A stretch of 64,000 nucleotides of DNA from Streptomyces clavuligerus (GTDB lineage Bacteria; Actinomycetota; Actinomycetes; Streptomycetales; Streptomycetaceae): NCBI RefSeq assembly GCF_005519465.1, contig NZ_CP027858.1, positions 4,030,001 through 4,094,000 on the forward strand, read 5' to 3'. The notes below the pieces were generated by a model. That model was not told the origin of the DNA. It did not search any database and saw only the letters and a list, made by a program, of their open reading frames with translations. Below, in pieces: positions 1 to 64,000 of this stretch. Each line of letters begins with the position of its first letter. Position 1 is the first letter of the stretch. Made by a program: the position numbers and the translations under genes.

Positions 1-1
1 C

Positions 2-1375
2 GCCCTGTGCGGCCTCGCCGTCGTCAATATCCCGATCCTCACCAAGATGGGCTTCGCCGCCGCCGCGACCGTCGTCATCGCGGTGGTCATCGCGCTGACC
101 CTGATCCCGGCGCTGCTCGGCTTCGCGGGGAAGATGGCGTTCAGCCGCAAGACCCGCAAGGCGATGAAGGCCGGCATCGAGCCCGCCGCCGCTGCCGCGC
201 AGGCCGCGAACGGCAAGCCCAACGGCGGCACCCGCTGGGCCCGCTTCGTGCTGCGCCGCCCGGTCGCCGTCCTGGTCGCCGCCGTCGTCGGCCTCGGTGT
301 GGTCGCGCTGCCGGTCTCCTCGCTCCAGCTCGGTCTGCCGGACGAGGGCGCCTCCGCGCCGTCCTCCAGCCCGCGCAAGGCGTACGACCTGCTGTCCGAG
401 GGCTTCGGCCCGGGCTTCAACGGTCCGCTGATGACCGTCACCGACCTCAAGGGGAGCGAGGACCCCAAGGCCGCCGCCGATGAGATCGCCGAGCGCCTGG
501 GCAAGCTGGACAACGTCGCCTTCGTGGCCCCCGGTCCGTTGAACAAGGCGGGCGACGCGAGCATCATCACCGTGATCCCGAAGGACCGCCCGGCAGCCCC
601 GGCGACCGAGGACCTCGTCCACGACATCCGTGCCGCGGGCTCCTCGATCAAGGCGGACACCGGGGCCTCGATCCTGGTCACCGGCACCCCCGCGCTGAAC
701 ATCGACTTCTCGCAGAAGATGAACGACGCGCTGGTGCCGTATCTGGCCCTCGTCGTCGGCCTCGCCTTCCTCCTGCTGGTGCTGGTCTTCCGCTCCATCC
801 TCGTCCCGCTGAAGGCGGCGCTGGGCTTCCTGCTCTCCGTCCTCGCGGCGCTGGGCGCGGTCGTCGCGGTCTACCAGTGGGGCTGGCTGGCCGACCTGTT
901 CAGCGTGGAGCAGCCCGGCCCGATCATGTCGATGATGCCGATCTTCATGGTGGGTGTCGTCTTCGGTCTGGCCATGGACTACGAGGTGTTCCTCGTGACG
1001 CGGATGCGCGAGGCGTTCGTCCACGGCGAGCGCCCGGGCGACGCGGTCGTCACCGGCTTCAACCACGGTGCCCGTGTGGTCACCGCCGCCGCCGTCATCA
1101 TGATCGGTGTCTTCTCCGGCTTCATCTTCTCCGGCGACCAGATGGTCACGATGATGGGCTTCGGCCTCGCGATCGCGGTCCTCTTCGACGCGTTCGTGGT
1201 CCGGATGGCGATCGTCCCGGCGGTGCTGGCGCTGCTCGGCGAGAAGGCGTGGTGGCTGCCGTCCTGGCTGGACCGTGTCCTGCCCAACGTGGACGTCGAG
1301 GGCGAGAAGCTGTCGAAGCAGCTCGCCGACGCCCCGGAGGACCCGGACGGGGAGCGCCGCCTGGTCGGCGTCTGA
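2..1375 (+). CDS. MMPL-family membrane transporter, C-terminal part (5' end outside window)
   Basis: The reading frame is open from the first bases, so the gene begins upstream; 457 residues are visible. It starts at the end of the first membrane bundle, followed by a Lys/Arg- and Ala-rich cytoplasmic loop. Then come a TM segment (PVAVLVAAVVGLGVVALPV), an extracytoplasmic domain of about 130 residues, and four to five closely packed TM helices. The GLAMDYEVFLVTRMREAF stretch is the conserved Asp-containing motif after TM10 in MMPL/RND proteins, expected to relay protons. The family exports lipids or small molecules using the proton motive force; substrate cannot be told from sequence. A strong inverted repeat lies just after the stop. 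Confidence 0.93.
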   Translation, partial: ALCGLAVVNIPILTKMGFAAAATVVIAVVIALTLIPALLGFAGKMAFSRKTRKAMKAGIEPAAAAAQAANGKPNGGTRWARFVLRRPVAVLVAAVVGLGVVALPVSSLQLGLPDEGASAPSSSPRKAYDLLSEGFGPGFNGPLMTVTDLKGSEDPKAAADEIAERLGKLDNVAFVAPGPLNKAGDASIITVIPKDRPAAPATEDLVHDIRAAGSSIKADTGASILVTGTPALNIDFSQKMNDALVPYLALVVGLAFLLLVLVFRSILVPLKAALGFLLSVLAALGAVVAVYQWGWLADLFSVEQPGPIMSMMPIFMVGVVFGLAMDYEVFLVTRMREAFVHGERPGDAVVTGFNHGARVVTAAAVIMIGVFSGFIFSGDQMVTMMGFGLAIAVLFDAFVVRMAIVPAVLALLGEKAWWLPSWLDRVLPNVDVEGEKLSKQLADAPEDPDGERRLVGV

Positions 1376-1379
1376 TCCC

Positions 1380-1460
1380 GAAGCGCCCCCCTCGGGGCGT
1401 CCCGGAGGATACACCGTGGCCGCGTCCACTGCCCCGAAGGGGGCGGCGGGCGCGGCCACG
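1380..1460. terminator. Two inverted repeats between convergent genes
   Basis: A short hairpin at 1382-1400 (arms gcgcccc/ggggcgt) is followed by a 10-bp perfect inverted repeat, cgtggccgcg at 1415-1424 and cgcggccacg at 1451-1460, with a smaller gcccc/ggggc stem inside its loop. They sit between the MMPL stop and the end of the oppositely oriented SsgA-like gene, so they probably act as a bidirectional terminator. No T-tract, as is usual in Streptomyces. Confidence 0.7.
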
Positions 1461-1475
1461 CGCATGCGCGGGCGG

Positions 1476-1847
1476 CTACTCCAGGGTGGCTCCGGCCGCC
1501 GCCGCGTAGGTGTGGCGGATGAAGCGGCTCAGGGCGCTGCTGTCGAACTGGACGACGTCCACGCCGTCCGCCGTGTGGTGCTCCACCACGGCCTGCACCC
1601 GGCCGCAGGGCCAGACCTCCACATTGCCGCTGCGGGCGGGGGCGCGCAGCCCGTTCTCCAGCACGTCGAGCGGCAGGGACCAGTCCGTTCCGCTGGGGAA
1701 GTCGGTCCCGGTGGGGAAGGTGAGATGGACCGCCCGGGGGTCCTCGGACGGCGCGTAGCGGAGGGCCACGCGCACGGGCCGGTACTGCGGAGCGTCCGTG
1801 ACGATCCGGCCCCAGGCGTGCTCTTCGACGGTGGCGGTGGCGGACAT
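1476..1847 (-). CDS. SsgA-like (SALP) sporulation/cell-division regulator
   Basis: A 123-residue protein with the SALP pattern: an RPVRVALRYAPSEDPRAVHL strand region, the VHLTFP core, a WSLPLDVLENGL segment and a C-terminal FDSSALSRFIRHT helix. SALPs are small actinomycete proteins that position septal cell-wall machinery (SsgB recruits FtsZ; others act in spore-wall synthesis and autolysis). Which paralogue this is cannot be told. The ATG is preceded by a tgagga ribosome binding site at 8-base spacing. Monocistronic; its 353-base upstream region is shared with the divergent cobalt/nickel importer operon. Confidence 0.88.
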   Translation of the reverse strand: MSATATVEEHAWGRIVTDAPQYRPVRVALRYAPSEDPRAVHLTFPTGTDFPSGTDWSLPLDVLENGLRAPARSGNVEVWPCGRVQAVVEHHTADGVDVVQFDSSALSRFIRHTYAAAAGATLE

Positions 1848-2040
1848 CGGACGCTCCTCACACTCGTCTTATTTGCCCTCTAATGTCCCATATTTTGCCT
1901 AACGGGGACGAGTCCTGCCCGGTCATGCGTGCGAGCGGACCGCGATTGGTCTGTTTTTACGACCGGCGCGCTCTTGCGGGGGCTGTGCAGCAGGCCCACT
2001 ATCGAGGGCGACCAGGGGTCACCGCCCCGTAGTCGTCCGA

Positions 2041-2150
2041 TACTGCTCTGTCGTTTTCGGTGGCTGTCTGCTGCTGTGCCGTTGTCTGCCCGCTGTCTGT
2101 CCGCTGTACCTGTCTGTCTGCTGTGCCTGTCTGCTGCTCACTCCTGCCTC
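2041..2150. repeat. CTGTCTG/CTGCTG low-complexity tract upstream of the metal importer
   Basis: The 1848-2200 gap between the divergent SsgA-like and cbiM genes holds a T/C/G-only stretch built from imperfect repeats of ctgtc, ctgctg and ctgtctg on the + strand, nearly free of A. A small hairpin (gcgcct/aggcgt, about 2165-2180) follows just before the cbiM start. I looked for cobalamin riboswitch boxes and did not find them. The tract may be an untranslated leader. Confidence 0.45.
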
Positions 2151-2200
2151 TGTAGGTACGCCCTTGCGCCTGTAGGCGTCTTTCCGCTGCGGAGCCGGTC

Positions 2201-3643
2201 ATGCATGTACCCGACGGATTCATCAACGCACCCGTGTCCCTGGCGGCGGGCGTCGTGGCGGCGGCAGCCGTCGGCGTCTGCCTGCGGGGGGCCCGACAGG
2301 AACTCTCCGCCGCCTCTCCCCCCACGGGCCCCGGGGGGAACGAGCGGCTGGCCCCGCTCGCGGGGCTCGTCGCCGCCTTCGTCTTCGCCGCCCAGATGCT
2401 CAACTTCCCCGTCGCGGGCGGCACCAGCGGACATCTCCTCGGTGGCACGCTCGCCGCGATCCTCGTCGGCCCGTGCACGGCCGTTCTGTGCCTGGCCGTC
2501 GTCCTGCTCGTCCAGTCCCTGCTCTTCGCGGACGGCGGCCTGACGGCGCTCGGGGTGAACGTGCTGATCATGGGCGTGATCACGGTCCTGGTCGGCTACG
2601 GGGTCTTCCGTGCCCTGCTCGCCGTCCTGCCCCGTGGGCGGCGCGCGGTCTCCGTCGCCACGTTCGTCGCCGCGCTGGTCTCCGTACCGGCGGCGGCCGC
2701 CGCGTTCACCCTCCTCTACGCGGTCGGCGGGACGACGGACATACCCGTGGGGACGGTCCTCGGCGCGATGGTCGGGGTCCATGTCCTCATCGGGACCGGG
2801 GAAGCCCTGATCACGATGCTCACGGTCGGGGCGGTGCTCGCGGTACGGCCGGATCTCGTCCATGGCGCGCGCGGGCTGCGCGGCCCGCTCACGCTCCGTG
2901 GCGACAGCGGGGACGAGACCAGGGCCGAGACCGAGGACGGCGGGAACGGGAACGGCAACGGGCACGGCGGGCACGGAAACGGCGGCGGGCACGGCAACGG
3001 GCACGGCGGCGCGGACGGGGCCGGGGACGAGACCGGGCACAGCACCGGGGACGGCGGCGGCCACAGGGCCGGTGACAGGGCCCGGGGCAAGACCCGGGGC
3101 GAGACCGGTGACGGGACCGGTGACGAGACCGGGCATGGCGGCGGTGGCCCCGCCTCCGCCCCCGCCCCGGTGCCGGTGCCGGTGACGGGGCGCTCCCGGA
3201 CGGCCCCTTCCTCGCGCCGTGTCCTCCTCGGCGGGCTCGCCGTCGCGCTCGTCCTCGCCGGAGGGGTCTCGTACTACGCGTCGGCCAGCCCCGACGGGCT
3301 GGAGAAGGTCGCCGCCGACCACGGCATGGACACCCGGGCGAAGGAGCACGCCGCCGACGGCTCCCCGCTCGCCGACTACGGCATCGGCGCCATCGCGAAC
3401 GCCCGGCTCTCCGGCGGGCTCGCGGGCGTCATCGGCGTCGGCGCGACCGCCGCCGTCGGAGCCGCCGTGCTCTACCCGGTCGTCCGCAGACGCCGTCACC
3501 GCCCCGGGCCCGTCCGCACCCGCGTCCGCAGCCGGGAACGCGTCCGCAGCGACCGAGACAGGGGCAACAACAGAGGCAGCGGCAGCCGCGTCCGCAGCCG
3601 CAGGGCGGCCCGCCGCACCCGGCTCCCGGAACAGGGCGCCTGA
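2201..3643 (+). CDS. cbiM: ECF cobalt/nickel transporter substrate-binding protein, CbiM-CbiN fusion
   Basis: 480 residues. It begins MHVPDGF, the CbiM/NikM N terminus whose Met1-His2 amines and imidazole coordinate Co2+ or Ni2+. About seven hydrophobic segments follow to residue 225. A 100-residue linker extremely rich in Gly, Asn, His, Asp and Thr (about 231-330) leads to a TM segment, the SPDGLEKVA motif of the CbiN/NikN PDGLE domain, and a final TM helix with a basic tail. It binds metal and, with CbiQ and CbiO, imports it into the cell. cbiQ starts one base after this stop. Cobalt versus nickel cannot be separated by sequence alone. Confidence 0.92.
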   Translation: MHVPDGFINAPVSLAAGVVAAAAVGVCLRGARQELSAASPPTGPGGNERLAPLAGLVAAFVFAAQMLNFPVAGGTSGHLLGGTLAAILVGPCTAVLCLAVVLLVQSLLFADGGLTALGVNVLIMGVITVLVGYGVFRALLAVLPRGRRAVSVATFVAALVSVPAAAAAFTLLYAVGGTTDIPVGTVLGAMVGVHVLIGTGEALITMLTVGAVLAVRPDLVHGARGLRGPLTLRGDSGDETRAETEDGGNGNGNGHGGHGNGGGHGNGHGGADGAGDETGHSTGDGGGHRAGDRARGKTRGETGDGTGDETGHGGGGPASAPAPVPVPVTGRSRTAPSSRRVLLGGLAVALVLAGGVSYYASASPDGLEKVAADHGMDTRAKEHAADGSPLADYGIGAIANARLSGGLAGVIGVGATAAVGAAVLYPVVRRRRHRPGPVRTRVRSRERVRSDRDRGNNRGSGSRVRSRRAARRTRLPEQGA

Positions 3644-3644
3644 G

Positions 3645-4415
3645 ATGGGCGCGGGCCACGCCGCCCACCGGCTCCACCGCCCCGGTGACTCCCCCGTCCA
3701 CACCCTCCCCGCCCACTGCAAACTCCTCGCCGTCCTCTGCTTCGTCCTCGCCGTCGTCAGCACCCCGCGCGAGGCGGTGTGGGCCTTCGGCCTCTACGCG
3801 CTGCTGCTGGCCGCCGTCGTGGCGGTGGCACGGCTGCCGTTCGGGCTCGTCCTGCGGCGGCTGCTGATCGAAACCCCGTTCGTGGTGTTCGCGCTGCTGC
3901 TGCCGTTGACGGTGCCCGGCGAGACGGTCGCACCGGTGGGGGCGGTGGAGCTGAGCGTCCCCGGCCTGTGGGGTGCCTGGAACATCCTCGCCAAGGGCAC
4001 GCTGGGCGTCGCCGCCTCCGTGATCCTCGCCGCCACCACCGAACTGACCGCGCTCCTCCTCGGCCTTCAGCGGCTGCGGCTGCCCCCGGCGCTGGTGCAG
4101 ATCACCGCGTTCATGATCCGGTACGCGGACGTCATCACGGAGGAGATGCGACGGATGTCCGTCGCCCGCCGCTCCCGGGGCTTCACGGCGCGCGGCCCCC
4201 GGCACTGGCGGGTGCTCGCGGCGTCGGCGGGCGCGCTCTTCGTCCGGGCGTACGAACGGGGGGAACGCGTCCACTTCGCGATGATCAGCCGGGGCGGTAC
4301 GGGGGCGCTGCCGCAGCTCGCCGACACCACCGCGACCCGGGCCCAGTGGTCGTCCGCGCTGGCGCTCCCGGCGACCGCCCTCGCCGTCTGTCTCATGGGC
4401 TGGACGACCCGGTGA
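3645..4415 (+). CDS. cbiQ: ECF cobalt/nickel transporter transmembrane protein CbiQ
   Basis: 256 residues. The open frame runs further upstream, but the ATG one base after cbiM gives the normal CbiQ N terminus (HRLHRPGDSPVHTLPAHCKLL, where the HxLxAxxKL part is typical). It carries five or so membrane helices and the conserved cytoplasmic coupling region: ITAFMIRYADVITEEMRRM followed by ARRSRGF. The latter corresponds to the Ala-Arg-Gly coupling helices that contact the ATPase. Translationally coupled to cbiM; the ATPase gene follows after 198 bases. Role: energy-coupling scaffold of the importer. Confidence 0.9.
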   Translation: MGAGHAAHRLHRPGDSPVHTLPAHCKLLAVLCFVLAVVSTPREAVWAFGLYALLLAAVVAVARLPFGLVLRRLLIETPFVVFALLLPLTVPGETVAPVGAVELSVPGLWGAWNILAKGTLGVAASVILAATTELTALLLGLQRLRLPPALVQITAFMIRYADVITEEMRRMSVARRSRGFTARGPRHWRVLAASAGALFVRAYERGERVHFAMISRGGTGALPQLADTTATRAQWSSALALPATALAVCLMGWTTR

Positions 4416-4449
4416 TCCCGTGAACGAGGCCCCGGCGGCAGCCGTACAG

Positions 4450-4486
4450 ACGGCGTACGACGTAGGGAAGGACCGTAGTACGCCGT
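4450..4486. promoter_or_regulatory. Inverted repeat in the cbiQ-cbiO gap
   Basis: acggcgtac (4450-4458) and gtacgccgt (4478-4486) form a 9-bp perfect inverted repeat with a 19-base spacer, in a 198-base gap inside an otherwise tight operon. It could lower cbiO expression relative to the membrane subunits, be an operator for an internal promoter, or be inert. No promoter motif stands out. A 65-codon open frame across the gap has no coding character. Confidence 0.4.
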
Positions 4487-4613
4487 ACGCAAGGACCGGG
4501 CCGCGCGACCGGCCGGGCACCCGTGCCCGTCCCGCGTCCCCGGGCACCCGCCCCGCGCCCGCCTTGGGCACCCGCCCCGCGCAGCGATCAACCGTACGAC
4601 CGAAAGGGCCGGC

Positions 4614-5381
4614 ATGACCCCCGCCACCGCATCACTCCACATCAGCCGGCTCGCCTTCGCCTACCCCGACGGGCATCAGGCGCTCTTCGGCGTGGACCTC
4701 ACCGTCGCGCGCGGTGAGCGCGTCGCCCTCCTCGGCCCCAACGGCGCCGGGAAGACGACCCTCGTCCTCCATCTGAACGGCATCCTGGGCGGCGGGGCGG
4801 GCGAGGTCCACATCGCCGGTCTCCCCGTCGGACGCCCCCATCTCGCCGAGATCCGCCGCAGGGTCGGCATCGTCTTCCAGGACCCCGACGACCAGCTCTT
4901 CATGCCGACCGTCCGCGACGACGTGGCCTTCGGCCCGGCGGGCGCGGGGCTGCGGGGCGACGCGCTCGACGCCCGGGTGACGGCGGCGCTCGACCGGGTC
5001 GGGATGGCCGGATACGCCGACCGCCCGCCGCACCACCTCTCCTTCGGGCAGCGCCGCCGGGTCGCGCTCGCCACGGTGCTCGTCATGGAGCCGGAGATCC
5101 TGGTGCTCGACGAGCCCTCCTCCAACCTCGACCCGGCCGCGCGCCGCGAACTGGCCGACATCCTCAGGTCCCTGCCGGTCACCGTGCTGATGGTGACCCA
5201 CGACCTGCCGTACGCGATGGAGCTGTGCCCGCGTTCCGTGATCCTCAGCGGCGGGGTGATCGTCGCCGACGGCCCCACCCGTGAGCTGCTGACGGACGCG
5301 GAGCTGCTGCACCGGCACCGGCTGGAGCTGCCGTACGGCTTCGATCCGGCCGCCGCCGTGCGGACCGTCCGCCCCCGCTGA
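4614..5381 (+). CDS. cbiO: ECF cobalt/nickel transporter ATP-binding protein CbiO
   Basis: 255 residues, normal length for a CbiO/EcfA ATPase. Walker A is GPNGAGKTT near residue 42, the Q-loop VFQDPDDQLFMPTVRDDVAF is the family-typical form, the signature is LSFGQRRRVALA, Walker B is ILVLDEPSSNLD and the switch His lies in VTHDLPYA. It hydrolyses ATP to drive CbiM/CbiQ metal uptake at the cytoplasmic face. ATG start preceded by a gaaagggcc ribosome binding region. Last gene of the cbiMQO unit. Confidence 0.93.
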   Translation: MTPATASLHISRLAFAYPDGHQALFGVDLTVARGERVALLGPNGAGKTTLVLHLNGILGGGAGEVHIAGLPVGRPHLAEIRRRVGIVFQDPDDQLFMPTVRDDVAFGPAGAGLRGDALDARVTAALDRVGMAGYADRPPHHLSFGQRRRVALATVLVMEPEILVLDEPSSNLDPAARRELADILRSLPVTVLMVTHDLPYAMELCPRSVILSGGVIVADGPTRELLTDAELLHRHRLELPYGFDPAAAVRTVRPR

Positions 5382-5455
5382 ACCAGGACTCCTGTCGTCC
5401 GTTGCACCATGGGGGAAACGGCGGGGCAGGTCGACAGCGGCGGGAGAGGCACCCA

Positions 5456-6613
5456 GTGGACGTCCAGGGCACGGTGGCGGAGGGCTTCGAGCCCGTACGT
5501 GACGCGTTCGTACGCAACTTCCGGGAACGCGGCGAGCGCGGCGCCGCCGTCGCCGTCCACCGCCACGGGCACAAGGTCGTCGACCTGTGGGCGGGGACGC
5601 GGGACGTCGACGGCCACGAGCCCTGGGCCGTGGACACCGCGCAGATCGTCCGCTCCGTCACCAAGGGCGTCGCCTCCGCCGTCGTCCTCCTGCTCCACCA
5701 GCGCGGACAGATCGACCTGGACGCGCCCGTCGGCACGTACTGGCCGGAGTTCAAGGCGGCGGGCAAGGACCGGGTCCTGGTGCGCCATCTGCTCTCCCAC
5801 CGGGGCGGGCTGCCCGTGCTCGATCACCCGCTCACCCCGGAGCGTGCGCTCGACGGGGTCAGCGGCCCCGCCGCGATGGCGGCGCAGGCGCCCGCCTGGG
5901 CGCCGGGCACCGACCACGGCTACCACCCGCAGAGCTTCAGTTGGCTCATCGCCGAACTCGTCCGCCGGGTCACCGGCCGCACCATCGGCCGCTGGGTCGC
6001 CGAGGAGATCGCCCGCCCGCTCGGCCTGGACTTCTGGATCGGCCTGCCGCCCGAGGAGGCCCACCGCGTCGGCCGTATCGGCAAACTCCCCGAACTCCAG
6101 GGCCACCCCGGTGTCACCCTGCGCCCCAAGCGCTCCGTCGCCGACGCGTACCGCGACCCCGGCTCGCTCACCCGCCGCGCCTTCGGTGTCATCGACCCGC
6201 TGCCCGACGAGAACGGCTCCGCCTACCGCGCCGCCGAACTCCCCGCGTCGAACGGCATCTCCACCGCGCGCGCCGTCGCCCGCTTCTACGCGTCCCTCAT
6301 CGGCCCCGTCGACGGCGGCCCCCGCCTCTTCGCCCCGGCGACGCTCACCCTGGCCCGTACGGAGGAGTCGGCGGGCCCCGACCGCGTCCTGATGGTGCCG
6401 ACGCGTTTCAGCCTCGGTTTCATGCTGCACGGCGCGGCCTGTCCGCTGCTCGGCCCCGGCTCCTTCGGCTACCCCGGGCGCGGCGGCTCCCTCGGCTTCG
6501 CGGACCCGGAGTCCGGTGTCTCCTTCGGGTATGTCACCAACGGTCTGCGCGGCGGAGTCACCGCGGATATCCGTGGTCAGGCCATGATCCGCGCTGTACG
6601 TTCGGCCCTATGA
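5456..6613 (+). CDS. Beta-lactamase-fold serine hydrolase (class C/EstB-like)
   Basis: 385 residues from a GTG preceded by ggagagg at good spacing; an ATG 54 bases upstream lacks such a site. The SxxK catalytic motif is S67-V-T-K70 (RSVTKGVASA), and the second-motif Tyr is Y156 in DHGYHPQSFSW. A GYPGRGGSLGF segment near the C terminus takes the place of the KTG/HTG motif. No signal peptide, so a cytoplasmic esterase or amidase of the EstB/LovD group is more likely than an antibiotic-degrading beta-lactamase. Its TGA overlaps the ATG of the next gene (ATGA), so the two are translationally coupled. Confidence 0.87.
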   Translation: MDVQGTVAEGFEPVRDAFVRNFRERGERGAAVAVHRHGHKVVDLWAGTRDVDGHEPWAVDTAQIVRSVTKGVASAVVLLLHQRGQIDLDAPVGTYWPEFKAAGKDRVLVRHLLSHRGGLPVLDHPLTPERALDGVSGPAAMAAQAPAWAPGTDHGYHPQSFSWLIAELVRRVTGRTIGRWVAEEIARPLGLDFWIGLPPEEAHRVGRIGKLPELQGHPGVTLRPKRSVADAYRDPGSLTRRAFGVIDPLPDENGSAYRAAELPASNGISTARAVARFYASLIGPVDGGPRLFAPATLTLARTEESAGPDRVLMVPTRFSLGFMLHGAACPLLGPGSFGYPGRGGSLGFADPESGVSFGYVTNGLRGGVTADIRGQAMIRAVRSAL

Positions 6614-7401
6614 GTGAGTCGCTGAAACGATTTGACGGACACGCGGCGCTGATCACCGGCGGTGCCAGGGGAGTTGGCGAGGCCACCGCGCGGCGGCTCG
6701 CGTCCGAGGGCGCCCGCGTGCTGATCGCCGACATCGACACGGAGACGGCGGAGCGGACCGCCGCCACGATCCCCGGCGCGGACTTCGTCCTGTGCGATGT
6801 CTCCGACCCGGAACGGGTGGATGCGGCGGTCGCGTACGCGGTGGAACGCTTCGGCCGCCTCGACGTCCTCGTCAACAACGCCTTCGCCAACACCGAGGAC
6901 GCCGAGCGGCTGGAGGACCAGCCGGACGGCTCCTGGACCCATGTCCTCGACATCTGCCTCACCGGCGCCTTCCGCTGCGCCCGCGCGGCCCTGCCGCACC
7001 TGGAGGCGTCCGGCAGGGGCGCGATCGTCAACATCGGCTCCGTGAACGCGGAAGTCGACTTCGGCGGCCACGCCTACAGCGCCGCGAAGGCGGGCCTGGC
7101 GTCCTTCACCCGCACGCTCGCGGGGGACGCGGGCCCGCGCGGCGTCCGCGTCAACCAGATCAACCCGGGCACGATCCGCACCCGCGCCTGGGAGGGCGAG
7201 GACGAGGGCCTCGCGGAACTGGGCCGCCGCCTCTACCCCTTGGGCCGGGTCGGGGAGCCGGAGGACATCGCGGCGGCGGTGGCGTTCCTGGCCTCGTCGG
7301 ACGCGGCGTGGATCACGGGGACGACGCTGCGGGTGGACGGCGGGATTCTCGCCGTGAACCAGTCCTTCCAGCCGATCCTGGAGGCGGCGAAGAAGGCGTG
7401 A
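6610..7401 (+). CDS. SDR-family NAD(P)-dependent oxidoreductase
   Basis: 263 residues, classical short-chain dehydrogenase. The cofactor motif is TGGARGVG near residue 17, and IADIDTETAE carries Asp after beta-2, favouring NAD(H). VLVNNAFANT replaces the NNAG motif (Ala-Phe for Ala-Gly). The catalytic Ser lies in NIGSVN, with Y156-x-x-x-K160. The C terminus has the usual WITGTTLRVDGG loop. The start overlaps the serine hydrolase stop by four bases, suggesting the pair acts on one substrate, such as an ester and the released hydroxy compound; that is inference. Confidence 0.9.
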   Translation: MSESLKRFDGHAALITGGARGVGEATARRLASEGARVLIADIDTETAERTAATIPGADFVLCDVSDPERVDAAVAYAVERFGRLDVLVNNAFANTEDAERLEDQPDGSWTHVLDICLTGAFRCARAALPHLEASGRGAIVNIGSVNAEVDFGGHAYSAAKAGLASFTRTLAGDAGPRGVRVNQINPGTIRTRAWEGEDEGLAELGRRLYPLGRVGEPEDIAAAVAFLASSDAAWITGTTLRVDGGILAVNQSFQPILEAAKKA

Positions 7402-7685
7402 ACCAGGGGGTGTTCCCGGGGGAGTCGGCGGCGTTCCGTTCCGGGGGCACTCGCATCAGATCGTTTGCTGGGGCCCGGGAAACAGAGCTGGTGGGGCCGG
7501 TGAGTGTGTACGCGGTGCACGCGGCCGGTGGCTGGAAGTCGATCAGACTCGGGCGGTAGTAGCCGGAACCACGTCATACCTCCAAGGTGGTACGGAAGAG
7601 ACATCCGGGGGCTGATTCGCCGGGCCGGTGGGACAGGACAAGGTCGTAGGTGTCCTGATCCACCGAAGGCAAGGAGATCGGCCCC

Positions 7686-9299
7686 ATGGAGCAACGAGGA
7701 GTCGGCGGGGCGCCCACACCCACGCCCAGGGCCCGCCGGACCCGCCGGACCCGCCGGGTGCTGGCCCCCGCGCTCGCCGTGAGCGCGCTGGCGGCGCTCG
7801 CCCCGGCGGTCGGCCCCGCTGCGGCGTCCGCCGCCCCCACAGCCGCGTCAGACGGGTCAGGCGCGGCGGGCGGTGCTCTGCCGCAGGCCCTCGCCCGCCA
7901 GACGCCGGAGTGGAAGCCGTGCGAGATCCCTGGTGTGCCTGCCTCCGCCCGGTGCGCCACGCTCACCGTGCCGTTGGACTACCGCGATCCCGGCGGCCGG
8001 ACCATCGAGGTGGAGATCTCCCGCCGCCAGGCGACCGACCCCGACCGCCGCCGGGGCGTCCTGCTGCTCAACCCGGGCGGCCCCGGCGGGCCCGGCCTGG
8101 AGATGCCGTTCGACCCCGGGCTGAAGCTCCCGGACTCGGTGACCTCCCGGTACGACGTCATCGGCTTCGACCCCCGGGGGATGGGCCGCAGCAACTCCCT
8201 TGCCTGTGGCCTGACCGGCGCGGAGCTGGAGCCCGAGCGCCCCTACCGGCCCGGGAGATTCGCGGCGGACGTGGCCGCGACGCGCAGCTTCGCCGAGAAG
8301 TGCCGGGCCAAGTACGGCGACGCGATCGCGCAGTTCACCACCCGCAACACCGCCCGGGACATGGATCTGATCCGCTCCGCCCTCGGCGAGCGGAAGATCA
8401 GCTACCTGGGCTTCTCGTACGGGACCTATCTGGGCGCCGTCTACACCCAGATGTTCCCCCAGCGCGCCGACCGCTTCGTCCTGGACAGCGCCGTCGACGC
8501 CAACCGGGTCTGGCGGGAGGACATCCGCCGCTACGGCCCGGAGGGCGAGAAGACGCTGGCGCACTGGGCGCGGTGGACGGCCGAGCGCTCGGCGGATTAC
8601 GGGCTGGGCGACACCCCCGCCGAGGTCTCCCGGACCTTCTGGAAGATCGTCGAACAGGCCGAGCGGGAGCCGATCCGGATCGGCTCCCGGACGTACGACG
8701 CCGATCAGCTCCGGCTGATGGCACGGATGAACACCTACTCGGCGCAGGGCCTGGCCGAGGCGGTCGTCCTGATGAAGAAGGGCGCGGAGGGCAAGCCGTC
8801 CGGGGACCTCCCGGGCTTCGACGCGGCGTGGGAGGACGGCGAGCAGACCAAGTTCTGGACGATCAACTGCAATGACAGCGCCTGGCCCCGGGACCCGTCG
8901 GTGTACGCGAGGGACGCCGCCCGGGACAAGAAGCGCTACCCGTTCTTCGGCGACTACGCCTCCAACATCACGCCCTGCGCCTTCTGGAAGCCCCCGGTCG
9001 AACCGCCGACGCAGGTGCGGAACGACACCCGGGCGCTGATCCTCCAGAACGAGTGGGACCACGCGACCCCGCTCCCGGGCGCGCATGAGCTGCGCGCGGC
9101 CCTGAGGAACTCCCGGCTGGCCGTCGTGGCAGGGGGCGAGGGCCATGGCATCTACGCCCTGGGCCGCAACCGCTGCGCGGATGAGCTGGCAACCGCGTAT
9201 CTGGCGGAGGGGCGTTACCCGTCGGCCGATGTGACCTGCGCGGCGGACGCGGGCGGCAAGGGACGGATACCGATACCGGGCTCGCCGATCGGGGGTTAG
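7686..9299 (+). CDS. Secreted alpha/beta-hydrolase, tripeptidyl aminopeptidase (SlpD/E, Tap-like)
   Basis: 537 residues with an Arg-rich n-region (TPTPRARRTRRTRRVLAP), a hydrophobic core and an Ala-rich cleavage region near residue 45, so exported. It has the oxyanion motif LNPGGPGGPGL, nucleophile S244 in GFSYGTYLG, and a C-terminal TAP-like domain with NEWDHATPLPGA (acid) and GEGHGIYAL (His). Streptomyces Tap/Slp enzymes remove tripeptides from exported proteins. A strong aaggag site lies 9 bases before the ATG. The 284-base gap upstream (7402-7685) contains only a short hairpin at 7635-7656 and no clear promoter. Confidence 0.9.
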   Translation: MEQRGVGGAPTPTPRARRTRRTRRVLAPALAVSALAALAPAVGPAAASAAPTAASDGSGAAGGALPQALARQTPEWKPCEIPGVPASARCATLTVPLDYRDPGGRTIEVEISRRQATDPDRRRGVLLLNPGGPGGPGLEMPFDPGLKLPDSVTSRYDVIGFDPRGMGRSNSLACGLTGAELEPERPYRPGRFAADVAATRSFAEKCRAKYGDAIAQFTTRNTARDMDLIRSALGERKISYLGFSYGTYLGAVYTQMFPQRADRFVLDSAVDANRVWREDIRRYGPEGEKTLAHWARWTAERSADYGLGDTPAEVSRTFWKIVEQAEREPIRIGSRTYDADQLRLMARMNTYSAQGLAEAVVLMKKGAEGKPSGDLPGFDAAWEDGEQTKFWTINCNDSAWPRDPSVYARDAARDKKRYPFFGDYASNITPCAFWKPPVEPPTQVRNDTRALILQNEWDHATPLPGAHELRAALRNSRLAVVAGGEGHGIYALGRNRCADELATAYLAEGRYPSADVTCAADAGGKGRIPIPGSPIGG

Positions 9300-9314
9300 G
9301 CGCCGGACGCGAGT

Positions 9315-9349
9315 CGGCCCCCGGGGAGCGGAAGGCTCGCCGGGGGCCG
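9315..9349. terminator. Hairpin between convergent hydrolase and DUF397 genes
   Basis: cggccccc (9315-9322) pairs with gggggccg (9342-9349), extended by two more inner pairs, giving a 10-bp stem 16 bases after the hydrolase stop. Likely bidirectional terminator. Confidence 0.7.
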
Positions 9350-9360
9350 GTCACAACAGA

Positions 9361-9558
9361 TCACGTGCTGAGGTGGTGCACGAAGGTGGTCCAGGCTTCG
9401 GTGCCGATGAGGAGGGCGGGTCCGTGGGGGACTTTGCTGTCTCGTACGGGGGTGAGGCCGGGGTAGCCGTCGGCGACTTCGACGCAGCTTGCGCTTTCGG
9501 AGTTGCTGTAGCTGGACTTACGCCAGACGGCGCCGTTCAGGTCCCGTGCAGTGATCAC
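9361..9558 (-). CDS. DUF397 protein, copy 2
   Basis: 65 residues, a complete DUF397 domain: GAVWRKSSYSNSESASCVEV, then VRDSKVPHGPALLIGTEAW. DUF397 proteins are small actinomycete proteins encoded next to XRE/DUF5753 regulators, as at the S. coelicolor whiJ locus, where they influence development and antibiotic production. It differs from copy 1 at only a few residues (start, Ala for Asn after SES, His for Gly near the end). The DNA is repeated with a period of 230 bases, so this is a recent tandem duplication. Downstream gene of the three-gene unit. Confidence 0.88.
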   Translation of the reverse strand: MITARDLNGAVWRKSSYSNSESASCVEVADGYPGLTPVRDSKVPHGPALLIGTEAWTTFVHHLST

Positions 9559-9590
9559 GTTGCACTCCTGTCAGGAGGTCGTCCGCGGGG

Positions 9591-9788
9591 TCACGTGCTG
9601 AGGCCGTGGACGAAGGTGGTCCAGGCTTCGGTGCCGATGAGGAGGGCGGGTCCGTGGGGGACTTTGCTGTCTCGTACGGGGGTGAGGCCGGGGTAGCCGT
9701 CGGCGACTTCGACGCAGTTCGCGCTCTCGGAGTTGCTGTAGCTGGACTTACGCCAGACGGCGCCGTTCAGGTCTGTTTCTGTGCGCAT
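9591..9788 (-). CDS. DUF397 protein, copy 1
   Basis: 65 residues, nearly identical to the neighbouring copy. Its ATG lies inside the 3' end of the XRE gene (22-base overlap), so translation is coupled to the regulator. This is the usual placement for the whiJ-type pair and marks this copy as the original partner; the copy downstream stands 32 bases away. Only the N-terminal four residues and a few internal positions differ. Confidence 0.9.
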   Translation of the reverse strand: MRTETDLNGAVWRKSSYSNSESANCVEVADGYPGLTPVRDSKVPHGPALLIGTEAWTTFVHGLST

Positions 9789-10609
9789 CGTTCGAATTCC
9801 TCCGCCACCGACTCGATCAGTTCCAGGGACGCCTTCGGCGAGAGCGCGACGGCCCTGGCGTGATCGTAGGCCCTTCGATGCCGGGCAACCAGGGCTGGAT
9901 TATCGAGCAGTTGGCCCGAGTGAGCGCTCTCGGCATACGCGACATCGGGGGCGTCCACGAAGGACATGAGGGTGAGCATGCCACCGGCACATCCATGCGG
10001 CCCGGCGGAGAACGGAACGACCTGGACCACGGCGTGGTGTGCGCGAATGATCTCCGCAATCTTCCGCAACTGTGCCCCTATCACCGCTGGACCCCCGACG
10101 ACCATACGGAGAGCGGTCTCATGCAGGATGATCCACGTATCGGGCCGCTCGGGGCCCTTGAGGAGCTGCTGTCGCTCCAATCGCCACTTGACGATCTCGT
10201 CGATCTTCTCCTGCGGCGCGGTCGGGTGGCCGGACCGAATGACCACCCGGGCGTAGTCCTCGGTCTGGAACAGCCCAGGAATGAACGTGCAGGAGTACTC
10301 GCAGATCGCCTTGGCCAGCGTCTGCAACTCAGCAGCATCGGCGAAGTAGTCCTCGTGGTGGCTGTTCTCCAGGGCGTTCACCAGCCGTCCGAAGAAGCCG
10401 TCGGTGTTCAGCTCGACGTCCAGGCGACCGGCGATGTCCTCCGTCATCCGCCGCTTGCCCACCTCGATCTGTCCGACGTAGCCACCGGAGAGGAACATCC
10501 GGTCGCCCAACTCCCGCTGGGAGAGCCCGTGCGCCTTGCGGCGGCGCCGTAGCTCTTCCCCCATGAAGTCCCTTGTTTTCCCCGTGTACGGGTTGTCCTC
10601 ATTTTCCAT
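9767..10609 (-). CDS. XRE-family regulator with DUF5753 (WhiJ-like)
   Basis: 280 residues. Residues about 17-57 form the helix-turn-helix (LRRRRKAHGLSQRELGDRM, then GGYVGQIEVGKR). The rest is the DUF5753 sensor-like domain, recognisable from CTFIPGLFQTEDYARVV and the GCAGGMLTLMSF region. Streptomyces genomes hold many such pairs; WhiJ represses premature differentiation and its DUF397 partner relieves this. The target here is unknown and could be the divergent small genes starting at 10734, 124 bases away. Confidence 0.9.
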   Translation of the reverse strand: MENEDNPYTGKTRDFMGEELRRRRKAHGLSQRELGDRMFLSGGYVGQIEVGKRRMTEDIAGRLDVELNTDGFFGRLVNALENSHHEDYFADAAELQTLAKAICEYSCTFIPGLFQTEDYARVVIRSGHPTAPQEKIDEIVKWRLERQQLLKGPERPDTWIILHETALRMVVGGPAVIGAQLRKIAEIIRAHHAVVQVVPFSAGPHGCAGGMLTLMSFVDAPDVAYAESAHSGQLLDNPALVARHRRAYDHARAVALSPKASLELIESVAEEFERCAQKQT

Positions 10610-10733
10610 GGTTTGTGGGTACCTCTCACGTCAGGTCGGTTGATGACCCCGTTTCCCTTCCGGAGGCTAGCTGCCGAGCGTCACTCTGTAGGCACATTCC
10701 GCAACAACACCCCCCGAAGGAGGTGAGGATCTC

Positions 10734-11054
10734 GTGCTCCCCACGGACAACCCTCGCGAGATCTTTTCCCTGCCGACCCGGCACGAGGCCCTGGCCGCTT
10801 GGGCCGTGAACCGCACGCTGGGCAGCCGCGTCGAGCTGGTGAACTTCCCCGACGACGCCCCGCAGGTCTATCTGCCGCTCACGGTGTCGGACGGCAGTAT
10901 GGGTCGCCCCACCGGCCTGTATCTCGCGACCCACGAGGCGGAGTCGCTGGCCTCGGAGTTGATCGAGGTCCTGCGCGCGGCGAACGAGAGCCGCCGCAGG
11001 CCGCGCGAGTTCCGCCGCAACCAGGCGGTGCCGGGCGACGGTCCGGACGAGTGA
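10734..11054 (+). CDS. Small hypothetical protein, divergent from the WhiJ-like gene
   Basis: 106 residues, not recognised. The GTG start is well supported by aaggagg at 9-base spacing. Predicted alpha/beta with an acidic N-terminal half and a strongly basic tail (ANESRRRPREFRRNQ). Third-position GC is normal for the genome. Its position opposite a whiJ-type regulator resembles whiJ loci, where a small third gene is often present; it may be a direct target. It overlaps the next short frame by GTGA. Confidence 0.7.
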   Translation: MLPTDNPREIFSLPTRHEALAAWAVNRTLGSRVELVNFPDDAPQVYLPLTVSDGSMGRPTGLYLATHEAESLASELIEVLRAANESRRRPREFRRNQAVPGDGPDE

Positions 11055-11182
11055 TCCGTTCCCGCCGTCGCCGCCGCTGCATAGTCCTGCTCTACGCGGT
11101 GGTTTATCTGGGCTCGGTCGCCTTACTGCTCACGGGCGTCCTGCGCCCGAGCATCTACGGCTCCGTCCCCTACCTCGTTTAA
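11051..11182 (+). CDS. Putative 43-residue single-span membrane peptide
   Basis: A GTG overlapping the previous stop (GTGA) opens 43 codons. The product has an Arg-rich head (RSRRRRR) followed by one hydrophobic helix (CIVLLYAVVYLGSVALLLTG) and a short polar tail, a plausible inner-membrane mini-protein with a cytoplasmic N terminus. Codon 25 is TTA (11123-11125), rare in Streptomyces and dependent on the bldA tRNA. No independent ribosome binding site; expression would rely on coupling. It could be a chance frame. Confidence 0.45.
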   Translation: MIRSRRRRRCIVLLYAVVYLGSVALLLTGVLRPSIYGSVPYLV

Positions 11183-11434
11183 CGCCGTTTAAAAAAGCCC
11201 CCGGTCCCGCCGGTAGGCCGTCCTCTCCGCAAGGGACAGGCCCCCGGGCCCGGGCCCGCCCCGGCCGGCCACCACGCCCCGCCGGTCGGGGCACCCCTGT
11301 CGCTCCGCTGCGGAATCGGTCGCCGCCCGGAGCGGCACCCCCGGGGGCCCTGGGCCTCGTACAGGTGTCCCAACGGCCCCCGGGGGACGTGGAGATGAGT
11401 AACACGGGTGTCTCCGTTTCCAGAGGCCGGTCGT
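11183..11434. other. 252-base intergenic stretch with GC-rich hairpins
   Basis: Between the small + genes and the convergent 203-residue gene. After a cgtttaacgccgtttaaaaa segment come several overlapping C/G-rich inverted repeats (for example gggcccgggccc near 11247 and cccccgggggccc near 11338). A 22-codon frame begins with an ATG at 11395 after gtggag but runs into the opposing gene. Probably a termination region; nothing else seen. Confidence 0.4.
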
Positions 11435-12046
11435 TCACTCGTCCAGATAGAGCAGTGCCGTGATCGTCTTCTTGCACACGTCGCAGTGCATTGGCGCCTC
11501 GATGCTCGCGAGGTCGCACTCGATGGAGGTGATGCGGTCCACCGCGCCGGTCGCGACCTCGGCGTCCCATGCGATGTGCCAGCGCGCGGTGTTCTCCTGG
11601 AGGCGTTCGATGTAGCCGCGTGTCATGGCGTAGAAGGCCCGTACGCCGTGCTGCTTCATGTAGCCCCAGTTGAACTCCAGGCTCCTGAGGACGACAGGGA
11701 ACGGATGGAGAGCCTGGGTGCGGCCCCAGGTCTCCAGGACGTCCGCGATGTTGAGCCGCTCGGCCTTCTCGTCCAGGGCGCTCCACATGCCTGAGCGGTC
11801 GTAGTCGTCCAGTACCTGGTCGAGGATGCCTCCGCACCGCCGGATGTTCGCCTCCTTGGAGGCGAAGACCCGGTCGACCTCGGTGCGTGTCCGGCTGGAC
11901 GGATTCTTGCGCGCCTTGGTGATGGCGCGGGTCAGCTCCGTGCTCAGGGCGGCTTCGTCGCAGAGTGAATCCCCGAAGCTCAACCAGGGGTCGGGGAAGC
12001 CACGTTCGGCGGTGATCTCGAAGATGCGATCTCCTTGCGCTCCCAA
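11435..12046 (-). CDS. Conserved-looking protein of unknown function paired with hisS
   Basis: 203 residues from a TTG start with an aaggagg site; no ATG or GTG upstream in frame is better placed. Not recognised. Mostly helical with charged segments (TRAITKARKNPSSRTRTEVDR), Trp/Tyr-rich in the middle (EFNWGYMKQHGVRAFYAMTR), and a C-terminal CDVCKKT pair of Cys that may bind zinc. It begins 46 bases after the hisS stop on the same strand, so the two are very likely cotranscribed. A role linked to the unusual HisS is inference. Confidence 0.72.
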   Translation of the reverse strand: MGAQGDRIFEITAERGFPDPWLSFGDSLCDEAALSTELTRAITKARKNPSSRTRTEVDRVFASKEANIRRCGGILDQVLDDYDRSGMWSALDEKAERLNIADVLETWGRTQALHPFPVVLRSLEFNWGYMKQHGVRAFYAMTRGYIERLQENTARWHIAWDAEVATGAVDRITSIECDLASIEAPMHCDVCKKTITALLYLDE

Positions 12047-12092
12047 TGCTCCTCCTTGCGACGAGCCGCCAGCGGAGCTGATCCGCTGCGCG

Positions 12093-13421
12093 TCAGTGGG
12101 GTCGTGCGCACCGCCGCGCGAGTTCCGTGGCGGCCTGATCGAGCGGGAACGGGGTCTGCTCGCCGCTCTCCATGTCCCGTACGGTGACCGTGCCGGCGTC
12201 GCGCTCGGCGGCGCCGTAGATCACGCAGAAGCGGGCTCCTTGATCGTTGGCCCACTTCATCTGGGTACGGAACTTCCCGCTCGCTCCGAGGTAGACGCCT
12301 GTGCGGACGCCGGCGCGGCGGATTTCCGCCGCCAGCCGGAAGGTGTCGGCGGCCAGTTCCTCGCCCATGACCGTGACCGCGACGTCGATCTGCGCGTAGC
12401 CGTCGGCGTCGCCGTGGTCCAGCAGGGGGAGGATGCGCTCGATACCGAGGGAGCCCCCACAGGCGGGTGCGTCCTTGCCGCCGAGGGTGGCGATCAGGTT
12501 GTCGTACCGGCCGCCCGATGCGATGCTGCCCGGCATGCCGGGAGCGGAGACCTCGAAAATGATCCCCGTGTAGTAGTCGAGCCCACGGACCAGGTTTGGC
12601 GTGAAGGCGATGCGCTCGGCGGGGATCGTGTCCTTGGTGAGCCGGAGCAGCCGATCGATCTCGGCGAGACCCGCCTGACCCGTCTCGCTGCCCTTCAGCT
12701 CGCCCCGGATTCGTTCGACGGCGTCCGGTGCGGTCAGGTCGTCGACCAGCCCCTGAGCGACCTCCTCCGCCAGCCCGCGTCCCGTGACCAGCTCGGCCAC
12801 GACCTGCTCCGGCGCCAGCTTGTCGAGCTTGTCGAGAGTGATCAGGGCCCCCGGGCCGAGGTCGGCGGGGACGCCGTACGCCTCCAGCAGCCCGAACAGG
12901 ACCCGACGCGAGTTCAGCAGGAAGCGGAACCCGGGTACACCGAGGGCGTCGAGCGCGTCGTGCAGCGCGAGGACGACTTCCGCGTCGGACAGCGGCGAGG
13001 AGGAGCCGACGATGTCCAGGTCGCACTGGACGAACTCGCGGAAACGGCCCTTGCCCGGCCGGTCGGCGCGCCATACCGGGGCGATGGCGTAGCGCTTGTA
13101 CGGCGAGGGGAGCTGGTTGCCGTACGCGGCGACCGTGCGGGCGAGAGGCACGGTGAGGTCGTAGCGGAGCGCGAGGTCCGCCTCACCGGTGGCCTCGTGC
13201 TCGCCCCGACGGAGAATTTTGAAGATCAGTTTGTCGCCTTCGTCACCGTACTTCCCGGTGAGGACTTCCAGCCGTTCGAACGCGGGGGTTTGCAGGGGCT
13301 GGAATCCGTACCGTCCGAACACTTCGCGGATGGTCGCGAAGGCGCGCTCGCGCCTCTCGTGCTCGGCCGCGAGGAAGTCGCGGGTGCCGGAGGCGGGGTC
13401 GAACTGTTTCTGGGAGACCAT
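12093..13421 (-). CDS. hisS: Histidyl-tRNA synthetase, Bacteroidetes/eukaryote-like class
   Basis: 442 residues, full length. Motif 2 (REFVQCDLDIVG), HisA (LVRGLDYYTGIIFE), HisB (SGGRYDNLIA) and a C-terminal anticodon-binding domain (about 345-442) are all present, so it should charge tRNA-His. The N-terminal catalytic part has GKYGDEGDKLIFKI and LRYDLTVPLAR, where ordinary bacterial HisS has an LRPEGT motif. That marks the class found in eukaryotes and Bacteroidetes. Streptomyces normally has its housekeeping hisS near relA, so this is probably a second copy, perhaps resistance-linked or acquired. The ATG at 13421 matches the family start; a longer upstream frame has no domain content. Confidence 0.93.
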   Translation of the reverse strand: MVSQKQFDPASGTRDFLAAEHERRERAFATIREVFGRYGFQPLQTPAFERLEVLTGKYGDEGDKLIFKILRRGEHEATGEADLALRYDLTVPLARTVAAYGNQLPSPYKRYAIAPVWRADRPGKGRFREFVQCDLDIVGSSSPLSDAEVVLALHDALDALGVPGFRFLLNSRRVLFGLLEAYGVPADLGPGALITLDKLDKLAPEQVVAELVTGRGLAEEVAQGLVDDLTAPDAVERIRGELKGSETGQAGLAEIDRLLRLTKDTIPAERIAFTPNLVRGLDYYTGIIFEVSAPGMPGSIASGGRYDNLIATLGGKDAPACGGSLGIERILPLLDHGDADGYAQIDVAVTVMGEELAADTFRLAAEIRRAGVRTGVYLGASGKFRTQMKWANDQGARFCVIYGAAERDAGTVTVRDMESGEQTPFPLDQAATELARRCARPH

Positions 13422-13471
13422 GGACGCATGATCCCGGAGCCCGGTGGCGGGAGCAAAAACCCATCCGCGCC

Positions 13472-13640
13472 GTGGTGTTCGTGTCTTCCGGTCTTCCGGG
13501 CGTGGCGGAGTTGACCGAAGAGACCGGTGTCGGCGGCACCTGCCTGGCACCCTTGTACGACCTCGTCCGCCGTGCGGCCGAAGCGGGCCATGGCGGGCAC
13601 AGTGTCCCGGTCCGCACCGGGCTGCCGGGGAAGCGCACCG
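13472..13640 (+). pseudogene. Possible remnant of a dehydrogenase C-terminal domain
   Basis: In the 355-base gap between divergent hisS and the ATP-grasp gene, one + frame reads GVAELTEETGVGGTCLAPL and then DLVRRAAEAGHGGHS. This resembles the helical C-terminal domain of hydroxyisobutyrate dehydrogenase/imine-reductase-type enzymes, where a GHG motif follows the last helix. There is no Rossmann domain upstream and no proper start, so if real it is a decayed fragment. The same gap must also hold the two divergent promoters; none is obvious. Confidence 0.25.
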
Positions 13641-13776
13641 ACCCTGATCACTCGTACGTGGGGAGATGCGCCACCGGCCAGCCGGGGCGGTGGAATGCAC
13701 CTACGATCCCGGACATCAGGGGGAGAAGGCGGGCCGCGAGGGGCGGAGACAAGCAGGTAGGGGGGCAGGTCCAGCC

Positions 13777-14523
13777 ATGACCGTGTTGATCCTCGCCGAC
13801 CGGGACGACGCGACCGCCGACCTCGTGGTCCGGCGGCTCACCGCGAGACACCGGAAGGTCCACCGGTTCGCACTCGACGACGACGTGACCCTCAGCGCGA
13901 CCCCGGGGCAGCTCGTCGTCAAGGACGCCCATCGCACAACGGCCAATCCCCGCAGTGTCTACTGGCGCTGCGCGGGGCCCGTCGAGTCCGCGCGGGCCAG
14001 GGAGCTGATCGGGTCGTTACGGGCCCTGCCCGACCTGGTGTGGGTCAACCACCCCGACAGCACGGAGCGGGCGTGCCGGGCGGAGGAGCAGTCCGAGGCC
14101 GCCGCCGAGTGCGGGCTCGCGCTCGCCGGAGGGAAACGCATCCGCAAGAAATACGACCTCCGGGTCACGGCCGTCGGCGGGCGGCTCTTCCCCTGCCGGA
14201 TCGTCTCGGCCCTCCCGGACTGGCGCCGGGACCCGGACGCGGTGTTCCAGCCGGTGGCGGTGCCCCGGGCGGTCGTCCGGGCCGTGTACCGGTTGATGGA
14301 GTGGTACGGGCTCTACTACGCGGTGCTCGACTTCACCGTGTGCCCGGAGGGGACCTGGCACTTCGTGGGGTGCGATCCGAACGGCCCGTTCTGCTGGCTG
14401 GAGCGGAGGACCGGCCTGTCGATCTCCTCGGCCATCGCCACCCTGCTCGCGGAGGAGCCGGACATCCAGCGGGACCTGAAGTCCCCCGTCGGCGAGCACC
14501 GGCGCTCCAGTGGACAGGACTGA
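13777..14523 (+). CDS. ATP-grasp family protein with central subdomain missing (MvdD/TgmB-like)
   Basis: 248 residues from ATG; the family is usually about 310-330. The N-terminal pre-ATP-grasp domain is recognisable (VLILADRDDATADLVVRRL; SVYWRCAGP; LVWVNHPDS), as is the C-terminal lobe (KKYDLRVTAVGGRLFPCRIV to AIATLLAEE). Between CGLALAG and KKYDLR about 65-70 residues are absent, namely the part with the ATP-contacting Lys of the VYKPL type. The Mg-binding ExNPNG motif reads GCDPNG, with Glu lost. It is therefore probably not an active ligase. Codon 81 is TTA (14017-14019). A small Cys-rich gene follows after 124 bases. Confidence 0.75.
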   Translation: MTVLILADRDDATADLVVRRLTARHRKVHRFALDDDVTLSATPGQLVVKDAHRTTANPRSVYWRCAGPVESARARELIGSLRALPDLVWVNHPDSTERACRAEEQSEAAAECGLALAGGKRIRKKYDLRVTAVGGRLFPCRIVSALPDWRRDPDAVFQPVAVPRAVVRAVYRLMEWYGLYYAVLDFTVCPEGTWHFVGCDPNGPFCWLERRTGLSISSAIATLLAEEPDIQRDLKSPVGEHRRSSGQD

Positions 14524-14527
14524 CCGG

Positions 14528-14600
14528 GCAGGACCCGACCCGGCGGGACCGACCCCGGCGGGACCGACCAGGCAGGATGGGACCCGGTATCGACCCCGAC
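14528..14600. repeat. Imperfect cggcgggaccgacc repeats
   Basis: The spacer between the ATP-grasp-like gene and the next gene contains two adjacent copies of cggcgggaccgacc plus degenerate flanking versions (gggcaggacccgacc, aggcaggatgggaccc). Origin by slippage is likely; no regulatory meaning evident. Confidence 0.5.
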
Positions 14601-14647
14601 GGGGTTCACCGGGACACGGGCCACGACGGCACAGGGGGCAGCAGGAC

Positions 14648-14875
14648 ATGAGCACGGACGAGAACGGGGCCCGCCGCCACTGGGCCGACCCCCGTTACCG
14701 CGATGTCGTCGACCACCTCATGGACGAGGTCCGCGCCACGAAGCACGGCCGGGGCGGTCTTCCCTGCGGGCTCTGCGGCGGCCTGCGGGTGGTGCTGATG
14801 GTCCACCCGCAGGCCGGGGAGCCGTTCCAGCCGTTCAGTGTGCCCTGCTCGTCCTGCAACCCCGACGGGTGGTAG
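14648..14875 (+). CDS. 75-residue Cys-rich (zinc-ribbon-like) protein
   Basis: Starts ATG after an aggac/gggggcag region. The N-terminal half is charged and helical (RYRDVVDHLMDEVRAT). The C-terminal half has two Cys pairs, PCGLCGGLR and VPCSSCNPDGW, spaced like a zinc ribbon. Not recognised as a named family. It follows an ATP-grasp-like gene, where RiPP precursors are often found, but the Cys pairs argue for a metal-binding protein and the ligase is defective. Probably cotranscribed with the ATP-grasp-like gene. Confidence 0.65.
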   Translation: MSTDENGARRHWADPRYRDVVDHLMDEVRATKHGRGGLPCGLCGGLRVVLMVHPQAGEPFQPFSVPCSSCNPDGW

Positions 14876-14911
14876 CGACACGGGAACGTTCCGTACGCGG
14901 GGTGCGGATCA

Positions 14912-15601
14912 TCAGCTCTGGCTCTGGGCGCGGGCCAGGCCCTCCGCGCGGCGGAGCCGGGCCGGTGCGCGCACATCCACCGGGCTGCCCGCGCCCTCAC
15001 CGGGCATCTCGCCCCAGCGGCGGAACCTGTCACCGAGGACGCGTACCCGCCCGTCGTCCGGTCCGGCGGCGATGGAGAACAGCGACTCGTCGACATTCCT
15101 GTCATCGCCGCTCCAGCGCACGACGCCCTCGCATTCCGCGAGGATGTCCCGGAGCACCAGTAGCTGCGGGGCGAAGAACCCGCCCTTCGCGCGGGAGCCC
15201 GGACGGATACGTACCGCCGTGCCGGACGCCAGATTGGATTCCGGCAGATGTCCGCGGAGCCCGCGCGCCGGCTGCCAGCCGACCAGATCGCCCCGGTGGA
15301 GCTGCTCGATCTCGTAGTGGAAGCGGCGGATCACATGGACGAGGATCGCCTCCACGTCGCCGATCCGGACGTCGACCGAGAGCCCGGTACCGGCGACCGG
15401 GCGCGTCCACACCGTCGAGATGCGGTTCGCCTCCTTCTCGACCGTCCAGCCGTTCGCGGACGTCGGCAGCTTCCGCGGTTGCCGCGTCCCTGCTCGCGAA
15501 GCTGCCGATGCCGTACCCGGTACGAGAGAGCCCGCGGCGGCCAGGACACCGGCCGCCGCGGCGGTCCGCACCACATTCCGCCTTGTCATGTCGTTCTGCA
15601 T
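14912..15601 (-). CDS. Tat-exported protein with degenerate M15 peptidase-like domain
   Basis: 229 residues. The N terminus has a twin-arginine signal (MTRRNVVRTAAAAGVLAAA, cleavage after TASA). The mature part contains ESNLASGTAVRIRPG, GGFFAPQLLVLRDILAECEG and VVRWSGDD followed by DESLF. These line up with the M15 D,D-carboxypeptidase pattern (HLSGTAxD, GVVRWGGD, DxMHFE), but the zinc His and Asp are replaced. So it may be a non-catalytic peptidoglycan or envelope binder. A gaaggga site precedes the ATG at 15601; an alternative ATG lies at 15589. Follows the 109-residue membrane protein by 16 bases. Confidence 0.7.
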   Translation of the reverse strand: MQNDMTRRNVVRTAAAAGVLAAAGSLVPGTASAASRAGTRQPRKLPTSANGWTVEKEANRISTVWTRPVAGTGLSVDVRIGDVEAILVHVIRRFHYEIEQLHRGDLVGWQPARGLRGHLPESNLASGTAVRIRPGSRAKGGFFAPQLLVLRDILAECEGVVRWSGDDRNVDESLFSIAAGPDDGRVRVLGDRFRRWGEMPGEGAGSPVDVRAPARLRRAEGLARAQSQS

Positions 15602-15617
15602 GGCTTTGATTCCCTTC

Positions 15618-15947
15618 TCACAGAACGGCCATGAGCACGAACGAGGGCAGCAGGGTGGCCAGCAGGCTCAACGGCCAGTACAGCCGGGAAGCCAGCTCCG
15701 TCCTGCGCCGCAGGGGACGGTTGGCGAGCCACCACAGCAGGGCGGACACCACCAGTACCGGCACCATGGCCATCAGCACCGGAAGTGCGCCGTCGTTCTC
15801 CGTGGGCTCCCGCTGGGTCAACCCGAGAGCAGCCAGTGGCCAGTTCGACGCGAAATACCAGAGCAACCACACCGGAACGATCCCGGGGATACCGAGAAGC
15901 AGATTCACGCCCACCGCTGTCAGTGACCACGTTCGCATGCGCCCCAT
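15618..15947 (-). CDS. Small integral membrane protein
   Basis: 109 residues with three hydrophobic segments: SLTAVGVNLLLGIPGIVPVW, VLMAMVPVLVVSALLWWLA and SLLATLLPSFVLMAVL, with Arg-rich loops (RPLRRRTE). Not recognised. It lies 21 bases after the DUF1906 gene and 16 before the Tat-exported protein on the same strand, so these three probably form one operon concerned with the cell envelope. Confidence 0.7.
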   Translation of the reverse strand: MGRMRTWSLTAVGVNLLLGIPGIVPVWLLWYFASNWPLAALGLTQREPTENDGALPVLMAMVPVLVVSALLWWLANRPLRRRTELASRLYWPLSLLATLLPSFVLMAVL

Positions 15948-15968
15948 TGTTCACGCTCATGCCCGGCG

Positions 15969-18167
15969 TCACTGGCTGCGGGACAGATTGTTGTAGTTCT
16001 CCAGCACGTTGTACAGGCCGATCAGCTCCCGCCCGTACTGCTCCGCGTCCCCGCCGGTGCCGTTGTACCGGGCGAGCAGGGCCTGGGTGTCGGCCTGGCT
16101 GGTGGTGAGGCTCGGCCTCGGCTGATTGATCTGGTGCGCGTTGTAGATGGTCAGATAGGCGACCGAGCGGATGTTGTACTCCGATTCCTCGTGGTTCCTT
16201 CTCCAGACCCATCCCTTGTCGCTGCCGGCCAGGAGCGGACCGTTGAAGATCCCCTGCTGGACGCAGTAGTTGCGGGCTTCGATGGTCACCCAGGCGAAGA
16301 TCTGTCCCCAGCCGGTGCTGCTGTCGTCCTTCAGTCCGTTCTTGACGGCGTTGTCGGCGAAATAGTCCAGCGGGTTCCACTTCCGGAGTTCCCAGAGCAC
16401 CGGAGCCTGGATCAGCGCTTTGCGGAGTCTGAGCTGCCGCGCCAACTCCGTGAACAGCACGTCCATCGACAGGACCTTGTCGAACGCATCGGTGGTGGAG
16501 ATCCCTTTGTACGTGGCCCAGTCGGAGTCGGTCCAGCCGGAACCGCCGGTCTCCGGGACGCCGATGGACGTCAGATAGGTCTTGACGTCCGTGAGCATCG
16601 GCGCGCGGTAGGCGGGTTTGAGACCGACGTCCAGACCGGCGAGGGGCGCCTCCCCGGGGTTGAAGTCGCCCTGCCCGGTGTCGCGGCCCGAGGCGATGTT
16701 GTTGTCGATTTCGATGGCCCCGGCGCCCGAGCCGATGGTGATCGTGGCGATCTGGTCGAACGCCCAGTTGGTCGGCAGGGGATAGCCGAGGTTCCCGGAG
16801 AACCCGCTCGACATGTCGGACACAAAACTCGCCGCCGCGTACCCGGCGTCCCCGACCCGCTGGCAGACATTGCGCGGTCCGTAGACGCCCACGCCGTAGG
16901 CGGAGTTCTCCCCGATCATATGCATGATCGCGCGGAAGTGCGGAAGGATGAAATCGGTGATCTCACCATCCATCGCGTCGTAGTCGACCGCGAAATAGAT
17001 GATGGTCCCCGGTTTGAAGCCGTGGTACTTGGCCCACTCGATCGCCGCGGACGCGTCCGCGGTGCCCTGGGGGTAACTGAAATAGTCCGCCGAACGGCTC
17101 CATGTCTGGTAGATCGGGAAGCAGCGCAGTCCGTTCGCCTTGATCGTGGCGAGTTCGCCGGGCTGGATCATTTTCTCGGGCAGACTCGTGGTGGAGGCGT
17201 TGGAGAGATACCGGCCGATGTACAGATAGCCGTTGTCCTTGAGTGTCTGCGCACGGGCGGTTGTGATCTTCGTCACGCCGTCGCATGCCGTGCCTTTGCG
17301 GGACTGATCGCCGTAGGAGACCAGTAGCGAAGCCCAGGTCTGGAAGTCGCCGAGTCCGGTGACGGGGAGCTTCGAGAAGGACTGGAACTGCTCCGCCGCG
17401 GTCTTCACCCCGGCGGTGAAGTTCCCGAAAGCGACGTTCCGTTTATTGAGGATCATCGCGCCCGTGAACAGCATCGACCAGGTGCCGGTGGAGCCGACGG
17501 AGAGCGTGTGGGACCGCAGCCCGTTCTGGGTGCCGGGCCCGAACACGCCGTTCGCGGTGCCATCCGCCATGCCCAGCTCGTACTGGATCGCCAGCAGCAA
17601 GGACTTGGCGACATCACGTGAGTGATGACCGTCGGCGGGGATGATGAAGAAGTCCCTGCGGTGGACATAACGGCTGTTCAGCCACTGCTGGACGGAACGG
17701 ACGGCGTCTGAGCCACTGTTGACGGTGACATAGGCATCCATATTGAACAGGCCCTTGACGACCTTTGGTTCAAGGGAGCTGCCCGGGAACAGGGTGTCGA
17801 CACCCATGTTCTGCTTGAGTCGGGTGACGGCCGCCTTCACCCGGGAGTTGTAGAGTCCGTCGATCTCGCCGCCGTCGTAACCCTTGCAGTAGAGGGCGGA
17901 CTGGAGTATGCGGCAGAAGATCGCCGAGGGGACAGTCGTGTCGTCGAGTTTTGGATGTCTCGCCTGAAGCGTCGACAGGGTGGTCGGGCCGAACGAATTC
18001 GACAGGGCCGAGATTCCCATCTCGTACTGGAGCGCCCGGGTCAGGGCGTACATTGTGGTCCAGCCGGTTCGGCCGTCCTCCTCCAGCTTGGAAATCCCGA
18101 GCGTCGCGCCGTTGCCGTACTGCGTGTTGATGAAACGCTGAGCCCTGCGGACCAGCTCGTCAGCCAT
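15969..18167 (-). CDS. DUF1906 glycoside-hydrolase-like protein with peptidoglycan-binding-like repeats
   Basis: 732 residues from ATG with gaaggg at 7-base spacing. No signal peptide or TM segment is visible. The N-terminal 270 residues contain two or three peptidoglycan-binding-like helical repeats (e.g. GEIDGLYNSRVKAAVTRLKQ and ANGVFGPGTQNGLRSH). Residues about 300-510 form the DUF1906/Rv2525c-like TIM-barrel (YIGRYLSNAS, FPIYQTWSRS, IYFAVDYDAMDGEI, YGVGVYGPRNVC, WAFDQIAT). The C-terminal 200 residues are unassigned. The family is suggested to act on glycan or peptidoglycan outside the cell, so the missing export signal is odd. Confidence 0.83.
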   Translation of the reverse strand: MADELVRRAQRFINTQYGNGATLGISKLEEDGRTGWTTMYALTRALQYEMGISALSNSFGPTTLSTLQARHPKLDDTTVPSAIFCRILQSALYCKGYDGGEIDGLYNSRVKAAVTRLKQNMGVDTLFPGSSLEPKVVKGLFNMDAYVTVNSGSDAVRSVQQWLNSRYVHRRDFFIIPADGHHSRDVAKSLLLAIQYELGMADGTANGVFGPGTQNGLRSHTLSVGSTGTWSMLFTGAMILNKRNVAFGNFTAGVKTAAEQFQSFSKLPVTGLGDFQTWASLLVSYGDQSRKGTACDGVTKITTARAQTLKDNGYLYIGRYLSNASTTSLPEKMIQPGELATIKANGLRCFPIYQTWSRSADYFSYPQGTADASAAIEWAKYHGFKPGTIIYFAVDYDAMDGEITDFILPHFRAIMHMIGENSAYGVGVYGPRNVCQRVGDAGYAAASFVSDMSSGFSGNLGYPLPTNWAFDQIATITIGSGAGAIEIDNNIASGRDTGQGDFNPGEAPLAGLDVGLKPAYRAPMLTDVKTYLTSIGVPETGGSGWTDSDWATYKGISTTDAFDKVLSMDVLFTELARQLRLRKALIQAPVLWELRKWNPLDYFADNAVKNGLKDDSSTGWGQIFAWVTIEARNYCVQQGIFNGPLLAGSDKGWVWRRNHEESEYNIRSVAYLTIYNAHQINQPRPSLTTSQADTQALLARYNGTGGDAEQYGRELIGLYNVLENYNNLSRSQ

Positions 18168-18315
18168 TGCGTGACCCTTCGCCGAGAAGTGTGTGACAGC
18201 GCCGGAGGCGGCGCGTGTCTCGGGTGGGTGGGTGCGTTCGAATGAGTGCTGTGACAGGGAACATACAGTGGTGAAATAGACGTGAGAAGTGTGAATGCCC
18301 GGTGATAACAGGGCC

Positions 18316-18357
18316 GTTCGCTGTTCGCTGTTCGCCGTTCGCTGTTCGCCGTTGACC
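18316..18357. repeat. Tandem heptamer repeat (gttcgct/gttcgcc, six units)
   Basis: Six contiguous 7-base units: gttcgct twice, gttcgcc, gttcgct, gttcgcc, gttgacc. They are followed by hexamers of accggg to about 18380. The block sits between the divergent DUF1906 gene and the NRPS. It could be a binding array or simple slippage. Confidence 0.75.
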
Positions 18358-18389
18358 GGAACCGGGACCGGGACCGGTGCCTGCCGGAG

Positions 18390-18922
18390 TCGGGGCGGGG
18401 GTCTCCCGTGCCTCCGCGCCGACCCAGGGGAGCGTGGTGCTGGGGGCGGGACCTGAACGGGGGCGGGTGCGCCGAGCCCAGCCCCCGCCGTCCCCCGTTC
18501 ACGGCGCCGTCGGCCCTCCGCGCACGGGCGTACCCGGATATCCCCGGGACGGTTCACCGCCCGGCCCGTGCCGGGTAGGAAGAAGCCAAGGTGGCGGGCT
18601 GCGCGGATGCCGGTGGCCGGTACGCACCGGCGGTCCGGAACAGGCATCGCGTGTCCTGGATGGCCGGGGTCCGACGGGCCTTCGGCGCGCGGGCGTTCCT
18701 CGCCCTGGCTCATACCGGGCACGCCTCCCGCCGTACCCAATGTCCGCTTTAGCAAACGGTGGTGACCTGCGGATCCACCCCCAAGGCGGCTCCCCCCACG
18801 CACACGGCCCGAGCCGGGCGGACGCTGATCGTCCGGCGCGGGCGGGGCGTGAGTCTCCCTTCGCTTCCCCGGGTCCCCTGCCCCGCGCGGGTGCCCGGCG
18901 GAGAACGACGGAAGGACCGGCC
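18390..18922. other. Long upstream region of the NRPS
   Basis: The NRPS frame happens to stay open from 18377, but the predicted 182 extra residues (Pro/Gly/Arg-rich, no condensation-domain homology) look untranslated. An in-frame ATG at 18740 lacks a ribosome binding site. The segment near 18735-18760 (tttagcaaacg) is the only A/T-richer spot. No convincing promoter or regulator gene is seen here. Confidence 0.4.
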
Positions 18923-21900
18923 GTGGCCGTTCGCCGCACGTTTCCGCTCACCTCGTACCAGCGCGACATCTGGGCCGCCGCGTCCCGGACCCCCGACGAC
19001 CCGCAGTACAACGTCGTCCTGGACGAGAGGATCGACGGCACCGTCGACACCGGGGCCCTGCGGACGGCACTGGCCCGGGTGCTGCGGCGGCGGGACACGT
19101 TCCGGCTGCGGTTCGGGGAGCGGGACGGCGTTCCGTACCAGTGGGTGGCCGAGGAGCCGGAGGCCGTGCCCGTCGAGTGGGTCGACCTGTCCGGCGCGGA
19201 CGATCCGGCCGGGGCGTGGCGGGCGTGGCGGGAGCGTTCCTTCTGGCAGCCCTTCCGATTACTGGACGGGGGCCCGGCGGTCACCGCCGCCCTGGTGCGG
19301 GAGAGCCCGGCCGTGCTGCGGCTCCATGTGAAGGCGCACCACCTGACCGCCGACGGCTGGACGGCCAACGCGCTGAGCCACGAGATGTGGGACGGCTACG
19401 CCCGGCTCACCGAGGGGGGCGCCGCGCCCGAGGAGCCCGCGCCCTCCTGCCGGGACCTCGCGGAGCGCGACACCGCCTACCGCGCGTCCCCCCGGTACGA
19501 GCGCGACCGCGCCTTCCACCGCGCCGAGTTCGCCGGGGTCGCCCCCGCGCTCTTCCCCCGGGCCGCCGGGGCGACGACCGCCGGGGCCGCCCGCCGCAGT
19601 GGGCTGCACACGTTCACCGTCGACGCGTCCGTGGTGCGCGGCGTCCGCGCCCGCGGCAGCTCCCCGTTCGCGTTCCTCACCGCCGCCCTCGCCACCTGTC
19701 TCGCCCGGGTGCACCGCAGCGACGAGGTCGTCATCGGCGTCCCGTTCCTCAACCGGCCCTCCGCCGCCGAACGCGGCACCGCCGGGCACTGCGCCAACAG
19801 TCTGCCGGTGCGCGTCCCGGTGCCCGCGGACGCCTCGCTGCACACCCTCGCGGCGGGCGTCCGCGACCGCGTCGCCGCGCTCCGCGAACACGAGCGCTTC
19901 CCCCTCGGCGACATCCTGCGCGATCTGCCCGCCGACAGCTCGGGCGAACGCCGGCTCTACGACGTGACCCTGTCGTACCTGCGCTTCCCGCGCCCCGGTC
20001 CGCTGCCGGACGCCGAACGCGAGAGCCTGATCAGCGCGCCGCTGCACGCGCAGAGCGCCCTCACGGTCGGGATCACCTCCTACGACGACGACTCCGAGCT
20101 GCGGATCGACCTCTACTACGCGCCGGACGTCTTCGACGCGGACCTGCCCATCGAGGCCGTCGCGGGCCATCTGGCCACGCTGATCCGGGCGGGCGCCGCG
20201 CAACCGGAACGGGCGGCGGTGACGCTGCCGCTGATGAGCGCGGACGAGGAGGCCCGAACGGTCCGCGCGGGGCAGGGCCCGGACGTCCCCTACCGCGACG
20301 ACACCACCCTGCACGCCCTGATCGAGGAGCAGGCGGCCCGCACCCCCGGCCGCACCGCCGTCACCGCCGCCGACGGCTCCGCGCTCACCTTCGCGGAACT
20401 CGACGTCCGCGCCAACCGGATCGCCCACGCCCTGCGCGCCCGCGGCACCGGCCCCGGCGACCGGGTCGCGGTCCTCCTGGAACGGGGGCCGCACACCCTG
20501 CCCGCGCTGCTCGGCGTCCTCAAGTCCGGCGCCGCCTACGTCCCCGTCGACCCCGGCCACCCCGCCGACCGGATCGCCTTCCTCCTCGCCGACAGCCGCG
20601 CCCGCGCCGTCCTCACCGGCCCCGGCACCGAGGCGCCGCCCGACATCCCGGACGGCGTCCCCGTCCTGCGCGCCGACCTGCTCGCCGCCGACGCCTCCGG
20701 GGGCACCGACCGGCCCGTGCCTCCGGCCGCCGGGCCGCGCGACCTCGCGTACGTCATCTACACCTCCGGCTCCACCGGCCGCCCCAAGGGCGCCCTGGTC
20801 GAACACCACTCCGTCGTCAACCGGCTCGCCTGGATGCAGCGGCACTGCCCCATCGGTGCCGCCGACACCCTGCTCCAGAAGACACCCGTCTCGTTCGACG
20901 TGTCCGTCTGGGAGCTGTTCTGGTGGGGTGTCGAGGGCGCCGGGCTGGCCCTGCTGCCGCCCGGCGGCGAACGCGACCCGCGCACCATCCTGCGGGCCGT
21001 CGCCGAACACGGCGTCTCCGTGCTGCACTTCGTCCCGTCCATGCTCGGCCCCTTCCTCGACCTCCTGGAGGAGCGGCCCGAGCTGGGTGCCGAGGCGGCG
21101 ACCCTGCGGCAGGTCTTCTGTAGCGGCGAGGCGCTGCCCCCGGCGCGCGTCGAGCAGTTCGCCCGCGTCCTCGGCACCCCGGCCGCCCCCGGCGGCACCG
21201 CGCCCCGGCTCACCAATCTGTACGGGCCGACGGAGGCCACTGTCGACGTCTCCTACCACGACTGCCCGACCGTCCCCGGGCAGCCGGTCCGCCGCGTCCC
21301 CATCGGCCGCCCCGTCGCCAACACCGGCCTGTACGTCCTCGACCCCCACGGCAGACCGCAGCCCACCGGCCTCCCCGGCGAGCTGTGCATCGGCGGTGTG
21401 CAGGTGGCGCGCGGCTATCTGGAGCGGCCCGGGCTGACCGCCGAGAAATTCACCGGCGACCCCTTCCGCCCCGGCGGCCGGATGTACCGCACCGGCGACC
21501 TCGCGCGCTTCCTCGCGGACGGGTCGGTCGAGTATCTGGGCCGCATCGACGGCCAGGTGAAGATCCGCGGCAACCGGGTCGAGCCGGGCGAGGTGCAGAA
21601 TGCCCTCGCCGCCCTGCCCGGCGTCCGGGACGCCCTCGTCGTCGACCACCACGGCGGCGACGGCGGCGTCCGCCTCGCGGGCTACTACGTCGCCGACGCC
21701 GTCATCGATCCGCTGCGGCTGCGGACGGAACTCTCCCGCAGCCTCCCCGAGTACATGATCCCGGCGTACTTCGTCCGCATCGACGCGGTGCCGCTCACCC
21801 CCAACGGCAAGGCCGACCGGCGCGCCCTGCCCGCCCCCGACCCGGCCGCCGCCCCGGGCCCCCGCCCGTACACCGCGCCCCGCGACACCACCGAGGAGGC

Positions 21901-24900
21901 GCTGGCCGCCGTCTGGGCCACCGTCCTCGGCACGGAGCGGGTCGGCGTCCACGACGACTACTTCGCCCTCGGCGGCGACTCGATCCTCATGCTCCGCATC
22001 CGCGCCCTGGCCGCGCGGCGCGGATTCCGCTTCGGGGTGAGCGACCTGGTCCGCAACCCCACGGTCGCCGCGCTCGCACCGCTCACCGAAGCCATCGGCG
22101 ACGAGGCGGAACAAGGAGCGGAGCTGGGGCCTTTCGCCCTGGTCTCCAGCGTGGACCGGGCCCGGCTCGAAGGCCGTGAGGACGCCTTCCCGGTCAGCCG
22201 CCTCCAGCTCGGCCTGCTCTACCACAGCGTCGTGGAACAGGGCTCAGCCGTCTACCGGGACGTCTTCCGCTACAGCTTTCTCCTGCCCTGGGACGAGCAG
22301 CAGTTCACCGCCGCGTTCGACCGGCTCACCGCCCGGCACCCGGCGCTGCGCTCCTCGTTCGACCTCGGCGGCTGCTCCGAACCGCTCCAGATCGTGCACC
22401 CGGAGGTGGAACGCTCCCTCTCCGTCGTGGATCTGCGGTCCGCGACCGTGCCGGAGGCGGAGACCCGGATCGCCGCCCACATCGAGGAGCGCCGCTTCTT
22501 CCCCTACGCCTTCGAACAGGCCCCGCTGTACCACCTGCGGGTCCATCTGCTGCCCGGGAGCGCGGAGCTGGTGCTCAGCTTCCACCACGCCATCCTCGAC
22601 GGCGGCAGCGTCGCCACCCTCGTCCAGGAACTCCTCCAGGACTACACGCACCTGCTCGGCGAGGACGTCCCCGCCGTGTCCGACGCCGCCCCCGTCCGGG
22701 CCGCGCACCACATCCTGGCCGAACGGGAGGCGCTGCGCTCCGCCGAGGCCAAGGAGTACTGGGGCCGCCGCCTGGACGGGGCGCCGCTCGTGCAGCCCAC
22801 CGGCTTCCGTCCGCACGAGACGCCGGGGAGCGACCAGCAGATCACCCGCCGGGTCGACCTCCCGGCCGATCTCGTCACCGCCGTACGGGAGTTCTCCCGC
22901 GTCCACACCCTGCCGGTGAAGTCGGTGCTGTTCGCGGCGCACGTGCTCACCCTGCGGCTGTTCTCCGGGAGCGCCGACGTGGTCACCGGTCTGGTGACGC
23001 ACGGCCGCCCGGACCGGGCCGGGGCCGAGCGGATGACGGGACTCTTCCTCAACACCCTGCCGATCCGGGTCGACACCGCGACCGGTACGGACGGAGGCGG
23101 GGGGAGCTGGCTCGCGGTGGTCCGCGAGGCGTTCCGGCAGGAGCAGGAGAGCCACCCGTACCGCCGCTACCCGCTCAGCGCCATCCAGGAGGAGTCGGGC
23201 CGCACCGTCCTGGACAGTGCCTTCAACTACATCCACTTCCGGCAGCTCACCGAGGTGTACGCGCTGCCCGGCATCCGGGTGCTGTCCTTCCGCACCTGGG
23301 AGGAGACCAACTTCGCGCTGCTGGTGAACGCCGTCACCGACCCCGGCGACCAGAGCATCTGGCTGCGCATGGACCACGCGGCGCGCACCTTCACCCCGGC
23401 CCAGGCCGAGCTGTACGGGGACACCTTCCTGCGGGTCCTGCGCCGGACCGTCGAACACCCCGGGGAGGCGGTGGACTTCTCCTTCCTCGCCCCGGAGCCG
23501 CGGCGGCGGCCGGGGGCGGGGGCCGCAGCCGACGCGCCGGACGTCGTCACGGCCTTCGCCGCGCAGGCCGCGCGCACCCCGCGCGCCACCGCCCTCGTCC
23601 ACGGCGACCGGCGGTGGAGCTACACGGAACTGGACCGGGCCGCCGACCGGGCCGCCCGGCGGCTGCGGGCCCTGGGCGCGGGCCCCGGCAGCCGGGTCGG
23701 CGTCTGTCTGGACCGCGCGCCGGAGACGATCGCCGTCCTCCTCGGGGCGCTGCGGGCCGGGGCGGCCACGGTGCCGCTGGACATCTCGTACCCCTGCGAA
23801 CGGATCGCCGCGATGATCGGGCAGGCGCGCCCGGTCACGGTGGTCACCCGGTCGGCACAGGACACCTGCGTCCCCGGCGGCACCGACCGGATCACGGTCG
23901 CCGAACTCCTCGACGGCGGCGGCTCCGGCGGCTCCGACAGCGGCTCCGGCGGCGGTGGCGGCGGTGCGCCCGACGGCGCCGGGGTGTCCGACGGTGCCGG
24001 GGAGCTGCCCGGGGCCGACCCGGACGGCGTCGCCTACCTCCTCTTCACCTCCGGCTCCACCGGCGTCCCCAAGGGCGTCGAGATGCCCCACCGCTCCCTG
24101 GCGGGCCTCGTCGCCTGGCAGAACGCCGTCCCCAGCGGTGTCGTCGGCGGTGTCACCCTCCAGTACGCCCCGCTCAGCTTCGACGTCTCGTTCCAGGAGA
24201 TCTTCTCCACGCTGTGCGGCGGCGGCACCCTGCTCCTCGTCCCCGAGGCCGAGCGCCGCGACCCGCCCGCCCTGCTGCGGCTGCTGGACCGCGCCCGCGT
24301 GGAACGGCTGTACCTCCCGTACGTCGCCCTCCAGCAGCTCGCCGAGACCGCGCAGGCGCTCGGCACCGTCCCCCGCCATCTGCGGGCGGTGCTCTCCTCC
24401 GGGGAGCAGCTCCGGGTGACGGACGAGATCCGGGCGCTCTGCGCGGCGCTGCCGGGGGTGCTCCTGGAGAACCAGTACGGGCCCACCGAGTCCCATGTCG
24501 TCACCCGGTACACGATGAGCGGCGACCCGGACGCGTTCCCGGCGCTGCCGCCGATCGGCACCCCGGTCGACGGGGCGGAGGTGCTCGTCCTGGACGGCCG
24601 GATGCGGCCGGTGCCGGACGGGGTCACGGGCGAGCTGTATCTGGGCGGGAGCTGCCTCGCCCACGGCTACGCGGGCCGCCCCGACCTCACCGAGGAACGG
24701 TTCGTCCCGCGCCCCTCGGGAGTACCGGGGGAGCGGCTGTACCGCACCGGCGACCTCGGCTTCCGGCTGCCGGACGGCTCGGTGGTCTGCTCGGGCCGGG
24801 TGGACTCCCAGGTCAAGGTGCGCGGCTTCCGGGTGGAACCGGCCGAGGTGGAGATCGCGATCACCCGGTTCGCGGCCGACCACCCGGGGCTCACGGAGGC

Positions 24901-26251
24901 GGCGGTCGTCGCCCGCGGCCGGGAGGGCAACGACTCCTTCCTCGCCGCCTTCCTCGTCGGCGACCCGGACCGGGCGGACCTGGACCTCCTCGCCAAGCAG
25001 CTCCGTTCCGTGCTCCCCGGGCACCTGGTGCCGTCCCACTTCCAGTGGGTGGACGCGCTGCCGCTCACCCCGAGCGGCAAACGGGACGACAGGGCGCTCG
25101 GCGGACTGCCGCTGGTGTCCGCCCGGGACCGGGCCTCCTCCGGCGCGCAGGCCGCGCCCCGGGACGCCTATGAGCGGGCCCTCGCGGAGATCCTGGGCGA
25201 GCTGCTGGGACTGCCCTCCGTGGGCGTCCACGACAACATCTTCGGCCTCGGCGCCACCTCGCTGACCGCGATGCGGCTGGTGGTCCTGATCGAGCAGCGG
25301 TACGGGGTCGGGGTGCCGCTGTCGGAGTTCGTGGCCGCGCCCACGGTCGCCGCGCTGGCCGCGCGGCTGCGGGGCGGCGACGCGGTCCGGGGCTTCGATC
25401 CGCTGGTGCCGATGCGCCCCGGCGACGGGGCCGCCGACGGACGGACGCCGCTGTTCCTCGTCCACCCGATGGGCGGGAACGTGCTCTGCTATGTGCGGTT
25501 CGCGGCACATCTGCCGCCGGGGCGGCCGTTCTACGCGCTCCAGGCCGCCGGGGTCGACGCGGGCACCGAGCCCCGCCGCACGCTGGAGGCCATCGCCGCG
25601 GGCTATCTGGAACGTGTCCGCCAGGTGCAGCCCGAGGGCCCGTATCTGATCGGCGGCTGGTCCTTCGGCGGCTTCGTCGCCTTCGAGATGGCCCGGCAGC
25701 TCCGCGCGGCGGGCCAGGAGGTGGAGCGGCTGATCCTGCTGGACACCACCGCCCTCAACCCGGGCGACCGCCCCGAAACCGACGACGAGGCCCTGCTCGG
25801 CTGGTTCTTCTGGGAGCTGCTGTGGCTCCAGCGCGGCGGCGCCTCGCCCCAGGAGGCGCTGCCGCCGGAACTGACCACGCTGGAGGAGAAGTTCGACTTC
25901 ATCGCCCGGCTCGCGATCGACGAGGGCGTCCTGCCCGAGGGCGCCACCGGCGCGGTGGTGCACCGGCTGTTCCAGGTGTACGAGGCGAACTGGCGGGCCG
26001 CCGCCGGGTACCGGCCCGGGGTCGTGGACCAGGACATGACGCTGCTGCGCGCGAGCGAGCCGCTGCCCGCCGTCCTCGACACCATGCACACCGCGGCGCG
26101 CTCCCTGCACCGCGACCCGGCCAACGGCTGGCGGGGGCACACCAGCGGGGAGCTGACCGTGGTCGAGGTACCGGGCGACCATCTGACGATCATGGAGGAG
26201 CCGCAGGTCGCGGCCGTCGCCCGGGTCGTCACCGAACTGATCGGGGAGTGA
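18923..26251 (+). CDS. Bimodular NRPS C-A(Ser)-T-C-A(Pro-like)-T-TE, PxaA/LgnA-like
   Basis: 2442 residues from GTG with gaagga upstream. Domains: starter-type C (7-430, HHLTADG at 139-145), A1 (460-968), T1 (Ser1020 in GGDSI), C2 (1090-1510, HHAILDG 1221-1227), A2 (1538-2063), T2 (Ser2113 in LGATSL) and type-I TE (2174-2442, Ser2247 in GWSFGG). Eight-to-nine-residue codes read by alignment to GrsA: A1 DVWHFSLVDK, the serine code; A2 DVQYLSQVVK, sharing D, V, Q and VV with proline codes. An initial C domain implies N-acylation. With the FAD monooxygenase one base downstream this matches pyrrolizidine-forming systems. Codon 113 is TTA. No MbtH or acyl-ligase gene nearby. Confidence 0.93.
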   Translation: MAVRRTFPLTSYQRDIWAAASRTPDDPQYNVVLDERIDGTVDTGALRTALARVLRRRDTFRLRFGERDGVPYQWVAEEPEAVPVEWVDLSGADDPAGAWRAWRERSFWQPFRLLDGGPAVTAALVRESPAVLRLHVKAHHLTADGWTANALSHEMWDGYARLTEGGAAPEEPAPSCRDLAERDTAYRASPRYERDRAFHRAEFAGVAPALFPRAAGATTAGAARRSGLHTFTVDASVVRGVRARGSSPFAFLTAALATCLARVHRSDEVVIGVPFLNRPSAAERGTAGHCANSLPVRVPVPADASLHTLAAGVRDRVAALREHERFPLGDILRDLPADSSGERRLYDVTLSYLRFPRPGPLPDAERESLISAPLHAQSALTVGITSYDDDSELRIDLYYAPDVFDADLPIEAVAGHLATLIRAGAAQPERAAVTLPLMSADEEARTVRAGQGPDVPYRDDTTLHALIEEQAARTPGRTAVTAADGSALTFAELDVRANRIAHALRARGTGPGDRVAVLLERGPHTLPALLGVLKSGAAYVPVDPGHPADRIAFLLADSRARAVLTGPGTEAPPDIPDGVPVLRADLLAADASGGTDRPVPPAAGPRDLAYVIYTSGSTGRPKGALVEHHSVVNRLAWMQRHCPIGAADTLLQKTPVSFDVSVWELFWWGVEGAGLALLPPGGERDPRTILRAVAEHGVSVLHFVPSMLGPFLDLLEERPELGAEAATLRQVFCSGEALPPARVEQFARVLGTPAAPGGTAPRLTNLYGPTEATVDVSYHDCPTVPGQPVRRVPIGRPVANTGLYVLDPHGRPQPTGLPGELCIGGVQVARGYLERPGLTAEKFTGDPFRPGGRMYRTGDLARFLADGSVEYLGRIDGQVKIRGNRVEPGEVQNALAALPGVRDALVVDHHGGDGGVRLAGYYVADAVIDPLRLRTELSRSLPEYMIPAYFVRIDAVPLTPNGKADRRALPAPDPAAAPGPRPYTAPRDTTEEALAAVWATVLGTERVGVHDDYFALGGDSILMLRIRALAARRGFRFGVSDLVRNPTVAALAPLTEAIGDEAEQGAELGPFALVSSVDRARLEGREDAFPVSRLQLGLLYHSVVEQGSAVYRDVFRYSFLLPWDEQQFTAAFDRLTARHPALRSSFDLGGCSEPLQIVHPEVERSLSVVDLRSATVPEAETRIAAHIEERRFFPYAFEQAPLYHLRVHLLPGSAELVLSFHHAILDGGSVATLVQELLQDYTHLLGEDVPAVSDAAPVRAAHHILAEREALRSAEAKEYWGRRLDGAPLVQPTGFRPHETPGSDQQITRRVDLPADLVTAVREFSRVHTLPVKSVLFAAHVLTLRLFSGSADVVTGLVTHGRPDRAGAERMTGLFLNTLPIRVDTATGTDGGGGSWLAVVREAFRQEQESHPYRRYPLSAIQEESGRTVLDSAFNYIHFRQLTEVYALPGIRVLSFRTWEETNFALLVNAVTDPGDQSIWLRMDHAARTFTPAQAELYGDTFLRVLRRTVEHPGEAVDFSFLAPEPRRRPGAGAAADAPDVVTAFAAQAARTPRATALVHGDRRWSYTELDRAADRAARRLRALGAGPGSRVGVCLDRAPETIAVLLGALRAGAATVPLDISYPCERIAAMIGQARPVTVVTRSAQDTCVPGGTDRITVAELLDGGGSGGSDSGSGGGGGGAPDGAGVSDGAGELPGADPDGVAYLLFTSGSTGVPKGVEMPHRSLAGLVAWQNAVPSGVVGGVTLQYAPLSFDVSFQEIFSTLCGGGTLLLVPEAERRDPPALLRLLDRARVERLYLPYVALQQLAETAQALGTVPRHLRAVLSSGEQLRVTDEIRALCAALPGVLLENQYGPTESHVVTRYTMSGDPDAFPALPPIGTPVDGAEVLVLDGRMRPVPDGVTGELYLGGSCLAHGYAGRPDLTEERFVPRPSGVPGERLYRTGDLGFRLPDGSVVCSGRVDSQVKVRGFRVEPAEVEIAITRFAADHPGLTEAAVVARGREGNDSFLAAFLVGDPDRADLDLLAKQLRSVLPGHLVPSHFQWVDALPLTPSGKRDDRALGGLPLVSARDRASSGAQAAPRDAYERALAEILGELLGLPSVGVHDNIFGLGATSLTAMRLVVLIEQRYGVGVPLSEFVAAPTVAALAARLRGGDAVRGFDPLVPMRPGDGAADGRTPLFLVHPMGGNVLCYVRFAAHLPPGRPFYALQAAGVDAGTEPRRTLEAIAAGYLERVRQVQPEGPYLIGGWSFGGFVAFEMARQLRAAGQEVERLILLDTTALNPGDRPETDDEALLGWFFWELLWLQRGGASPQEALPPELTTLEEKFDFIARLAIDEGVLPEGATGAVVHRLFQVYEANWRAAAGYRPGVVDQDMTLLRASEPLPAVLDTMHTAARSLHRDPANGWRGHTSGELTVVEVPGDHLTIMEEPQVAAVARVVTELIGE

Positions 26252-26252
26252 G

Positions 26253-27452
26253 ATGAGCAGGCGCAGGGCCCTTGTCGTCGGAGCGGGCATCGGCGGGCTG
26301 ACCGCCGCCGCCGCGCTGCGGGACGCGGGCTGGGACGTGCGGGTCCACGAGCGGGCGGGGCGGCTGCGGGCCGCCGGGTCGGGGCTCTCGGTGATGAGCA
26401 ACGCGATCGCCGCCCTGTCCGCCGGGGGGCTCGACCTCCGGCTGGAGGAGCGCGGCGAGGTGCTGCGCTCGTACCATGTACGGACCCCGAAGGGCAGGCC
26501 CATCCGGGAGTTCCCGTTCCCGGAGATCACCGGCAGGCTGGGGGTGCCGAGTGTGCTGATCACCCGTTCCGCCCTCCAGGAGGCGCTGCTGGAGGCGGCG
26601 GACGGGATTCCGATCACGCTGGGCGCCACCGCGGAGGACTTCACCGAGGACGAGGCGACGGGGCGGGTCACCGTCCGCTTCGACGACGGGACCGAGGCCA
26701 CCGGCGACGTCCTCATCGGCGCCGACGGCTTCAACTCGGCGGTCCGGCGGCGGCTCGTGGGCCCCGAGGAGTCGCGGGACAGCGGCTATGTCTGCTGGCT
26801 GGCCCTCACCCCGTACAGCCACCCCGGCTTCCCGCCCGGGTCCGTCATCCACTACTGGGGCAGCGGCAAGCGCTTCGGCCTCGTCGACATGGGCGGCGGA
26901 CTGCTCTACTGGTGGGGCACGCAGAACATGCCCACGCGGCTCTCCCACGGCTGGCAGGGGACCAAGGCGGATGTGGCGCGCGCCTTCGCGGGGTGGGCCG
27001 ACGAGGTCCGGCACGCCATCGACGTCACCGACGAGTCCGCCCTGCTCGCGGTGCCCTCCCGGGACCGCGCCTTCCTGGACCGCTGGGGCCGCGGCCCCGT
27101 CACCCTCCTCGGCGACGCCGCCCACCCCATGCTCACCAGCCTCGGCCAGGGCTCGGGCCTCGCCATCGAGGACGCGGTGGTCCTCGCCCAGCATCTGCGC
27201 GGCGCCGACGACATCCCCGCCGCCCTCCGCGCCTACGAGGACGAACGCCGCGAGCGCACCCGGGCCATGGTCGCCGCCTCCCGTGCGCTGAGCGACTTCG
27301 AACAGGCCGAGAACCCGATCCGCCGCCCCCTGCGCGACGCCTACTTCCGCCTGGTCCCCCGGCGCAGGCTCACCGCCCTGCTGGAGAGCGGGCTGACCTT
27401 TCCCCCGGCCCCCCACGGGGCGATCCTGCCCCGGGACATCCACACCGTGTGA
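26253..27452 (+). CDS. FAD-dependent monooxygenase (group A), PxaB/LgnB-like partner of the NRPS
   Basis: 399 residues. FAD-binding motifs in order: GAGIGGL (10-16), GADGFNS (156-162, the DG motif) and GDAAHPM (287-293, the GD motif), typical of NAD(P)H-dependent aromatic-hydroxylase-fold monooxygenases. ATG one base after the NRPS stop, so cotranscribed and coupled. In pyrrolizixenamide, legonmycin and brabantamide pathways an enzyme of this class performs a Baeyer-Villiger-type oxidation of the NRPS-released bicycle, leading to ring contraction; that role here is inferred from architecture. A terminator-like hairpin follows. Confidence 0.92.
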   Translation: MSRRRALVVGAGIGGLTAAAALRDAGWDVRVHERAGRLRAAGSGLSVMSNAIAALSAGGLDLRLEERGEVLRSYHVRTPKGRPIREFPFPEITGRLGVPSVLITRSALQEALLEAADGIPITLGATAEDFTEDEATGRVTVRFDDGTEATGDVLIGADGFNSAVRRRLVGPEESRDSGYVCWLALTPYSHPGFPPGSVIHYWGSGKRFGLVDMGGGLLYWWGTQNMPTRLSHGWQGTKADVARAFAGWADEVRHAIDVTDESALLAVPSRDRAFLDRWGRGPVTLLGDAAHPMLTSLGQGSGLAIEDAVVLAQHLRGADDIPAALRAYEDERRERTRAMVAASRALSDFEQAENPIRRPLRDAYFRLVPRRRLTALLESGLTFPPAPHGAILPRDIHTV

Positions 27453-27493
27453 CCCCGTGGGCGGGTGACGGGTCAGGTGGCGGGAGAACGCCG

Positions 27494-27533
27494 ACGGCGG
27501 CAGTCCGGCGCTGGGTGCGCGGGCTGCCGCCGT
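27494..27533. terminator. Hairpin between FAD monooxygenase and first secreted paralogue
   Basis: acggcggcag (27494-27503) and ctgccgccgt (27524-27533), a perfect 10-bp stem with a 20-base loop, between convergent genes. The same hairpin and about 80 surrounding bases recur at 28570-28640 after the second paralogue, so it belongs to the duplicated gene unit. Confidence 0.8.
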
Positions 27534-27561
27534 GGGGTGGTGTGCTGTGGGTCAGCGGACG

Positions 27562-28398
27562 TCAGTTGACGTCGATGAAGTCGCCCGCGGTGGTGACCGG
27601 CTTGGTGGTGGAGGTGCCGGCGAAGCTGTAGCGGTAGTAGCCGTCGGCGGTGGCCTTGACGGTGGTCTTGAGCTTGCCGACGCTGTCGGTGGTGACCGTC
27701 TTGACGGTGGTGTAGGTCTTGGCGTCCTTGGCGCGGTACTGGAGCTTGACCGGCTGGGCGGAGTAGCCCGTGTAGCGGTTGACGTCCCAGTTGGCGCGGG
27801 TGAGGGCGCCGGTGACGGTGAGGTTCGCGTTCTTCTTCACCGGCTCCGGGGCGGCGTCCACGGTCAGCCGGGAGTCACGCTGGATGCTGGTGCTCCCATA
27901 GCGGAACCTCACCTCGCCGTCGCCGTCCTTGCCCTCGGCGTAGATGGCCACCCGCCAGCCGCCGCCCGCCAGGTCGTTGGTGTGGTCCCACGGGTCGAAC
28001 GTGAAGTTCGCCTTGCAGGTGCCGGTGGTGCCCTTGTTGGTGCAGGACGCCTTCTCACCGTCGGAGAGGATGAGGGCCTCGGCGGCGTACGGGTCGGTGC
28101 CGCGCCACAGCCAGACGTCGCCCGCGGCGATGCCGCGGTTGTCCTTCGCGGTGAAGGTCACGGTGACCTTCTTCGTGTCGGTCGCGTGCAGGACGATCGG
28201 CTTGCCGCCGTTGACGCTGACGCTGGTGATGCGGGTGTCGCCGTCACGCACGTCGTCCGACTTGGCCTTCGACGCGTACCCCTTGCCGGACAGGGCGGGG
28301 AGAGCCGGCACGCTGTCGGCGGCGGTGGCCACGGGGGCGGCGAGAGCGGTGGCGGCCAGGGCGCCGGTCACCACGGCGACGGAAACACGGAAGCGCAT
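27562..28398 (-). CDS. Secreted paralogous protein A (DUF5707-like family)
   Basis: 278 residues; start chosen at MRFRVS, giving a clean Sec signal peptide (VAVVTGALAATALAAPVATA, cleavage near residue 27). The mature protein has two beta-rich domains. The first (about 45-165) has CTNKGTTGTC, a likely disulfide loop; the second (about 180-278) has SRLTVDAAPEPV, GALTRANWD and the YYRYSFAGTSTT motif. This resembles a Streptomyces secreted family that I recall as DUF5707 or annotated as calcium-binding; function unknown. The C-terminal 95 residues are almost identical to the next gene. Tandem duplicate with shared flanks. Confidence 0.82.
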   Translation of the reverse strand: MRFRVSVAVVTGALAATALAAPVATAADSVPALPALSGKGYASKAKSDDVRDGDTRITSVSVNGGKPIVLHATDTKKVTVTFTAKDNRGIAAGDVWLWRGTDPYAAEALILSDGEKASCTNKGTTGTCKANFTFDPWDHTNDLAGGGWRVAIYAEGKDGDGEVRFRYGSTSIQRDSRLTVDAAPEPVKKNANLTVTGALTRANWDVNRYTGYSAQPVKLQYRAKDAKTYTTVKTVTTDSVGKLKTTVKATADGYYRYSFAGTSTTKPVTTAGDFIDVN

Positions 28399-28472
28399 GC
28401 AAGTCCTTGTGTGGGCAGGGGGGCTCCGCAACGCGTGGGTGCACGCGTCTGTGAGAACCCCGAAAGTCCGAT

Positions 28473-28486
28473 AAGTCTATTGACTC
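28473..28486. promoter_or_regulatory. Conserved upstream inverted repeat, paralogue A
   Basis: aagtctattgactc, about 75 bases upstream of the start, matches the gagtctgctgactc repeat at the same distance from paralogue B. Also shared are gtgcacgcgtct nearer the gene and ccatggttg further out. The conservation suggests a common operator or promoter. Confidence 0.5.
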
Positions 28487-28580
28487 ACCGGTTCAGACCT
28501 GCAAGAGGGTCCCATGGTTGTACGCCCCGGGACACTTCTTTTCGGGGAGTGCGCGGGCCCGTCGGCAGGGGGGAACGCCG

Positions 28581-28620
28581 ACGGCGGCAGTCCGGCGCTG
28601 GGTGCGCGGGCTGCCGCCGT
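28581..28620. terminator. Hairpin after second secreted paralogue
   Basis: acggcggcag (28581-28590) and ctgccgccgt (28611-28620), identical to the hairpin at 27494-27533, 19 bases beyond the stop of the second gene. Serves as terminator of the minus-strand gene. Confidence 0.8.
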
Positions 28621-28638
28621 GGGGTGGTGTGCTGTGGG

Positions 28639-29472
28639 TCAGCGGACGTCGATGTAGTCGCCCGCGGTGGTGACCGGCTTGGTGGTGGAGGTGCCGGCGA
28701 AGCTGTAGCGGTAGTAGCCGTCGGCGGTGGCCTTGACGGTGGTCTTGAGCTTGCCGACGTTGTCGGTCGTCACCGTCTTGACGGTGGTGTAGGTCTTGGC
28801 GTCCTTGGCGCGGTACTGGAGCTTGACCGGCTGGGCGGAGTAGCCCGTATACGTGCCGGTGTCCCAGTTGGCGCGGGTGAGGGCGCCGGTGACGGTCAGG
28901 TTGGTGTTCTTGGTGACCGGCTCCGGGGCGGCGTCCACGGTCAGCCGGGAGTCACGCTGGATGCTGGTGGTCGTGACGGCGTACTTGGCGGCGGCGGTGT
29001 TGTCCTTGGACAGCGCGGCCACGAGGAGCTTCCAGCCGCCGCCCGCGGCGGTGTTGTACTCCAGCTCCGGGTCGAGGGTCATCGTCAGCTTGCAGGTGCC
29101 CGTCGTGCCCTTGTTGGAGCAGGCGACATCCTCCTGGTCGGTGAAGAAGATTCCCTGGGGGTTGTCGAAGTCGGTGCCGCGCCAGAGCTGCGCGTAGCCC
29201 CGGGCGATGCCCTTGTTGTCCTTCGCGGTGATGACGATGTCGACTTTCTTCTCACCGTGGGTGCCGAGGACGATCGGCTTGCCGCCGTTGATGGAGGCGC
29301 TGAGGATGCGGGTGTCGCCCTGGGCGACGTCACGGGCCTTGCCCTGGGCGGCGTACTTCTTCAGGTCCGCGCGGAAGGCCGACTTGTCGTCGGCGTGCGC
29401 GGCGGCGGGCACGGCGAGCGCCGTGGCGGCGAGGGCGCCGGTCAGCACGGCCGCGGAAACACGGAAGCGCAT
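28639..29472 (-). CDS. Secreted paralogous protein B (DUF5707-like family)
   Basis: 277 residues from MRFRVS, with a Sec signal peptide (VLTGALAATALAVPAAAHA). Same two-domain plan as paralogue A: a first domain with CSNKGTTGTC, then the near-identical C-terminal domain from SIQRDSRLTVDAAPEP to the end. N-terminal domains have diverged (AQLWRGTDFDNPQ versus DVWLWRGTDPYAA). The upstream frame to 29556 is not needed. Each gene has its own upstream region and terminator, so they are likely independently transcribed. Confidence 0.82.
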   Translation of the reverse strand: MRFRVSAAVLTGALAATALAVPAAAHADDKSAFRADLKKYAAQGKARDVAQGDTRILSASINGGKPIVLGTHGEKKVDIVITAKDNKGIARGYAQLWRGTDFDNPQGIFFTDQEDVACSNKGTTGTCKLTMTLDPELEYNTAAGGGWKLLVAALSKDNTAAAKYAVTTTSIQRDSRLTVDAAPEPVTKNTNLTVTGALTRANWDTGTYTGYSAQPVKLQYRAKDAKTYTTVKTVTTDNVGKLKTTVKATADGYYRYSFAGTSTTKPVTTAGDYIDVR

Positions 29473-29540
29473 ATGAGTCCGTTCGCAAGGGGCTCCGAGA
29501 CGCGGTGAGTGCACGCGTCTCCAGGAACCCGAGTTCGGGT

Positions 29541-29554
29541 GAGTCTGCTGACTC
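29541..29554. promoter_or_regulatory. Conserved upstream inverted repeat, paralogue B
   Basis: gagtctgctgactc is an inverted repeat (gagtc/gactc, 4-base loop) about 70 bases before the ATG at 29472. It lies at the equivalent place to the repeat before paralogue A, flanked by the same gtgcacgcgtct and ccatggttg words. Confidence 0.5.
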
Positions 29555-29649
29555 ATTCACTCCAGACTCGCGACCGATGACCATGGTTGCGCTGAACATG
29601 AATATTTCTCGGTAATAGTCCGGGCATGCTCGGGCATTGACTTTCAGCC

Positions 29650-29760
29650 ACCGCCGCCGCTCGCCGCCGCCGCTCGCCGCCGCGACGGCCACCGCAGCGG
29701 TCACCGCAGCGGTCACCGCGGCCGTCGTCACGGCGGTCGTCACGGCGGTCGCCGTGGTCG
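29650..29760. repeat. Simple-sequence region upstream of the secreted paralogue
   Basis: Short imperfect repeats: cgccgccgctcgccgcc twice, then cgcagcggtcac twice and gtcacggcggtc twice. This lies in the 312-base gap between the YbaK gene and paralogue B. One + frame reads as Ala/Thr/Val repeats with no homology. No gene supported. Confidence 0.6.
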
Positions 29761-29784
29761 CTCCCGCCGCGCGGAAGCCGTCGT

Positions 29785-30357
29785 TCAGACGCCGTCGGCG
29801 CGTTCCCGGACGTCCACCAGCGTGCCGCCCGCGTACGTGATCAGCGCCTTCGGTTCGAGCGGGAAGACGGTGTGGGGGGTGCCCGCAGCCGCCCACACCA
29901 CCGGGTGGTTCAACAGGCCCCGGTCGGCGAGGACCCGGGTCCGGGTGACATGGCCGAAGGGCGGCACGCCCCCGATGGCGTACCCGGTGGTGCTCCGCAC
30001 CAGGGCGGCGTCCGCGCGGGTGACGGCGCCCGCGCCCAGTTCGGCGCGGACCCGTTCCACGTCCACCCGGGACGAGCCGTCCATCAGCACCAGCACCGGG
30101 ACGCCGTCCGCCGCGAAGACCAGCGACTTGACGATCTCGCTGATGTCGCAGCCGAGGGCCGCTGCGGCCTCGGCCGCGGTACGGGTCGCGTCCGGGAAGC
30201 GGCGCACGGGGACCTCCAGGCCCAGCGCGCGCAGCGCCTCGGCGAAACGCGGGTGGGCGCCGGAGTCCTGAAGGGCGTCCGAACCCTGCGGGGCCGGGTC
30301 CTGCGGGGCAACGGGGTTCTGGGATGCGGGAGTTTCGGAAGTGTCAGGGTTGCTCAT
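29785..30357 (-). CDS. YbaK/ProX-type aminoacyl-tRNA deacylase
   Basis: 190 residues; a 35-residue Pro/Gln/Asp-rich N-terminal extension precedes the YbaK/EbsC fold. Motifs: AAALGCDISEIVKSLVF (with the substrate-contacting Lys), LVLMDGSSRVD, YAIGGVPPFGH and KALITYAGG at the end. The family hydrolyses mischarged tRNAs such as Ala- or Cys-tRNA-Pro in the cytoplasm. Monocistronic, between the secreted paralogues and a PBP gene on the same strand but with a 220-base gap. Confidence 0.88.
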   Translation of the reverse strand: MSNPDTSETPASQNPVAPQDPAPQGSDALQDSGAHPRFAEALRALGLEVPVRRFPDATRTAAEAAAALGCDISEIVKSLVFAADGVPVLVLMDGSSRVDVERVRAELGAGAVTRADAALVRSTTGYAIGGVPPFGHVTRTRVLADRGLLNHPVVWAAAGTPHTVFPLEPKALITYAGGTLVDVRERADGV

Positions 30358-30577
30358 GCCCGGCCACGCTAGCGGTAGCCGCGCGGACCGGGCGACGAGG
30401 ATGCGCGATCTCCGTCCCCGCCGGAACTCGCGCGGTCCGCGTCCCCGCCGGAGCCCGCGCGGTCCGCGAGCGCGCTCCCGGACCGGTCACCGCGGCCGGC
30501 GGCAGCCGTGCGGACCGGGTGCCGCCGGGGGGCCGGTACCCGGGCCGGACCCCGGCGCACGGCCGTCCGGCCCGCCC

Positions 30578-32176
30578 TCAGCGGGCGTTGAGGAGTTCGG
30601 TGACCACCGGTCCCGCGGCCTCACCGCCCCGGCCGCCCGCCTGGACGACCGCCGCCACGGCCAGATCGTCCGCGTACGCCGTGAACCAGCTGTTGGACTT
30701 CTGCCCGTTGACCTCGGCGGAGCCGGTCTTCGCGCCCTTGTCGCCGGAGACGTCCCCCATCACGACGGCCCCGCTGCCCTCCACGGCGGTGGCCCTCATC
30801 ATCTCCCGCAGCGCGGCGGCGATCGGCGCGGGCAGCGGCTCGGCCGTCGCCAGCTTCCGGCCGTCGAGGTCCGCGGGGACCAGCACCGGCTGCTTGAACG
30901 CGCCGTTCTTCGCGGTGGCGCTGATGGACGCCACGTTCAGCGCGTTCATCGTGATCCGGCCCTGGCCCATGTACGAGGCCGCCGTCTCGGTCCCGGCGGA
31001 CACCGGCACATCGCCGTCGAAGCTCGGGACGCCCGTCTTCCAGTCGAGCCCGATGCCGAAGTACTTCTTCGCCGTGGCGCCCAGCGCCGAGCCCGACTCG
31101 GCGCCCAGCTCCGGTATGGCCTTGATGAACGTCGTGTTGCAGGAACGGGCGAACGCCTGCCGGAAGGTGGGGTCGGTCAGCCCGAACTTCTCCAGGTTCT
31201 GGAAGGTGGCGCCGTCCCACTGGACCGTCGGCGGGCACTCCACCTTCGCGCCGGGACCGTCCACGATCCCCCGGTCGAGCAGCATCGCCGCGCTCACGAT
31301 CTTCATCGTGGACCCGGGCGCCTGCTTGCCCAGCATGGCCGCGTTGAAGCCGTGCGCCGGGTTGTTGGCGACCGCCTGGATCTCGCCCGTGCTCGGCTTG
31401 ATGGCCACCGCCGCCGCCTGCTCGTGCTTCTTCACGGCCCGTTCGGCCGCCGCCTGCACCTCGGCGTCCAGGGTGGTCCTCAGCGTCCCCGGCGTCCCCT
31501 TGCCCAGCGTGAGCAGGGTGCGGTCGGCGGTCTCCCCGCTGCCGGTGACGACCAGCTCCACGCCGGGCGTGCCGCCCGCCTCCTTGCCGTACTTCTGCCG
31601 CAGGACGTCCAGGAGCGGACCGAGGGACGGGTAGGTCTCCCGGCTCAGCTCGCGCCCCTCGCGGTCCAGGGCCTTGATCGGCGGGGCGGCCGACACCTCC
31701 GTCCGCAGCCGGGAGTGCGGCTTCAGCTCGGGGTGGACCACGGCGGGCTTCCAGTCGACCAGCGGCCGTCCGGTGGACTCGCCCCGGACGACGGTGAGCC
31801 GCGAGGTGTACGTCCAGGGCTTGCTGACGCCCTCGTGGGTCACGGTCGCCTTCACCGTGAACGGGACGGTGGCGCCGGTCGGCGTCCCCGGGGTGATCTC
31901 GGCCCGGGACACCCGGGCGTCCTTGCGGTACCCGTTGAGCAGCGGTTCCGCCTCCACCGGCCGATTGGTCAGCCGGGCCGCCTCACCGCCGCGTCCGCCC
32001 GCCCAGGCGGTGAGGAAGTCCCCGGCGGCCTGATCGATCTCCTCGGTGCTCAGCGGCCCGGTCTTTCTGGTCTCCCCGGACGCCCCGGCGAACACGGTGT
32101 ACCCCCCGTAGCCCACACCTCCGGCGACGATCAGAAACACCCCGCCGGCCACGGCGACCTTCGCTCCGCTGCGCAC
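30578..32176 (-). CDS. Class B penicillin-binding protein with MecA-N (NTF2-like) domain
   Basis: 532 residues from GTG. An N-terminal TM anchor (VAVAGGVFLIVAGGVGYGGY) is followed by the NTF2-like MecA_N domain (about 42-150), the PBP dimerisation region, and a transpeptidase domain. The latter has S289-T-M-K (PGSTMKIVS), SCN (ARSCNTTF) and KTG (GAKTGSAEVNGQ). It crosslinks peptidoglycan outside the membrane; the MecA_N domain is found in low-affinity PBPs of staphylococci but is common in actinomycetes. No antibiotic cluster adjacent, so probably morphogenetic. A gaggaggg site lies 11 bases before the start. Confidence 0.93.
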   Translation of the reverse strand: MRSGAKVAVAGGVFLIVAGGVGYGGYTVFAGASGETRKTGPLSTEEIDQAAGDFLTAWAGGRGGEAARLTNRPVEAEPLLNGYRKDARVSRAEITPGTPTGATVPFTVKATVTHEGVSKPWTYTSRLTVVRGESTGRPLVDWKPAVVHPELKPHSRLRTEVSAAPPIKALDREGRELSRETYPSLGPLLDVLRQKYGKEAGGTPGVELVVTGSGETADRTLLTLGKGTPGTLRTTLDAEVQAAAERAVKKHEQAAAVAIKPSTGEIQAVANNPAHGFNAAMLGKQAPGSTMKIVSAAMLLDRGIVDGPGAKVECPPTVQWDGATFQNLEKFGLTDPTFRQAFARSCNTTFIKAIPELGAESGSALGATAKKYFGIGLDWKTGVPSFDGDVPVSAGTETAASYMGQGRITMNALNVASISATAKNGAFKQPVLVPADLDGRKLATAEPLPAPIAAALREMMRATAVEGSGAVVMGDVSGDKGAKTGSAEVNGQKSNSWFTAYADDLAVAAVVQAGGRGGEAAGPVVTELLNAR

Positions 32177-32421
32177 TTGCTTGCCATCCCTCCTCGGCGT
32201 CCGACCCGCCCGGCCCGTCTGCCCCCGTATCCGTGCAGGTCACGTTCATGCAGGTCATACGCGCTGAACCCTAAGGGACTCGGTTGAGGGCGTCATGGAC
32301 CCGGGACCTCCTTGTTACGGACCCGGGACGGTCGTCATGGAAGGCATACACGCGGGGTCACGGAGGGTGCGCACCGGCGCGTCTGACCGGCCGTCATCCC
32401 GAACCATCGGAATATGGTCAT

Positions 32422-32850
32422 ATGGCTAAAACTATGATGAAGAGTGAGTGGCACGGGTTTGTCTCCGAGGGCACGCGCACGGCGAAGCTCTCGACCGTAC
32501 GGGCCGACGGCAGTCCGCACGTCGCCCCGGTCTGGTTTCTGCTCGACGGGGACGAGGTGGTGTTCAACACCGGTGCCGGGACGGTCAAGGGCCGCAATCT
32601 GGCCCGGGACAGCAGGGTCGCGATCTGCGTGGACGACGAGCAGCCGCCGTTCGGCTTCGTCCTGCTCCACGGCCAGGCCGAGCTGAGCGACGACCCGGAA
32701 CAGGCCCTGCACTGGGCGACCCGGATCGCCGCCCGCTACATGGGGGAGGAGCAGGCCGAGGAGTTCGGCCGCCGCAACGGCACCCCCGGGGAGCTGACCG
32801 TCAGGGTCCGGGTCAGCAAGGCCGTGGCGCTCAGCAACCTCACCGACTGA
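32422..32850 (+). CDS. PPOX-class (F420-dependent-type) split-barrel protein
   Basis: 142 residues. Pyridoxamine-phosphate-oxidase fold: EGTRTAKLSTVRADGSPHVAPVWFLLDGDEVVFNT, with the usual VKGRNLARDSRVAI cofactor-contacting segment and GELTVRVRVSKAVAL at the end. Actinobacterial members bind F420 or FMN and reduce small organic compounds or act as biliverdin reductases. ATG starts at 32422, 32434 and 32437 are all in frame; the first matches the family. No good ribosome binding site is seen. Confidence 0.85.
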   Translation: MAKTMMKSEWHGFVSEGTRTAKLSTVRADGSPHVAPVWFLLDGDEVVFNTGAGTVKGRNLARDSRVAICVDDEQPPFGFVLLHGQAELSDDPEQALHWATRIAARYMGEEQAEEFGRRNGTPGELTVRVRVSKAVALSNLTD

Positions 32851-32911
32851 CCATCCGCCGACGGGCCGTCCCACGGCCCGGCCCGGGGCCGGACCCGTGG
32901 GACAGGCCGGG

Positions 32912-33089
32912 CTAGGGAGTGTCGTCGAAATAGCGTCGTCTGTCCGGAGGACGGGCGGTGCGGCGCATGGTGCGTGCAGATGCAAGGCGGAGGAGGGAGT
33001 CCATGCGGAGCATCGGCGACTGACGACAACGCAGCAGATGTGCGTGCAAGGCGTCGCGACGCAGACGGGATTTTGACGACACGACCTAG
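32912..33089. mobile_element. MITE-like element (about 178 bp, imperfect terminal inverted repeats)
   Basis: Left end starts ctagggagtgtcgtcgaaat; the reverse complement of the right end starts ctaggtcgtgtcgtcaaaat. These are imperfect inverted repeats of about 27 bases starting at ctag on both sides. The interior has no gene but carries gtgcgtgca-type internal repeats. It lies between the PPOX gene and the PMT gene, and the right terminal ctag provides the PMT stop codon (TAG on the minus strand). I recall similar dispersed sequences in other Streptomyces, unverified. Confidence 0.65.
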
Positions 33090-34858
33090 ACCCAGGTGTC
33101 CAGCCACATCCGGTCGCGCCACTCCTCCATCGGGATCGGCGCACCCGTGTACAGCGGATGGAAGTAGATGAAGTTCCAGACGATCAGCAGCACCAGCACC
33201 CCCGCGCCGACCGCCCCGACCGCGCGCCGCCGTTCGTCCGAACCCGGCGGCCCCAGCATCGCCCCGATCATCATCGCCACCGCCAGACACAGGAACGGCA
33301 CGAAGACGACCGCGTAGAACAGGAAGATCGTCCGCTCCTGGTACAGGAACCACGGCAGCCAGCCCGCCGCGATCCCGCACAGCACCGCGCCCGCCCGCCA
33401 GTCGCGGCGGAAGAACCAGCGCCACAGCAGATAGGCGATCGCGAAGCACGCCGCCCACCACAGCAGCGGGGTCCCCAGCGCCAGCACCTCGCTCGCGCAC
33501 TTCTCCTTGGCGCCCGCGGGACAGCCGTCCGTGCCCGGCGCCGGGTCCTCGTAGAAGTACGAGACGGGACGGCCGAGGACGATCCAGCTCCACGGGTTCG
33601 ACTCATAGGTGTGCCCGGACTTCAGATTCACATGGAAGCTGTAGACCTCGGACTCGTAGTGCCAGAAGCTGCGCAGCGCCGCCGGGACCCAGTCCATCCC
33701 GAACTGCGGCAGCTCGATCCGGCCCAGCAGGGGCAGCGTGAGATGGTCGGGGGAGAGCCCGGAGCGGTGGTCCGCCCAGTCCCGGAAGTAGCCGCCCTTC
33801 GTGGCGAACCACCCCGACCAGGTGGCCAGATAGGTCACGAGCGCGACCGGCACCGTCGAGACGAACGCGGGCAGCAGATCCCGGCGCAGCACCGCACGGT
33901 ACGGGCGGTGCGCGCCCGCCGTGCGCCGGGCGCCCGCGTCCCACAGGACCGCCATCACACAGAAGGCGGCCATCACATAGAGCCCGTTCCACTTGGTCCC
34001 CGCGGCCAGGCCCAGCATCACCCCGGCGGTGATCCGCCAGGGCCGCCAGCCGAAGCGGAAGGACTCGGCGAGCCGTGCGTCCGGCCGCAGCACCCCACTG
34101 CCGTCCTCGGGGAGCGCGGCGGCGAGCCGCGCCCGGGACCAGTCCCGGTCGAGCAGCAGCGCGCCGAAGGCGGCCAGCACGAAGAACATCAGCACCAGGT
34201 CGAGCAGGGCGGTCCGGCTCATGACGAAGTGGAGCCCGTCCACGGCGAGCAGCAGCCCCGCCAGACAGCCCAGGAAGGTCGAGCGGAAGAGCCGCCGCCC
34301 GATCCGGCAGAGCATCAGCACGGAGAGGGTGCCGAGCACCGCGACCATGAAGCGCCAGCCGAAGGGCGTGAAGTCGAACATCTTCTCGCCGAGGCCGATC
34401 ACCCACTTGCCGACCGGCGGATGCACCACATAGCCGGGGTCGGTGGGGACGGCGACGGCCGAGGGATCGCCGAGGATCTTCCGGTCGACGTCCTTGGGCC
34501 AGTGGCCCTCGTACCCCTGGTTGACGAGCGCCCACGCGTCCTTCGCGTAGTACGTCTCGTCGAATATCACCGCGTCGGGCCTGCCGAGGTTCCAGAACCG
34601 CAGCAGGCCCGCGATCAGCGCGACGAGCAGGGGGCCCAGCCAGGCGGAGGCCCGGACGACGGCGTCCGCGGCGCCGGGGCCGAGTCCGAAGACCGGCCAC
34701 AGCCGGTCGGAGGGCCGGGTGAAGGGCGGGACCAGGCGTTCGCGCAGCCCGATCACGGACGGGGGGACATAGCCGTAACGGCGCAGCCGCTGCTGTCGGC
34801 CCGGGGGCCGCTGGTCGGCATCTCCGCCCTGGAGGGTCTGTGGCGCGGTACTGGTCAC
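33086..34858 (-). CDS. pmt: Dolichyl-phosphate-mannose-type protein O-mannosyltransferase
   Basis: 590 residues with 10-11 TM helices. The first periplasmic loop has the catalytic Asp-Glu in VIFDETYYAKDAW. Further motifs are VHPPVGKW, SRTALLDLVLMFF, GTKWNGLY and FHVNLKSGHTYESNPW. PMT transfers mannose from polyprenyl-phosphate-mannose to exported proteins during Sec secretion and is required for glycosylation of Streptomyces lipoproteins such as PstS. I start at the GTG giving VTSTAPQTLQGG; the longer frame would nearly abut the divergent rsmI. The TAG stop is part of the adjacent MITE-like element. Confidence 0.93.
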   Translation of the reverse strand: MTSTAPQTLQGGDADQRPPGRQQRLRRYGYVPPSVIGLRERLVPPFTRPSDRLWPVFGLGPGAADAVVRASAWLGPLLVALIAGLLRFWNLGRPDAVIFDETYYAKDAWALVNQGYEGHWPKDVDRKILGDPSAVAVPTDPGYVVHPPVGKWVIGLGEKMFDFTPFGWRFMVAVLGTLSVLMLCRIGRRLFRSTFLGCLAGLLLAVDGLHFVMSRTALLDLVLMFFVLAAFGALLLDRDWSRARLAAALPEDGSGVLRPDARLAESFRFGWRPWRITAGVMLGLAAGTKWNGLYVMAAFCVMAVLWDAGARRTAGAHRPYRAVLRRDLLPAFVSTVPVALVTYLATWSGWFATKGGYFRDWADHRSGLSPDHLTLPLLGRIELPQFGMDWVPAALRSFWHYESEVYSFHVNLKSGHTYESNPWSWIVLGRPVSYFYEDPAPGTDGCPAGAKEKCASEVLALGTPLLWWAACFAIAYLLWRWFFRRDWRAGAVLCGIAAGWLPWFLYQERTIFLFYAVVFVPFLCLAVAMMIGAMLGPPGSDERRRAVGAVGAGVLVLLIVWNFIYFHPLYTGAPIPMEEWRDRMWLDTWV

Positions 34859-34950
34859 CGCGCCATGGTAGGGAACGTCCGTGTGCGCGGTGCGCCGCCG
34901 TGGCACGGGCCCGGCTGAGCGGGGGCGGGTCCCCTGGGAGAATGGGGCGC

Positions 34951-36072
34951 GTGACCACTGCGCATGCCTCCGCCGACCCCGCCGGGTCCGTTTCCGACAG
35001 CTCCGCCCCGGACGCCTCCCCCGTGTACGGGGGCGGCCACCCGGACGACGTCGGGGACGGGGGCCCGGACCCGGACGGCGACGGGCGCGGGGGCGCGGAC
35101 CCGGACGGGAACGGGGACGGGAACGAGAGCGCTGACGGGGGCGCGGATGCGGACGGCGACGGGGACGGGCGCGCGCCGGGGCCCGTGGCGGACCTGGCGC
35201 CGATCCCGGCGCGCGGCGCCGGACTGCTGGTCCTCGCCGGAACCCCGATCGGCGACCCCGCCGACGCCCCGCCCCGGCTCGCCGTCGAACTGGCCCACGC
35301 GGACGTGGTCGCCGCCGAGGACACCCGCAGGCTGCGCCGGCTGACCCAGACGCTCGGCGTCCGCCCGTCGGGGCGCGTGGTCTCGTACCACGAGGTCAAC
35401 GAGTCGGCCCGGACCCCGCAGCTCGTCGAGGCGCTGACGGCGGGGGACCGGGTGCTGCTGGTCACTGACGCCGGGATGCCCTCCGTCTCCGACCCCGGCT
35501 ACCGGCTGGTGGCGGCGGCCGTGGAGCGCGGCATCCGGGTCACGGCCGTCCCCGGCCCCTCCGCCGTGCTCACGGCGCTCGCCCTCTCCGGGCTCCCCGT
35601 CGACCGCTTCTGCTTCGAGGGCTTCCCGCCGCGCAAGCAGGGCGAGCTGCTGGCCCGGCTGCGGGAGAACGCCGCCGAGCGCCGCACCCTCGTCTACTTC
35701 GAGTCCCGGCACCGGCTGGCGGCCACACTCGCGGCGATGGCCGAGGTCTTCGGCGCCGGGCGCCGGGCCGCCGTCTGCCGGGAGCTGACCAAGACCTACG
35801 AGGAGGTCAAGCGGGGCGGCCTCGGCGAGCTGGCGGCCTGGGCGGCGGACGGCGAGGTGCGCGGCGAGATCACGATCGTGGTCGAGGGCGCGCCCGCGCC
35901 CCGGCCCGAGGACCTCGGCCCGGAAGAGCTGGCCGCCCTGGTCCGGACGCGCGAGGAGGCGGGCGAGCGCCGCAAGGAGGCCATCGCCGCCGTGGCCGCC
36001 GAGACGGGGGTGCCCAAGCGGGTGGTGTTCGACGCCGTCGTGGCGGCGAAGAAGGCGGCGGGCCCCGCCTGA
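34951..36072 (+). CDS. rsmI: 16S rRNA (cytidine1402-2'-O)-methyltransferase RsmI
   Basis: 373 residues from GTG (gggag about 9 bases upstream; an in-frame ATG at 34942 is too close to that site). A very acidic Asp/Gly/Pro-rich extension of about 80 residues (DPDGDGRGGADPDGNGDGN and similar) precedes the catalytic tetrapyrrole-methylase fold: LVLAGTPIGDPADAPPR, DTRRLRRL, TDAGMPSVSDPG, AVPGPSAVLTAL and FEGFPPRKQGE. It methylates C1402 in the decoding centre with RsmH. Typical RsmI is about 280-290 residues, so the extension is extra. Divergent from pmt with under 100 bases between. Confidence 0.93.
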   Translation: MTTAHASADPAGSVSDSSAPDASPVYGGGHPDDVGDGGPDPDGDGRGGADPDGNGDGNESADGGADADGDGDGRAPGPVADLAPIPARGAGLLVLAGTPIGDPADAPPRLAVELAHADVVAAEDTRRLRRLTQTLGVRPSGRVVSYHEVNESARTPQLVEALTAGDRVLLVTDAGMPSVSDPGYRLVAAAVERGIRVTAVPGPSAVLTALALSGLPVDRFCFEGFPPRKQGELLARLRENAAERRTLVYFESRHRLAATLAAMAEVFGAGRRAAVCRELTKTYEEVKRGGLGELAAWAADGEVRGEITIVVEGAPAPRPEDLGPEELAALVRTREEAGERRKEAIAAVAAETGVPKRVVFDAVVAAKKAAGPA

Positions 36073-36120
36073 CGGCTCCCCGTCCGGTCCGCCCCGCCTG
36101 CCCCGCCTGACGGCTCCCCG
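36063..36120. repeat. Duplicated 3' end of rsmI (two 20-bp copies, period 38)
   Basis: ccccgcctgacggctccccg occurs at 36063-36082, where it contains the rsmI stop codon, and again at 36101-36120. A slippage-type duplication of a coding end into the downstream spacer. Confidence 0.8.
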
Positions 36121-36193
36121 CCCGTCCGCCCGGCCTGCCTGCCCCGCCCCGCGCCCCGGCCCCGGGTGCCCCTGTCCGAGGGGTCCCGTTCGC

Positions 36194-36228
36194 TTGACAG
36201 GACCCCGGAAACGGTAAAGGACTACCGT
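36194..36228 (+). promoter_or_regulatory. Candidate promoter with overlapping inverted repeat
   Basis: ttgaca at 36194-36199 is a perfect -35 box; -10 candidates are taaagg (36215-36220) or aggact at 18-base spacing. An inverted repeat acggta/taccgt (36211-36216, 36223-36228) overlaps the -10 region and could be an operator. It precedes the Zn-ribbon gene at 36371 by about 150 bases in an otherwise repeat-rich gap. Confidence 0.4.
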
Positions 36229-36370
36229 GGAAGGCAAAGCACAGACCGGCTCCGGGGCGGATTCGGAACGGGAAGGCCAGGGAAGGCCAAAGAGCGCTTC
36301 AACATTCGGCAGTCATTGATGCGCTCCCGCCGGAATGGGCGTCCACTGGATCAGGTGGAGAGGAGCTGGC

Positions 36371-36844
36371 ATGACTGAGATCGCAGGCGCCGCCAAGGTC
36401 CATGAGGCATACGCCTTCGCCTGTATGCGGTGTGGTTACGGCTGGGAACAGGCTTATGAAATAGAGCACCACATCGACGCCGCCGGACACGAGTACGTCG
36501 TGTACAAGGCGAACGGCGCCCGGGTGCCGTCCCCGCTGTCGAGTCCCACCTGCATGAGCTGCGGTGGCCATGTTGTCCGGATCATGCGCTCCGGACAGGT
36601 CTCCTCCGTGCTGGACCTGATGGCGCGGGGCTCGGGCGGCTCCCGCGCACCCCGTTCCGTCCGGGAGACGGGCCCCGCGCCCATCGCCGGGCCGATCGGC
36701 GCCGAGGCGCTGACCGAGCCCCTGCCCCCGCAGTCCCCGCCCGACCCGCAGTCCCCGCCCCAGGCCCAGGCACGGGAGGAGCGGGCCTCCAAGCCCCAGC
36801 GCCACTGGCGCTTCTTGGACCTGCTGCCCGGCCGCCGCCGCTGA
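36371..36844 (+). CDS. Zn-ribbon-like protein with Pro-rich tail
   Basis: 157 residues. The N-terminal 75 carry two Cys pairs, FACMRCGYGW and PTCMSCGGH, bracketing EIEHHIDAAGHEYVVY, a plausible one-zinc ribbon. The rest is low-complexity (PPQSPPDPQSPPQAQAREE) ending in a basic RHWRFLDLLPGRRR. A Streptomyces-conserved type of unknown function; the basic tail might bind nucleic acid or membrane. aggag lies 5-9 bases before the ATG. Sits between rsmI and tatD but with its own candidate promoter. Confidence 0.82.
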   Translation: MTEIAGAAKVHEAYAFACMRCGYGWEQAYEIEHHIDAAGHEYVVYKANGARVPSPLSSPTCMSCGGHVVRIMRSGQVSSVLDLMARGSGGSRAPRSVRETGPAPIAGPIGAEALTEPLPPQSPPDPQSPPQAQAREERASKPQRHWRFLDLLPGRRR

Positions 36845-36965
36845 GCGGCGCCGCCCGAGCAGCCCCGAGGGCCGGGCCCCGCCGTCGTCGGGCCCTCCGT
36901 CCGGGTCCCGGAGGCTCGCCCCTCGCCCCCGGGGCCCGGCGCGCGGGCCTCGTAGGATCGCGGTC

Positions 36966-37835
36966 ATGACCTCGAAGTCCACCCCGCCGCCGCTGCCCGA
37001 ACCGCTCCGTGTCGCCGTCGCCGACTCCCACACCCACCTGGACATGCAGGAGGGCACCGTGGAGGAGGCGCTCGCCCGGGCGGCGGCTGTGGGGGTGACC
37101 ACCGTGGTGCAGGTGGGCTGCGACCTCAAGGGCTCCCACTGGGCCGCGCGGACGGCCGCCGAGCACGAGGGCGTGCACGCGGCGGTGGCGCTGCACCCGA
37201 ACGAGGCGCCCCGGATCGTGCTGGGCGACCCGGACGGCTGGTCGCGCCGGGGCGAGCGGCCGTCCGGGGGCCCCGGCGCGCTGGACGAGGCGCTGGCGGA
37301 GATCGACGCGCTGGCGGCCCTGCCGCAGGTCCGCGCGGTCGGCGAGACGGGCCTGGACCACTTCCGCACCGGTCCCGAGGGCATCGCCGCGCAGGAACAC
37401 TCGTTCCGCGCGCATATCGAGATCGCGAAACGCCGGGGCAAGGCACTCGTCATCCACGACCGGGACGCCCACGCGGACGTCCTGCGCATTCTCGCGGAGG
37501 AAGGCGCGCCGGAGCGCACGGTCTTCCACTGTTTTTCCGGCGACGCGGAAATGGCGGCGGTGTGCGCGGGCGCGGGGTACTACATGTCGTTCGCCGGGAA
37601 TGTGACCTTCAAGAATGCCCAGCCGTTGCGGGACGCTCTCGCCGTCGCCCCGAAGGAACTCGTTCTGGTGGAAACGGACGCCCCTTTTCTCACCCCGGCT
37701 CCGTACCGGGGGCGGCCCAACGCGCCCTATCTGATTCCGGTGACCCTGCGGGCGATGGCGGCGGTGAAGGGGCTCGACGAGGACACCCTCGCGGCGGCGG
37801 TCGCGGCCAATACGGCCGAGGCGTTCGACTACTGA
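36966..37835 (+). CDS. tatD: TatD-family metal-dependent hydrolase
   Basis: 289 residues, TIM-barrel amidohydrolase. Metal ligands appear in DSHTHLD (about 18-24), GETGLDHF, VIHDRDAH, FHCFSG and VETDAPFLTP. TatD enzymes are Mg-dependent 3'-5' exonucleases acting on DNA/RNA; the link to Tat export is historical. GLDHF replaces the common GLDYY/F. A 24-base direct repeat begins at the stop codon. Confidence 0.92.
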   Translation: MTSKSTPPPLPEPLRVAVADSHTHLDMQEGTVEEALARAAAVGVTTVVQVGCDLKGSHWAARTAAEHEGVHAAVALHPNEAPRIVLGDPDGWSRRGERPSGGPGALDEALAEIDALAALPQVRAVGETGLDHFRTGPEGIAAQEHSFRAHIEIAKRRGKALVIHDRDAHADVLRILAEEGAPERTVFHCFSGDAEMAAVCAGAGYYMSFAGNVTFKNAQPLRDALAVAPKELVLVETDAPFLTPAPYRGRPNAPYLIPVTLRAMAAVKGLDEDTLAAAVAANTAEAFDY

Positions 37836-37879
37836 CCGGACCACTGATCCGGCCACTGACCGGACCGCTGATCCGGTGG
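37832..37879. repeat. 24-bp tandem duplication across the tatD stop codon
   Basis: ctgaccggaccactgatccg(gcca) is followed directly by ctgaccggaccgctgatccg(gtgg), starting at 37832 and 37856. The first copy contains the tatD TGA. Further ccggt-rich degenerate copies run to about 37910. The repeats can form hairpins and may double as terminator. Confidence 0.75.
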
Positions 37880-38031
37880 CGGGTCCGGTGACCGGTCCGG
37901 TGGCGGGTGCGGCCGTGCTCCGGTCGTGCTCCGGCGCCCCCGGGCCCGGCCCGAAGGCCGCTGGAGCCTACCGTTCGCAACGCCGAGTAGTCGAACCACT
38001 TGGGAGAGTGACCGCCGCTCAGGTAGCGTCA

Positions 38032-38068
38032 CGGGGTCCGGCAGCGCTTCCGAGGGCACCGGACCCCG
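38032..38068 (+). promoter_or_regulatory. Leader hairpin just upstream of rpfB ribosome binding site
   Basis: cggggtccgg (38032-38041) and ccggaccccg (38059-38068) form a 10-bp perfect stem with a 17-base loop, ending seven bases before the cggag site. Might modulate rpfB translation or mark the end of upstream transcription. I do not see the ydaO (c-di-AMP) riboswitch boxes known for some Streptomyces rpf genes. Confidence 0.5.
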
Positions 38069-38086
38069 GACCTACGGAGCGTGGTC

Positions 38087-39850
38087 GTGAGCGATCTGAG
38101 CCAGGTGGGCAGCGGTGGGCAGGGCGGGTACGGCGCCGGGGAGCACCTGCTCGACCGGGACCACCCCGGTCGCTCCGACGGTCAGGGCCGTCCGCTCCGG
38201 GGACACCCCTTCGTCCGGGCCTTCCCGGTCGGCGACCCGCGCCCCGGGGGCGTGCCCGTGCCGCCGCAGCAGACCGCTCCGCCCGCGTACACCCCCGGCC
38301 ACGGCTACGGGCATCCGCAGGCGTACGGGTACGGGCGCCCCCAGGGCTACGGCCACGGCCACCCGCAGGCGTACGGCTGGGGGTACGGCCCCACCGTTCC
38401 GCAGCCCGCGTACACGCCGCAGGAGCCGTACACCCCACAGCCCGCGTACACCCCGCAGCCCTCGTACGCGCCGCAAACCCCGTACGCGCCGCAGTCGCCG
38501 TACCACCCGCCCCAGGCACCTCCGCCCGCGCCGGTGCCCCACCCGCCCCCGCGTGACCGCCACGAGCCGGACGAGCTGAGCGAGGCGACCGGTGCGGGCG
38601 CGGCGGACGAACTGATCCTCGGCACCTTCCGTCCGCTGCGGGAGCCCGACCCGCCGCCCCGCCGACGGCAGCCCGCCCACCGGGCGCCCTCGGGCCGCCG
38701 CCGCGCCCCGTCCACCACCAGGGCGCCCGACGCCGGGCTGCGCAGGCTCGTCCCGCAGGCCCTGGTGATCGCCGTCCTCGCCGGGGGCACCGCCGCCTTC
38801 GTCGCGGGCGACAAGGCCGTCCGGCTCACCGTCGACGGCCGTACCCGCACCCTGCACACGTTCGCCGACGACGTGGGGGAGCTGCTGGCCGACGCGGGCG
38901 TCGGCACCGGGGCGCACGATCGGGTGTCCCCCGCCACCACCGCCGAGCTGACCAGCGGAGACGCCGTCGAGGTGCGCTATGGTCGGCCCCTCTCGCTCAC
39001 CCTGGACGGCCGCCGCCGCACCCTGTGGACGACCGCCCGCACCGTCGGGGACGCCCTGCGTCTGCTCGCCGTCCCCACGGCGGGCGCCCGGCTCTCCGCC
39101 CCCGGCTCCCGGCCCATCCCCCGCTCCGGCCTCGCGCTGGACGTCCGCACCGAACGGACCGTGACCTTCCGCGCCGACGGCCGCACCCACAGCGTCCGCA
39201 CCCACGCCCTCACCGTCGGCCAGGCGCTCAGCGAGGCGGGCATCCTCCTGCGCGACGAGGACACCACGTCCGTCCCCCTGGACGCCTTCCCGCGCGACGG
39301 GCAGAACGTGAGCGTGCTGCGGATCAGCGGAGCCCGCGAGGTCCGTGAGGAGTCCATCCCCTACGAGGTGGTCAGGGTCGCCGACCCCGGGCTGGCGGCG
39401 GGGACGGAGACCGTCGCCCAGCAGGGCGTCCCCGGGGTCCGCCGGGTCACCTACGAGCTGCGCACCGTCGACGGCGTCCGCCGCGAGCCCCGCAGGATCG
39501 CGGACGTGGTGGTCCGGCCGCCGGTCACCCACCGGGTCCACGTCGGCACCCGGAACGCGCCCGTGCGGGCGCGGACGGCGGGCACCGGCTCCGGGGGTTC
39601 CGGCGGCTCGGACGGGCTCGACTGGCAGGCGCTCGCCCACTGCGAGTCCGGCGGCCGGGCGGGCGCGGTGGACTCCTCCGGCACCCACGGCGGGCTCTAC
39701 CAGTTCGACCAGGGCACCTGGCACTCGACGGGCGGCAGCGGACGGCCCCAGGACGCCTCCGCCGCCGAGCAGACCTACCGCGCGAAGAGGCTCTACGCGC
39801 GGCGGGGCGCCGCGCCCTGGCCGCACTGCGGGCGTCGGCTCTTCCGCTGA
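38087..39850 (+). CDS. rpfB: Resuscitation-promoting factor RpfB (DUF348-G5-Rpf)
   Basis: 587 residues from the second of two in-frame GTGs (better spacing to ggag; the other is 38081). A long N-terminal cytoplasmic region rich in Gly/Tyr/Pro/Gln repeats (HGYGHPQAYGYGRPQ; YTPQPAYTPQPSYAPQTPYA) precedes one TM segment (about 222-240). Outside the membrane are three DUF348 repeats, a G5 domain, and a C-terminal lysozyme-like Rpf domain with catalytic E520 (HCESGG; GLYQFDQGTWHS). Rpfs cleave peptidoglycan and promote spore germination. The repeat-rich cytoplasmic part is much longer than in mycobacterial RpfB. Confidence 0.92.
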   Translation: MSDLSQVGSGGQGGYGAGEHLLDRDHPGRSDGQGRPLRGHPFVRAFPVGDPRPGGVPVPPQQTAPPAYTPGHGYGHPQAYGYGRPQGYGHGHPQAYGWGYGPTVPQPAYTPQEPYTPQPAYTPQPSYAPQTPYAPQSPYHPPQAPPPAPVPHPPPRDRHEPDELSEATGAGAADELILGTFRPLREPDPPPRRRQPAHRAPSGRRRAPSTTRAPDAGLRRLVPQALVIAVLAGGTAAFVAGDKAVRLTVDGRTRTLHTFADDVGELLADAGVGTGAHDRVSPATTAELTSGDAVEVRYGRPLSLTLDGRRRTLWTTARTVGDALRLLAVPTAGARLSAPGSRPIPRSGLALDVRTERTVTFRADGRTHSVRTHALTVGQALSEAGILLRDEDTTSVPLDAFPRDGQNVSVLRISGAREVREESIPYEVVRVADPGLAAGTETVAQQGVPGVRRVTYELRTVDGVRREPRRIADVVVRPPVTHRVHVGTRNAPVRARTAGTGSGGSGGSDGLDWQALAHCESGGRAGAVDSSGTHGGLYQFDQGTWHSTGGSGRPQDASAAEQTYRAKRLYARRGAAPWPHCGRRLFR

Positions 39851-39977
39851 GCCGACGCGTGTGCCGTGAGCCGCCGTGTGCCGTGAGCCGCTGTGTGCTT
39901 CGAGTCGCCGTGCCCTTCGAGCCGCCGTGTCCTTCCGCCGGGCGCCCGTGGGCTGTGGGCACCCGTAGGCTGTATCG

Positions 39978-40910
39978 GTGAGCACCACTGAGCCTTCCGA
40001 GCCTTCCGGCGACGCGACCGGGACGACCGACGCGACCGGGACGACCGGCACCACCGAGAGCACCGACACCGCCGCGCTGCTCGGCCCCGCCGACATCCGC
40101 GAACTGGCGGCGGCGCTGGGTGTGCGCCCCACCAAGCAGCGCGGGCAGAACTTCGTCATCGACGCGAACACCGTCCGCCGGATCGTGCGGACCGCCGAGG
40201 TCCGCGCGGACGATGTCGTCGTCGAGGTCGGCCCCGGGCTCGGCTCGCTGACCCTCGCCCTGCTCGAAGCCGCCGACAGCGTCGTCGCCGTCGAGATCGA
40301 CGACGTGCTCGCGGGCGCGCTGCCTGCCACGATCCTCGCCCGGATGCCGGAGCGCGCGCCCCGCTTCTCGCTCGTCCACTCCGACGCGATGCTCGTACGG
40401 GAGCTGCCGGGACCGCCGCCGACCGCGCTCGTCGCGAACCTCCCGTACAACGTCGCCGTGCCCGTGCTGCTCCATATGCTCGACCGCTTCCCGACCATCG
40501 AACGCACCCTCGTGATGGTGCAGGCCGAGGTCGCGGACCGGCTGGCCGCCGCGCCCGGCAACAAGGTGTACGGGGTGCCCTCGGTCAAGGCGAACTGGTA
40601 CGCCGACGTCAAGCGCGCCGGCGCGATCGGGCGCAATGTCTTCTGGCCCGCGCCGAACGTGGACTCCGGCCTGGTGTCGCTGGTCCGGCGGGACCCGCCG
40701 CGCACCACCGCCACCAAGGCGCAGGTCTTCGCGGTGGTCGACGCGGCCTTCGCCCAGCGGCGCAAGACGCTGCGGGCGGCGCTCGCGGGCTGGGCGGGAT
40801 CGCCCGCCGCGGCGGAGGCGGCCCTCGTGGCCGCCGGGATCTCCCCGCAGGCGCGGGGCGAGTCCCTGACGGTGGAGGAGTTCGCACGAATCGCGGAGGC
40901 GAAGGCGTGA
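39978..40910 (+). CDS. ksgA: 16S rRNA (A1518/A1519-N6)-dimethyltransferase KsgA/RsmA
   Basis: 310 residues from GTG. A 33-residue Thr/Ser/Glu-rich leader precedes the fold: [23 protein letters not shown] motif [11 protein letters not shown], acidic VEIDD, and motif [12 protein letters not shown]. The C-terminal helical domain follows ([11 protein letters not shown]). It dimethylates two adenines in helix 45 late in 30S assembly; loss gives kasugamycin resistance. GTGA overlap with ispE downstream, so the two are translationally coupled. Confidence 0.94.
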
Positions 40911-41881
40911 GCGTGACGGAGAACGGCGTGACGGAGAGCGGCGTACGGGAGGGCGGTGCGGCGGAGGCCGCCGGGGGCGGGGGCGCCGACACGGTCACGG
41001 TCCGTGTCCCGGCCAAGGTCAATATCCAGCTCGGGGTGGGCGGCGCCCGCCCGGACGGCTACCACGATCTCGCCAATGTCTTCCTCGCGGTGTCGCTGTA
41101 CGACCGGGTCACCGCCCGCCCGGCGGACACGCTGACGATCACCTGCGAGGGCCCCGGCGCGGCGCAGGTCCCCCTCGACGGCACCAACCTCGCCGCCCGC
41201 GCCGCGAAGCTCCTCGCCGAGCGGCACGGGATCGCCCCGGATGTGCACCTCCACATCGCCAAGGAGATCCCCGTCGCCGGGGGCATGGCGGGCGGCAGCG
41301 CGGACGGCGCGGCGGCGCTGCTCGCGTGCGACACGCTGTGGGGCCTCGGCTCCTCGCGGGCCGAGCTGCTGGAGCTGTGCGCGCGGCTCGGCAGCGATGT
41401 GCCGTTCAGCCTGGTGGGCGGGGCGGCGCTGGGCGTCGGCCGGGGCGAGCGGCTGACGCCGCTGGAGGTCGGCGGGGAGTTCCACTGGGTGTTCGCCGTC
41501 GCGGACGGGGGTCTGTCGACGCCCGCGGTGTACGGGGAGTTCGACCGCCTCAACGAGGGCGTGCGCGTCCCCGCGCCGAAGGCGTCGGAGCCGCTGCTGG
41601 CGGCCCTGCGCACGGGCGACGCCCCCGCTCTGGGCGCGGCCCTGTCGAACGACCTCCAGCCCGCGGCCCTCTCCCTCCGCCCCTCCCTCGCGACCACCCT
41701 CACCACGGGCCGCGCGGCGGGCGCCCTCGCCGCCCTGGTCTCGGGCTCGGGCCCCACGACGGCCTTCCTGGCGTCTGACGCCGTCTCCGCGGTGGCCATC
41801 GCTCGGGCCCTCCTGGCCTCGGGTACATGCGTGGCGACCCACACGGCGACGTCGCCTGCGGCGGGCGCGACGGTCCTTTAG
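40907..41881 (+). CDS. ispE: 4-diphosphocytidyl-2-C-methyl-D-erythritol kinase IspE
   Basis: 324 residues. GHMP kinase: [22 protein letters not shown] at the N terminus with the Lys and the H-binding segment, ATP loop [17 protein letters not shown], and [11 protein letters not shown] and VSGSGPT toward the C terminus. Phosphorylates CDP-methylerythritol in the non-mevalonate (MEP) isoprenoid pathway. The first 28 residues are a variable Gly/Glu-rich leader. Starts at the GTG overlapping the ksgA stop, the usual Streptomyces ksgA-ispE pairing. Confidence 0.93.
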
Positions 41882-41920
41882 CCTCTGGGGGGAGACCGAG
41901 GCCGCAAAAATCAGCCTCGT

Positions 41921-42100
41921 GGGGGTGCCCCCTCTGGGGGAGGTTGCTCCGCGCACATTCAGCCCCTCCGGCGTTTGAGGCGCGGGGGTTCGGGGGCTGG
42001 CCCCCGACGATGGGGCCGCGCGGGGGTCCGTTGGCTTGCGCGTGAGGTTTTCCGTTGGGTGCGGGGTCCGTCCTCAATCTCCCCCAGAGGGGGTACCCCC
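41921..42100. repeat. 180-bp inverted-repeat (palindromic) intergenic element
   Basis: Arms 41921-41946 (gggggtgccccctctggggg followed by aggttg) and 42075-42100 are inverted copies with two mismatches. The interior includes cccctccggcgtttgaggcg, a word I recall as part of an abundant Streptomyces intergenic repeat. Sits directly after ispE and could terminate its operon. The frames crossing it are Pro/Gly/Arg-rich noise. Confidence 0.65.
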
Positions 42101-42121
42101 AACGGGCTTGTTGTGCTCGGG

Positions 42122-42496
42122 TCACCCGTCAGGTGCGGGATGTGGGGGCCTCCGGGCTCGACTCCTCAGGGCCGGCAGACCGAGGTCCGACGTCCAGGCG
42201 CGGGTGATTCTCCGCCGGTCCCTTCCGGGGACGACCCTGCACCCCCCACCACGGGCAGACGGCCCACCCGGGTGCGGGGCTTCCGTCAAACGGGGGAGGC
42301 GGAGTATTTCGTCGCTCAACGGCCCATGCGACGCCGGTCGGCGATCGTCGCCCTCGTCAAGAGCGACGGGCACGGGCGGCTTGGGGCCGTCGGCGCGAGG
42401 CTTCTTCTTCAGCTTGCAGTCGGGGCGGGGACAGGCACAGGGGCCGAAGTCGAACGGGTTCAGCTCAAGCCTCTGGCTCAGGGGCTGGCGCATCAT
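42122..42496 (-). CDS. Possible small Cys-containing protein
   Basis: 124 codons from ATG (MMRQPLSQRLELNPFDFGPC). The first 50 residues look protein-like: LNPFDFGPCACPRPDC then a basic KLKKKPR, with a Cys cluster that could bind zinc. The rest is Pro/Arg-rich and shows little coding character, so the true C terminus may have been lost. It lies 229 bases beyond the XRE gene on the same strand. Not recognised; could be a decayed gene or a chance frame. The rest of 42101-42725 holds no other credible gene. Confidence 0.35.
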   Translation of the reverse strand: MMRQPLSQRLELNPFDFGPCACPRPDCKLKKKPRADGPKPPVPVALDEGDDRRPASHGPLSDEILRLPRLTEAPHPGGPSARGGGCRVVPGRDRRRITRAWTSDLGLPALRSRARRPPHPAPDG

Positions 42497-42725
42497 CGGC
42501 TTCCGCGTCGTGGGGTGTGCTGGCCGGTCGCCGCGTCGGCGAGGGCTCTGCGACGGTCCTGCTGCTGGGGAGTGCGCATGCGACCAGGGTCTCGTCACTG
42601 TCCGCGCACATGAAGAGACGCCCCGTATCGCCGCCGTGCATGTCTGGGACCGGGACCCGTACGGGGCGTGGTGCCGGTCTGCTCTCAGCAGTCCTGGGTC
42701 GTACGAGTCGTACGACCCAGAGGGC

Positions 42726-43973
42726 TCAGAGGGCGGTACGGGCGGTGGCGGGAAGGAAGCCGCTCACGGGCGGAGGTGCCGTGCCGACCAGTTTGGACAC
42801 GCGCCTCAGGCGGGCCGTGGAGCCCCGCGTCACCCGTTGCACGATCACCGACGGCAACGCCTGGTGCCGAGCCCACTTCGGATCGGCGAGCAACGCGGTC
42901 TCCAGCGTCTCCAGCGACGCGTCCCACATCCGCGCGTCGGCCTGGGCGAGCGCCTTGTCCATCGCGTAGCGGTTCCGCGCGGCCGTCGAAAGGGCCCCCT
43001 CGTGCGTGGGCTTGATCTCGCTGATCAGCGCGAGCGCCTTCCCCGTCTCTCCCAGCGCCACGTTGATCCCGACCGCCTGGGTGGTCGCCGACACCGGTCC
43101 GAACACGGTGCCGTGGGCCCTGTGCTCCCGGCCCATCCGGGCCCCGGCCGCGTGCGACTGGGAGAGATAGTCCTCCGCCCGGTCCCGGTTGTTCAGCCGG
43201 GAGGCGACGACGGCGGCGAAGTTGATGTGCGATCCGTAGGCCACCAACTCCCCCACGGTCGCGGTGGAGAACTTCGGCTCGATGTCCGTCGCCGCGCGCT
43301 CGGCGAAGGTGAGGGCGTCGGAGAGCCGCGCGTCCCGTAGGTACACCCAGGCGCGCCCGGACAGGACAAGGGCTTGACGGAGGTCGTCGGCCGCCAGGGA
43401 GGCGGCGTGCTGGGCGTGCCCGATCGCCGCGTAGGCGAGATCCCGGCTGCTGGTCAGGTTCGCCACGTACGCGGCGAGCCGGAAGGCGTCGGCGAGGATT
43501 CCGTGCATCTCGCCCCGGCCGGCCGCCGACTGCTCGCGAAGCCGGGCTGCGGCCTGCACCAAGAGCGGGCGCGCGAGGGCCGCCGCCTCCATGTAGGCGC
43601 CTTGCCAGTAGACGTCCCAGCATGCCGCGGCGGTCTCGTGCAGTTCCGCGACGGAGGGGACGTCGTCGATGGCGTCGGGGAGGATTCCGGCGGCCGTGTC
43701 GTGGACGGTCTGGGACAGGTCCCGGAGCGTGGTCCGGTCGGCGCGGTCCATGCTGCGGCGCGGTGCCTGCTGGCCGAGGACGACGGAGGTGTCGACCCCC
43801 AGGGCGACCGCGATTTTCATGAGTGTGCGGAGAGTCAGCCGACGTCCCTGTTCAGCCTGTTGGATGGTCGGCAGTGAGAGGCCGGTCATTTCGGCGAGAT
43901 CGGACTGCCGGATCTCTTTGCCTCGGAGGATCTTGATGCGCTCGCCGTCGCTGTACTCGTTCCATTGCGGCAT
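42726..43973 (-). CDS. XRE-family regulator with TPR-like domain
   Basis: 415 residues; the ATG giving MPQWNEYSDGERIK has an aggaagg site, whereas the longer frame does not. Residues 10-65 are a helix-turn-helix (LRGKEIRQSDLAEMTGLSLPTIQQAEQGRR). Residues about 100-400 are all-helical with repeated AxxxARxLLVxAAxRL-type patterns, typical of the TPR-like sensor region in Streptomyces XRE proteins. Ligand and target unknown. Upstream small gene ends at 44051, 77 bases before this start. Confidence 0.86.
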   Translation of the reverse strand: MPQWNEYSDGERIKILRGKEIRQSDLAEMTGLSLPTIQQAEQGRRLTLRTLMKIAVALGVDTSVVLGQQAPRRSMDRADRTTLRDLSQTVHDTAAGILPDAIDDVPSVAELHETAAACWDVYWQGAYMEAAALARPLLVQAAARLREQSAAGRGEMHGILADAFRLAAYVANLTSSRDLAYAAIGHAQHAASLAADDLRQALVLSGRAWVYLRDARLSDALTFAERAATDIEPKFSTATVGELVAYGSHINFAAVVASRLNNRDRAEDYLSQSHAAGARMGREHRAHGTVFGPVSATTQAVGINVALGETGKALALISEIKPTHEGALSTAARNRYAMDKALAQADARMWDASLETLETALLADPKWARHQALPSVIVQRVTRGSTARLRRVSKLVGTAPPPVSGFLPATARTAL

Positions 43974-44050
43974 GCTGGTTTTCCTTCCTGGCGCCCACGA
44001 GGAACGGTACGACGGCGAAGGGCCTTTCACAGGGCTGCTGCCCATCGGAT

Positions 44051-44437
44051 TCACTCCTGAGCGGTGAATCCCTCAGCTTTGAGCAACATGGCGCCGTGGC
44101 CCGCGTGTTCGTGGACGATGCGGTGCGCTTTCTCGACGGTCAGCGCGGGGTCGTCCACGTCGAGGACCCGCTCGGTGCCCGGCTCCAGGCCGTGCATGCC
44201 GTCGCCGGTGTCCAGGACGTACCGGAGCCTCCAGCGGGTCACGGGAGCCATGCGCGTGACGGTGATCGTGGCGGAGGCCGGGTGATGGCCGTCCCTGATC
44301 GTCCGGATCACGGACGGCATATGCGGCCCGTCGGTCGCGCCGATCCATGTGCCGACCGGGTCCTCAAGCACTTCGACCCGGCTGTCCGCCGCCGTACCCG
44401 GAGCGCTGACGTCGTACCAGATTTTGTGAAAAGGCAC
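44051..44437 (-). CDS. Hypothetical protein, 128 residues
   Basis: GTG start, no clear ribosome binding site. Alpha/beta, acidic, with RVEVLEDPVGTWIGA and RIVHEHAGHGAMLLKAEGF near the C terminus. Not recognised. Same strand as the XRE gene 77 bases downstream and probably cotranscribed, so it may be under the same control or be its sensor partner. Confidence 0.62.
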   Translation of the reverse strand: MPFHKIWYDVSAPGTAADSRVEVLEDPVGTWIGATDGPHMPSVIRTIRDGHHPASATITVTRMAPVTRWRLRYVLDTGDGMHGLEPGTERVLDVDDPALTVEKAHRIVHEHAGHGAMLLKAEGFTAQE

Positions 44438-44518
44438 GGAGGCAGCGTAGTGGTGACGAGGGCTTGTGGGGATGCCTCGTACGGTTGCGCGGGACCCGTC
44501 CCTGCGGGGCTGTAGGAG

Positions 44519-44824
44519 TCAGACCACCGGGTCCTCAAAGGCAGGGACGACGGCGGGGGTTGCCATACCGTTGTGGTCGAGCGAATGCGGCGTCAGCTCA
44601 ATACTGCGGATCAGTACGCCCGGCACCTCTGCCACGCGTTCCAACGCCTGAACCATGGCGTCCCGGAGGCTTTCCGCAGGGAAGTAGCAGACGAACTTCG
44701 AGTACCCCGGCCCCTCTTCCGGGCCCAGGAATCCGTCGGCGAAGCTGTCGAGCCCGTCGATGGTGTCGGACTGCTCCGGCGTGAAGGGTTCCAGGGTATG
44801 CATGACAAAGTGCCAGCTATGCAC
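44519..44824 (-). CDS. Hypothetical protein, 101 residues
   Basis: GTG at 44824 (VHSWHFVMHTLEPF) overlaps the stop of the upstream 48-codon gene by eight bases. An alternative ATG at 44851 with an aagagga site would add nine residues. The product is acidic, with DGFLGPEEGPGYSKFVCYFP and AMVQALERVAEVPGVLIRSI suggesting a ferredoxin-like alpha/beta fold. Not recognised. Part of a small same-strand gene run between the XRE gene and the divergent methyltransferase. Confidence 0.6.
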   Translation of the reverse strand: MHSWHFVMHTLEPFTPEQSDTIDGLDSFADGFLGPEEGPGYSKFVCYFPAESLRDAMVQALERVAEVPGVLIRSIELTPHSLDHNGMATPAVVPAFEDPVV

Positions 44825-44963
44825 AGCGGATGTGGTCCTTGATGAATTCATCGATCCTCTTCGCGTGATCACCTGCGTCCCGGGGAGTGCAGAAGACCGG
44901 CATCCTTCCGGTACAGCGACAACAGACGACGGCACCCCACCAATGCTTGTCCCCCAGGCGCAT
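44817..44963 (-). CDS. 48-residue Cys-containing mini-protein
   Basis: MRLGDKHWWGAVVCCRCTGR, then MPVFCTPRDAGDHAKRIDEF: three Cys close together plus a fourth and two His, a possible zinc site, followed by an amphipathic helix. It overlaps the next gene by eight bases, an arrangement typical of coupled genes, which supports both. Not recognised. Upstream 182 bases lead to the divergent methyltransferase. Confidence 0.5.
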   Translation of the reverse strand: MRLGDKHWWGAVVCCRCTGRMPVFCTPRDAGDHAKRIDEFIKDHIRCA

Positions 44964-45145
44964 GCCACCACGTCCTACGCCTCGGCGACGGGAGAAGACG
45001 CCGGACGAGGGACGAACCGCCCGATCGTGCGACATCCCGCGGTGGCCTGGTGCCGACGGCCCGTGGGGCTGCCGCGCATAGGATCACACGGGCCCAGCCC
45101 CTGTTCGCGTTATTCACCGCCTGCCGACCACCCCACGGAGCACTG

Positions 45146-45961
45146 ATGACCGCCCACCCCGCGCGCGATCTTTCGGTCACCGACCGCGGTCTTCTCTCGA
45201 CCAGGGCGTATGGAACGGACCGGCATCTGGCTGCCCGACAGTCGCTCTACCGGTGGCAGTCGCCGCGCCACGACATGCCGGGTCTGGTCGTGAACGAACT
45301 GGCCGGTGTGCGGGGCCCGGTCGCGGATGTGGGCTGTGGCAACGGGACGTTCGTGCGGCGGGTGCGCGAGGAGCGGCCCGGTCTGGCCGTGCTGCCGCTG
45401 GATGTCTCCCCCGGCATTCTCGCCGGTCTGCCGGGAGCTGTCGTCGCGGATGCTCAGCGGCTCCCCGTCGCCGATGGGACCCTGGGCGCCGTGCTCGCGC
45501 TGCACATGCTCTACCACGTGGAGGACCGGGCCCGGGCCGTGCGGGAGCTGGGCCGGGTCCTGGCCCCCGGCGGGGTGGCGGTCGTCTCCACCAACAGCCG
45601 GAGCGACAAACGGGAGCTGGAAACCCTCTGGAGCCGGGCGGCCGGTGATGTCCTGGGTGTTCCGGAGGGCCCGGCCCGGGTGCGGCTGTCCGCCCGTTTC
45701 ACCCTGGAGGACGCTCCGGCGACCCTGGGCGCGGTCTTCGCCGACATCCGTACGATCCCCCTGCCCGGAGTGGTCACGGTGACGGACTCCGCACCGGTCG
45801 TCGCCCACCTGGCCTCGTACGAAGCCTGGGCGGACCGGATGGGTGTCCCGTTCCGGGAGACCGTCGAACGGGCCCGGGAACGGGTCGAGGAGACCATCCG
45901 GGCGGAGGGGGCGTTCCGCATCACCTGCCTGGGAGGTCTGCTCGTGTGCCGGAGGGGATGA
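45146..45961 (+). CDS. Class I SAM-dependent methyltransferase
   Basis: 271 residues from ATG (ggag 7 bases upstream). UbiE/Methyltransf_11 type: ADVGCGNGTFVRRV (SAM loop), LPLDVSPGIL, VADAQRLPVADGTLGAVLAL and LYHVEDRARAVRELGRVLAPGG. Substrate unknown. Resembles methyltransferases annotated in Streptomyces as rRNA or small-molecule methylases, but nothing here fixes the substrate. Divergent from the small minus-strand genes and followed by ABC-F after 167 bases. Confidence 0.88.
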   Translation: MTAHPARDLSVTDRGLLSTRAYGTDRHLAARQSLYRWQSPRHDMPGLVVNELAGVRGPVADVGCGNGTFVRRVREERPGLAVLPLDVSPGILAGLPGAVVADAQRLPVADGTLGAVLALHMLYHVEDRARAVRELGRVLAPGGVAVVSTNSRSDKRELETLWSRAAGDVLGVPEGPARVRLSARFTLEDAPATLGAVFADIRTIPLPGVVTVTDSAPVVAHLASYEAWADRMGVPFRETVERARERVEETIRAEGAFRITCLGGLLVCRRG

Positions 45962-46128
45962 CCCGCCCGGTCCGCGAGCGCCCCTCCTCATACGGAGCGT
46001 GTGCGGACGGTGACCTCGCCACGCCCCCTGTCCGGGCGCGGGGCCCAGGGGCGGCCTCCCCGGGAGGACGGGTCCAGGGGCGGACTACCCTGGAAGGCCG
46101 ACCCCGTCCCGCCCCAGCATGGAGAAAA

Positions 46129-47925
46129 ATGGCCGTCAACCTGGTCAATGTCGAGGCCGTCAGCAAGGTGTACGGCACCCGCGCCCTGCTCGACACCGTG
46201 TCCCTCGGCGTCTCCGAAGGCGACCGTATCGGTGTCGTCGGACGCAACGGAGACGGCAAGACCACGCTGATCCGCATGCTCGCCAAGCTGGAGGAGCCGG
46301 ACAGCGGCCGGGTCACCCAGAGCGGCGGGCTGCGCATCGGGGTGCTCACCCAGCATGACTCGCTGGACCCGGAGGCCACCGTCCGGCACGAGGTCATCGG
46401 TGATCTCGCGGACCACGAGTGGGCGGGCAACGCCAAGATCCGGGACGTGCTCACCGGGCTCTTCGGCGGGCTCGACCTCCCCGGGTTCCCGCAGGGCCTG
46501 GACACCGTCATCGCTCCGCTCTCCGGCGGTGAGCGCCGCCGGGTCGCGCTCGCCAAGCTGCTCATCGCCGAGCAGGACCTCATCGTCCTGGACGAGCCCA
46601 CCAACCACCTCGACGTCGAGGGCATCGCCTGGCTCGCCCGCCACCTCCAGACCCGCCGCTCCGCCCTGGTCTGCGTCACCCACGACCGCTGGTTCCTCGA
46701 CCAGGTCTGCACCCGCATGTGGGACGTCCAGCGCGGCTCGGTGTACGAGTACGAGGGCGGCTACAGCGACTATGTCTTCGCCCGCGCCGAGCGCGAGCGC
46801 ATCGCCGCCACGGAGGAGGCCAAGCGGCAGAACCTGGTCCGCAAGGAGCTGGCCTGGCTGCGCCGGGGCGCGCCCGCCCGGACCTCCAAGCCCCGGTACC
46901 GGATCGAGGCGGCCAATGAGCTGATCGCGGACGTGCCGCCGCCCCGGGACACCAGCGAGCTGATGAAGTTCGCCAACGCACGGCTCGGCAGGACGGTCTT
47001 CGACCTGGAGGACGTCGGTGTCCAGGCCGGGTCCAAGGTGCTGCTGAAGCATCTGACCTGGCAGCTCGGCCCCGGCGACCGGATCGGCCTGGTCGGCGTC
47101 AACGGTGCCGGAAAGACCTCGCTGCTGCGGGCCCTGGCCGAGGCCGCCCGCACCGAGGGCGAGACCCAGCCGTACGCCGGACGGATCGTCGTCGGCAAGA
47201 CGGTCCGGCTGGCCTACCTCTCGCAGGACGTCACCGAGCTGCCCGGTGCCCTCCGGGTGCTGGAGGCCGTCCAGCAGATCCGGGACCGGGTCGACCTCGG
47301 CAAGGGCCGGGAGATGACCGCGGGCCAGCTCTGCGAGCGCTTCGGCTTCAGCAAGGAGAAGCAGTGGACACCCGTCGCCGACCTCTCCGGCGGTGAGCGC
47401 CGCCGCCTCCAGCTCCTGCGGCTGCTGATGGACGAGCCGAACGTCCTCTTCCTCGACGAGCCCACCAACGACCTCGACATCGAGACCCTGACCCAGCTGG
47501 AGGACCTGCTCGACGGCTGGCCCGGCTCGATGGTCGTGATCTCGCACGACCGGTTCTTCCTGGAGCGCACCACCGACCGGACCTTCGCCCTGCTCGGCGA
47601 CGCCACCCTGCGGATGCTGCCGCGCGGCATCGACGAGTATCTGGAGCGCCGCCAGAAGATGATCGAGGCCGCGGCCCCGGCGCCCGTCGCGCCCCCGGCC
47701 AAGGCCAAGTCCGCCGGAGAGGCCCGGGCCGCGCAGAAGGAGCTGGCCCGTATCGAGCGCAGGCTGGACAAGATCTCCGAGAAGGAGACGGCGCTCCACG
47801 ACCGCATCGCGGCGAACGCCACCGACTTCGAGAAGGTCGCCCAACTCGACGCCGAGCTGCGGGAACTCGCCGGTGAGCGGGAAGAACTGGAGCTGCACTG
47901 GCTGGAGCTTGCCGAGGACGCCTGA
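46129..47925 (+). CDS. ABC-F family ATPase (ribosome-associated translation factor)
   Basis: 598 residues from ATG with ggag upstream. Two ATPase domains and no membrane segments: Walker A GRNGDGKTT (about 38) and GVNGAGKTS (about 323), signatures LSGGERRRVAL and LSGGERRRLQL, Walker B LIVLDEPTNHLD and VLFLDEPTNDLD. The inter-domain linker is at about 215-275, and a charged coiled-coil C terminus follows (ARAAQKELARIERRLDKIS). ABC-F proteins act at the ribosomal E-site; some protect against antibiotics. Linker length gives no clear resistance signature, so a housekeeping role is assumed. Confidence 0.92.
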   Translation: MAVNLVNVEAVSKVYGTRALLDTVSLGVSEGDRIGVVGRNGDGKTTLIRMLAKLEEPDSGRVTQSGGLRIGVLTQHDSLDPEATVRHEVIGDLADHEWAGNAKIRDVLTGLFGGLDLPGFPQGLDTVIAPLSGGERRRVALAKLLIAEQDLIVLDEPTNHLDVEGIAWLARHLQTRRSALVCVTHDRWFLDQVCTRMWDVQRGSVYEYEGGYSDYVFARAERERIAATEEAKRQNLVRKELAWLRRGAPARTSKPRYRIEAANELIADVPPPRDTSELMKFANARLGRTVFDLEDVGVQAGSKVLLKHLTWQLGPGDRIGLVGVNGAGKTSLLRALAEAARTEGETQPYAGRIVVGKTVRLAYLSQDVTELPGALRVLEAVQQIRDRVDLGKGREMTAGQLCERFGFSKEKQWTPVADLSGGERRRLQLLRLLMDEPNVLFLDEPTNDLDIETLTQLEDLLDGWPGSMVVISHDRFFLERTTDRTFALLGDATLRMLPRGIDEYLERRQKMIEAAAPAPVAPPAKAKSAGEARAAQKELARIERRLDKISEKETALHDRIAANATDFEKVAQLDAELRELAGEREELELHWLELAEDA

Positions 47926-48037
47926 GCCGACCGGCCCCCTTCCCGCGTCCGTCCGGGTGATAGAAAGTATCCGGCTTCACCTGACATGAATACGCGGAAC
48001 CGCTGTCCGAAAACGCTGCACGCCCGCCGGAATCGCC

Positions 48038-48064
48038 GGAGCCTCCGGAGCCTCCGGAGCCTCC
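48038..48064. repeat. Three 9-bp ggagcctcc repeats
   Basis: Contiguous copies at 48038, 48047 and 48056 in the 218-base gap between ABC-F and the beta-propeller gene. Slippage repeat; no gene here. Confidence 0.8.
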
Positions 48065-48143
48065 GCAACCGGGAGCCCCGGAGACGGGGACCGGGAGCGG
48101 GAGCGGCGTTCGGGCGGCGGACCGTGGGAAAGGGGACGCGCCG

Positions 48144-50132
48144 ATGTCCCAGCCGCCCAGCCCGCCGCCGCAGGGAGGCTTCGGCGCTCCGCAGGACCCG
48201 CGCCAGTGGTCCCCGCAGGACCGGCCGGAGCCTCCGTACCAGGAGCCCCCTCACCAGGAGGACCGGCAGGGGTCCTTCCCGCACGATCCGCCGGAGTTCC
48301 GGCCCGGCCCGCCCCAGGACCCGCGTTCCGCCGCGCCCCCGCCGGGGCCGTTCCTCCAGGAGCCCGTGCCCGGGACGGGGCACCTTCCGCCCGTACACCC
48401 GCAGACGCCCGCGCCCGCGCCGGGTCCCGCGTACCCGCAGGCGCCCGTACCCCCGCCCGGCACCCCGTACGGGCAGTCCCCCTACGGGCAGCCCCCGTAC
48501 GGCGGGCAGCAGCCGTACGGGCAGCCGGGCCCCGGCCCGCAGGGCCCCTACGGCCCCGTCCCCACCGGCGTGGTCGCGTACGGCGGCGCCCCGCAGCAGC
48601 CGTACCCCTGCACCCCCGCCCCGCCCGCCCCGGACACCACCGGCGGCCACCGGCGGAAGGGCCTCCGCGGCAGGCCCGGCGCGGTTCTCGCGGCGGGCCT
48701 CGCCGTGCTGCTCCTGGTCGGCGGCGGCGGGTATCTCGCCCTCTCCGGGGACAAGGAGACAGCGCCGGAACAGAGGGAGAGCCAGGCGGAGGAGCAGCAG
48801 GAACAGCAGGAGCAGGAGGGGAAGGAAGAGACGGAAGAGAAGGAAGAGAAGGGGGAGAACGGGGAACGGGCGGGCGGCTCCGGGCGGAGCGCGGACGACG
48901 CCCTCAACGCGGGCCGCGAGGACGGCGAGGCGAAAGTCTCGTTCGTGACGAAGAACGACGTCGACCTGCCCCGCAACGGCGTCGACGCCTTCGGCCCCTG
49001 GACCGCGGGCGACACCGTCGTCCGCGCGGTGCACCGGCAGATCACCGGCTACTCCACCGCCGACGGCCGCAAGAAGTGGACCCTCCCCGTCGGCACCGAC
49101 ATCTGCTCCGCCACGTTCAACGCGTCCGCCGACGGCAAGGTCGTCATCGGCGTCAAGGACGGCACCGGGGAGCGGGCCAAGTGCCTCGATCTGCGGATGG
49201 TCGACATCCGCACCGGCACCGTGGGCTGGAAGAAGACCCTCCGCACCGGCTCCGGCTTCCGGTCCCTCACCGAGTTCACGCTCACCATCAGCGGTGACAC
49301 CCTCGGCGCCGCCGGGCTCGGCAACTCCTTCGGCCTCTCGCTGCGCGACGGCCGCCCGCTCTTCGAGGGCCCCGCCACCGGCTGCAAGCCGTTCGCCTTC
49401 GCGGGCGGGCCCCGGCTGCTCGCCGCCGTGAGCTGCCCCACCAAGGACTGGAAGAAGCCCAGACAGCAGCTCCAGGAGCTGGACGCGGCCACCGGCCGGG
49501 TGAAGTGGACCTACAGCGCGCCCGAGGGCTGGGAGGTCGAGAAGGTCTTCTCCGCCGATCCGGTCGTCGTCTCGCTCAAGCAGAGCCGGGAGAAGAAGTG
49601 GGGTGTCGTCGCCCTCACGGACCGGGGCACCGAACGCTCCCGGATCCAGGGCGGGAAGGACCGGTTCCAGCCACGTTGCGGCGGCAATTTCGTGGTGCTC
49701 GGTGAGCATCTGGAGGGCTGCGCCGGCGTCGCGGCCGACGACGACGCCTTCTACATCGCCACCCAGCCCGAACGCCCCGGCGGCGCCAACGAGGTCGTCG
49801 CCTTCGACCTCGACAGCGGGCGCGAGACATGGCGCACCCCGTCGGGCGGCGGGAGCACCCTGCTGCCGCTGCGCATGGAGGGCACGGACGTCCTCGCCTA
49901 CCGCGAGCCCACCTACGACCGGGGCGGCGCCCTGACGGTCATCCCGCCCGGCGGCGGCGCGCCCCGCACCCTGCTGCGGCTCCAGGCCGCCACCGCGCGG
50001 ACCGAGTCCTCTCTCTACTCGCCGCGGCTGGTGTACGGGGGCGGCACCCTCTTCATCGCCAGTGGCCGGGTCAGTGCCCGTGACGACGCGGAGGAACTCC
50101 GGACCCCGACCATGATGGCCTTCACCCGGTGA
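48144..50132 (+). CDS. Membrane-anchored PQQ-like beta-propeller protein 1
   Basis: 662 residues. Pro/Gln/Gly/Tyr-rich cytoplasmic N terminus (about 1-170, PYGQPPYGGQQPYGQPGPGP), one TM helix (AVLAAGLAVLLLVGGGGYLA, about 180-200), an acidic Gln/Glu coiled stretch (EEQQEQQEQEGKEETEEKEE), then an extracellular eight-bladed propeller of the PQQ-binding-like type. Blade motifs include GYSTADGRKKWTLPVG, DIRTGTVGWKK, ATGRVKWTY and DLDSGRETWRTP. No enzyme motif; likely envelope scaffold or sensor. Paralogue follows after 81 bases. Confidence 0.85.
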   Translation: MSQPPSPPPQGGFGAPQDPRQWSPQDRPEPPYQEPPHQEDRQGSFPHDPPEFRPGPPQDPRSAAPPPGPFLQEPVPGTGHLPPVHPQTPAPAPGPAYPQAPVPPPGTPYGQSPYGQPPYGGQQPYGQPGPGPQGPYGPVPTGVVAYGGAPQQPYPCTPAPPAPDTTGGHRRKGLRGRPGAVLAAGLAVLLLVGGGGYLALSGDKETAPEQRESQAEEQQEQQEQEGKEETEEKEEKGENGERAGGSGRSADDALNAGREDGEAKVSFVTKNDVDLPRNGVDAFGPWTAGDTVVRAVHRQITGYSTADGRKKWTLPVGTDICSATFNASADGKVVIGVKDGTGERAKCLDLRMVDIRTGTVGWKKTLRTGSGFRSLTEFTLTISGDTLGAAGLGNSFGLSLRDGRPLFEGPATGCKPFAFAGGPRLLAAVSCPTKDWKKPRQQLQELDAATGRVKWTYSAPEGWEVEKVFSADPVVVSLKQSREKKWGVVALTDRGTERSRIQGGKDRFQPRCGGNFVVLGEHLEGCAGVAADDDAFYIATQPERPGGANEVVAFDLDSGRETWRTPSGGGSTLLPLRMEGTDVLAYREPTYDRGGALTVIPPGGGAPRTLLRLQAATARTESSLYSPRLVYGGGTLFIASGRVSARDDAEELRTPTMMAFTR

Positions 50133-50213
50133 CCCGGGCCGGGGCCCGGTGACCGCGCCGGGCCCGGCCGTCCCGTCCCGCCGCAGCCGCCGAACCCCCG
50201 AGGTACGCACGCC

Positions 50214-51824
50214 ATGACACAGCCCCCGCCGCCGGGCGCCCCTCAGTCCCCGGGTTTCGGGCCGCCGCAGCCGCCTCCGCCGGGCGGTTTCGGCGCCCCG
50301 CAGCCGCAGCCGGGACCCCCCTGGCCGGGGTACGCGTACCAGCCGCCCGCACCGCCGCCCCTCCCCCCGCAGCCGCCGCCCTCCGGCGGTGACGGGCGCG
50401 GGACCCGTGCGCTGATCGTCGTCGCCGCCCTCGCCGCCATGGCGCTGATCGTCGGCGGCGGTGTGTGGTACTCCCACAGCCGGGACGACGACGGGGGCGC
50501 CGCCGCGGCGGCGGACCGGGGCGGCGGCGGTCGGGGCGGGGAGGAAGCAGGCCGGGAGGAAGCGGGCCGGGAGAAGGTGCCCGAGCGGGTCGGGTCCCGG
50601 GTGGCCTTCCGGCTCCCCGAGCCCCCCGTCGAGGACATCACCGACGTCGGCGGCGCCTGGACCACCGAGCAGCTCTTCGTCAAGCCCGGCATCCGCTCCG
50701 TCGTCGGCCACCGCGCGAAGGACGGCACCGCCGCCTGGACGCTGGACCTCCCCGGCCAGATCTGCGCCGCGTCCCGCCACCAGTCGGCGGACGGCGGGGC
50801 CGCGTTCCTCTTCGAGCCCGCCCGGCGCACGGCCCCCCGTCACTTCCAGCCCTGCACCGAGGTCGGCGTCGTCGATCTGGGCACCGGCGCACTGCGCTGG
50901 CGGACCTCCGTCACCAGCGCCACCGGCGGCGATCAGAAGGTCTCGTTCAGCGAGGTCACCCAGAGCGGACGGACCGTCGCCGCGGGCGGTGTCACCGGCG
51001 GTGCCGCCTTCGACCTGGGCAGCGGCAGGGTGCGGTGGAAGCCCACGGTCGGCTCCGACGGCTGCCGCGACCGCGGCTACGGCGGCGGCCCCGCCCTGGT
51101 CGCCGTCCGCCAGTGCGGCACCCCGGACCGGCCCCGGCTGACCGTGCAGCGCCTCGACCCCCTGAGCGGTCGGCCCGTCTTCTCGTACCGCCTCCCCGAG
51201 GCCACCGACAGCGCGAACATCGTCTCCGCCGATCCGCTGGTGATCGCCGCCGACGTGGGCGACACCGCCGGGGCGGGGGGCTTCTCGGACCTGTTCTCGG
51301 TCGACGCGAAAGGACGTCAGCTCGCCCGGATTCCCGCCACCGGCGACGCCTTCGCGACGGACTGCGCCAGTACCGAGGCCGAGAGCTGCCGGCTGATCGC
51401 CGTCGGCAACGGCCGGGTCTATCTGCCGACCTCCGAACGGGAGGGGGCGTCCGGCTTCCGCAACACCAACGACCTGGTCTCGTACGACCTCCGCACGGGC
51501 AGGCCCACCCCCGGCCGGCTGGCGGCGGGCGGCTCCCACATGATCTACCCGCTGCGGATGGACGGCGGCGACGTCATCGCCTACCGCACCCCGTCGCACG
51601 ACTCCGGCGGCCAGGTGGTCAGCGTCGACGGCGCGGGCTTCGAGCAGACCGTGCTGATGAGCAACCCGGACGAGGAGCGGACCCGTCGGGCGGAGAGCGG
51701 TTTTCCGGTCTCCTCCGACGACATCGTCTACGACCGGGGACGGCTCTATCTGAGCGCCACCCTGATGAGCCCGTCGTCCACGGAGGACGGGCAACTGATT
51801 CTGGCCTTCACGACCGCCGACTGA
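50214..51824 (+). CDS. Membrane-anchored PQQ-like beta-propeller protein 2
   Basis: 536 residues, same plan as the preceding gene: Pro-rich N terminus (about 1-60), TM helix (ALIVVAALAAMALIVGGGVW), a Gly/Glu/Arg linker, and a propeller with AKDGTAAWTLDLPG, DLGTGALRWRT, DLGSGRVRWKPT and PLSGRPVFSYRL. Cys occur in pairs that may bond outside the cell. Likely a diverged tandem duplicate, cotranscribed with the first. Function unknown. Confidence 0.85.
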   Translation: MTQPPPPGAPQSPGFGPPQPPPPGGFGAPQPQPGPPWPGYAYQPPAPPPLPPQPPPSGGDGRGTRALIVVAALAAMALIVGGGVWYSHSRDDDGGAAAAADRGGGGRGGEEAGREEAGREKVPERVGSRVAFRLPEPPVEDITDVGGAWTTEQLFVKPGIRSVVGHRAKDGTAAWTLDLPGQICAASRHQSADGGAAFLFEPARRTAPRHFQPCTEVGVVDLGTGALRWRTSVTSATGGDQKVSFSEVTQSGRTVAAGGVTGGAAFDLGSGRVRWKPTVGSDGCRDRGYGGGPALVAVRQCGTPDRPRLTVQRLDPLSGRPVFSYRLPEATDSANIVSADPLVIAADVGDTAGAGGFSDLFSVDAKGRQLARIPATGDAFATDCASTEAESCRLIAVGNGRVYLPTSEREGASGFRNTNDLVSYDLRTGRPTPGRLAAGGSHMIYPLRMDGGDVIAYRTPSHDSGGQVVSVDGAGFEQTVLMSNPDEERTRRAESGFPVSSDDIVYDRGRLYLSATLMSPSSTEDGQLILAFTTAD

Positions 51825-51911
51825 TTTTCTCGCTACGGTCGCACCCCAGGCCCGGTATATCGGTACTCCGGTGTACTGGGCCAGGGTCAAGACCGATCGG
51901 CGCCATGTGTC

Positions 51912-51946
51912 GGTCACAGGTCATGTGTTGGTCATGGTGTGGTCAT
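51912..51946. promoter_or_regulatory. GGTCAT direct-repeat array upstream of orphan response regulator
   Basis: ggtcat at 51919, 51930 and 51941 (period 11, one helical turn) plus ggtcac at 51912. Such phased direct repeats are typical of OmpR/PhoP- or SARP-type binding sites in Streptomyces. Lies 137 bases before the start of the gene at 52083. Confidence 0.5.
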
Positions 51947-52082
51947 AACCATCCCCGTGCGGCGTCTGATTCCGCACGATGGGGGACTTCTGTTGGGTTG
52001 TGGCCGCGCACAGTCGAACAAGCGTGTAGCTTGCCGGGTCAGGCCCGGGAGCCGGGGCTGCGGGGGAGTGGGGGTTTGCTCG

Positions 52083-52790
52083 ATGGGCGTGCGGCTCATG
52101 GTGGTCGACGATCACCGACTGCTCGCGGAGGCGCTCGCGTCGGCCTTGAAGCTGCGCGGGCACCGGGTGCTCGCGGCGGCGGCACCGGCGGCGGGCGCCG
52201 CTGACCTGGTGGTCAGCAGGGCGCCTGAGGTCTGTCTGCTGGGGACGGCGGGGCCGGCCGAGCCGGGTGCCTTTGATCCGGTGGTGAAGATCAAACGGGA
52301 GCGGCCCCAGGTGGCCGTCGTGGTCCTGGGACCCGTGCCCAGCCCCCGGGGGATCGCGGCGGCGTTCGCCGCGGGAGCCTCCGGCTATGTCCGCCACGAC
52401 GAGCGGATCGAGGGCGTGGAACGGGCCATGATGAAGGCCCGCGCGGGTGAGGCGGTCGTCGCCCCCGCCCTGCTCCAGGGCGCCTTCGCGGAGCTGCTGA
52501 ACCCGGTGGCCCAGCCCGACGACGAGGGGCAGCGGCTGCTGCGGCTGCTCACCCCGAGGGAGATCGAGGTCCTGGTCCGGGTCGCGGAGGGCGAGGACAC
52601 CCGGCTGATCGCGGCGGGCATGGGGATCGCCCCCAGCACCGCCCGTACGCATGTGCAGCGGGTGCTGATGAAGCTGGGCGTGGGCTCCCGGCTGGAGGCG
52701 GCGGCGCTCGCCGCGCGCACGGGGCTGCTCGACCGGGCCACCACGGCCACCGCCCCCATCGCCCCGGTCTCCCGCCTCCACGAGCGCTGA
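52083..52790 (+). CDS. Orphan response-regulator-like LuxR protein lacking phospho-acceptor Asp
   Basis: 235 residues. The N-terminal receiver-like domain keeps the acidic pair (MVVDDHRLLAEALA), but where the phosphorylated Asp belongs the sequence reads EVCLLGTAGPAEPG, with no Asp. The C-terminal LuxR helix-turn-helix is intact (LTPREIEVLVRVAEGEDTRL; PSTARTHVQRVLMKLGV). It probably acts without phosphorylation, perhaps by ligand binding, as in atypical regulators such as JadR1. No kinase gene adjacent. ATG start chosen by family alignment; a 48-codon upstream extension is not plausible. Confidence 0.86.
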   Translation: MGVRLMVVDDHRLLAEALASALKLRGHRVLAAAAPAAGAADLVVSRAPEVCLLGTAGPAEPGAFDPVVKIKRERPQVAVVVLGPVPSPRGIAAAFAAGASGYVRHDERIEGVERAMMKARAGEAVVAPALLQGAFAELLNPVAQPDDEGQRLLRLLTPREIEVLVRVAEGEDTRLIAAGMGIAPSTARTHVQRVLMKLGVGSRLEAAALAARTGLLDRATTATAPIAPVSRLHER

Positions 52791-52985
52791 GCCCGGCCGG
52801 GCCGGGCCGGGGCGGGGCCCGGCGGAGCCGAGCCCTGGTGGAGCCGAGCCCCGGCCGAGCCGGGTGGTCCTGCGGACCGGTTCCTTCCCACCCCCGCGCG
52901 GCGCGCGCGTCATCGGTCGTCTTCCGACCGGACTATGAGTAGATGTGCAGGGGTTCGTCATGAACTCACGCTTCCTGGCGGCCCA

Positions 52986-53029
52986 TTGACTGCACTGTTG
53001 GCTCATGGTTTGTTGTGTGCGGTTATGTT
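52986..53029 (+). promoter_or_regulatory. Candidate gal operon promoter region
   Basis: ttgact at 52986 and tatgtt at 53024-53029 in a T/G-rich segment (catggtttgttgtgtgcgg) immediately upstream of galT. The T-rich, repeated tgtt character resembles what I recall of Streptomyces galP1, a glucose-repressed promoter, but the spacing of these two boxes does not make one simple promoter. The rest of the 260-base gap is GC-rich ccgagccc repeats. Confidence 0.35.
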
Positions 53030-53050
53030 GGGAACGGTGAGGGAGTCTCC

Positions 53051-54094
53051 GTGAAGAAGACGTCGACCCGGCTCGCCGACGGTCGTGAACTGCTCTACTA
53101 CGACTCCCGCGACGACGCCGTCCGCGACAGCGTCGACCGCAGACCGCTCACCCCCGTCACCAGCCGTACCGAGATCCGCCGCGATCCGCTGCTCGGGGAC
53201 GCGGTCTCCATCGCCGCCCACCGCCAGGACCGCACCTATCAGCCGCCCGCCGGTCAGTGCCCGCTCTGCCCCTCGCGCGGCGGCAGGCTCAGCGAGATCC
53301 CGGCCGAGGACTACGACGTCGTCGTCTTCGAGAACCGCTTCCCCTCCCTCTCCGGGGAGCTGGGCCGCTGCGAGGTGGTCTGCTTCACCTCCGACCACGA
53401 CGCCTCCTTCGCCGACCTCGGCGAGGAGCAGACCGCGCTGGTCCTCGCCGCGTGGACCGACCGCACCGCCGAACTCGCCGCGCTCCCCCAGGTCGAACAG
53501 GTCTTCTGCTTCGAGAACCGGGGCGTCGAGATCGGCGTCACCCTCGGCCATCCGCACGGCCAGATCTACGCGTACCCCTTCGTCACCCCGCGCACCCGGC
53601 AGATGCTGACCTCGGCCGCCGCCCACCGGCGCGGCACCGGCCGCAATCTCTTCGACGACATCGTGGAACGGGAGGGCGCCGAGGGCGAACGGGTGGTGCT
53701 CGCCACCGCCCACTGGCTCGCCTTCGTCCCGTACGCCGCGCACTGGCCGTACGAGATCCACCTCTACCCCCGGCGCCGCGTCCCCGACCTGCGCGCATTG
53801 GACGACGCGGCCCGCGCCGAGTTCCCCGGGGTCTATCTGGAGCTGCTGCGCCGCTTCGACCGGGTTTTCGGCGACGGCCAGCCCCCGACCCCGTACATCT
53901 CGGCCTGGCACCAGGCCCCGTTCCACCCGGAGGGACGCGCCGACTTCGCCCTCCATCTGGAGCTCTTCACCATCCGCCGCACTCCCGGAAAGCTGAAGTT
54001 CCTCGCGGGTTCGGAGTCGGGAATGAGTGTGTTCATCAATGACGTCCTGCCGGAGACGGCGGCACGGCGGTTGCGAGAGGCGGCGAGCGTATGA
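53051..54094 (+). CDS. galT: Galactose-1-phosphate uridylyltransferase
   Basis: 347 residues from GTG (gggag 5 bases upstream). Active-site motif [12 protein letters not shown] with the nucleophilic His, zinc Cys pair CPLCPS near residue 75, [11 protein letters not shown], and [21 protein letters not shown] near the C terminus. Swaps UMP between UDP-glucose and galactose-1-phosphate in the Leloir pathway. First gene of galTEK; ATGA overlap with galE. Confidence 0.95.
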
Positions 54095-55050
54095 ACAAGT
54101 ACCTGGTGACGGGCGGGGCGGGCTATGTGGGCGGCGTGGTGGCGCTGCGGCTGCTGGCGGCCGGGCACCGGGTCACCGTCCTCGACAATCTCTCCACCGG
54201 CTTCCGGGAGGGCGTCCCCGAGGGCGCCGAATTCATCGAGGGCGACATCCGGGACGCGGCCAAGTGGCTCGACCCCTCCTATGACGCGGTGCTGCACTTC
54301 GCCGCGTTCTCCCAGGTCGGGGAGTCGGTGGCGCACCCCGAGAAGTACTGGGAGAACAACGTCGGCGGCACCATGGCGCTGCTGTCCGCGATGCGCTCCG
54401 CGCGGGTGCGCACCCTGGTCTTCTCCTCGACGGCGGCGACCTACGGCGAGCCGGTGCGCACCCCCATCGCCGAGTCCGACCCCACCGCCCCCACCAATCC
54501 GTACGGCGCCTCCAAGCTCGCCGTCGACCACATGATCGGCGGCGAGGCCGCCGCCCACGGCCTCGCGGCGGTCTCCCTGCGCTACTTCAACGTCGCGGGC
54601 GCCCACCGGGGCCAGGGCGAGCGCCATGACCCCGAGACCCATCTGATCCCGCTCCTCCTGGACGTGGCCCTCGGCCGCCGGGAGTCGATCGCCGTGTACG
54701 GGGACGACTATCCGACGCCCGACGGGACCTGCGTCCGGGACTACATCCATGTCGCCGACCTCGCCGACGCGCATCTCCTCGCGCTGGGCGCGGCGCGTCC
54801 GGGCGAGCATCTGATCTGCAACCTCGGCAACGGGAACGGCTTCTCGGTGCGCGAGGTCGTCGACACCGTGCGCCGGGTCACCGGGCACCCCGTGCCCGAG
54901 ACGGCCGCCCCGCGCCGGGCGGGCGACCCGGCGGTCCTGGTGGCCTCGTCCGAGACCGCCGGGGAACGGCTCGGCTGGAGCCCCGCGCGGCCCGGTCTCA
55001 CCGGGATCGTCGCGGACGCCTGGGAGTTCGCCCGGGCCCGGCACGCGTGA
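54091..55050 (+). CDS. galE: UDP-glucose 4-epimerase
   Basis: 319 residues. Extended SDR: NAD motif GGAGYVGG (Gly-Gly at the end where most have Gly-Ser), [20 protein letters not shown], catalytic FSSTAATYG and [11 protein letters not shown] (YxxxK), RYFNVAGA, and [13 protein letters not shown]. Interconverts UDP-galactose and UDP-glucose. Overlaps galT and galK by four bases each, so the operon is translationally coupled. Confidence 0.95.
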
Positions 55051-56165
55051 ACGCGGGGGTGTGGCAGGCCCCGGGCCGGGTCAATCTGATCGGTGAGCAC
55101 ACCGACTACAACGACGGCCTGGTGGCGCCCTTCGCCCTGCCGCTCACGGTCGTCGCCGAGGGACGGCGCCGCGAGGACGGGGTGCTCAGCCTCGGCTCCG
55201 ACGGCGCGGAGCCCGGCCGCCGCACCGTCGATCTGCGGGTCGACGACCTCGCCCCCGGGCACGGCCCGCGCGGCTGGACCGACTATCCCGCGGGGGTGCT
55301 CTGGGCGCTGCGGGAGGCAGGACACCGGATCGGCGGCGCACAACTGCGCTTCACCTCCACCCTGCCGCAGGGCGCGGGGCTCTCCTCGTCCGCCGCGCTC
55401 GGCGTCGTCACCGCCCTGGCGCTGAGCGAGCTGTACGGCCTCGACCCGGCGCCGGACCTGCCGGAGCTGGCCCGGATCGCCCGCAGGGCCGAGAACGCGT
55501 ACGCCGGGGCGCCCACCGGGATCATGGACCAGATGGCCTCCGCCTGCTGTACGGAGGGCCATGTCCTGGCCCTGGACACCCGGGACCTGTCGCTGCGGCA
55601 GATCCCGTTCGACCCGGCCGCGCACGGGCTCGCGCTGCTGCTCGTCGACACCCGGGTGACCCACGCCCACAGCACCGGCGCGTACGGCAGACGGCGCGCG
55701 GGGTGCGAGGCGGCGGCAGCCGCGCTCGGGGTCCCGGCCCTGCGGGACGTGGGGCCCGATGAGCTGCCCGCGGCCCTGGCCCGGCTCGCCGACCCGGAGC
55801 AGCGCCGTCTGGTCCGGCATGTGGTGACGGAGAACCACCGGGTGGAACGGGTGACGTCCGCGCTGCTCACCGGGGATGTCCACGCGGTCGGGCCGGTGCT
55901 CACCGAGGGGCATGTCTCGCTCCGTGACGACTTCCGGGTCTCCTGCCCGGAGCTGGACCTCGTGGTGTCCGCGGCGCTGGCCGCCGGGGCGCTGGGCGCG
56001 CGGATGACCGGAGGCGGTTTCGGGGGCTCGGCGATCGTGCTCACCCGCGCGGCGGCGGCGGGCGCGGTGGCGGCCGCGGTGCGGCGGGCGTTTGCGGAGG
56101 CGAGCCTTACCGAACCTGTCGTCAGGGCGGCGGACCCGGCCGGCGGGGCCCGCCGGATCTCCTGA
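55047..56165 (+). CDS. galK: Galactokinase
   Basis: 372 residues from the GTG overlapping the galE stop. GHMP kinase signatures: [15 protein letters not shown] (galactokinase motif), ATP loop [13 protein letters not shown], catalytic Asp region [12 protein letters not shown], and [16 protein letters not shown]. Phosphorylates galactose, the entry step of the Leloir pathway. Last gene of galTEK. Confidence 0.95.
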
Positions 56166-56467
56166 CCGGGCCCGCTTTTCCAGGCGTGCGACCGGTCGAA
56201 CGCCATGGGTTCACCTTCCGGGGTAAAACTTACGGCACATCTTGCACAGCGCAGGTAATCAGTTCTGCAAATAGCCTTCCCCTGCCGTTCCCCCGCCGTA
56301 CTCTGATGTTCAGCACCGGTGGGGGCCGGTGTGTATCAGGGGGCGAGATCAGTCGGGTACGACGCCCGGGGCGGGGTAGCAGTGTGCGCGGCGGCGGCCG
56401 TGCGCGTTCTCCCCGTTCCCCCGGGCGCCGTGCCCGCGTCATCCGTCCTCCGAGCCTGGGGGTGTCT
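56166..56467. other. 302-base region upstream of the LuxR regulator
   Basis: Contains an A/T-richer segment (56221-56275) with ttgca...tgcaa inverted repeat ends (56242-56246, 56266-56270) and a possible -10 tactct at 56299-56304. Then follows a GC-rich leader to the start at 56468. Likely promoter region of the regulator; galK has no clear terminator here. Confidence 0.35.
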
Positions 56468-57250
56468 GTGATCCGTATTCGGGTCCTGGTGGTGGACGAC
56501 CACCGAATCTTCGCCGAGTCCCTGGCCGCCGCTCTCGCGGCCGAGCCCGATGTCGAAGTGGCGGCGGCCGGGAGCGGCCCGGCGGCGTTGCGCTGTCTGG
56601 AAAGAGCCCTCGCCGACGGGCGGGGCTTCGATGTGATGCTCGTCGACGCCGATCTCGGCGCGGGCGGGGGACGGCCGCAGGCCGTGCGCGCGCCCGTCGC
56701 CCGCGCGGTCCCCGACGACGGGGACGAGGGGCTGGTGGACGGGATCACCCTGGTCGCCGGGGTCCGTTCGGTCCATCCCGCCGTCCGTACGGTCGTCCTC
56801 GCCGAGAAGGACGACCCGCGCCGGGCCGCGCTCGCGCTCCAGGCGGGGGCGTGCGGCTGGGTCGCCAAGGACTGCTCGTTGCAGCGGCTGCTCGCGGTGA
56901 TCCGGGGGGTGCTGCGGGATGAGACCCATCTGCCGCCCGCGCTGCTCACCGGGGTGCTGCGGGAGCTGACCGCCGCCCGCAAGCACCGCACCGAGAGCGA
57001 GCGGCTGGTCGAGTCGCTGACCCCGCGCGAGCGGGAGGTGCTGCGGTGCATGGTGGCGGGGCTGGGGCGCAAGGCGGTCGCCGAGCGGCTCTTCCTCTCC
57101 CCGCACACGGTCCGCACCCATATGCAGAACGTGCTGGGCAAGCTGGGGGTGCACTCGACGCTCGCGGCGGTGGCGCTGGCCCGGCGGGCGGGCGTGGGCC
57201 CGGTGGACCTAGCCGGGGATGTTGTCGAACGGGGCGGTCAGCTCGCGTAG
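56468..57250 (+). CDS. LuxR-family response regulator (NarL/FixJ type)
   Basis: 260 residues from GTG (ggggg about 6 bases upstream; GTG at 56462 is the alternative). Receiver: VLVVDDHRIFAESLA, phospho-acceptor Asp in VMLVDADLG, and Lys in CGWVAKDCS. The domain has a roughly 30-residue insertion (GGGRPQAVRAPVARAVPDDG) after beta-3. LuxR HTH at the C terminus: LTPREREVLRCMVAGLGRKAV and LSPHTVRTHMQNVLGKLGV. No kinase gene adjacent. Its 3' end overlaps the convergent tamR by 42 bases. Confidence 0.9.
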   Translation: MIRIRVLVVDDHRIFAESLAAALAAEPDVEVAAAGSGPAALRCLERALADGRGFDVMLVDADLGAGGGRPQAVRAPVARAVPDDGDEGLVDGITLVAGVRSVHPAVRTVVLAEKDDPRRAALALQAGACGWVAKDCSLQRLLAVIRGVLRDETHLPPALLTGVLRELTAARKHRTESERLVESLTPREREVLRCMVAGLGRKAVAERLFLSPHTVRTHMQNVLGKLGVHSTLAAVALARRAGVGPVDLAGDVVERGGQLA

Positions 57251-57706
57251 CAGCGCGGCCAGCTCGGCCCGCTGGGCGTGGGAGAGCCGGGAGAGGATGG
57301 CGCGCTCCTGGTCGAGCAGCCCGGCCAGGGCCTGGTCCGCGCGGTCCCGGCCCTCGGCGGTCAGGCGCACCAGCACCCCGCGCCGGTCGCTGGGGTCGGG
57401 CAGCCGCTCGACCAGGCCCTTCTTGGCGAGCCTGTCGATGCGGTTGGTCATGGTGCCCGAGGTGACCAGGGTCTGGGTGAGGAGCTGGCCGGGGGAGAGC
57501 TGATACGGGTCCCCCGCGCGGCGCAGCGAGGTCAGGACGTCGAACTCCCACGGTTCGAGCTGGTGCTCGGAGAACGCGAGCCTGCGGGCCCGGTCGAGGT
57601 GGCGGGCGAGCCGTGAGACGCGGCTCAGCACCTCCAGCGGTTCCACGTCGAGGTCGGGGCGCTCCCGGCGCCATGCCGCGACCAGTCGATCGACCTCGTC
57701 CTCCAT
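57209..57706 (-). CDS. tamR: MarR-family regulator TamR
   Basis: 165 residues. Winged-helix MarR fold: LEPWEFDVLTSLRRAG, SGTMTNRIDRLAKKGLVERL and DPSDRRGVLVRLTAEGR (wing), with a long N-terminal helical extension of about 30 residues as in the UrtR/TamR subfamily. S. coelicolor TamR senses trans-aconitate and related TCA acids and controls tam and aconitase genes; the divergent tam gene and shared palindrome here support that assignment. tacact lies 7 bases before the ATG with no ribosome binding site, suggesting a leaderless mRNA. 3' end antisense to the LuxR gene. Confidence 0.9.
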   Translation of the reverse strand: MEDEVDRLVAAWRRERPDLDVEPLEVLSRVSRLARHLDRARRLAFSEHQLEPWEFDVLTSLRRAGDPYQLSPGQLLTQTLVTSGTMTNRIDRLAKKGLVERLPDPSDRRGVLVRLTAEGRDRADQALAGLLDQERAILSRLSHAQRAELAALLRELTAPFDNIPG

Positions 57707-57742
57707 GACGATCAGTGTAGTTGGTCTGTCGATGTGAAGTCT

Positions 57743-57773
57743 CTTGACGTCAAGATAGTTTCGGGCGCAGGAT
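57743..57773. promoter_or_regulatory. TamR operator overlapping the tam promoter
   Basis: cttgacgtcaag (57743-57754) is a perfect 12-bp palindrome between divergent tamR and tam. Its ttgacg half doubles as a -35 box for tam, with caggat (57768-57773) 17 bases further as -10. A repressor bound here would block tam directly and tamR by proximity. Confidence 0.75.
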
Positions 57774-57915
57774 GGGATCACCGGGGCGGGAGGGGTCTTT
57801 CGACCGACTTCTCCCCTCGCGGCCTGCTGTTCCTTTGCGTTCTTTTTCCGCCCTGCTCCTCGTCGCCCCGCCGCTCTCCCCGGCGATTTCTTCAGATACG
57901 CGAGGTCTGTACGTC

Positions 57916-58758
57916 ATGACATCCGCCGCTCCCACCTGGGACCCCGGGCTCTATCTGCGTCACGCGGGCCACCGCACCCGCCCCTTCCTCGACCTGCTCG
58001 CCCGGATTCCCGAGCCGGGGCGCCCCGGCCCCGGCGGCGGGGGCGGGGGGACGCGCGCCCCGCTGCGGATCGCCGACATCGGCTGCGGCGCGGGCAATGT
58101 CACCGCCCTGCTCGCCGAGCGCTGGCCCGACGCCCTGATCACCGGTTTCGACAACTCCCCCGAGATGGTCGAACACGCCCGCACCGCGCACGGCGGCCCC
58201 ACGGCGGGCGGTGGACGGCTGGACTTCACCGAGGGCGACGCCCATGACTGGCTCCCCGAGGGCGGCTACGACCTGATCGTCTCCAACGCCGTCCTGCACT
58301 GGGTGCCCGGCCACCGCGCGCTCCTCGGCCGCTGGGCCGAGGCGCTGAACCCCGGCGGCGTCCTCGCCTTCCAGGTGCCCGCGAACTTCGCCGCCCCCAG
58401 CCACACCCTGGTCGCCGGACTCGTCGCCGAACCCCGCTGGCGGGACCGGCTCGGCGAGCACGGCGTCATCGCCTCCGTCCATGAACCCGCCGAGTATCTG
58501 ACCCGGCTGGTGGGGCTGGGGCTCGACCCGGACGTCTGGGAGACCACCTACCTCCAGCTCCTCACCGGCGAGGACCCGGTACTCGACTGGATCAAGGGCA
58601 CGGTGCTGCGCCCCCTCCTCACCGAACTGGCCGACGACCCCGCCGCGACCGACGCCTTCCTCACCGAACTGGCCGGCCGTCTGCGCACCGCCTACCCACC
58701 GGGCCCGGCGGGGACGGTCCTGCCCTTCCGCCGCGTCTTCGCCGTCGCGAGGGCCTGA
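57916..58758 (+). CDS. tam: Trans-aconitate 2-methyltransferase
   Basis: 280 residues from ATG. SAM-binding IADIGCGAGNVTALLAERWP, acidic TGFDNSPEMVEHA, EGDAHDWLPEGGYDLIVSNAVLHWV, and the Tam-specific FQVPANFAAPSHTL and WETTYLQLLTGEDPVLDWIKGT. It methylates trans-aconitate, a spontaneous product of cis-aconitate that inhibits aconitase, so relieving the TCA cycle under oxidative stress. Gly-rich insertion (PGPGGGGGGTRAP) before the SAM motif. Opposite tamR across the shared operator. Confidence 0.93.
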   Translation: MTSAAPTWDPGLYLRHAGHRTRPFLDLLARIPEPGRPGPGGGGGGTRAPLRIADIGCGAGNVTALLAERWPDALITGFDNSPEMVEHARTAHGGPTAGGGRLDFTEGDAHDWLPEGGYDLIVSNAVLHWVPGHRALLGRWAEALNPGGVLAFQVPANFAAPSHTLVAGLVAEPRWRDRLGEHGVIASVHEPAEYLTRLVGLGLDPDVWETTYLQLLTGEDPVLDWIKGTVLRPLLTELADDPAATDAFLTELAGRLRTAYPPGPAGTVLPFRRVFAVARA

Positions 58759-58780
58759 CCTGACTGCCCGCACCCCGGGG

Positions 58781-59135
58781 CGAGTGAGCCGAAGGGGGTA
58801 CGCCTCCGCCTCTCTCCCGGGCCGGGCGATGGCCCGCACCCCGCCCCCGAGCCGGGCGTTTGCCCTGCCCCTGCGGCGCGTGAATCGAAGGGGTGCCGCG
58901 GGTGCCGAATGCGGAGAGCGCCCGCCTGTCTGTTGGGCCGGGCGTTTGCCCGCACCCCGCCCCCGAGCCGGGCGTTTGCCTTGACCCTGCGGCGAGTGAG
59001 CCGAAGGGGCGCACCTCCGCCTCTCTCCCGGGCCGGGCGATGGCCCGCACCCCGCCCCCGAGCCGGGCGTTTGCCTCGACCCTGCGGCGAGTGAGCCGAA
59101 GGGGCGCGTGGCTGCCGAAAGTGGAGAGCGCGCGG
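58781..59135. repeat. Tandem repeat block, 3.5 units of 95-116 bp
   Basis: Units begin with cgagtgagccgaagggg (or cgcgtgaatcgaagggg) at 58781, 58877, 58993 and 59088. Each contains gcccgcaccccgcccccgag followed by ccgggcgtttgcc and ends with ccctgcgg. Units 1 and 3 share cctccgcctctctcccgggc; units 2 and 4 share a ctgccgaa...ggagagcg variant, so two unit types alternate. Noncoding, between convergent tam and TetR genes. Confidence 0.85.
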
Positions 59136-59211
59136 AGCCCGTGAGGAACGAGCGGGCGAGCACGGTCGACCGTCGGCAGACGCTTCAGCGCTCCGGAGGC
59201 GAACCGAGCCA

Positions 59212-59226
59212 CAAAAAAAGGGGGCC
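59212..59226 (-). terminator. Possible T-tract terminator of the TetR gene
   Basis: Read on the minus strand, the TetR stop is followed by aggggccccc and then seven T residues, ending in gtgg. The T-run after a GC-rich palindrome is unusual for Streptomyces and looks like an intrinsic terminator, although the palindrome lacks a normal loop. Confidence 0.5.
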
Positions 59227-59227
59227 C

Positions 59228-59911
59228 CTAATTCTTGCGGTGGCCTATCAGGCGGGGCTTCGGTTCCAGGCCGTCCAGGCCGTGCCAGGCCAGGTTCACC
59301 AGGTGCGCGGCGACCTCGGCCTTCTTCGGGCGGCGGGCGTCCAGCCACCACTGGCCGGTGAGCGCGACCATCCCGACCAGCGCCTGCGCGTACAGCGGCG
59401 CCAGCTTGGGATCGAAGCCCCGGTTCTTGAACTCCATCCCCAGGATGTCTTCCACCTGTGTGGCGATATCGCTGATCAGCGAGGCGAACGTGCCCGTCGA
59501 CTGGGCCACCGGCGAATCCCGCACCAGGATGCGGAAGCCGTCCGTGTACCGCTCGATGTAGTCGAGCAGCGCGAACGCCGCCTGTTCGAGCAGTTCCCTG
59601 GGGTGCCCGGCGGTCAGCGCGCCCGTCACCATGTCGAGGAGCTGGCGCATCTCACGGTCGACGACGACCGCGTACAGCCCTTCCTTGCCGCCGAAGTGCT
59701 CGTACACCACCGGCTTGGACACCCCCGCCTTCGCGGCGATCTCCTCCACCGAGGTGCCCTCGAACCCCTTGTCGGCGAAGAGGGTGCGGCCGATGTCCAG
59801 CAACTGTTCACGGCGTTCCGCACCGGTCATCCGCACCCGGCGCGCCCGCCGTCCCGACCGGTTCTTCTCGGTGCCATTGCTGTTGCCGTCCGTCGCCACG
59901 CCCTCCATCAT
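59228..59911 (-). CDS. TetR-family regulator coupled to desaturase
   Basis: 227 residues. The ATG at 59911 overlaps the desaturase stop (ATGA), fixing the start. A basic Gly/Arg-rich leader precedes the HTH: RREQLLDIGRTLFADKGFEGTSVEEIAAKAGVSKPVVYEHFGGKEG (about 30-75). The all-helical C-terminal ligand domain ends in LIGHRKN. Position makes it the probable regulator of fatty-acid desaturation, sensing acyl-CoA or a membrane signal; that is inference. Confidence 0.9.
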   Translation of the reverse strand: MMEGVATDGNSNGTEKNRSGRRARRVRMTGAERREQLLDIGRTLFADKGFEGTSVEEIAAKAGVSKPVVYEHFGGKEGLYAVVVDREMRQLLDMVTGALTAGHPRELLEQAAFALLDYIERYTDGFRILVRDSPVAQSTGTFASLISDIATQVEDILGMEFKNRGFDPKLAPLYAQALVGMVALTGQWWLDARRPKKAEVAAHLVNLAWHGLDGLEPKPRLIGHRKN

Positions 59912-60894
59912 GCCGTGTCGGGCGCTGTGGTACTGCGCCGGGCGTCGATGCGTGCCGCGCTCGGCCACCGCACGTCGTATGCCCACCCCAGCCGCTCGAA
60001 CCAGCGGATCAGCCGGGCGCTGGAGTCGAGCTGCCCCCGGAGCACCCCGTGCCGGGCGCTCGTCGGGTCCGCGTGGTGCAGGTTGTGCCAGGACTCCCCG
60101 CAGGACAGCACCGCCAGCCACCACACATTCCCCGAGCGGTCCCGGGAGCGGAACGGACGGCGGCCCACCGCGTGACAGATCGAATTGATCGACCAGGTCA
60201 CATGGTGCAGCAGCGCGACCCGCACCAGGGAGCCCCAGAAGAACGCGGTGGCGGCGCCCTGCCACGTCCCCGTCACTGCCCATCCGGCCAGCGGCGGGAT
60301 CGCCAGCGACAGCACCGTCCACCAGACGAAGTCCCGGGAGATCCGCCGCAGCGCCGGGTCCTTGATCAGATCCGGCGCGTACTTGTGCTGCGAGGTCCGC
60401 TCCGAGTCGAACATCCAGCCGATATGGGCCCACCAGAGCCCCTTCAGCAGCGCCGGGACGCTCTCCCCGTACCGCCACGGGGAGTGCGGATCACCCTCCT
60501 CGTCGGAGAAGCGGTGGTGCTTGCGGTGGTCGGCCACCCAGCGCACCAACGGCCCCTCGACCGCCAGTGAACCCGCCACCGCCAGCGCGATCCGCAGCGG
60601 GCGGCGCGCCTTGAAGGCGCCATGGGTGAAGTACCGGTGGAAGCCGATCGTGATCCCGTGGCAGCCCAGGAAGTACATCCCCACGAGCAGCCCCAGATCC
60701 AGCCAGCTCACGCCCCAGCCCCAGGCCAGCGGCACCGAGGCCGCCAGCGCGAGAAACGGCACCACGATGAAGAACAGCAGTGCGAGCTGCTCGATCGACC
60801 CCTTCTTGTCGCCGCCGAGCGTCGCGGACGGAAGGCCGTCGACCGCCGCGCCGACCGGGTCCGCGGCGTCGACCACATCCGGGCTGGTTGTCAT
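59908..60894 (-). CDS. Membrane fatty-acid (acyl-CoA) desaturase
   Basis: 328 residues from ATG with gaggga 9 bases upstream. The three His boxes of di-iron membrane desaturases are present: HRYFTH, HRKHH and HNLHH, with four or so TM helices (IEQLALLFFIVVPFLALAAS; LAIPPLAGWAVTGTW). It introduces a cis double bond, probably delta-9, into acyl chains at the membrane, adjusting fluidity. First gene of a two-gene operon with the TetR regulator. Confidence 0.92.
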   Translation of the reverse strand: MTTSPDVVDAADPVGAAVDGLPSATLGGDKKGSIEQLALLFFIVVPFLALAASVPLAWGWGVSWLDLGLLVGMYFLGCHGITIGFHRYFTHGAFKARRPLRIALAVAGSLAVEGPLVRWVADHRKHHRFSDEEGDPHSPWRYGESVPALLKGLWWAHIGWMFDSERTSQHKYAPDLIKDPALRRISRDFVWWTVLSLAIPPLAGWAVTGTWQGAATAFFWGSLVRVALLHHVTWSINSICHAVGRRPFRSRDRSGNVWWLAVLSCGESWHNLHHADPTSARHGVLRGQLDSSARLIRWFERLGWAYDVRWPSAARIDARRSTTAPDTA

Positions 60895-61115
60895 GGTGAG
60901 CGTCCCTCGCGTCCCTGGGGAGAGGAAGATGATCACACCGAGCCACCGGCAGGTGACCAACGGCGACGTCAGTATGGCAGCGCCCGGCCGCGCGGCAAGG
61001 GCCCTGTGGACAGACGCCGGGACCCGGCGACCTATCCTGGGTCTCGTCGGACAGCGCGGTCCGCAGCCTCCAGTACCCCTCCAGACGTGCTCAAACACTG
61101 CAAGGAGCCGCACCT

Positions 61116-63845
<2,730 letters not shown>

Positions 63846-63857
63846 CCTGTGCCGATG

Positions 63858-63894
63858 TGCCCCGGGGCCGTGCGTACGGCGCGGCCCCGGGGCA
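63858..63894 (+). terminator. Terminator of ppc
   Basis: tgccccggggccg (63858-63870) and cggccccggggca (63882-63894), a perfect 13-bp stem with an 11-base loop. Confidence 0.9.
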
Positions 63895-63933
63895 TACGGC
63901 ACTCCATGGCTCCGTGCGGCTCCGGTGGCTCCG

Positions 63934-63993
63934 CAGGGCTCGCACGGTGCAGGCAGGGCTCAGACGGTGCAGGCAGGGCTCAGACGGTGAAGA
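63934..63993. repeat. Three 20-bp tandem repeats at the end of the next gene
   Basis: cagggctcgcacggtgcagg (63934), cagggctcagacggtgcagg (63954) and cagggctcagacggtgaaga (63974). The third copy contains the probable stop codon of a minus-strand gene entering from the right. Confidence 0.85.
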
Positions 63994-64000
63994 AGGTGCC
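63980..64000 (-). CDS. 3' end of a minus-strand gene (partial)
   Basis: On the minus strand the last bases read G-T-F-F-T-V then TGA. Six codons only, so no identification; inferred as a gene end from convergent placement with ppc and its terminator. Confidence 0.3.
   Translation of the reverse strand, partial: GTFFTV

Follow-up and report, generated by a model that had tools for sequence, protein, structure and literature searches.

The closest described relatives of the locus analyzed here are bacterial bicyclic alkaloid pathways that combine an NRPS with a Baeyer-Villiger monooxygenase (BVMO), and the comparison draws on literature on the family, including the published chemistry of PxaA/PxaB, BraC, LgnC and metaze (PMC11457151, PMC7820566, PMC8748450, PMC11177316, PMC13386464, PMC4335319, PMC11794875, PMC10880069, PMC7804268, PMC10176759, PMC10206073). 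In these accounts, the two genes pxaAB suffice for product formation in a foreign host, the bicyclic carbamate is reported as the product of the enzyme in relatives, and the subsequent ring contraction is non-enzymatic. Legonmycin, as described, involves LgnB (A-T), LgnD (C-T-C-A-T-TE), LgnA (TEII) and LgnC, with Thr as a building block, and for pyracrimycin A, Ser and Pro labelling is reported. Family members with azetidine carboxylate (AZE) and 5-methylproline have been reported as well, and the second A domain of PxaA is described as accepting AZE if it is supplied.

In the window, that is, the entire 64,000-nucleotide stretch of Streptomyces clavuligerus DNA that was analyzed, we identified two adjacent genes with the following features:

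18910..18916, + strand: ribosome-binding-like GGAAGGA 5' of the NRPS start, read directly
18923..26251, + strand: bimodular NRPS of 2442 aa, C-A-T-C-A-T-TE (ORF, motifs, Pfam)
18932..20254, + strand: C1, probable acyl-starter condensation domain, HHLTADG (Pfam; best PDB matches RzmA-Cs)
20303..21832, + strand: A1, serine code DVWHFSLVDK (script-read)
21878..22072, + strand: T1 carrier domain, LGGDS (motif)
22148..23482, + strand: C2, probable dehydrating condensation domain, HHAILDG (best PDB matches McyA, AmbE)
23543..25102, + strand: A2, proline-type code DVQYLSQVVK (script-read)
25178..25369, + strand: T2 carrier domain (best stretch of Pfam PP-binding)
25448..26227, + strand: type I thioesterase domain, GWSFGG (Pfam; PDB relatives)
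26253..27452, + strand: LgnC-like FAD Baeyer-Villiger monooxygenase of 399 aa, P0002 (Pfam FAD_binding_3, residues, tree)
26850..26852, + strand: codon of H200, essential in LgnC (matched to published LgnC numbering)
26907..26915, + strand: codons Y219-W220-W221 of the motif YWWGTQN (matched to published LgnC numbering)

The open frame of the NRPS spans 18377 to 26251, and GTG at 18923 is the plausible start because GGAAGGA ends six bases earlier and the C-domain motif FPLTSYQ begins at residue 7. Pfam (Condensation twice, AMP-binding twice, PP-binding twice, Thioesterase once) and the ordered motifs, including HHLTADG, HHAILDG, both carrier serines and GWSFGG, confirm the domain order given in an earlier note on this DNA, as well as its observation that the monooxygenase starts (ATG at 26253) a single base after the NRPS stop. 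GC contents at the three codon positions are 0.78/0.54/0.94 and 0.73/0.55/0.96 in the two genes, respectively; both profiles match real high-GC genes and thus indicate coding bias. A search for a terminator-like site found none. A single C-A-T-C-A-T-TE protein encoded beside a BVMO gene is the layout of the PxaA/BraB type; the legonmycin-type split into A-T, C-T-C-A-T-TE and TEII proteins, with Thr, is not seen in the window.

The A-domain codes were read at the GrsA-PheA anchor positions, and the script returned the same letters that had been read by hand. These codes alone suggest Ser followed by Pro as the substrates of the two modules. The A1 code is identical in 45 of the 47 A1 domains read. 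Among the 47 A2 codes (the window included, from 48 loci, the A2 motif of L146 having been missed by the script), S301 occurs in 44 and Q322 in 40; the codes quoted are those from the A1 and A2 references, respectively, and the two reference alignments disagree in letters in 25 of 47 A1 and 24 of 47 A2 readings. The A2 code of the window recurs identically in L127, L129 and L130, and the same pattern is found in Xenorhabdus hominickii (DVQYISQVIK) and in a legonmycin-type locus (DVQFVSQVVK). Hence, A2 is proline-like by the norm of this NRPS family, and what had been considered an imperfect proline code, differing at four positions, is ordinary by family standards. As a working rule, S301/Q322 is normal in the Pro domain of the family, with DVQFISQLLK marking the clpP-linked clade.

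The remaining domains were typed by sequence score against proteins of solved structure. C1 scored highest with RzmA-Cs (116.8 bits, followed by Txo1 at 107.9, Txo2 at 100, EntF at 89 and CDA at 85.5), so that by a modest margin it is probably closest to lipoinitiation (starter-C) domains, consistent with the acyl starter that had been deduced from the leading C domain. C2 is best matched by McyA and the dehydrating AmbE domain and shares 55% identity with its counterpart C2 in L143, a legonmycin-type locus; it is probably a dehydrating condensation domain. The PDB relatives of the TE domain are NRPS, PKS and FAS thioesterases.

The monooxygenase contains the motifs GAGIGG (GxGxxG) and GDAAH, and H200, R207, Y219 and W221 are present at LgnC numbering, LgnC being represented in this comparison by its published residues. 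The motif YWWGTQN departs from the expected YWWxTKN at K, where the relatives also vary; two loci, L151 and L157, did not pass a strict scripted search for the monooxygenase motif. In the phylogenetic tree, the enzyme falls within the LgnC-like clade (53 rows) on a branch with 100/100 support, apart from eight outgroup rows of other FAD monooxygenases; it belongs to the LgnC-like Baeyer-Villiger enzymes. The X. hominickii enzyme is 49% identical to it, and a plasmid search recovered one close relative (57.5%).

LgnC-like enzymes were found in at least 35 of 392 sampled genomes. The YWW+H200 signature is present in 10 of the 80 named loci examined, and an NRPS adjoins in all 10, with only matches longer than 350 residues counted and several loci lying on short contigs. 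A comparable NRPS accompanies none of the 70 loci lacking the signature, three of which show partial NRPS matches (24-36%). These counts refer to loci, given that L012 and L145 are apparently one record, and L019 and L141 one strain. On the right flank of the cluster, a PBP-type gene is found that recurs in 12 of the 20 other genomes; the left-flank gene occurs in 4 of 12, and is not close to the right-flank gene where both share a contig.

Collectively, the monooxygenase clade, the A2 code and the C1 type agree with the proposal that the two genes make an N-acyl bicyclic alkaloid from an acyl group, Ser and Pro, which we consider very likely. The genes, domains, codes, active-site residues and clade are observed; the chemistry follows the literature on relatives. 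C1 would take an acyl-CoA from general metabolism (no acyl-CoA gene was found near the cluster) and acylate the Ser loaded by A1; C2 would dehydrate the acyl-Ser to dehydroalanine and condense it with the Pro loaded by A2; and release by the TE through attack of the enamide carbon would give an acylamino dihydroindolizinone, a [5+6] system. The monooxygenase would then insert oxygen beside the ketone, yielding a [5+7] bicyclic carbamate (oxazepine-dione) that would lose CO2 without an enzyme to become a [5+5] pyrrolizidine. Of the previously proposed Baeyer-Villiger oxidation and ring contraction, the contraction is reported to proceed non-enzymatically. The likeliest direct product is the N-acyl [5+7] carbamate, decaying to the pyrrolizidine, and it is probably this carbamate that counts.

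BraC and PxaB are described as homologous, sharing the substrate core and the first step, with the side chain and the enzyme deciding the outcome, so the monooxygenase might, as in brabantamide biosynthesis, itself carry out a rearrangement of the [5+7] intermediate to give a lipocyclocarbamate with a [5+5] skeleton, with pyrrolizidines as side products. We regard this as improbable; neither a rhamnosyltransferase nor a fatty-acid gene was found among the neighbours scanned, some small neighbours lying outside the scan. A2 might instead load AZE, pipecolate or 5-methylproline; AZE and 5-methylproline have precedent in the members mentioned above, and AZE in the tolerance of PxaA, but the A2 code fits the proline-type members and differs from that of the clpP-linked clade and from DVQHCSHAAK of another group, and the scan of neighbouring genes identified no AZE synthase and no methyltransferase. 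Because the A2 code is normal for the family, the idea of a ring-size variant loses its basis and, after comparison of the 47 codes, was set aside as unlikely; a different or methylated imino acid is the least probable of the alternatives.

The window's clade has 11 further loci, and in 10 of them an SDR gene follows the monooxygenase gene; the window has no such gene, and the best SDR homologue of the genome (54%) sits in another cluster. The pair could be a reduced remnant that has lost partners and makes a truncated product or nothing. However, both genes are unbroken and show coding bias, one locus of the same clade (L016) also lacks the SDR gene, a same-strand SDR gene is absent in 20 of 48 loci, and pxaAB alone is reported to yield a product in a foreign host, which leaves decay of the cassette with a small probability. 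A PaaN-like gene, perhaps another such partner, lies in the retrieved surroundings of the monooxygenase at 10 of the 11 loci, but it is an immediate same-strand neighbour in just four of them (L132, L134, L135 and L136), and we do not claim it as a lost component.

Returning to the two-gene carbamate pathway, the direct product may, by analogy, acylate ClpP. No clpP gene is linked to the cluster, the nearest ClpP gene being approximately 584 kb away. Among the matches listed in the genus sample, 4 of 36 are clpP-linked, all within one other clade (16 kb threshold, applied by hand; several of the 36 lie on contigs short enough to hide a linkage). ClpP as unlinked self-resistance was rejected: 34 carriers have 138 ClpP genes vs 131 in 34 first-listed non-carriers, no clear excess in a count that excludes the genome itself and the incomplete G001 and ignores kinship. 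Only tentatively do we suggest that the two genes suffice on their own for a bicyclic carbamate that covalently acylates ClpP, with neither tailoring genes nor a linked clpP for resistance, and that the acyl tail set by a fast-diverging C1 is the main variable. If so, ClpP attack would be a trait of the wider LgnC-like family and would not be confined to the azetidine clade with linked clpP. Should the pathway directly deliver an unstable carbamate, and not the pyrrolizidine that is usually isolated, the pair would test whether Pro members without linked clpP also fit the view that bacterial pyrrolizidines arise by breakdown, and whether they too inhibit ClpP.

Among known systems, PxaA/PxaB of Xenorhabdus stockiae resembles the window by description, with a bimodular Ser and Pro NRPS plus one BVMO, and layout and A1 code are the same in L023, the X. 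hominickii locus. The earlier note had named LgnA/LgnB as the same pair; this is incorrect because the legonmycin gene set is four-part and uses Thr, and the right comparison is with PxaA/PxaB and BraB/BraC. The lgn system of Streptomyces sp. MA37, as described, shares with the window a BVMO of the LgnC type, identical in its key residues, a Pro module and a C2 that in the window is probably dehydrating, but it loads Thr through an A-T protein of its own and moves it with a TEII, unlike the one collinear NRPS with a Ser code found here. Brabantamide (BraB/BraC) and pyracrimycin A (PymC) are described as products of related pathways from Ser and Pro, and their BVMOs as homologous. The azetidomonamide, clipibicyclene and metaze clusters reportedly share the NRPS/BVMO logic, with an unstable bicyclocarbamate as direct product, but use azetidine carboxylate, and in metaze a clpP gene is linked; both this linkage and the code DVQFISQLLK of the clpP-linked clade are absent from the window. 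The lga cluster of Streptomyces sp. CT37 (legoncarbamate/bohemamine) pairs, by description, an LgnC-like enzyme with LgaD, a C-A-T-C-A-T-TE protein that uses Ser and Pro/5-methylproline, but has tailoring genes (methyltransferase, acyl-CoA genes) of which none was found among the neighbours scanned here. Judged by its predicted product, the cluster would add one more member to the known and well-understood family of bacterial bicyclic alkaloids, and with just two genes it is compact and easy to express.

The gene pair lies on contig 1 (window at 4030001-4094000) of an 8.5-Mb genome and consists of the following:

18923-26251, + strand: NRPS of 2442 residues, C-A-T-C-A-T-TE by Pfam and motif order, with the usual catalytic motifs
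26253-27452, + strand: FAD monooxygenase P0002, 399 residues, starting one base past the NRPS end

Pfam, motif order and coordinates thus bear out the arrangement described in the earlier note, and re-reading the specificity codes of its two A domains returned identical strings, DVWHFSLVDK for A1 and DVQYLSQVVK for A2. The TE matches thioesterases of NRPS, PKS and FAS systems. The pair is a real, intact two-gene cluster.

The closest named relatives of P0002 come from Streptomyces. In LgnC, activity was reported to be abolished by H200A and W221A and reduced by 95% in Y219F, with ~50% retained in R207Q and ~30% in Q350A (PMC11457151). P0002 has H200, R207, Y219 and W221 at the same numbers as LgnC, and its Q351, nearly invariant in the alignment, may be the counterpart of LgnC Q350. 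P0002 has YWWGTQN at the site of YWWxTKN, a motif described as specific for LgnC-like enzymes (PMC7820566); at the deviating position, relatives carry K, R, E, M, Q or still other residues. In a tree of 61 rows, a 100/100 branch parts 53 LgnC-like rows from eight other FAD monooxygenases, which upholds the LgnC-like identity of P0002; the protein pairs with one from Streptomyces sp. NPDC000594 (88-89% identical) within a 14-row clade (100/97). The combination of YWW and H200 occurs in 10 of 80 named loci among the matches listed, all 10 adjoined by an NRPS; a comparable NRPS was found in none of the 70 listed named loci lacking the signature, three of which gave partial matches of 24-36%.

The code survey took in 48 loci: the window itself, a second cluster of the same genome, a plasmid, ten named genomes and 35 stretches from the genus sample. 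A1 is DVWHFSLVDK in 45 of the 47 domains read and DVWHFSLIDK in the other two. All 47 A2 domains, window included, share D235 and Q239, and most have S301 (44) and Q322 (40); L127, L129 and L130, among the loci nearest to the window, read exactly DVQYLSQVVK, and the Xenorhabdus hominickii locus DVQYISQVIK. On these readings, the departures of the window A2 from textbook Pro codes are normal within the LgnC-linked NRPS family. The ring-size variant that the imperfect code had earlier been thought to hint at was therefore dropped, there being no ground for another ring size when the same departures recur across the family. Separately, six of the 47 A2 domains (L017, L018, L019, L140, L141 and L142) read DVQHCSHAAK, an unusual code that suggests a modified proline; adjoining these NRPS loci are genes that, judged by reading their sequences, resemble flavin reductases and acyl-CoA dehydrogenases.

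The three best solved relatives of C1 (7c1k, 7c1h and 7c1p; 116.8 to 111.8 bits) are the starter domain RzmA-Cs (PMC7804268). Because Txo1 (107.9), Txo2 (100), EntF (89) and a CDA domain (85.5 bits) come next, the acyl-starter assignment proposed earlier is favored by the top matches and is suggestive rather than proven. For C2, the best solved relatives are McyA (241 bits), which handles a serine that turns into dehydroalanine, AmbE (172) and then PvdL (144). AmbE-C2 is a characterized dehydrating domain with which LgnD-C2 is reported to cluster (PMC10880069). C1 is also the domain least conserved relative to the nearest loci, L127-L130 (60-63%, versus 70-90% for the remaining domains), and the acyl group is thus a likely point of difference.

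In the likeliest pathway, acyl-CoA, Ser and Pro would yield an NRPS-bound acyl-dehydroalanyl-prolyl chain, which the TE would cyclize to a dihydroindolizinone and the Baeyer-Villiger monooxygenase (BVMO) would expand to a [5+7] bicyclic carbamate. Nonenzymatic hydrolysis, decarboxylation and dehydration would then give the pyrrolizidine, a route taken from literature on relatives (PMC11177316).

By Pfam, the upstream neighbors are a glycoside hydrolase-like gene, a histidyl-tRNA synthetase-type gene and, ~8 kb away, an HTH/DUF5753 regulator-type gene; downstream lie genes for a tRNA-editing domain protein, a penicillin-binding protein and a mannosyltransferase-type protein, along with TP_methylase, TatD-type and G5/transglycosylase genes. 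All of these look unconnected with the product of the pair. The two genes immediately downstream, 27562-28431 (-) and 28639-29556 (-), have no Pfam match, and no acyl-CoA ligase, TEII or small-molecule methyltransferase was found among the neighbors scanned. The histidyl-tRNA synthetase-type protein (12093-13700, -) and the stand-alone tRNA-editing domain protein (29785-30357, -) flank the pair.

Of 11 other loci compared from the window's clade, 10 have an SDR gene immediately behind the monooxygenase on the same strand; it is absent from the window and from L016, of the same clade. Overall, 28 of 48 loci have an SDR of this type on the monooxygenase strand; in 17 of these, it lies no more than 1500 bases from the YWW codons. 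The genome's best homologue (54%) lies in its second LgnC-like cluster, at ~1.56 Mb, and the SDR of the window pair may have been lost or may not be needed.

In the genus sample of 392 genomes, 35 (about 9%; 36 matches) encode an LgnC-like enzyme at E<=1e-110. The second cluster (L096/L097; contig 1, ~1558886-1578808) encodes a protein of 5060 aa in which PKS domains (KS, AT, DH, ER-type, KR) precede NRPS domains of the C-A-T-C-A-T type (codes DVWHFSLVDK and DVQFASQVVK), together with the SDR and an LgnC-like monooxygenase (YWWGTKN, 47% identical). The acyl tail seems to be assembled on the protein that also bears the NRPS domains; the other 391 sampled genomes hold no relative at E<=1e-130. 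Streptomyces sp. YIM 121038 has another relative of the pair (L012; NZ_CP030772.1, 348563-358428) on a plasmid of 968 kb, with transposase, integrase and group II intron genes around it; the cassette can therefore reside on mobile DNA.

For metaze, the carbamate is reported as the direct product, inhibiting ClpP (IC50 1.35 uM, covalent adduct) and converting to an inactive bicycle (PMC13386464); by analogy, the window product might behave likewise. The whole-genome search found three ClpP-family matches, none in the window and the nearest ~584 kb away from the two genes. Four of the 36 LgnC-like matches (L156, L158, L159 and L161) have a clpP pair no more than 16 kb away; they form one clade (100/100), and the code DVQFISQLLK was read at no other locus. 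Since the linkage is confined to this other branch and carriers are not clearly richer in ClpP genes (138 in 34 carriers, own genome left out, versus 131 in 34 non-carriers), it lends no support to the idea that the window product targets ClpP; only the shared chemistry points that way. Loci of the clpP-linked clade also carry, near their NRPS or upstream of it, a gene resembling methyltransferases; L158 additionally encodes a separate type I PKS of 1672 aa that matches NCBIfam PKS_plus_SDR.

Among known systems, the published legonmycin layout is matched by L143, which has C-T-C-A-T-TE, a TEII-like gene, no A1-type domain of this kind and a separate A domain with the Thr code DFWNVGMVHK; its proline domain reads DVQFVSQVVK, and its C2 is 55% identical to that of the window. 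Two genes are enough for such a product, as pxaA alone reportedly gives the indolizidine intermediate in Escherichia coli and pyrrolizixenamides are obtained from pxaAB in a foreign host. The window pair is a further, ordinary member of an already known kind, the bacterial Ser-Pro bicyclic NRPS/BVMO alkaloid family.
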